From positions 1 through 20,927 of the IMG/VR virus record IMGVR_UViG_3300042691_017568: a stretch of DNA of 20,927 nt. The stretch is one strand, 5' to 3'. This stretch comes from a virus. Positions 1 to 20,927 of the stretch are shown here, in pieces. The notes under the pieces were generated by a model, which saw nothing but the letters and a program-made list of their open reading frames with translations, made no database searches and was not told the origin of the DNA. Within the stretch, counting starts at the first letter, position 1. Each line of letters starts with the position of its first letter. The position numbers were made by a program, and so were the translations under genes.

Positions 1-42
1 ATTCCATCCATCATATTGACCGTTATGCAGGTGTACGTATGA
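1..42 (+). CDS. 3' end of an upstream gene (partial)
   Basis: The first 42 bases are open in frame 1 and end at a TGA (40-42) that overlaps the ATG of the tail-fibre gene at 39 in the ATGA arrangement used throughout this genome. Frame 3, the frame of the fibre gene itself, is also open back to the window edge, so the upstream gene's frame is uncertain. Nothing can be said about its product from about 13 codons. Confidence 0.3.
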   Translation: MPSIILTVMQVYV

Positions 43-839
43 GCGTATTTCTTTCCCCGCTGGCCGGTGCTGGAGCGCAGTTTTTTGACGGCGCTGGCAA
101 CCCGTTGGCCGGTGGCAAAATCTTTACCTATACCGCTGGCACCACCACGCCTGAAGCGACGTATACCAGCGTGTCGGGTGGCACGGCGCATACCAACCCT
201 ATTGTCCTAAATTCCGAAGGTAGGGTCGTTAGCGAGATTTGGCTAACTGAATCGGTCAGTTACAAGTTCATCCTGACCAACTCAGCCAACGTGCAGATCG
301 GCACGTATGACGACATCTCAGGCGTCAACGATTTGACGGTATCGGGTATCTCATGGGCCAACGTCACGGGCACCCCGACGACGCTGGCGGGGTATGGCAT
401 TACCGATGCGCTGTCTACGTCGGTAGCCGCTGCAACCTATGCGCCGATTGCTAGCCCGACCTTTACCGGCACCGCGTTGATCCCTGACAACGCGCCGAGC
501 AACACGAACTATCCGGTCGGCTATCGAGAAGCGCCGCTAAACAGCAAAACCGGCAACTACACGCTGATTGCGTCGGATGCGGGCAAGACGATTACGATGA
601 ATGGCACCAGCTTGACGCTGACCATTCCGGCTAACGCGTCAGTTCCGTTTGCAACCGGCACAGTGTTTATTGCTATCAACGTCAACAGTTCGCCGCTATC
701 CATTGCCATTACGTCGGATACCCTGACGCTTGTGAACAGCACGACGACCGGCACCCGCACGTTGGCTCAAAACGGCGTAGCGACCTGTATCAAAATCGGC
801 GCGACCTCGTGGCTGATTAGCGGAGCGGGTTTGACCTAA
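39..839 (+). CDS. Tail-fibre / receptor-binding protein
   Basis: A 266-residue virion protein. The N-terminus (about residues 1-95) has the widespread phage fibre-attachment pattern: QFFDGAGNPLAGGKIFTY, then AGTTTPEATYTS, then a segment ending in EIWL..SVSYKFILT and a D-I pair. A linker with YAPIASPTFTGT follows (about 130-147), a motif typical of trimeric tail fibres. The C-terminal part (about 165-266) is beta-rich and ends in W-x-ISGAGLT, as in many fibre tips. An AGGTG ribosome site lies six bases before the ATG at 39, and the stop overlaps the next ATG by one base (TAATG). The role in host binding is inferred from family patterns. No reverse transcriptase or template repeat for tropism switching is present in the window. 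Confidence 0.85.
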   Translation: MSVFLSPLAGAGAQFFDGAGNPLAGGKIFTYTAGTTTPEATYTSVSGGTAHTNPIVLNSEGRVVSEIWLTESVSYKFILTNSANVQIGTYDDISGVNDLTVSGISWANVTGTPTTLAGYGITDALSTSVAAATYAPIASPTFTGTALIPDNAPSNTNYPVGYREAPLNSKTGNYTLIASDAGKTITMNGTSLTLTIPANASVPFATGTVFIAINVNSSPLSIAITSDTLTLVNSTTTGTRTLAQNGVATCIKIGATSWLISGAGLT

Positions 840-1483
840 TGAGCGGCGCGATCTTAGCGGGATTCATCATAGGCACGACCGGCGGGGCCGGTGCGGGCGT
901 CTATGACTATTCCGAACCGGGGTCAGGCGTTCAGGTTATTCCGTCCGGTGCGCTAGGCGTCACCATCGAAGTTTGGGGCGCGGGTGGCGGTGGTGGCTAC
1001 GGGTATCTCGGCGAAATCGCACCAGGCGAGCCTGAAGTGTTCCCCGGCGGTGGCGGTGGTGCCGGTGGCTATAGCAAGACTATTTTGGTGCTGACTGGGC
1101 CGGATAGCGGCAAAACAATTAATTACATTGTAGGATCAGGCGGGCAGGGTGGCACCGGATTCTCGCCAAACGGTGAGCCTGGGACGTTCTCTAACGTGTC
1201 GAGCGGCACGTCAGGCACGCCGTATACGATTACGACTATGACGGGCTTTCCGGGCAACGGCGGCGACTCAGGGCAGTTTGCCCAGCAGGGCGCTGGCGGT
1301 GTGGCGACGGGCGGCAACACGACCAATACGACGGGTGCCGGTGGGGCGCTCTTTACGCAAGCTGGAGCGACAGGAACGGCTGGCGTTGGTGGCCTAACGG
1401 CAGGCGCGGGTGGTAATGGCGGCGAGTTTTTTGACGGCGATGCGGGGCTAAATGGCCGCGTGCGCATGGTCTTTACATTCTAA
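839..1483 (+). CDS. Glycine-rich fibre-tip-like protein
   Basis: A 214-residue protein built from glycine-rich repeats (GGGGGYGYLGE, GGGGGAGGYSK, GSGGQGGTGF, TGAGGALF, GAGGNGGEFF), ending in a short strand with RVRMVFTF. This composition and the closing strand are typical of the Gly-rich domain of phage fibre-tip or adhesin proteins, where polyglycine helices form the receptor-contacting end. Its start overlaps the stop of the fibre gene, which implies translational coupling and a shared structure. It may be a separate fibre tip or a chaperone-like accessory; the sequence does not decide. Its third-position GC is visibly higher than in the ejection-type genes downstream, which mostly reflects the glycine codons. 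Confidence 0.7.
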   Translation: MSGAILAGFIIGTTGGAGAGVYDYSEPGSGVQVIPSGALGVTIEVWGAGGGGGYGYLGEIAPGEPEVFPGGGGGAGGYSKTILVLTGPDSGKTINYIVGSGGQGGTGFSPNGEPGTFSNVSSGTSGTPYTITTMTGFPGNGGDSGQFAQQGAGGVATGGNTTNTTGAGGALFTQAGATGTAGVGGLTAGAGGNGGEFFDGDAGLNGRVRMVFTF

Positions 1484-1491
1484 GGTGACAC

Positions 1492-1827
1492 ATGGCAGTT
1501 AGCGTCAAAGTCCTGATCCCGGCAAAAAATGCCGAAAACAGTCAAACCTCGCAGTACACGGCGACCAACGTGTCGGCGATTATTGACAAGTTTACGGCGA
1601 CCAACTACGACACGTCGGCTCGGACCATTTCGGTCAACCTTGTGACGCAGTTTGATAACGCCGGCAACCAGAACCTAATTATCAAAAGCAAGACCCTGCT
1701 GCCCTCAGAAACGTACACGTTCCCTGAGATTGTGGGTCACGTCCTAGCCCCCGGCGGGTCGATTTCCACAATTGCTTCTGCGGCGACGGCGATTAACATC
1801 CGCGCTTCGGGTCGGGAGATTTCGTGA
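1492..1827 (+). CDS. Small conserved phage structural-region protein
   Basis: A 111-residue protein with no catalytic motif. It is rich in Thr, Ser, Ala and Asn and in alternating hydrophobic residues, suggesting an all-beta fold (TISVNLVTQF, ETYTFPEIVGHVLAPGG). Proteins of this kind are common among fibre genes of phages with the same fibre N-terminus, but I cannot assign a function. An AAGGTG ribosome site precedes the ATG at 1492. The end overlaps the GTG of the next gene in a GTGA arrangement. Confidence 0.7.
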   Translation: MAVSVKVLIPAKNAENSQTSQYTATNVSAIIDKFTATNYDTSARTISVNLVTQFDNAGNQNLIIKSKTLLPSETYTFPEIVGHVLAPGGSISTIASAATAINIRASGREIS

Positions 1828-2696
1828 CCGGACTCGCAACAGTGGCTGAAACAGCACTGCGGGCGATTCAGTCGCCAGAGCAGGCTGAAGCCGCGTTGCT
1901 TGAGTTACCGCAGGCGGATTGCCCTGTGGCGCACTATTTCGGCCCCGGCGTAGTTATTCGAGAAGTCCGTATGGCAGCGGGCACGCTTGCCGTAGGCCAT
2001 AAACAAAAGTTCCCTCATTTAAACATTTTAGTGCAGGGTAAAGTTGCCATGCTTGCCGATGATGGCAGCATTCGGACGCTTGAAGCGCCATTGATTTATA
2101 CCGGGCAGCCTGGCCGCAAGGTTGGCTATGTACTGGAAGACGTGGTTTGGCAAAACGTCTACAGCACTGAATTGGCCGATCCAGCGACAGTTGAACAGCA
2201 CTTTATTGAAAAAAGCGATACGTGGCAGCAGCACGCGCTAACCCGTAAAGCCGAAAGTGAGTTTAGCCGCGCCGTAGACCGGCAGGACTTCGATTGCTTG
2301 TTGCTGGAATTGGGCGTCACGAAAGAAGACGTGCAAGCACAAGTCGAAAATCCAAACGATCAGATTTTAGTCGCTTGCGGAATTGTCCGGGTAGATGACT
2401 CAGCCATCCACGGAAAAGGGCTGTTTGTAACGGCTCCCGTTAAAGCTGGCGATGTAATTTGCCCTGCTCGAATTGCCGGGAAACGTACCCAAGCCGGGCG
2501 TTATGTAAATCATTCTGTGACGCCAAACTCGCAGATGATGATGCGTGAAAGCGGCGATATTGATTTGGTTGCCTTATGCGATCTTGACGGATGCCAAGGT
2601 GGTAGCGTAGGGCAGGAACTTACGATAGATTACCGTAAAACTTTGTTGTTATCCGGCGTTGCGACCGCCGGTCAGGAGTTACCATGTCAGCCATAG
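1824..2696 (+). CDS. Cupin + SET-domain protein (putative methyltransferase)
   Basis: A 290-residue two-part protein. Residues about 35-130 look like a cupin-type beta barrel (HYFGPGVVIREVRMAAGT, GHKQKFPHLNILVQGKV, then a proline-glycine turn and VWQNVYST). Residues about 183-275 carry the three hallmark SET motifs: HGKGLFV near the start, RYVNHSVTPNS in the middle, and GQELTIDYRK near the end, the NHS..PN and ELxxDY pair that forms the SET pseudoknot and binds S-adenosylmethionine. SET enzymes methylate lysines; no substrate can be inferred here. The GTG start at 1824 has GGAG upstream and overlaps the previous stop (GTGA). The end overlaps the next gene by 13 bases. Finding it inside a virion-protein block suggests action on a virion or host protein, but this is inference. 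Confidence 0.75.
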   Translation: MTGLATVAETALRAIQSPEQAEAALLELPQADCPVAHYFGPGVVIREVRMAAGTLAVGHKQKFPHLNILVQGKVAMLADDGSIRTLEAPLIYTGQPGRKVGYVLEDVVWQNVYSTELADPATVEQHFIEKSDTWQQHALTRKAESEFSRAVDRQDFDCLLLELGVTKEDVQAQVENPNDQILVACGIVRVDDSAIHGKGLFVTAPVKAGDVICPARIAGKRTQAGRYVNHSVTPNSQMMMRESGDIDLVALCDLDGCQGGSVGQELTIDYRKTLLLSGVATAGQELPCQP

Positions 2697-3379
2697 CTGC
2701 TGCAATCGTTACCAGTGCTGCCGTCGGTGCTTATAGCGCAAAAAAAGGCGCTAAAGCACAAGTTCAGGCAACTGAACAGGCAACTGATGTACAACGCCAG
2801 ATTTTTGAAAAACAAACGGAACTTGCAGAGCCGTTTCGTCAGGCTGGCATTACGTCGCAAAATGAATTGATGCGCCTCCTTGGAATTGGGGGGGATAAAA
2901 CTGCAACCGATTACGGAATGTTAACCCGTGGGTTTCGTCCTGAAGATTTGACGATGGACCCTGGTTATGCATTCCGGTTAGCTGAAGGTGAAAAAGCCTT
3001 GGCTCGAATGCAGTCGGCGCGTGGGCAGTATCTCGGTGGTGGAGCAATCCGAGCCGGTGTGCGTTATGGGCAAGAAATGGGATCGCAGGAATACATGAAT
3101 GCCTTTAACCGCGCCCAAGCGCAATTGGGCACGCGTCTTGGTGCTTTAGGAAGTTTGTATGGGGCTGGTCAAGCCGCAACACAACAAGTTGCGGGACAAG
3201 CGGGAGAGTATGGTTCAAACGTAGGTAACTTGCTTACCGCTGGCGGCGCTGCTCGTGCATCTGGATATGCGGGTATGGCTAACGCGCTGAACCAAGCACT
3301 AGGCACTGGTCTTAACTATTATCAAGGCCAACAATGGCTTAATAAAATGTATCCGTCGGCTCCGCCGCCTGCTGGTTAA
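2684..3379 (+). CDS. Internal virion / DNA-transfer protein
   Basis: A 231-residue protein with an N-terminal hydrophobic stretch (about residues 3-18), then an acidic and glutamine-rich helical region (about 20-60), then an alanine/glycine-rich C-terminal half rich in short helices (GAGQAATQQVAGQAGEYGSN). This make-up is common in small internal or ejection proteins of podoviruses, which leave the capsid to build a channel across the host envelope. AGGAG precedes the ATG at 2684 and the gene overlaps the SET gene by 13 bases. The two genes that follow also look like ejection proteins, which supports the call. The exact role is not shown by the sequence. Confidence 0.6.
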   Translation: MSAIAAAIVTSAAVGAYSAKKGAKAQVQATEQATDVQRQIFEKQTELAEPFRQAGITSQNELMRLLGIGGDKTATDYGMLTRGFRPEDLTMDPGYAFRLAEGEKALARMQSARGQYLGGGAIRAGVRYGQEMGSQEYMNAFNRAQAQLGTRLGALGSLYGAGQAATQQVAGQAGEYGSNVGNLLTAGGAARASGYAGMANALNQALGTGLNYYQGQQWLNKMYPSAPPPAG

Positions 3380-3393
3380 TTTTGGAGTGATTC

Positions 3394-4689
3394 ATGGCTG
3401 TTAATCCACAAATCATTGCTCCGCAAGTTCAGGGTATTCAGCTTGAAAACCCGATGACGTTTGCCCGTAACGCTCTAGCTATGCGGGAGGCTCAGTCACA
3501 AATTGCAGCAAACCAGTTGAAAGTAGCGCGTGCGCAAAAGGCTGCAAATGTTCTTGCCGCAAACAGAGGCAAGTCGATTGATGAAATTGCTAATGCGCTG
3601 CTTGGCGAAGGTTTGGCGGACGAAGCCGAAAATGTGATGAAGTTCGGAACTGCTCGAGGGCAAGCGACCAAAGCGGCCCGAGAGGCAGAAGCTGCAAGTC
3701 TTGCAATTCTTGGAAGTGACGCAGGAGCATTTCTTGACAATCCAGCATTACTTAACAAAGCAACAATTACGCCGTGGGCTGCCTCAATGGTGCAGCGAGG
3801 ACTTTTGACGCCAGACGCATTGCAGCGATTTAACGATCTACCAGACGATCCTGTACAAATTGGAAGCGCCATGCGTCGTTTGCAAGTGCAAGCGTTGACG
3901 CCTGCGCAACAAACTGAAACATCAGTTCTTCAACAAGATTTGGGCGGAACAACTCGCGTGTTGCGTGTTCCGAAACTTGGCGGCAAAGGAGAAGTTGTGC
4001 CGGGAACGGAGGCGACAGTTACTGCGTCTCCAAATCGACAGGGAATTACGATTCTTACCCCGAGCGAAACCGCTCGTGGCAAAAAAGTTGGCGAACTCGG
4101 CGGCGAAGCATTGGTTCAAGACTACAACGCCGCAAGAGCCGCTGTTACTGGCCTTGGCAAAGACTATCAAGTGTTGCAGTTGTTGAAAGAAGGCAAGCCA
4201 ACAACCGGCATTACCGCAGAGTTAGAAACCAACATTGATCGCCTTGTTTCAACATTTGCTGGCGATAGAGAAGCAGCATCAAGAGCATCTGATTCAGAAT
4301 TGCTCGAAGCGTTGCTTGGTCAAGACGTATTCCAGCAATTCCAGTCTTTGGGCGTAGGTGCCAGAGGCTTGGATACGCCGGGCGAACGTGAGTTTTTGAG
4401 AGAAGTTATTTCCGGTCGAAAAACTCTCAATAAAGAAACTCTGGTTCAAATGGCGGAAATGCGTGCCAAGTACAAAGAACAAGCCATTGACTCTTACAAT
4501 GAGCGCGTTCGATCCGGTGAGCTTGACGAATTCTTCCGCGATTTTGGCAGACCGAAGAGAGAGTTTAAAAAGCCGGAGCGTCCTAAATTTACCGACCGTC
4601 CAGTCTCGGTAACAACACCAACCGGGCAAACTTATACATTCCCGAATCAGGCAGCAGCAGACAAATTCCGTAAAGACGCGGGGTTGTAA
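3394..4689 (+). CDS. Internal virion / ejection-type protein
   Basis: A 431-residue, mostly helical, soluble protein without membrane segments. Residues about 20-110 are rich in Ala, Gln and charged residues (probable coiled coil). The middle (about 150-235) holds short beta-like stretches. The C-terminal third is charged, with a motif pattern (LDTPGEREFLREVISG, LNKETLVQMAEMRAKYKEQA, YNERVRSGELDEFF) that I associate with large internal virion proteins of marine and freshwater podoviruses. It ends in basic-proline segments and a TPTGQTYTFPNQ..AADKFRK tail. TTGGAG lies upstream of the ATG. The call rests on position and composition. Confidence 0.5.
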   Translation: MAVNPQIIAPQVQGIQLENPMTFARNALAMREAQSQIAANQLKVARAQKAANVLAANRGKSIDEIANALLGEGLADEAENVMKFGTARGQATKAAREAEAASLAILGSDAGAFLDNPALLNKATITPWAASMVQRGLLTPDALQRFNDLPDDPVQIGSAMRRLQVQALTPAQQTETSVLQQDLGGTTRVLRVPKLGGKGEVVPGTEATVTASPNRQGITILTPSETARGKKVGELGGEALVQDYNAARAAVTGLGKDYQVLQLLKEGKPTTGITAELETNIDRLVSTFAGDREAASRASDSELLEALLGQDVFQQFQSLGVGARGLDTPGEREFLREVISGRKTLNKETLVQMAEMRAKYKEQAIDSYNERVRSGELDEFFRDFGRPKREFKKPERPKFTDRPVSVTTPTGQTYTFPNQAAADKFRKDAGL

Positions 4690-4691
4690 TT

Positions 4692-6377
4692 ATGGCGGTT
4701 GATTACGAAGCGTTAGCAAAAAAGCATGGCGGTCAAGGCGCTGCTGCGCCTTCGCCAGAGAAGGTTGATTATTCAACGCTAGCGCAACAGGCTGGAGGAA
4801 CGCTTGTCAGCGAAATCCCGCAGCGCACCGGACTTGATTTGGCTGCGCAATACGCTGGTGTGATTAACCAAGCGATAGCGCCTTATTTGGTTGCAGCGGC
4901 AGGCGGCGGTGCGGTGGGTGGCATACCTGGCGCAATCGTCGCGCCTGGTTTACTTGGATTAACCGACCTTGCAGCGACGGGCATCAATCTTGGTGCGCAA
5001 GCACTTGGGGCAGAAGGTCGAGTTCCTGTGCCATCGGATGTTATTCGTGGCGGGATCAATGTAGCAGTCCCCGGCGCGCTTCGACAGCCAGAAACGCCCG
5101 CGCAAAGATATGTTGCAACCGGGACGGAAGCGGCCACTGCTGCGTTGACCAGCGCAAATGCGCTTCGTCAACTTGCGCTGCAAACTGGGCCGGGAACTGT
5201 TCGCAACGTTTTGACGACCGCCGGTCAACAACCAGTATCTCAGACAGTTGCGGCGACTACCGGCGCAACGGGTCAACAAGCTTTGATAGAAGAAACTGCG
5301 CCAGATTCGCCTGCTAGAAACCCAGTAGTTGTGGCGGCTGTTGGCGTGTTGGGCACTATGCTCGGTGGCAAACTCGCATTTCGTGGGCCGCAAGGCGTTA
5401 AAGAGTTTTTTGGCAAAGGCACGCCGTCGGAAGAACAAGTTTATCAAGCGGCAAAAAATAAATACCAAGAAGTCGATCAAGCTGGCGTTGCATTCTCCAG
5501 CACTGCTTATGATCGAATGCTGTCGAATTTGAGACAGCGATTAGCGGATGCGGGTTACACCGATCAATCCGCAATTACGTCAGTCGTAAACAAACTAGAG
5601 AAGTTCCGTGGCACTGCGCGTAATTTAACCGATCTCGATACTGCCCGAAGCGATATCACAAAAACGCTTATCAAGTCGCAGGATGAAAACGTCCGGCGAT
5701 TAGGTCACGAGATCGCTGATGAAATTGATGACTTCGTTCTCAACGCATCACCTCAAGATGTGATTAGCGGGAACCTTCCGAATGCACTAAAGAGTTTGAA
5801 TGAAGCGCGTGGCTTGTGGACGCAAGTTAGCCGCAGTGAACAAATGAGCGAATTGTTGCGTCGGGCAAAACTGTCCGATCAGCCACTCGACACTGCTGTG
5901 CGCAACGAATTTAGAACACTTGCTAAGAATGAACGCCGATTCAACAGGTTTAGCCCGGAAGAAAAACAATTCATCTTGAATGTTGTGCAAGGCGGCAAAC
6001 TTGAAAAAGCACTGACCGACTTCAGTGAAGCTCTTTCCGTCCGAAGGTCGCTTGGCGGCACGTTGTATGCTGGCGCTGGAGGATTGGCGACACCTTTTGC
6101 GGCTCAAATTGGACAAATAGACCCATTGACAGCCGCAACAATTATGGGTGGTGTTGCCACTACTCGCGGAGTAACAAGCGTTGCGGCAAATGCGTTGGCT
6201 GCACGTCGAGCAGAACTTGCGGCGCGTGGAATGCGCGGATTCCGTCAGGTTCCAATCGATCCCTTCCAGCGTGCGGTAACTCCACTCACGCTACCAGTAG
6301 CGCAAGCGGCGGTTCGCCCTGGCGATGTAAACTTTTTGAGTCAATCTGAAGTCCTTAACGCTCTGTCTGGGAGATAA
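4692..6377 (+). CDS. Large internal virion / ejection-type protein with hydrophobic segment
   Basis: A 561-residue protein. Its N-terminus (YEALAKKHGGQ...VDYSTLAQQAGG) has two copies of a short D/V-Y-x-L-A-x-x-x-G pattern. Residues about 57-105 form a long Gly/Ala-rich hydrophobic segment (YLVAAAGGGAVGGIPGAIVA, then LLGLTDLAATGINLGAQALG) that could insert into a membrane, as expected of an ejection protein crossing the inner membrane. Residues about 240-460 are charged and helical. A second hydrophobic region lies at about 455-500. It starts two bases after the previous stop. There is no lytic-transglycosylase motif that I can see, so a wall-degrading role is not supported. Confidence 0.5.
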   Translation: MAVDYEALAKKHGGQGAAAPSPEKVDYSTLAQQAGGTLVSEIPQRTGLDLAAQYAGVINQAIAPYLVAAAGGGAVGGIPGAIVAPGLLGLTDLAATGINLGAQALGAEGRVPVPSDVIRGGINVAVPGALRQPETPAQRYVATGTEAATAALTSANALRQLALQTGPGTVRNVLTTAGQQPVSQTVAATTGATGQQALIEETAPDSPARNPVVVAAVGVLGTMLGGKLAFRGPQGVKEFFGKGTPSEEQVYQAAKNKYQEVDQAGVAFSSTAYDRMLSNLRQRLADAGYTDQSAITSVVNKLEKFRGTARNLTDLDTARSDITKTLIKSQDENVRRLGHEIADEIDDFVLNASPQDVISGNLPNALKSLNEARGLWTQVSRSEQMSELLRRAKLSDQPLDTAVRNEFRTLAKNERRFNRFSPEEKQFILNVVQGGKLEKALTDFSEALSVRRSLGGTLYAGAGGLATPFAAQIGQIDPLTAATIMGGVATTRGVTSVAANALAARRAELAARGMRGFRQVPIDPFQRAVTPLTLPVAQAAVRPGDVNFLSQSEVLNALSGR

Positions 6378-6379
6378 CC

Positions 6380-6574
6380 ATGATTCAAGGCGCACTCAAA
6401 TCAAAGATGATCTGGTGGAACGTGTTTCTTGCCGTTCTCGCCTCGCTCGAACTCGTGGCCTCCCACCTGACGACGCTGTTTGGCTCTCAGGTCGCTGCGG
6501 CGATTCTGCTCGTCGGATCGCTCGGCAATGTGGCGCTACGCACCATTACGACGCAGGCTCTTTCGGAGAAGTGA
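6380..6574 (+). CDS. Holin candidate (two membrane segments)
   Basis: A 64-residue protein with a short basic N-terminus (MIQGALKSKMIWW), a first hydrophobic helix (about 12-30), a short turn at a Gly-Ser (about 34-35), a second hydrophobic helix (about 36-55) and a polar C-terminus. The size, two-helix hairpin and position at the head of the lysis genes fit a class II holin, which makes the inner-membrane hole that lets the endolysin out. GGGAG precedes the ATG. A second small membrane protein follows at once, so the holin/antiholin assignment between the two is open. Confidence 0.7.
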   Translation: MIQGALKSKMIWWNVFLAVLASLELVASHLTTLFGSQVAAAILLVGSLGNVALRTITTQALSEK

Positions 6575-6575
6575 C

Positions 6576-6797
6576 GTGGACTATCAGGTGGCGTTTAACA
6601 TTGCAGTGTTGCTTGCAGGAGCCTTGGGAGGATGGGTTCTGCGCTCAGTAACAACGAGCATGGAAAACTTGCAGCGCGATCACAAAGACATGATGAACCA
6701 GTTTGTCCGCCGCGATGACTACAAAGCGGCCCTTGAGCGCATCGAACTAATGCTGATGCGCATTTGGGACCGGCTGGACGACAAGGTAGACAAATGA
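6576..6797 (+). CDS. Small membrane-anchored coiled-coil protein (lysis cassette)
   Basis: A 73-residue protein starting at GTG 6576, one base after the previous stop, with GGAG seven bases upstream. Residues about 6-22 form one hydrophobic helix; the rest is a charged helix (SMENLQRDHKDMMNQFVRRD, then ALERIELMLMRIWDRLDDKV). This N-in, one-helix plus coil plan resembles small lysis-cassette proteins annotated as holin-like or antiholin. It overlaps the spanin gene in an ATGA arrangement. The reading frame is also open upstream of the GTG, but that part antisenses nothing useful and overlaps the holin gene, so the GTG start is preferred. Confidence 0.65.
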   Translation: MDYQVAFNIAVLLAGALGGWVLRSVTTSMENLQRDHKDMMNQFVRRDDYKAALERIELMLMRIWDRLDDKVDK

Positions 6798-7261
6798 TTC
6801 CGTTGTGGGTGTGGCGCTATGCACCACACATGATTGTGGCGGCGTTGTTGGGACTAATCGTAGTCTTTGGGATACACCGGGCGAAGGAGCAAGTCCGTGC
6901 TGAACTTGAGCCGAAGATTGAGAGTTTGGAAACGCAGCTTGCGGCGGAGCGTGCTGACAGAGCGCGTGCGGAGGCTGCTGCAAGTGCGTACCGATCCGAG
7001 ATGGATGCTCTTCGGAGTCGCCCTGTGCCTCGTACTCCTGTCCGGCTGTGCAACGAAACCCGTGCAGTGTCTGCCGACCCAGCCGCCCAAGGAGCTGATG
7101 GTCGAACCACCACCACCGCAGGCGGCAACGAACTTGCTCGAAGCGATTTTGCAGAAGGGCCGGACATCGGCCCCGACCTCTACGCCCTAGCGGCGATGTG
7201 CGATGCGGAGTTCGCCAAACTCCGGGCCTTGCAGAAGTGGGTACGCAATGACGTTCGATGA
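6794..7261 (+). CDS. Rz: Inner-membrane spanin subunit (Rz-like)
   Basis: A 155-residue type II membrane protein: one N-terminal hydrophobic helix (about 11-28, MIVAALLGLIVVFGIH), then a periplasmic coiled coil rich in Ala, Arg and Glu (about 30-72), then the RPVPRTPVRLC segment common in Rz proteins, and a C-terminal helix. Rz pairs with an outer-membrane lipoprotein to fuse the two membranes in the last step of lysis. The ATG at 6794 overlaps the previous TGA. The whole o-spanin gene is nested in the +1 frame inside this gene, as in lambda Rz/Rz1, which strongly supports the call. Its 3' end overlaps the endolysin start by 14 bases. Confidence 0.85.
   Translation: MIPLWVWRYAPHMIVAALLGLIVVFGIHRAKEQVRAELEPKIESLETQLAAERADRARAEAAASAYRSEMDALRSRPVPRTPVRLCNETRAVSADPAAQGADGRTTTTAGGNELARSDFAEGPDIGPDLYALAAMCDAEFAKLRALQKWVRNDVR
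7005..7190 (+). CDS. Rz1: Outer-membrane lipoprotein spanin (Rz1-like), nested
   Basis: A 61-residue lipoprotein in the +1 frame, entirely inside the Rz gene. It starts with a hydrophobic signal (MLFGVALCLVLLSGC) whose lipobox LSGC places the lipidated cysteine at residue 15. The mature part is short and proline-rich (PTQPPKELMVEPPPP), the standard o-spanin composition. The ATG at 7005 is chosen because it starts the signal peptide directly; the frame is open further upstream but that part is arginine-rich and not signal-like. The purine-rich GATCCGAG just upstream may act as a ribosome site. It acts in the outer membrane and bridges to the Rz coiled coil. Confidence 0.85.
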   Translation: MLFGVALCLVLLSGCATKPVQCLPTQPPKELMVEPPPPQAATNLLEAILQKGRTSAPTSTP

Positions 7262-7724
7262 GGCGTTTGCCGCCCTGCTGCTGCACGAGGGGGGTTTTGT
7301 TGACCATCCAGCCGACCCGGGTGGGGCTACCCGATACGGCGTAACGCAGGCTGTCGCACGCTCAGAAGGCTTCAAGGGCGATATGCGGGAATACCCCATG
7401 TCAGAGGCCAAGCGCGTGTACCGCAAACGCTACTGGACGATGCTGCGCCTCGATGACGTACCGCCAGGTATGCGATTCGATTTGTTTGATGCTGCCGTGA
7501 ATTCAGGTACGACACAGGCCATACGCTGGGCACAAAGAATTGTCGGTGTGCCTGATGACGGAAAGGTCGGTCCTGTGACAATTCAGGCACTTAACAACAT
7601 AAACGTAAACAAATTTCTTGCAAAGTATAACGGCGCTAGACTACATTTCCTCACAAGCCTTCCCGGCTGGGCAAATTTTGGTCGGGGTTGGGCGAGGCGA
7701 ATCGCAGATAACCTGATGCGATAG
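7248..7724 (+). CDS. Endolysin, GH108-type muramidase
   Basis: A 158-residue cytoplasmic murein hydrolase. The N-terminus has the GH108 signature: LLLHEGGFVDHPADPGGATRYGVT, with the likely catalytic glutamate at residue 14. The C-terminal half (about 75-140, FDLFDAAVNSG, QRIVGVPDDGKVGPVTIQAL) matches the peptidoglycan-binding partner domain found in this family. It cleaves the glycan strand of the cell wall. No signal peptide is present, so release needs the holin. The ATG at 7248 is preferred over the upstream in-frame start at 7203 because the family begins just before the HEGG motif. It overlaps the Rz gene by 14 bases. Confidence 0.9.
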   Translation: MTFDEAFAALLLHEGGFVDHPADPGGATRYGVTQAVARSEGFKGDMREYPMSEAKRVYRKRYWTMLRLDDVPPGMRFDLFDAAVNSGTTQAIRWAQRIVGVPDDGKVGPVTIQALNNINVNKFLAKYNGARLHFLTSLPGWANFGRGWARRIADNLMR

Positions 7725-7733
7725 GGGGTCTAG

Positions 7734-8030
7734 ATGCGCTCTGACGGCATCCCAAGGCAGTTCCAACTGCTGGGGCATACCATCCAAGTCAGGGTTGTCT
7801 CTCCGAGTCGATGGCGTCACGGCAAAGGCACCGTAGGGATATGGCTGCCGGAGCAGTATCGGATTGACGTGATATCGACTGTGAAAGGTTCTCACCGGCA
7901 ACAAGTTTGGGCGCACGAGGCCATGCACGCGATGCTTGACCTTGCGGGCTATGAGGCGTTGTCGGACGATGAAGTCTTGGTAGATAGGCTAGGCCACTTG
8001 TTGCAGCAAATGCTCACAACAATGGAGTAG
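7734..8030 (+). CDS. Small HEXXH metalloprotease-like protein
   Basis: A 98-residue protein. Residues 60-68 read AHEAMHAML, a zincin HEXXH motif (His61, Glu62, His65), followed at about 79-80 by acidic residues that could supply a third zinc ligand (SDDEVLVDRLGHLL). Small phage proteins with this plan, close to terminase or lysis genes, are common and have no proven substrate. The N-terminal half is beta-like (FQLLGHTIQVRVVSP). GGGGG lies upstream of the ATG. It ends two bases before the next gene. Zinc binding is well supported by the motif; protease activity is inference. Confidence 0.7.
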   Translation: MRSDGIPRQFQLLGHTIQVRVVSPSRWRHGKGTVGIWLPEQYRIDVISTVKGSHRQQVWAHEAMHAMLDLAGYEALSDDEVLVDRLGHLLQQMLTTME

Positions 8031-8032
8031 TC

Positions 8033-9112
8033 ATGCCGAAACGATGCACCGATGAACAAATCCTAGCCGCGCTAAAAGAAACTAACGGCATTCGTGCCAA
8101 AGCGGCGATGATCTTAGGGATTAGCCCCCGCGCTGTAATCGACCGAACGCAAACGATGATGGCAAAAGGCTTGGATGTCCCGGCCTCGACGTATCACCCA
8201 GGCGATGCCATTCGCGAACGGTTCGACAAGAAGCCCGAAGAATTCAAGTTCACTCCGCTGCCCGAAGACGACATTAGCGTCGAAGACTTGGTAGCGATTC
8301 GTAAGCGCCAGTTCGCCCACAAGCGCGAATACGAAGAAGCCTCTAAGTTAATTCCCATCCGCATCACGATACCGGGGCCAATCGGCATCCTGCACTTTGG
8401 CGACCCACACGTCGATGACGACGGCTGCGACATCGAGGCGATTGAGCGCCACACCGCACTCGTCAACGCTACGGAAGGGCTTTTCGCTGCCAACGTGGGC
8501 GACACCACAAACAACTGGACGGGCCGCCTGGCACGGCTCTACGGCGAACAGGCTACGTCAGCGGCGCAGGCTTGGAAGTTGGCCGAATGGTTCGTGAACC
8601 GCTGCCGTTGGCTTTATATGATTGGCGGCAACCATGACCTCTGGTCAGGTTCTGGCGACCCGCTGCGTTGGATCGCACGCCAACAGAATGCGCTTTACAA
8701 GTCATCCGAAGCCCGTATTGCGCTCAAGTTCCCAAACAAGGCTGAAGTACGCATCAACGCACGGCACGACCACTCAGGTTCGTCGATCTGGAACCCGGCA
8801 CACGGGCCGATGAAGGCGGCAGTATTGGGCACCCGTGACCATATTTATGTCGCTGGGCACAAGCATGAGTCGGCGTACTCAGTGCTGAAAGACCCCATCA
8901 ACGGCATCGCCATGCACGCCATCAAGGTCAGCAGCTATAAAGTCTACGACCGTTTCGCGAAGGAAAAGGGGTTTAGGGACAACACGCTATCGCCGTGTTG
9001 CCTGACGACGATCAACCCGGAACTGCCACCGGATCACCCTGATATGGTGAAAGTGTGGTGGGAGCCGGAGCAGGGCGCTGAGTATCTGACGTTTCTACGC
9101 AGACGGCTTTAA
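8033..9112 (+). CDS. Metallophosphoesterase with N-terminal helix-turn-helix
   Basis: A 359-residue protein. Residues about 5-45 resemble a Fis-type helix-turn-helix (DEQILAALKET, AKAAMILGISPRAVIDR). Residues about 117-285 hold the calcineurin-like metallophosphoesterase motifs in order: GDPHVD (Asp124, His126), GDTTNN (Asp157), GGNHD (Asn200, His201), HDH (245-247) and GHKH (276-278). These ligands bind two metal ions; family members are nucleases, phosphatases or phosphodiesterases. The DNA-binding-like N-terminus suggests a nucleic-acid substrate, but that is inference. GGAG precedes the ATG. The 3' end is overlapped for 101 bases by a convergent gene. Confidence 0.85.
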   Translation: MPKRCTDEQILAALKETNGIRAKAAMILGISPRAVIDRTQTMMAKGLDVPASTYHPGDAIRERFDKKPEEFKFTPLPEDDISVEDLVAIRKRQFAHKREYEEASKLIPIRITIPGPIGILHFGDPHVDDDGCDIEAIERHTALVNATEGLFAANVGDTTNNWTGRLARLYGEQATSAAQAWKLAEWFVNRCRWLYMIGGNHDLWSGSGDPLRWIARQQNALYKSSEARIALKFPNKAEVRINARHDHSGSSIWNPAHGPMKAAVLGTRDHIYVAGHKHESAYSVLKDPINGIAMHAIKVSSYKVYDRFAKEKGFRDNTLSPCCLTTINPELPPDHPDMVKVWWEPEQGAEYLTFLRRRL

Positions 9113-9278
9113 GCACTGCGCGCTCTCGAGCAGCCCGGAGTGCGCACGCCCTCTGGTGCAGCCGCTTCACAATTGTCCAGCGGCGCTTGCCAGAGAGTTC
9201 CGAATCTAGGGATGCCTTCACATCGTCCTCAGACATCGAGGCGATGGACTCGTTGAGTTCTTTCCATGTGCCGACCAT
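9012..9278 (-). CDS. Small conserved phage protein (TWKEL...KRRWTIVKRLHQR type)
   Basis: An 88-residue protein with a helical N-terminal part: GTWKELNESIASMSEDDVKA, then SGKRRWTIVKRLHQRACALR. I recognise this as a recurring small phage protein of unknown function; the basic KRRWTIVKRLHQR stretch could bind nucleic acid. The ATG at 9278 is chosen; an in-frame GTG two codons upstream is possible. No Shine-Dalgarno sequence is visible. The last 34 or so residues are read from the strand opposite the metallophosphoesterase C-terminus and are low-complexity, so part of the tail may be incidental. It is the last gene of the leftward operon. Confidence 0.6.
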   Translation of the reverse strand: MVGTWKELNESIASMSEDDVKASLDSELSGKRRWTIVKRLHQRACALRAARERAVLKAVCVETSDTQRPAPAPTTLSPYQGDPVAVPG

Positions 9279-9284
9279 AGGCAC

Positions 9285-9313
9285 AGAATAAAGTTTTATA
9301 GGGTGGCCTTCAA
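9285..9313 (-). promoter_or_regulatory. Candidate leftward promoter inside the nuclease 3' end
   Basis: On the minus strand TTGAAG (9308-9313) is followed after 17 bases by TATTCT (9285-9290), a 4/6 plus 4/6 match to the sigma-70 consensus at ideal spacing. The -10 box ends six bases before the ATG at 9278, which would give a transcript starting at or next to the start codon. The match is modest and could be chance. Confidence 0.3.
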
Positions 9314-9604
9314 GTACATTTCCTGTAGTGCGGCGACGGTTTCTTCAGCGTCCCGCCCCTCGTACCACTCGCCCCTCGGCTGGAATATCGCCTGAAACCG
9401 CTTCTGGCCCTCTGAGAGCCGCCCACCCTTCGCCTTGATCTCTACCCAACAGGCCCATGCCAGCCCGTCTCGCAGGGGCTTTACGGCAAGGATATCGGGA
9501 ATGTCGTGTCCGGCACTGGCAAAGTCGATGACCTCAAACCCGCACTGTCGCAGGGCTGCAACTATTTCGGCGTGGTTGTTGTCTCGACGTTTGGCGTAGC
9601 GCAC
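9296..9604 (-). CDS. PD-(D/E)XK nuclease (VRR-NUC / resolvase-like)
   Basis: A 102-residue nuclease-like protein. It opens with RRDNNHAEIVAALRQCGFEV, then has SAGHDIPDILAV and WVEIKAKGGRLSEGQKRF: the Asp...Glu-x-Lys core of the PD-(D/E)XK fold followed by the basic helix usual in phage VRR-NUC and Holliday-junction-resolvase-like proteins. It would cut branched or free DNA ends during replication or packaging. The start is GTG at 9604; the ribosome site is weak, and the gene begins 43 bases inside the upstream gene, so it may depend on coupled translation. Substrate is not shown by the sequence. Confidence 0.75.
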   Translation of the reverse strand: MRYAKRRDNNHAEIVAALRQCGFEVIDFASAGHDIPDILAVKPLRDGLAWACWVEIKAKGGRLSEGQKRFQAIFQPRGEWYEGRDAEETVAALQEMYLKATL

Positions 9605-9909
9605 CGGGCGACTTTATCACGGAGTCGGGAAATGCCCGGTTCACCCCAGAGGTAGCGGACCATCCCGGTTAGTCCAGGGTCGCCAAGGATCGCAACGGGG
9701 TCGGCCTCACGCACGAGCGGCCCCACTTGCCCTTTTAGCCACTCAGTGCGCTCCCGGCGCTGCTGCCAGTCGCCGACCGTGATGCGGGCAAGGTAAGCGT
9801 CGGCTAACAGTAATCGACCGATGACGGTGCCGACCTTCTCATCCCAGTGCTTCATCCCCGCTTGGCTGGCGTAGCTGATGTCGGTTGATGTAGTTACAGG
9901 ATTGTTCAT
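9562..9909 (-). CDS. Unknown early protein
   Basis: A 115-residue protein with no motif I recognise. It is helical and charged in the middle (WDEKVGTVIGRLLLADAYLA, DWQQRRERTEWLKGQVG), tryptophan-rich, and threonine-rich at both ends. Its ATG overlaps the TGA of the Cro-like gene (ATGA), and it overlaps the nuclease gene by 43 bases, so it sits firmly in the leftward operon. Its function may relate to the nuclease or to regulation, but nothing in the sequence proves this. Confidence 0.6.
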   Translation of the reverse strand: MNNPVTTSTDISYASQAGMKHWDEKVGTVIGRLLLADAYLARITVGDWQQRRERTEWLKGQVGPLVREADPVAILGDPGLTGMVRYLWGEPGISRLRDKVARCATPNVETTTTPK

Positions 9910-10070
9910 TTATTTTTCGCACCCCGCAGAAGCTCGCGTGCCTGGTACACGCGCAACGCTGGCAACTCGCCAGCCTTCACCCATTTGCTGACCGCTTGAC
10001 GCGACACGTTAAACGCCTTCGCAAGCGCCATCTGAGTTCCAAATGTTTTGAGCAATATCTTGATGTCCAT
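9906..10070 (-). CDS. Cro-like helix-turn-helix regulator
   Basis: A 54-residue protein that is almost entirely a helix-turn-helix: FGTQMALAKAFNVSRQAVSK followed by WVKAGELPALRVYQARELL. The GTQ..LAKAFNVSRQAVSKW pattern matches the Cro/YdaS group of phage repressors. It should bind the operator region just upstream and control the divergent early promoters. The ATG at 10070 is chosen over an in-frame TTG at 10106 because the extra residues are not helix-turn-helix-like and because the predicted promoter's start point falls at this ATG. No ribosome site precedes it. No partner CI-type repressor is seen in the window. Confidence 0.8.
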   Translation of the reverse strand: MDIKILLKTFGTQMALAKAFNVSRQAVSKWVKAGELPALRVYQARELLRGAKNK

Positions 10071-10077
10071 GTGGCGG

Positions 10078-10106
10078 ACGATACACGACGCAACGGGGGT
10101 TGACAA
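10078..10106 (-). promoter_or_regulatory. Leftward early promoter (candidate, leaderless)
   Basis: On the minus strand TTGTCA (10101-10106, 5/6) and TATCGT (10078-10083, 4/6) are separated by 17 bases. The -10 box ends seven bases before the ATG at 10070, so transcription would start at or next to that ATG, giving a leaderless mRNA like lambda cI from PRM. Confidence 0.5.
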
Positions 10107-10109
10107 GCC
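10097..10109. promoter_or_regulatory. Operator-like dyad overlapping both early -35 boxes
   Basis: GGGTTGACAAGCC is symmetric about the central A except at one pair (GGgTTG / CAAgCC). It covers the -35 boxes of both divergent promoters, so one protein bound here, most simply the adjacent Cro-like protein, would shut both off. A second short dyad, GTTACTAAC, lies at 10142-10150 in the rightward leader. Confidence 0.4.
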
Positions 10110-10127
10110 TGTGCAGAAGCGTAGGAT
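10100..10127 (+). promoter_or_regulatory. Rightward early promoter (candidate)
   Basis: A perfect TTGACA (10100-10105) is followed after 16 bases by TAGGAT (10122-10127, 4/6). The predicted start is near 10134, about 30 bases before the first gene at 10164, which has a good AGGAG. It would drive the recombination operon. Confidence 0.55.
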
Positions 10128-10163
10128 TGCTCCTTGAGAGTGTTACTAACCAGGAGACAACCG

Positions 10164-10379
10164 ATGAACGAAGCACAAGAAGGCCGCGACCTTCAAGAAA
10201 TGACCGAAGCGTACATGGAGGCGCAGGAGCGGGCCGAAGCTGCCGCATGGAATGCGCTAGCGAGTTTGCGTGATCTCAACGAACTCGAGTCCGACTACTC
10301 CACCAAATTCTCAAACGGTTTGCGCGAAGTGATCGCTGCCATCGACAAGGCACGCGCTGAACTCGGGAGCATCAAATGA
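10164..10379 (+). CDS. Small charged early protein
   Basis: A 71-residue acidic, alanine-rich helical protein (EGRDLQEMTEAYMEAQERAE, then AIDKARAELGSIK). It is the first gene of the rightward early operon. The ATG at 10164 has AGGAG seven bases upstream and is preferred to an in-frame TTG at 10134, which lies at the predicted transcription start. It overlaps the ERF gene in an ATGA arrangement. The function is unknown; its place suggests a role with the recombination genes. Confidence 0.7.
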   Translation: MNEAQEGRDLQEMTEAYMEAQERAEAAAWNALASLRDLNELESDYSTKFSNGLREVIAAIDKARAELGSIK

Positions 10380-10924
10380 ACCAGTCAGAATCTATTGCTG
10401 AACTCGCACACGCGCTATCGAAGGCGCAAGCCAACATCACGGGTGCGCTCAAAGACAGCAGCAATCCTTTCTTCAAGTCGCGCTACGCCGATCTCGCATC
10501 GTGCTGGGACGCTTGCCGCAAGCAACTTAGCGAGAACGGGCTTGCCGTTATCCAGACCATCGAAGTCGGTGAGAGCCGCCCGGTGCTGGTGACGACGCTC
10601 GCTCACTCGAGTGGCGAATGGATCAAGTCGTACTGCCCGATCCTGACCAAAGACGACAGCCCACAGGGCCAAGGCAGCGGCATCACCTACGCACGCCGCT
10701 ACGCCCTCGCAGCGATTGTTGGCTTGGCCCAAATTGATGATGACGCCGAAGCTGCGCAGGGCCGCCATAAGGTATCTGCGCCGCAGAACGCTGAACTCCT
10801 TGCCAAGATTGCCGCGACCGCCACGGCAGACGAACTCAACAAGCTCTACAACAGTGTCCCGCAGGACGTGCGTGAAGCGCATATCGACGTGTTCAAGGCA
10901 CGCAAGAAGGCGTTATCCGCATGA
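10376..10924 (+). CDS. erf: ERF-family single-strand annealing protein
   Basis: A 182-residue recombination protein of the ERF family. It shows the typical N-terminus (ELAHALSKAQANITGALKDS, NPFFKSRYADLA), the SENGLAVIQT strand, and the diagnostic GSGITYARRYALAAIVGL helix (about 101-118) followed by an acidic IDDDAEAA. ERF proteins form rings that anneal complementary single strands, working with a 5'-3' exonuclease, here the YqaJ-type gene 220 bases downstream. The C-terminal third (about 135-182) is helical and variable. Start and stop both overlap neighbours (ATGA), so the operon is translationally coupled. Confidence 0.9.
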   Translation: MNQSESIAELAHALSKAQANITGALKDSSNPFFKSRYADLASCWDACRKQLSENGLAVIQTIEVGESRPVLVTTLAHSSGEWIKSYCPILTKDDSPQGQGSGITYARRYALAAIVGLAQIDDDAEAAQGRHKVSAPQNAELLAKIAATATADELNKLYNSVPQDVREAHIDVFKARKKALSA

Positions 10925-11145
10925 GCCTCTACTACTACGAAGGGATGACCGAAGGCGAACTAGTGGGGCACGTCATGGCACTTGCTGACGATGCCTCCGA
11001 ACTTTCGCAAGTGCTGGCGATTCGTCTGCGTTCGCAGACCAAGCTCCGAGCCGATGCTGAGATGCGTGAGCGCCTAGCGCAGGAGCGCATCTATCGCTTG
11101 GAGCGTGAAATCCGTGAACTCAAAGCATTGATGGGAGATGACTAA
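10921..11145 (+). CDS. Small coiled-coil protein
   Basis: A 74-residue protein with a tyrosine-rich start (MSLYYYEGMTEGEL) and a long charged helix from about residue 20 to the end (DDASELSQVLAIRLRSQTKL, ERLAQERIYRLEREIRELKA) that should form a coiled coil. It lies between the annealing protein and the exonuclease, overlapping both genes by one to four bases, so it may bridge or modulate them. No known family is recognised. Confidence 0.65.
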   Translation: MSLYYYEGMTEGELVGHVMALADDASELSQVLAIRLRSQTKLRADAEMRERLAQERIYRLEREIRELKALMGDD

Positions 11146-11756
11146 TGGATCAGCGAACACCGGAATGGTGGGAGGCTCGAGTCGGTAAGGTAACGGCATC
11201 ACGCATCGCAGATGTGATGGCCCGCACGAAGACCGGCTACGCCGCTTCTCGCAATAACTACTTGGCCGAACTCGTTGTTGAGCGTCTGACCGGCAAGCCG
11301 ACTGAAGGCTTTAGCAGCACGGCCATGATGTGGGGCATTGAGAAAGAGCCGATGGCCCGTGATGCGTATAGCGCCGCACGCGGCGATCTCGTGACAGAGG
11401 TGGGCTTTCTGCCGCACCCGACGATCCCGATGACGGGCGCATCCCCCGATGGGACTGTGACACCTAGTGGCATAGTCGAAATCAAGTGCCCGAACACGGC
11501 CCAGCACATCGAATACCTGATGACGAAGGAGCCGCCGCAAAAGTATTACTACCAGATGCAGTGGCAGATGGCCTGTGCGATGGCGACGTTCTGCGACTGG
11601 GTATCGTATGACCCCAGGATGCCTGCGAACTTGCAGCTTCTCATCGTGCGCATTGAGCGCGACGACGACACCATCAAAGTGCTAGAGGACGAGATTCAGA
11701 AGTTTTTGGCTGAACTCGATGAAAAGGTCAAAGCCCTGAAGGAGATGAAACTGTGA
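11145..11756 (+). CDS. YqaJ-type (lambda-Exo-like) recombination exonuclease
   Basis: A 203-residue nuclease. It starts with RTPEWWEARVGKVTASRIADVM, the standard YqaJ opening, then has WGIEKEPMARDAY (Glu66/Glu68), GASPDG with Asp102, VEIKCP with Glu112 and Lys114, and YYYQMQWQM with the conserved glutamines. These form the PD-(D/E)XK active site. It resects double-stranded ends 5'-3' to produce tails for the ERF protein, making a complete two-component recombination system. The start overlaps the previous stop (TAATG). Length is normal for the family. Confidence 0.9.
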   Translation: MDQRTPEWWEARVGKVTASRIADVMARTKTGYAASRNNYLAELVVERLTGKPTEGFSSTAMMWGIEKEPMARDAYSAARGDLVTEVGFLPHPTIPMTGASPDGTVTPSGIVEIKCPNTAQHIEYLMTKEPPQKYYYQMQWQMACAMATFCDWVSYDPRMPANLQLLIVRIERDDDTIKVLEDEIQKFLAELDEKVKALKEMKL

Positions 11757-12073
11757 AGACGAAGTACGAAGCCAAGCCGAACACGGCGACGTTGTTCCTG
11801 AACGAAGACAAGCGCCCTGACCAAGTGATGAAGAACCCAGACGGCAGCGAATGGGTACGCACCGATGCTGATTACAAGGGCAGCGGCCTGATCGGTGGCG
11901 TGAACTACTGGGTTGATCTTTACAAGAAAAAGAGCAAGACCGGCAACGAATACTTTTCAATCAAGGTCAAGCCCAAGGGCGCACCGACTGTCGTGAAGAA
12001 GGCCGTGAACTCTGGCCTCACCGAAGACAACTGGGATAGCGTTGATTTCAAAGACGACGAAATCAAATTCTGA
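11753..12073 (+). CDS. Small protein with SSB-like acidic C-terminal tail
   Basis: A 106-residue protein starting at GTG 11753 (GTGA overlap with the exonuclease stop, GGAG upstream). The N-terminal part has alternating strands (TATLFLNEDKR, YWVDLYKKKSKTGNEYFSIK), which could be a small OB-like or beta-barrel fold. It ends in DNWDSVDFKDDEIKF, an acidic tail closing on a hydrophobic residue and Phe, much like the DDDIPF tail by which single-stranded DNA-binding proteins recruit partners. With ERF and exonuclease upstream, a DNA-binding accessory role is likely but unproven. Confidence 0.6.
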   Translation: MKTKYEAKPNTATLFLNEDKRPDQVMKNPDGSEWVRTDADYKGSGLIGGVNYWVDLYKKKSKTGNEYFSIKVKPKGAPTVVKKAVNSGLTEDNWDSVDFKDDEIKF

Positions 12074-12864
12074 TGAAACGATTTCTGTCACTGGGTGCCG
12101 GAGTGCAGTCATCGACGATGGCGTTGATGATTGCGCATGGCGAAATCCCTATGGTGGAAGCGGCCATCTTTTCAGACACTCAAGCCGAACCCGACGCGGT
12201 GTATACCTGGCTTGATTGGTTGGAAAAGCAACTGCCGTTTCCGGTTTATCGAGTAACGCGCTCATCGCTCGAGAAGGATGTGCTGAACAGCGTAAACGAT
12301 CCGAAACGTCACCGGGTTGGGCAAATACCGTTTTACGTTAAGTCGGAGGGTGATGCCCGAGAAGGAATGCTTTGGCGGCAATGCACCGGGGACTACAAAA
12401 TTCAGCCGCTTCGAAAAAAGGTTAAAGAGCTGTTAAAAGTTGACGGCAGCAAACAGGCAACCATGTTGATTGGCATATCGCTCGATGAGGTCATTCGCAT
12501 GAAACCCTCACAAGTGCGGTATATCGTCAACGACTACCCGTTGATTGACCTTCGCATGACGCGCTCAGATTGCTTGAATTGGATGGCGAAACACAATTAC
12601 CCATTGCCTGCAAAGTCGGCGTGTTACTTCTGCCCTTACACAGATGACGCCCGGTGGCGTGATATTAAACATAATCAGCCGACAGAGTTTGAAAAGGCAA
12701 TTAAGTTTGATGCCGCGATTCGTTCAGGTTTACCTGGGGTACGCGGAAAGGCATTTCTTCATCGTAGTTTGAAACCGCTCGGCGAAATTGATTTTCGTAA
12801 CGCAGAAGATTTCGGGCAGGGTCGGTTGTTCGGCGAAGAATGCGAAGGTATGTGCGGCGTATGA
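12073..12864 (+). CDS. PP-loop ATPase, PAPS-reductase-like
   Basis: A 263-residue protein of the adenine-nucleotide alpha-hydrolase superfamily. The PP-loop SLGAGVQSST is at residues 6-15, and an FSDTQAEPD strand follows at about 33-41. Cysteines lie at 104 (RQCTGDYK), 167, 184 and 187 (CYFC) and 257 and 261 (CEGMC, next to the C-terminus), which could bind a metal or an iron-sulfur cluster or carry sulfur. Family members activate a substrate with ATP or reduce PAPS; phage versions are common and uncharacterised, and DNA or RNA thiolation (DndC-like) is one possibility. It overlaps neighbours on both sides (TGATG, ATGA). Confidence 0.75.
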   Translation: MKRFLSLGAGVQSSTMALMIAHGEIPMVEAAIFSDTQAEPDAVYTWLDWLEKQLPFPVYRVTRSSLEKDVLNSVNDPKRHRVGQIPFYVKSEGDAREGMLWRQCTGDYKIQPLRKKVKELLKVDGSKQATMLIGISLDEVIRMKPSQVRYIVNDYPLIDLRMTRSDCLNWMAKHNYPLPAKSACYFCPYTDDARWRDIKHNQPTEFEKAIKFDAAIRSGLPGVRGKAFLHRSLKPLGEIDFRNAEDFGQGRLFGEECEGMCGV

Positions 12865-13181
12865 TCTCAGAAGAGCGGGCAGAAAAGGCGTTGCGTTTTC
12901 TCGTCGACACCGACGAGCGTGCAGCCGTGGCGAAGGGAGAGGTCGAACGTGCGGAGTTCGCATTCAAGCGAACCCGTGAGGCGATCTTCTCCCACGCTGA
13001 CGGCACGGTGGCTGAGCGCCAGGCTATCGCTGCGCAGCATCCAAAGACGTTGGAGGCGCACGAGGCTTACGTTGAGGCGTTGAAGGCGTCACAGTTTTTG
13101 GCGAACAAGCGCGACACCGAGCGGATCGTATTGGACGTATTTAGAACACTATGCGCAAACAAGAGGCAAGGAACCGTATGA
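12861..13181 (+). CDS. Helical protein of unknown function
   Basis: A 106-residue protein, almost wholly charged alpha-helix (SEERAEKALRFLVDTDERAA, VAKGEVERAEFAFKRTREAI), resembling small phage helical proteins found beside ERF-type recombination genes. The ATG at 12861 overlaps the previous stop (ATGA), which is why it is preferred to the frame's earlier start. It ends overlapping the next gene (ATGA). No catalytic motif is present. Confidence 0.7.
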   Translation: MISEERAEKALRFLVDTDERAAVAKGEVERAEFAFKRTREAIFSHADGTVAERQAIAAQHPKTLEAHEAYVEALKASQFLANKRDTERIVLDVFRTLCANKRQGTV

Positions 13182-13402
13182 CTCAGACACAAAAGATTAA
13201 GGCGGCGCTCGAAGCGGGCGTTGCCATCACTCCCATCGACGCGCTCAATCTTTACGGGTGCTTTCGATTGGCGGCCCGTATTGATGAACTGCGCAAAGAG
13301 GGCATGGACATCGAAACCGTGACGCAGACGCGTAACGGAAAGCGTTATGCCGCCTATGTGATGCGTGGGCAGTCGCTGCCGCTTTTCGGTATGGGTGCTT
13401 AA
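13178..13402 (+). CDS. Helix-turn-helix protein
   Basis: A 74-residue protein with the pattern of a winged helix-turn-helix: TQKIKAALEAGVAITPIDAL, then NLYGCFRLAARIDELRKEGM, then strand-like DIETVTQTRNGKRYAAYVM. I recognise this as a common small phage HTH type. The ATG at 13178 is chosen because it overlaps the previous stop and has AAGGA six bases upstream; an in-frame ATG at 13151 exists but would lie deep in the upstream gene. It may bind DNA; target unknown. Confidence 0.75.
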   Translation: MTQTQKIKAALEAGVAITPIDALNLYGCFRLAARIDELRKEGMDIETVTQTRNGKRYAAYVMRGQSLPLFGMGA

Positions 13403-13403
13403 C

Positions 13404-13721
13404 GTGAAGCGTTATACCGTTTTGTTAGCTGTATTGACGCCACTTGGGTTGGCGCAGGAAGCCCCGACAATCCTTGGCACATTGCCGAACCGTGATAATT
13501 CAAACATTACGTTCACAACGATCCAAGGCAATTGCCCGCAGTATCAATACATGGTTTACACCCAAGCCGACGGCGGAAAGATTTCTATGTATGGTTGTTA
13601 TCGGATGGTGAGTGACCAATTTTTTGTCGTTTGGTCGGACGGCGACATTTACACTTATCCCGCATTAAATCTGATTCCCTCAGAAGAAATGCGAAACTAC
13701 ATGAATCGCAACAGGAAGTGA
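13404..13721 (+). CDS. Exported two-cysteine protein (copy A)
   Basis: A 105-residue protein starting at GTG 13404, one base after the previous stop. Residues 1-18 are a signal peptide (MKRYTVLLAVLTPLGLA, cut after A-Q or nearby). The mature part has two cysteines (44 and 65) that could form a disulfide, a GCYR motif and a hydrophobic end (FFVVWSDGDIYTYPALNLI). The pattern TxxTT...C...GC[YW]...W..G....[YF]P also occurs in the protein at 16381-16737 on the other strand. It would act in the periplasm. A role in superinfection exclusion or host-envelope change is possible; nothing is proven. Confidence 0.6.
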   Translation: MKRYTVLLAVLTPLGLAQEAPTILGTLPNRDNSNITFTTIQGNCPQYQYMVYTQADGGKISMYGCYRMVSDQFFVVWSDGDIYTYPALNLIPSEEMRNYMNRNRK

Positions 13722-13728
13722 GGCACCC

Positions 13729-13938
13729 ATGAGTGAGCCTGAAAAGCCCTGCCCGTACCGGCAAGGGGATGTGACATACTGGTGTTTGCTGGCTGAAAAA
13801 GGCAGCCCGCTAACCAATGACATGATTGAGTTCAAGCTGCGCACGATTGGTGACGGCGTGAACTGGACACCTTGTGAGCAAGCCGCGTTTTATGCCGGGG
13901 TGCGCTGGGCGGAGAAATGCCATGGCGTGACGGGATAA
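13729..13938 (+). CDS. Small cysteine-containing protein of unknown function
   Basis: A 69-residue protein with four cysteines (positions 8, 19, 49 and 64) and a helical C-terminus (TPCEQAAFYAGVRWAEKCHG). The spacing does not match a known zinc finger. The GGAAGTGAGG tract lies upstream of the ATG. It ends at a TAA merged with an A-run that begins the terminator-like hairpin. Function unknown. Confidence 0.6.
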   Translation: MSEPEKPCPYRQGDVTYWCLLAEKGSPLTNDMIEFKLRTIGDGVNWTPCEQAAFYAGVRWAEKCHGVTG

Positions 13939-13971
13939 AAAAAGCCCCGGAAGGCGGGGGCCGACCGGGGC
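13937..13971 (-). terminator. Rho-independent-type terminator for leftward transcription
   Basis: GCCCCGG (13944-13950) and CCGGGGC (13965-13971) form a 7-bp GC-only stem with a 14-base loop. A run of seven A lies on its left side, so on the minus strand the hairpin is followed by seven U, the layout of an intrinsic terminator for leftward transcripts. No U-run follows on the plus strand. Confidence 0.5.
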
Positions 13972-13983
13972 AGAGAGGGTGTC

Positions 13984-14049
13984 ATGTCAAAAGAACCGAT
14001 GTCGAGCGGCATCGTAGAGGGGTTACATGGAAAGCGCAAGAGATATTGA
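13984..14049 (+). CDS. Possible 21-residue leader peptide
   Basis: An ATG at 13984, preceded by the purine-rich AGAGGG at short spacing, opens a 21-codon frame ending at TGA 14047-14049. It overlaps the first 23 bases of the helicase gene in another frame and ends in a basic HGKRKRY. It could be a leader peptide whose translation affects access to the helicase start, or chance. There is no homology evidence. Confidence 0.25.
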   Translation: MSKEPMSSGIVEGLHGKRKRY

Positions 14050-15340
14050 CGTTGCCGATCTGAAGCCGTCGGACTGGTTTAAACGATTTGTTTACGTTGC
14101 CGAAGGCGATTACTTTTTTGACGTAATCGACCGGCAGGAATACACCCGCCACAGCTTCAACGCGATTATGCGAGGTCACGCATTAAACAGCGTGCATAAC
14201 AAGACCCGGCGCATCGAGGCGGGAACTTTTTTCGATGAGAACCGTCACGCGCTTGGGAGCCGTGCCGTACTGGGCTTGACCTATGCGGCAGGAGAGGGCG
14301 TCTTGGTCGCTCGGGGCGGCAAAGCGCAGGCTAATAAGTGGCAGGACGCAAGGCCGGAGGGCGTGCCTGGGGATGTCTCCATTTGGATACGCCATGTTGA
14401 GCGGATGATCCCGAACCCCCAAGAGCGGGCGCACGTGTTGGACGTATTGGCGTACAAGCGCCAACACCCGAACCGCAAGATTAACCACGCTATCCTGCAT
14501 AGCGGCCTGCCGGGTAGCGGTAAGGACTCGCTCTATGCGCCCTTCCTGTGGTCGATTGGCGGCCCGACCCTTGCTAACGTCGCCAGCAGCCGCGCTGAGG
14601 AAGTCGCCGGGGCGTGGGGTTACTCGCTCGAGTCTGAGGTCATTGTCCTCAACGAACTGCGGCAGGGTGCAACGTCGGACCGTCGGGCGCTAGAGAATGC
14701 GCTGAAGCCTGTGATCGCTGCGCCGCCCGAAATGCTCCTCGTCAACAAGAAGCAGCAGCACCCGTACTACGTCGCCAACCGGATTTTCGTACTGGCTTTC
14801 AGCAACGAACGCGCCGCTATTACGATTGCGCCCACGGATCGGCGTTGGTTTGTGGTTTGGTCGGACGCTGGCCCCATGCCTGCGCAGGACGCGGAGGCGC
14901 TTTGGGACTGGTACAACGACGGCGGTTTCGCTCACGTCGCCGCGTGGCTCGATGCCCGGGACGTGTCCAAATTTAACCCCGGTGCGCCGCCTATGATGAC
15001 TGAGGCCAAGTTGGCGATGGTTGACTTGGGCCTCTCCGGTGGCGAATCGGCGCTTGCTGATATGGCAAAGCATCGTGAGGGCATCTTTGCCCGTGGCATC
15101 GTGGCGAGTCCCTGGAGCCAAGTTGCCGCGCAGATATCCAAAGGCATGGCAAAGACCGTCTCTCGAGAAACGCTCTTTGCCGCCCTCGCTGCGGCAGGCT
15201 GGAAGGATATCGGTCGGGCGCACAGCGGCGAACATCAGACGCCGAAACACTTGTGGGTCTGCCCGGAGTTTGCCGAGCTGCCCCGCGCCCAGTTGCGAAA
15301 CATGGTTGAGGGGCCGCCCGGTCTCCACATTGTCAAGTAA
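14027..15340 (+). CDS. Replication helicase, DUF5906-type P-loop ATPase
   Basis: A 437-residue protein. The N-terminal 130 residues are a conserved-looking domain (FVYVAEGDYFFDVIDRQEY, HNKTRRIEAGTFF). A Walker A loop GLPGSGKDS lies at 160-168, Walker B VIVLNE at 205-210, a sensor asparagine at 260 (FVLAFSN) and a likely arginine finger at 272-273 (DRRWFVVW). This order matches the D5/DUF5906-like superfamily 3-type helicases of primase-helicase proteins, which unwind DNA at phage origins. No primase domain is fused to it. GAGGGG is five bases before the ATG. The stop (15338-15340) touches the stop of a convergent micropeptide gene. Confidence 0.75.
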   Translation: MESARDIDVADLKPSDWFKRFVYVAEGDYFFDVIDRQEYTRHSFNAIMRGHALNSVHNKTRRIEAGTFFDENRHALGSRAVLGLTYAAGEGVLVARGGKAQANKWQDARPEGVPGDVSIWIRHVERMIPNPQERAHVLDVLAYKRQHPNRKINHAILHSGLPGSGKDSLYAPFLWSIGGPTLANVASSRAEEVAGAWGYSLESEVIVLNELRQGATSDRRALENALKPVIAAPPEMLLVNKKQQHPYYVANRIFVLAFSNERAAITIAPTDRRWFVVWSDAGPMPAQDAEALWDWYNDGGFAHVAAWLDARDVSKFNPGAPPMMTEAKLAMVDLGLSGGESALADMAKHREGIFARGIVASPWSQVAAQISKGMAKTVSRETLFAALAAAGWKDIGRAHSGEHQTPKHLWVCPEFAELPRAQLRNMVEGPPGLHIVK

Positions 15341-15400
15341 TCAGTCGGTCAGGATTTCCACGATCACGGCGACGGCGATTGCCACGAGTAGCGCGGTCAC
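15341..15400 (-). CDS. 19-residue hydrophobic micropeptide
   Basis: GTG at 15400 opens a 19-codon frame encoding MTALLVAIAVAVIVEILTD, a nearly uninterrupted membrane helix with an acidic end. The GTG overlaps the TGA of the upstream gene (GTGA), the junction type used across this operon, and GGAG lies eight bases before it. The TGA (15341-15343) abuts the TAA of the convergent helicase gene with no base between. It is too short for most gene finders. If real, it is a membrane micropeptide at the end of the accessory operon. Confidence 0.5.
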   Translation of the reverse strand: MTALLVAIAVAVIVEILTD

Positions 15401-15639
15401 TTGAGCCGCTCCATGTACCACTTCTCCAACTTATGCTCACGCAGCGCAGAGGCCGCTACAGCCTGGAGCATGATGACCATGCGATGGTCGCTACTTGCCG
15501 CCAGAATGCCCCGCAGGGCTTTTTCGTAGCGTATACATCGCTCGTCGGGCGATTCCCAGTTGTGCGCCGCAGGGCCGTGCGGCACGTCTTCAACGCCCCA
15601 AAGGGCTTTGGCTTCTTCCTCTGACAAATTCCACCCCAT
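15397..15639 (-). CDS. Small unknown protein
   Basis: An 80-residue protein, MGWNLSEEEAKALWGVEDVP followed by helical segments (DERCIRYEKALRGILAASSD, MLQAVAASALREHKLEKWYM). The balanced charge and coding-like composition, a GGGGTG ribosome site upstream of the ATG, and the GTGA junction to the micropeptide support it as a gene. No family is recognised. It may overlap a 38-codon frame upstream. Confidence 0.6.
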   Translation of the reverse strand: MGWNLSEEEAKALWGVEDVPHGPAAHNWESPDERCIRYEKALRGILAASSDHRMVIMLQAVAASALREHKLEKWYMERLK

Positions 15640-15706
15640 ACGTCACCCCTACCAGTAGTTGCCACCCCTCGAACTCCGCACGTTCGGCGGCGGTACATGA
15701 CGCCAT
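15590..15706 (-). CDS. Possible 38-residue protein
   Basis: A frame from ATG 15706 to TGA 15590-15592 with a plausible protein-like core (AERAEFEGWQLLVGVTYG). It would fill the otherwise empty 120-base gap before the gene at 15639 but overlaps that gene by 50 bases and has no clear ribosome site. Real only if its conservation is shown; otherwise the gap 15640-15760 holds nothing else I can see. Confidence 0.3.
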   Translation of the reverse strand: MASCTAAERAEFEGWQLLVGVTYGVEFVRGRSQSPLGR

Positions 15707-15760
15707 GACAAGTCAGGCCAGCGCGGCGGCCATGGTTGCGTCAATCTACGCCAGAACCAT

Positions 15761-15964
15761 TTAAGAGTCCGCACGGGTCACCCGAACCTTATCCGCGATC
15801 CGCTGCGCCAAATCGAGGCCGAATACTGTACCCGACCGATACACCGCGTCGGTAAACTTTTCGAACGCGTCGATATCAAATATCACTTCTGTACCGTCTA
15901 CGTCGTCGGGTATTAGCAAGCCGCCGCATTCCTCTGCGAGTTTGTGCAGTTCTTCAAGTGTCAC
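15761..15964 (-). CDS. Small acidic protein
   Basis: A 67-residue protein (TLEELHKLAEECGGLLIPDD, then FDIDAFEKFTDAVYRSG) with an acidic, helical composition usual in small phage early proteins. The GTG start at 15964 has a perfect AGGAGG seven bases upstream, the strongest ribosome site in this operon. It overlaps the preceding gene by 11 bases. No known family. Confidence 0.7.
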   Translation of the reverse strand: MTLEELHKLAEECGGLLIPDDVDGTEVIFDIDAFEKFTDAVYRSGTVFGLDLAQRIADKVRVTRADS

Positions 15965-16142
15965 GATTCGCCCTCCTTTCTGCGTCGGTGTATGTCTGCA
16001 AATGTACGGTTAGCGATATGTGCGAAATGGTCGCATCGCCGAATTTGTACCGCACATAGTCGGACACGTCACGGTCTACGCCGTCCGCGATATCGTCAGC
16101 CAGTACCCGAAAAGGTACTTCGATTGCTTCGGTCTGTTTCAT
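15954..16142 (-). CDS. Small unknown protein
   Basis: A 62-residue protein (MKQTEAIEVPFRVLADDIAD, VSDYVRYKFGDATISHISLT), mixed alpha/beta by eye. Its ATG at 16142 overlaps the preceding stop (ATGA) and GGGGATG provides a ribosome site. It ends 11 bases inside the next gene, whose strong AGGAGG lies within this gene's 3' end. No function recognised. Confidence 0.65.
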   Translation of the reverse strand: MKQTEAIEVPFRVLADDIADGVDRDVSDYVRYKFGDATISHISLTVHLQTYTDAERRANRDT

Positions 16143-16384
16143 GTCATCCCCTTAATCATTCGGACACGCGAGAGCGCGTCCCGTTTAGCCGCGAATATTT
16201 CAAACTCTGAGCATAGCCCCGCGATGCGTTCAGCAAGCGCCACGGCACGGTCAACCTGTGCGTCGGTCGGGGCGGTCAACCCTAGCACCAATGCGTCGGT
16301 CAACAATTCCTGGGGGTCTTTAATCGGCGGTGGCGACCCTTTCAAGCCGCCCCGCCTATCCGTAGCTTTGCCTTTCTTCCTCAC
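16139..16384 (-). CDS. Small basic-then-helical protein
   Basis: An 81-residue protein with a basic start (RKKGKATDRRGGLKGSPPP) and a helical remainder (DAQVDRAVALAERIAGLCSE). The GTG at 16384 overlaps the stop of the exported-protein gene (GTGA) and is preferred to the in-frame TTG at 16399. The basic N-terminus may bind nucleic acid or another protein. It joins its downstream neighbour by ATGA. Function unknown. Confidence 0.65.
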   Translation of the reverse strand: MRKKGKATDRRGGLKGSPPPIKDPQELLTDALVLGLTAPTDAQVDRAVALAERIAGLCSEFEIFAAKRDALSRVRMIKGMT

Positions 16385-16737
16385 TTGACCGAATCCCAAG
16401 ACGGGGCGACGGATGCCGCCTCAATCTTGAAATTCTTTATCGGGAAGCGGCGAACGACACCCTCTGAAGGCCATAGCAACAGGATCGTCCCCGCTTCGTG
16501 CTTCCAGCAGCCCTCATTCGTCAGCCCGTTGCCCGTGTAATAGAACGCACGGCGCATCCCGGTGGTTGTCGCCTTACTCGTGCCAAGCGAGAAGTTGTCA
16601 ATCTTCTGGTCGCACGGTTCAGTCGTCAGCACAGTACGCCCTGCGCTATCGCCTTTCACGCCGCCCACGGCGAACACGTCGGCAAAGGCAGGGGACAAAG
16701 AAGCCGCCACACAAGCGGCAAGAATTGTCTTTTTCAT
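16381..16737 (-). CDS. Exported two-cysteine protein (copy B)
   Basis: A 118-residue protein. Residues 1-19 are a classical signal peptide (MKKTILAACVAASLSPAFA, with cleavage after AFA). The mature protein has cysteines at 42 and 77, an NEGCWKHEAGTILLLW segment and RRFPIKNFKI at the end, the same plan as the exported protein at 13404-13721. The ATG at 16737 is chosen because it starts the signal peptide; the frame extends upstream without coding character. GGAG is nine bases upstream. The first gene after an 86-base gap, it probably has its own promoter. Role in the periplasm unknown. Confidence 0.7.
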   Translation of the reverse strand: MKKTILAACVAASLSPAFADVFAVGGVKGDSAGRTVLTTEPCDQKIDNFSLGTSKATTTGMRRAFYYTGNGLTNEGCWKHEAGTILLLWPSEGVVRRFPIKNFKIEAASVAPSWDSVK

Positions 16738-16753
16738 CGGTTCATACTCCAAG

Positions 16754-16778
16754 GTTATACGATGCCCCATTTGGCATC
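16754..16778 (-). promoter_or_regulatory. Candidate internal promoter with operator-like dyad
   Basis: Upstream of the exported-protein gene the minus strand has TATAAC (5/6 to TATAAT, 16754-16759) directly preceded by GATGCCAAATGGGGCATC (16761-16778), a perfect 6-bp inverted repeat with a 6-base centre. No good -35 match is present at 17 bases, so an activator or a repressor at the dyad is plausible. A hairpin in RNA is the alternative. Confidence 0.4.
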
Positions 16779-16823
16779 CCGTAGCGCACCCCATGGGCGG
16801 ATGCGCTAGAGGCTGACAAAAGG

Positions 16824-17003
16824 TCAAGCGGCTGATCGTTCGTCAAGGTCGCAGTAGTCGGACACCCCAACGTCATACCCTTGTCGATATGCGTGGCGCG
16901 TTTCGTCGCTGTATGCGGCTTCAATGCCCTCTTCTACACCCGCGCCGATAACCCGCCCATCGTGATAACCACGGGCGAACCAATAGGCTTGTTCGTCATT
17001 CAT
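16824..17003 (-). CDS. Small unknown protein
   Basis: A 59-residue protein too short for many gene finders: MNDEQAYWFARGYHDGRVIG, then an acidic stretch, then YRQGYDVGVSDYCDLDERSA. The repeated FARGYHDG / YRQGYDVG pattern is typical of small phage proteins with a duplicated aromatic-glycine motif. Its ATG (17003) overlaps the preceding TGA (ATGA), matching the operon's junction style, so I am confident it is translated. Another frame over the same bases (16742-16924) is less protein-like. Confidence 0.7.
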   Translation of the reverse strand: MNDEQAYWFARGYHDGRVIGAGVEEGIEAAYSDETRHAYRQGYDVGVSDYCDLDERSAA

Positions 17004-17227
17004 GTGTCAGCCCTCCCAACGTGCGGAGCGATGCGGAACGAATCAGCGGTCGGGGCTTCGAGGAGGTCGCCGCAGTTAAAAGCCTGCGCGCAGTCGCGCA
17101 AGTGTTCGACGATCTCAAGCGCGGCTTCGTCCGGTGTGTCGAATAGCAGCGGATCGCCGTCCTGCTGCCAGACGTTCTCCCAATGGTTCCCGATAAGGGT
17201 TAGCACTTCCCATTTTTGTGCGCTCAT
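17000..17227 (-). CDS. Small unknown protein
   Basis: A 75-residue acidic protein (SAQKWEVLTLIGNHWENVWQ, DTPDEAALEIVEHLRDCAQA), with a beta-hairpin-like start followed by a helix. It is joined to both neighbours by ATGA overlaps. Common among phages as a short hypothetical; no function can be assigned. Confidence 0.7.
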   Translation of the reverse strand: MSAQKWEVLTLIGNHWENVWQQDGDPLLFDTPDEAALEIVEHLRDCAQAFNCGDLLEAPTADSFRIAPHVGRADT

Positions 17228-17505
17228 GTGTTTTCCCCTGTGGCTTTGGCGATGGCAGCCCGAACGATTGCAAGCGGCGATGTCGGGTCGATGTTAGAGG
17301 TCTGGTCATGTGACCAAATGCGGTCGACCATTTGCAGCGCAGCCAGTAGGTCAGGCGCGGCGGCGATTAATTGAGCGTCAATCGCCGTCAAGTCGTGGTC
17401 GCAATCCATCATCGCAACGCGACCCAATGGCGAAATGATGTCCAAATTTCCAGATTCGGCGTTGCCGTCAGTAGTCCAAGGGCCGGGGGTGTGTTGTGTG
17501 TTCAT
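17224..17505 (-). CDS. Small conserved phage protein (HTPGPW...LIAAAPDLLAAL type)
   Basis: A 93-residue protein that opens with MNTQHTPGPWTTDGNAESGN and contains DAQLIAAAPDLLAALQMVD and AIVRAAIAKATGE. This HTPGPW ... ARLIAAAPDLLAAL layout recurs in very many phages and prophages, always without known function. ATGA overlaps on both sides place it in the operon. It is one of the few genes of the operon I recognise as a widespread phage type. Confidence 0.8.
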   Translation of the reverse strand: MNTQHTPGPWTTDGNAESGNLDIISPLGRVAMMDCDHDLTAIDAQLIAAAPDLLAALQMVDRIWSHDQTSNIDPTSPLAIVRAAIAKATGENT

Positions 17506-17885
17506 TTGTCCTCCACCAAGTGACCGAACCCAACTTGGCGTTCGATGTTGCGGAATGCCTCGCGCAACGCCGGGAGGTCACGCAGAACGCCCGAGCTGGT
17601 GCTTTCCTCATCGTCGAGTGCGCAGATGATCGTTGCGTCGTCGCGATAGCCTTCGCTGTAATCAATGACGGCGCTCCAGTAATAGTCATTCCCGAAGCAG
17701 CCCCCCGCGTAGGTTCCGGGCCAACCCAACTTTCGCAGCAGCGTGACGGCGGCGGCGGCGTGGTTGCCGTATGCGCTCAAGGCATAGTTGTACGGCACGT
17801 AGATACGCCCAGCCTCACATTGGGCGCTGATGCGTGAGCCTCGAGTGTTGGTCGGGCCGTGATACTTGGTTCTAATCGTTTGCAT
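17502..17885 (-). CDS. Conserved phage protein (TKYxGPTNxRGSR type) with C-terminal extension
   Basis: A 127-residue protein. The N-terminal half (TIRTKYHGPTNTRGSRISAQ, then VPYNYALSAYGNHAAAAVTL) matches a small protein type common in phages; the C-terminal half (about 60-127, GNDYYWSAVIDYSEGY, LRDLPALREAFRNIERQVG) seems an added segment. AAGGA is upstream of the ATG, with 18 bases to the previous stop. It overlaps the next gene (ATGA). Function unknown. Confidence 0.75.
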   Translation of the reverse strand: MQTIRTKYHGPTNTRGSRISAQCEAGRIYVPYNYALSAYGNHAAAAVTLLRKLGWPGTYAGGCFGNDYYWSAVIDYSEGYRDDATIICALDDEESTSSGVLRDLPALREAFRNIERQVGFGHLVEDK

Positions 17886-17903
17886 AACATGGTTCCTTTT
17901 TGG

Positions 17904-18044
17904 TTAGTCGTTGAACAGGTAAAAAGTAATTGCAAGAGCGGTAGATGTCGCGCCCATCGAATAGAGCGTCCACGTTGCGGACGGGACAACCCAAGGGGAG
18001 GCGATAAGTAGCAGGACGGCGAACCCGCCGAAGATGTGGGACAT
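17904..18044 (-). CDS. Small membrane protein
   Basis: A 46-residue protein with two hydrophobic stretches: SHIFGGFAVLLLIASPWVVP and STALAITFYLFND, separated by a short polar loop, so two membrane helices. It starts two bases after the previous stop. A longer reading from 18128 would add a proline-rich, non-membrane extension and is rejected. It may act on the host inner membrane, for example as an anti-superinfection or lysis-timing protein; this is inference. Confidence 0.6.
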   Translation of the reverse strand: MSHIFGGFAVLLLIASPWVVPSATWTLYSMGATSTALAITFYLFND

Positions 18045-18046
18045 TC

Positions 18047-18208
18047 TCACGGCAGCACCTCGAGACGGCAGGGCGTGTTGTTGAGGGTGAGGGCGCGCAG
18101 ATATTGGGCAGCGTGGTAGTCCGTCCAAAAGTGCGACACGTTGTCACCATTGCAGCCCCAAATCACAAGGAAGCGGGGACGGTTGGCGTAGTCGATTGTT
18201 TTGGTCAT
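18047..18208 (-). CDS. Small unknown protein
   Basis: A 53-residue protein (TKTIDYANRPRFLVIWGCNG, WTDYHAAQYLRALTLNNTPC), probably a small alpha/beta protein. The ATG at 18208 lies two bases after the previous stop; the 18 bases leading into it match 15 of 18 bases before the next gene's ATG (18044), so the two genes share a start context. No family recognised. Confidence 0.6.
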   Translation of the reverse strand: MTKTIDYANRPRFLVIWGCNGDNVSHFWTDYHAAQYLRALTLNNTPCRLEVLP

Positions 18209-18210
18209 TC

Positions 18211-18453
18211 TCACGATTGCACCCCCGAACGGTGAGCGGCAAAGCGAGCGAGCAGGGCGTCCCGATAGGCTTCCCATCGGGCGTCAAGGTCGCAGTAAAG
18301 GTCCGAGGCTTCCTCGAGCGGGAGTTGCCCCTCGAGGCGGCGATAGCCCACCCCGAGCGCGTCGTCTAGGTCGTCGATAGTCGGGGCGCGGCTAAGCGCG
18401 ACCAGATAGGGCATCGCTTCAAGGGTTAGCAATTCAATATGAAGGTCTAACAT
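18211..18453 (-). CDS. Small acidic helical protein
   Basis: An 80-residue acidic protein (MLDLHIELLTLEAMPYLVAL, LEGQLPLEEASDLYCDLDAR), almost all helix. The ATG at 18453 has AGGAG eight bases upstream; the same frame is open further upstream with arginine/serine-rich, non-coding character, so this start is preferred. Acidic early phage proteins often mimic DNA or bind host enzymes, but no motif proves that here. Confidence 0.65.
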   Translation of the reverse strand: MLDLHIELLTLEAMPYLVALSRAPTIDDLDDALGVGYRRLEGQLPLEEASDLYCDLDARWEAYRDALLARFAAHRSGVQS

Positions 18454-18493
18454 GACATTGGCTCCTATAATGATTTTTGGCCGATCCGAACGC

Positions 18494-18706
18494 TTAGCGC
18501 AGACGCCCGGTGTAAACGGCAATCGCGTACACATTCGGGAAAGGCTGCGACAGTCGCGGGTCAGCGTTGGCAGCGATGACGTAAGCCTTCGCCTCCGCAG
18601 CCGTCGCAAACAACTGCGAGTAGATACGCCCCAAAAATGCGTAAGGCTTGCGGGTTGTCTCATCGAGTAAGGCTTCGCGGAACTCAACTACATACTTGCG
18701 TGACAT
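18494..18706 (-). CDS. Small unknown protein, first gene of the leftward operon
   Basis: A 70-residue protein (MSRKYVVEFREALLDETTRK, then FATAAEAKAYVIAANADPRL). The ATG at 18706 has GGAG eight bases upstream and follows the candidate promoter at 18742-18771. A longer reading from 18742 lacks a start signal. It is the promoter-proximal gene of the leftward operon and therefore probably its most abundant product. Function unknown. Confidence 0.65.
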   Translation of the reverse strand: MSRKYVVEFREALLDETTRKPYAFLGRIYSQLFATAAEAKAYVIAANADPRLSQPFPNVYAIAVYTGRLR

Positions 18707-18741
18707 GACGTTAACTCCGTGTTGTGTTGTTCGACAGGTCA

Positions 18742-18771
18742 AGCATAAAACAATGTTTTAAAGTATCGCAA
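18742..18771 (-). promoter_or_regulatory. Candidate promoter of the accessory operon with perfect dyad
   Basis: On the minus strand TTGCGA (18766-18771) and TATGCT (18742-18747) are 18 bases apart, each 4/6 to consensus. Between them sits TAAAACAATGTTTTA (18746-18760), a perfect 7-bp inverted repeat around one base, well placed for a repressor. The promoter match is modest; the dyad is seen directly. Confidence 0.4.
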
Positions 18772-18830
18772 ACAAAACGTAGCGCGTGACCATCTAGCGG
18801 ATACCGTAAAAACAGGGGGTTATGTAAGGT

Positions 18831-18916
18831 GATGGTAAAAAAAAGAGAAAAAGTGAAAGTGTAAAAAAGTGGGAATTACAGATTGCACTTTGAAAAAAGA
18901 CCAAATTTTTACCATC
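18831..18916. repeat. Long-range 11-bp inverted repeat
   Basis: GATGGTAAAAA (18831-18841) and TTTTTACCATC (18906-18916) are exact reverse complements separated by 64 bases of purine-rich, A-tract sequence. It could form a large stem-loop or be a pair of protein sites in opposite orientation. Confidence 0.5.
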
Positions 18917-18971
18917 GAGCATCCTGTCCACGCTGTGGTTATGCGTTGGCACACTTGTTGCCAGGCTTTCC

Positions 18972-19112
18972 GTTGCGTCTACGCAACAACTATGTTGCAT
19001 CTACGCAACTTGCAGGCTTGACCACCTATCGGTCACGCATTGGCATGGATCGTGCTACCACTCACGCTTGCTTGTTGCTTACGCGCAACACAATCTGTTG
19101 CGTATACGCTAC
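18972..19112. repeat. Four copies of a 16-bp dyad (iteron-like)
   Basis: Copies: GTTGCGTCTACGCAAC (18972-18987, perfect 7-bp arms), GTTGCATCTACGCAAC (18994-19009, one mismatch), GTTGCTTACGCGCAAC (19074-19089, five-base outer arms kept) and GTTGCGTATACGCTAC (19097-19112, one mismatch). They form two pairs, with start-to-start distances of 22 and 23 bases, about two helical turns, and 80 bases between the pairs. This is the layout of sites for a dimeric protein, such as an origin initiator, a partition or packaging protein, or a repressor. Confidence 0.75.
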
Positions 19113-19161
19113 GTCCGCTAGGTGGACAGACAACCTAAACGAGAATTGTTTGCGTTGAGCA

Positions 19162-19184
19162 GGGAGGGGGAGGGGGTGGGGGGG
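19162..19184 (+). other. G-quadruplex-forming motif
   Basis: Four runs of G (3, 5, 5 and 7 bases) are separated by single bases A, A and T, the ideal pattern for a stable parallel G-quadruplex on the plus strand. It begins 50 bases after the last 16-bp dyad. No open reading frame gives a reason for it. Confidence 0.6.
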
Positions 19185-19265
19185 TACAGGGCCAGGGGAT
19201 TTGCCTTTACTGTTACGGTAGGACTCGTGAACAATTTTTTTTTATTTATCCCTACCAAACTTTCC

Positions 19266-19294
19266 TTGTCACTTCACATTGTGTTGTGTATCTT
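19266..19294 (+). promoter_or_regulatory. Candidate promoter for the terminase genes
   Basis: TTGTCA (19266-19271, 5/6) and TATCTT (19289-19294, 4/6) are separated by 17 bases. A T-rich tract (about 19232-19247) lies just upstream and could serve as an UP element. The predicted start is near 19301, about 190 bases before the small terminase gene. The boxes closely resemble those of the leftward early promoter (TTGTCA-17-TATCGT). Confidence 0.45.
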
Positions 19295-19488
19295 CGGCGC
19301 TACAGCGTCTGGCGTGATGCGCACGCAGCGACCGAGAGGAAACTGAAGGTGTGGTGGGTTAGTCCATACCGGACATCTAAGGCAACAGGTGCAAGCGTTA
19401 ACCCCTTGCGCTTTGCACTCCGCCTCGGCACACAGTCCCGACGGACGTTCGGGATCGCGGCCTCCCGGCAGGATGAGCCTGCACGCTT

Positions 19489-19983
19489 ATGCTAGGGGAC
19501 ATCGTGGAAGATACGTTTCGCTCGATACCGTTTGAGCCGAGAGAACTGAAGGCTACGCCTGACGTTCTAGAGAAGATTTACGCCGCCGCTAAACTTGGCA
19601 TCAAGGGAGATGCCTTGGCCTTTGCTGCGGGTTTGCTCCCAATTGAGTATCGTCGGCTGATGGCGCTCGATCAGGCAGCGTCGATTGCCGAGGCGAAAGG
19701 TCGTGCCGATAGTGAGGTTGAGGCGGCTGCCGTTGTGCGAAACGCGGCTATGGATGGAGATAGCAAGGCAGCTATGGCGCTCCTCACCCACTTGCATGAC
19801 TGGATGCCGAAGCAGCAAATCAACATCGACATCAAATCCCAGATCAGCATTACAGCGGCACTGCAAGAAGCGGAGTCTCGCGTCATCCAGGGCAGAATAT
19901 TGCAGGGTGAAGCGGTTGCATTAGAAGACCACTCCGCCGAACCCCTTGCGTTAGAATCAGAACGTGCAACTGCCAATCTATAG
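19489..19983 (+). CDS. terS: Terminase small subunit
   Basis: A 164-residue protein. Residues about 20-65 form a helix-turn-helix-like DNA-recognition part (LKATPDVLEKIYAAAKLGIK, GDALAFAAGLLPIEYRRLMA), followed by an alpha-helical oligomerisation region rich in Ala and Glu and a segment near HDWMPKQQINIDIKSQISIT that recurs in small terminases. It recognises the packaging site and recruits the large subunit. ATG at 19489 has no ribosome site; GTG 19504, five codons in, follows AGGGGA and may be the true start. It overlaps the large-subunit gene by 20 bases, which strongly supports the call. Confidence 0.75.
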   Translation: MLGDIVEDTFRSIPFEPRELKATPDVLEKIYAAAKLGIKGDALAFAAGLLPIEYRRLMALDQAASIAEAKGRADSEVEAAAVVRNAAMDGDSKAAMALLTHLHDWMPKQQINIDIKSQISITAALQEAESRVIQGRILQGEAVALEDHSAEPLALESERATANL

Positions 19984-20927
19984 CCCGGAGGACGAGCAGG
20001 CTCTAATGAGCAAGCTCTGGTCTGCCGCCATCAAGGACGACCCAGAAGCCTTCGTGCTATTCGTGTTTCCGTGGGGGCAAAAGAATACGCCCCTCGAACA
20101 CTTCAAAGGTCCGCGCAAATGGCAGCGTCAGGTGCTGCGTCAAGTACGCGACCACATCGCTAAACAGAAAGACCTTACCTCTTACGAAGTCTTGCGTATG
20201 GCGACGGCTTCTGGACGCGGTATCGGTAAATCCGCGCTCGTGTCGTGGTTGATTCTGTGGATGCTCACAACCCGTATCGGCAGTACCACGATTGTCTCGG
20301 CTAACTCTGAAGCGCAGCTCCGGTCAGTCACCTGGGCAGAAATCACCAAGTGGGCGGCGCTCCTCATTAACTCACATTGGTTTGAGATTAGTGCGACTCG
20401 AGTAATGCCTGCCAAGTGGATCGCTGAACTCGTCGAACGCGACCTCAAGAAAGGCACGCGTTACTGGTCCGTTGAAGGCCGTCTCTGGTCCGAAGAAAAC
20501 CCCGACTCTTACGCTGGCGTACACAACCACGATGGCGTCATGGTGATCTTTGACGAAGCCTCTGGTATACCAGATTCTATCTGGTCAGTGACTTCAGGCT
20601 TCTTTACGGAAAACACCCCGAATCGTTTTTGGTGCGCATTCAGCAACCCGCGACGTGGCGAAGGCTATTTTTTTGAGGCATTCCATGCAAAAAGAAACTT
20701 CTGGTTCACGCAAAGCATCGACGCCCGCGAAGTCGAAGACACCGACAAAGCGGTCTACGAGCAAATCATCGCCGAATACGGCCCGGACTCCTCGCAAGCC
20801 AAAATCGAAGTCTACGGCCAGTTTCCAACCGATAACTCCGATCAATTTGTCCCGGCTTCCTACGTGGAAAGTGCGGCAACTCGCGGACGGTACGGGGACA
20901 CTAGCGCGCCACGCGTTATCGGAGTTG
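19964..20927 (+). CDS. terL: Terminase large subunit (5' part; runs off the window)
   Basis: 321 codons are present, without a stop. The N-terminus reads YSPEDEQALMSKLWS...FVLFVFPWGQ...TPLEHFKGPRKWQRQVL, as in many phage packaging ATPases. Walker A is ASGRGIGKSAL (about residue 82-92), Walker B MVIFDEAS (about 188-195), followed by a coupling motif region (FWCAFSNPRRGEGYFF). The nuclease domain would lie beyond the window. It cuts and pumps phage DNA into the procapsid. The GTG at 19964 is preferred because homologs carry the SPEDE segment; ATG at 20006 is the alternative start. Confidence 0.9.
   Translation, partial: MQLPIYSPEDEQALMSKLWSAAIKDDPEAFVLFVFPWGQKNTPLEHFKGPRKWQRQVLRQVRDHIAKQKDLTSYEVLRMATASGRGIGKSALVSWLILWMLTTRIGSTTIVSANSEAQLRSVTWAEITKWAALLINSHWFEISATRVMPAKWIAELVERDLKKGTRYWSVEGRLWSEENPDSYAGVHNHDGVMVIFDEASGIPDSIWSVTSGFFTENTPNRFWCAFSNPRRGEGYFFEAFHAKRNFWFTQSIDAREVEDTDKAVYEQIIAEYGPDSSQAKIEVYGQFPTDNSDQFVPASYVESAATRGRYGDTSAPRVIGV

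Follow-up and report, generated by a model that had tools for sequence, protein, structure and literature searches.

In phage λ the O gene itself contains the origin iterons, which adjoin an AT-rich tract; the number of O-protein iterons varies, with four copies in λ and six in Stx phages (PMC7466680). Lambdoid repressor and Cro operators are palindromic sites (~17 bp) located between divergently transcribed genes, and the R sites of λ cosB as well as headful pac sites are repeated binding sites of ~16 bp near terS. In P4-type origins the α primase-helicase is combined with short iterons. Here we describe a dyad array upstream of terS and its surroundings, which share features with these systems.

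As judged from its nucleotide sequence, the stretch of DNA analysed here (the window; 20,927 nucleotides, IMG/VR record IMGVR_UViG_3300042691_017568) is a fragment of a P22-like podovirus of ~37-38 kb. Its TerL is closest to those of MW202483 (69%) and OR003940 (65%) and more distant from those of epsilon15, phiV10 and P22-type phages; the genomes of the two near relatives measure 37-39 kb, and MW202483 is on record as a podovirus whose coat and portal protein are P22-like. The maps of two near-complete relatives (G001 and G002) are circular, as shown by end overlaps of 127 bp. A TerS-based search of GTDB genomes yielded no prophage relatives. Within the replication operon, a gene at 12073-12864 resembles, by eye, a PAPS-reductase-type enzyme. 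To the left of the array lies a minus-strand accessory operon, whose first gene starts at 18706, and to the right lies terS. No credible gene is found between these two starts, i.e. the stretch is indeed gene-free, as it had been described.

Table 1. Position of the dyad array and of associated features in the window.
Feature	Position	Strand	Sequence or pattern	Remarks
HTH_39 winged-helix protein	13151..13402	+		PF14090, 8.7e-14; candidate dyad reader
DUF5906 helicase (P4-alpha-like)	14027..15340	+		C-terminal domain follows class I repeats, not dyads
Class I region	18786..18916		GTGACCATC (18786), GATGGTAA (18831), TTACCATC (18909)	clearer in L020, L063
Dyad 1	18972..18987		GTTGCGTCTACGCAAC	perfect 7-bp arms; same sequence in L005, L007, L008, L010, L011, L020
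Dyad 2	18994..19009		GTTGCATCTACGCAAC	pattern scan and relatives
Dyad 3	19074..19089		GTTGCTTACGCGCAAC	imperfect; counterparts in L007, L010, L020
Dyad 4	19097..19112		GTTGCGTATACGCTAC	counterpart in L020
G-run (four-tract G-quadruplex motif) and GGGCC	19162..19193	+		start of conserved core
A-T tract	19230..19249	+	AACAATTTTTTTTTATTTAT	end of conserved core
Sigma-70-like promoter	19266..19294	+	TTGTCA-17-TATCTT	a single hit (0.8 expected); at a comparable position in relatives
Structured RNA candidate	19300..19485	+		between promoter and terS
terS, terminase small subunit	19489..19983	+		by position and relatives
terL, terminase large subunit	19964..20926	+		leaves the window at its end

The array consists of four dyads of the form GTTGCGT-NN-ACGCAAC within positions 18972-19112, i.e. 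7-bp arms around a 2-bp centre, and an 18-bp version (TGTTGCRTNNACGCAACA) is present in relatives (Table 1). A preliminary description had reported near-identical palindromes arranged as two pairs with repeats of 22 and 23 bases. The start-to-start steps of 22, 80 and 23 bp bear out the pairs, and near-identity holds for copies 1, 2 and 4 (100, 94 and 88%), but not for copy 3 (75%). When up to three mismatches are allowed, the dyad pattern gives eight strand-hits in the window, every one at the four sites, as compared to 0.84 expected, and eight hits were reached in none of 100 dinucleotide shuffles. The pattern scan found no further site elsewhere in the 20,927-base record, and in G001 and G002, too, good sites occur only here, so the motif is confined to this spot. 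Copy 3, taken alone, would fit chance palindromes or an unremarkable decayed repeat; given the shuffle tests and the conservation in dozens of contigs, however, the probability of this explanation is practically nil, conservation being what refutes it.

The motif is kept at the same place upstream of terS in these dozens of contigs, identified in a first set of 19 TerS relatives and a wider set of 80. In the window's own clade every contig that extends into this region has it (steps of 21-23 bp), and it also precedes terS in L013-L018, where the step is 18 bp; L021-L023, which are more distant TerS relatives, lack it. Both refuting outcomes named in the preliminary description, a random scatter across the genome and a loss of the position in relatives, are thereby contradicted. 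When palindrome clusters were sought de novo within 900 bp upstream of terS, ~50 loci again yielded this 18-bp dyad, the clusters being mostly far above shuffles. A TerS-independent scan of IMG/VR, for which two adjacent dyads served as query, returned 61 contigs: 55 of them have terS 610-1065 bp downstream, four (L196, L202, L223 and L228) stop before terS and share the downstream core described below, and two (L179 and L221) are unrelated, i.e. terS or the core follows the array in 59 of the 61. Arrays comprise 2-8 copies across the relatives, mostly 18-29 bp apart, and 102 distinct sites give the consensus TGTTGC[AG]TNNACGCAACA. Among 37 aligned arrays half-sites are 97.8% identical as compared to 84.7% between the dyads, a contrast that is biased, as the first two dyads were the selection criterion. 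Single near-dyads in G003 lie within coding sequence and were not accepted as an array. By contrast with the common spacing of the window's pairs, which had been taken to place the sites on one face of the helix, the steps in relatives are 18, 20, 21, 22, 23 and 26-29 bp and thus 0.0-0.76 of a turn out of phase; the assumption of a common face was abandoned.

The dyads are best explained as binding sites for a sequence-specific, probably dimeric protein, presented as an array within an intergenic control hub; that we are dealing with a conserved array of protein-binding sites appears very likely. The array most probably forms part of the replication origin or of a switch for the late genes. 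A motif of a host protein was rejected as the identity of the dyads, since a scan of 257 Gb of GTDB sequence found the two-dyad array in only five contigs. As each dyad can be folded, and as there is one weak terminator-like match (19009-18994), the dyads might alternatively act as RNA hairpins, i.e. as terminators or processing sites. Yet two terminator-like sites were found where 1.2 are expected, and the variants GTTGCAT/ACGCAAC and GTTGCGT/ACGCTAC break pairs without compensation. Because variants alter one half of the dyad and leave the other uncompensated, the dyads are most readily understood as sites read in DNA, and hairpin function is very improbable.

A second class of repeats (class I, the dyads being class II) is located to the left of the array. 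Class I repeats are short phage-specific words that lie beside an A-rich tract in most phages; in the window, where the copies are weak, the purine-rich tract spans 18820-18915 and contains 72% A+T. The word is TGACCAT in the window's clade (five copies each in L020 and L063), TACTAAC in most of the main clade, GTGGTAGG in L113 and L116, GTTAGGC in L118, TAGTCATG in G003, TGTTTAC in MW202483 and TGACCCA in OR003940. Palindromes in MW202483 and OR003940, considered as counterparts of the dyads, belong to class I. A second small palindrome, CCGCTAGRTGG (CCATCTAGCGG on the other strand), occurs on both flanks of the region, at 18790-18800 and 19113-19123, and recurs in relatives.

Within the main clade, phages whose DUF5906 helicases differ in the C-terminal domain also differ in the class I word (SRETLFVAL-type with TACTAAC, NQNVLQIAL-type with TAGGTCA, NQAALNIAL-type with GTTAGGC), whereas the dyads remain constant. 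This match is a trend, not proof, as independent switches are few and several genomes lack a clear word. The combination of such a helicase with repeats next to an A-rich tract resembles a P4-type origin, but this resemblance concerns the class I repeats and not the dyads. Since the words switch with the helicase and the dyads stay, the pattern suggests that class I is the origin of the helicase and that the dyads are read by another protein; the class I region, with its helicase-specific short repeats, is a probable origin. For the same reason, i.e. its variation next to constant dyads, the helicase C-terminus was dismissed as the dyad reader.

The dyads themselves may belong to this origin. 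Like λ-type iterons, they are several dyads a few bases apart and vary in copy number. A+T-rich sequence that might serve as the melting region lies on either side, as the A-rich tract to the left and, beyond the G-run, as an A-T tract to the right. Unlike in λ, the array is located outside any initiator gene and no O homologue was seen, the G-run and GGGCC separate the array from the A-T tract, the steps are uneven, and a second repeat class is present alongside. According to our model the hub would hold a replication origin in which the DUF5906 helicase reads the class I repeats and the A-rich tract, and in which the dyads would act as λ-type iterons on which a dimeric initiator or loader builds a nucleoprotein complex beside the melting region. 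We favour an origin for two reasons: the class I repeats and the A-rich tract are neighbours of the array, and dyad arrays are rare in GTDB, with two of them found within cyanobacterial winged-helix genes. These two contigs carry 5-7 TGTTGCACCCACGCAACA-like dyads inside the gene, just behind the HTH domain (L264:524-640 and L265:555-700), so that these genes would show the layout of λ O, a parallel drawn from two genes. Against an origin, the same region also holds promoters. GC skew gave no origin signal and follows gene direction only. DnaA boxes, although enriched ~5-fold overall, occur in only ~15 of 70 loci and were discarded as an origin mark. A λ-like iteron mechanism for the dyads is accordingly put forward as a tentative reading that may well turn out to be wrong.

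The preliminary description had considered iterons of an origin, a cosB-like packaging site or a novel operator. There is good support for a functional cis-acting site that is restricted to this position, and among the three readings iterons are modestly favoured, with an operator as close rival and a cosB-like site as the weakest. If the dyads were operators, a phage regulator bound to them would govern the late promoter in front of the RNA element, terS and terL, the divergent accessory operon, or both, possibly by looping. The array is in fact situated between divergent transcription units, near a sigma-70-like promoter, as are the palindromic sites in the divergent intergenic region of lambdoid phages. 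Moreover, in OR003940 a different palindrome occupies the same place, and one copy of it, of class I, lies between the -35 (TTGACA) and -10 (AGAATT) elements of the accessory promoter. In the window, however, no dyad overlaps a recognizable promoter, and the nearest one ends ~150 bp before the -35 element. The sites are also not near the Cro gene, around which no good sites were found, and a P22_Cro-type repressor is an unlikely reader, as its recognition helices vary (SRQAVSKW in the window, YPQAIYQW in G001 and G002, TRQAVLRW in others) while the dyads are the same. We consider an operator array somewhat doubtful.

To the right of the array follows a core of G-run, GGGCC and A-T tract, and then the sigma-70-like promoter, which is probably the late promoter. 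The core is kept in phages that share TerL, being present in G003 and OR003940 as well and in a looser form in MW202483. The distance from the start of the array to the G-run is 129-130 bp in most contigs and 157-159 bp in a second set. In L005 the G-run (19162-19191 in the window) corresponds to ~30 G (around 1960-2004) with ~90 bp missing alongside, and L035 ends in the G-run. L055 and L063 carry an insertion with GATCTTCGG-type hairpin repeats between the core and the RNA element, which duplicates the A-T tract, and L008 has TCTTCGG repeats upstream of terS, similar to those of this insertion.

A fixed unit of array and core upstream of terS, with a core conserved among phages with shared TerL, could also constitute a pac or cosB-like packaging site, where the dyads would be recognized by TerS or by an accessory protein, which marks the DNA for cutting in the core. 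Repeated sites of ~16 bp near terS recall the λ R sites and pac sites, and L221, although unrelated, has three tandem GTTGCG dyads (12168-12230) in the intergenic region in front of its own terminase genes, at a distance of ~300 bp from these. Unlike the packaging sites, though, the array is palindromic, lies beyond the core as seen from terS and does not track TerS: MW202483 and G003, both without dyads, have a TerS that is 53-58% identical, HTH region included, which also speaks against TerS as the dyad reader, and array and terS are separated by anything from about 170 to 1100 bp. The contigs that end near terS do so at different positions, and these ends were rejected as packaging ends; the G-run, which may break assemblies, is a likely break. 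As the array is coupled to the core rather than to terS, and as TerS is similar in dyad-less phages, cosB-like packaging is the weakest reading and must be considered improbable.

The HTH_39 protein was a further candidate for the reader. All 23 dyad phages tested encode it, as against none of three without dyads, a distribution shared by several other genes, and its HTH segment is conserved among the relatives with recovered sequence, a few of the 23 (wrong frame) being excluded. HTH_39 is nevertheless an unproven candidate and was not accepted as the reader, since six unrelated HTH_39 phages are without dyads and L221, a fragment, has dyads without HTH_39.

Between the promoter and terS the locus contains an element that is probably a new structured RNA. 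It is mostly 156-197 nt long and present in 58 of the ~88 loci examined, and its pattern was found in 93 IMG/VR stretches. An alignment of 28 sequences supports 31 pairs in several helices, nine of which pairs are changed on both sides and none broken, with the proviso that the structure was derived from the same alignment on which it was scored, which favours it. In controls, shuffled 3' letters matched the real pairing in none of 500 trials, and slid structures dropped to 31-47% paired. Folded as a single sequence the element is no more stable than shuffles, and an Rfam search gave no family match. Its function might be that of a late leader, of a packaging RNA or of a regulatory RNA. In another phage group (L026, L029 and L031) GTTGCGTTTACGCAAC is followed by GTTGCCTTTAGGCAAC or GTTGCCTTTCGGCAAC; these elements look like RNA hairpins and not like the dyads because their changes are paired. 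The open-access literature yielded no published description of either the dyad array or the structured RNA.

One could imagine that the hub couples replication, late transcription and packaging, combining helicase-specific class I iterons, invariant class II dyads read by a second protein, a core of G-quadruplex, GGGCC and A-T tract at a constant distance, and a late promoter from which the structured RNA is transcribed, although in its entirety this scheme is rather unlikely. Of the two, it may be the covarying RNA, and not the dyads, that is the larger discovery. For an uncultured and widespread group of freshwater phages, the array defines a cis-acting control region whose motif can be tested and in which two repeat classes can be set apart, one that switches with the helicase and one that is constant. 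Origin recognition in phages with P4-α-like helicases thereby becomes directly testable, as does the way in which the origin is linked to the late promoter and the packaging genes.
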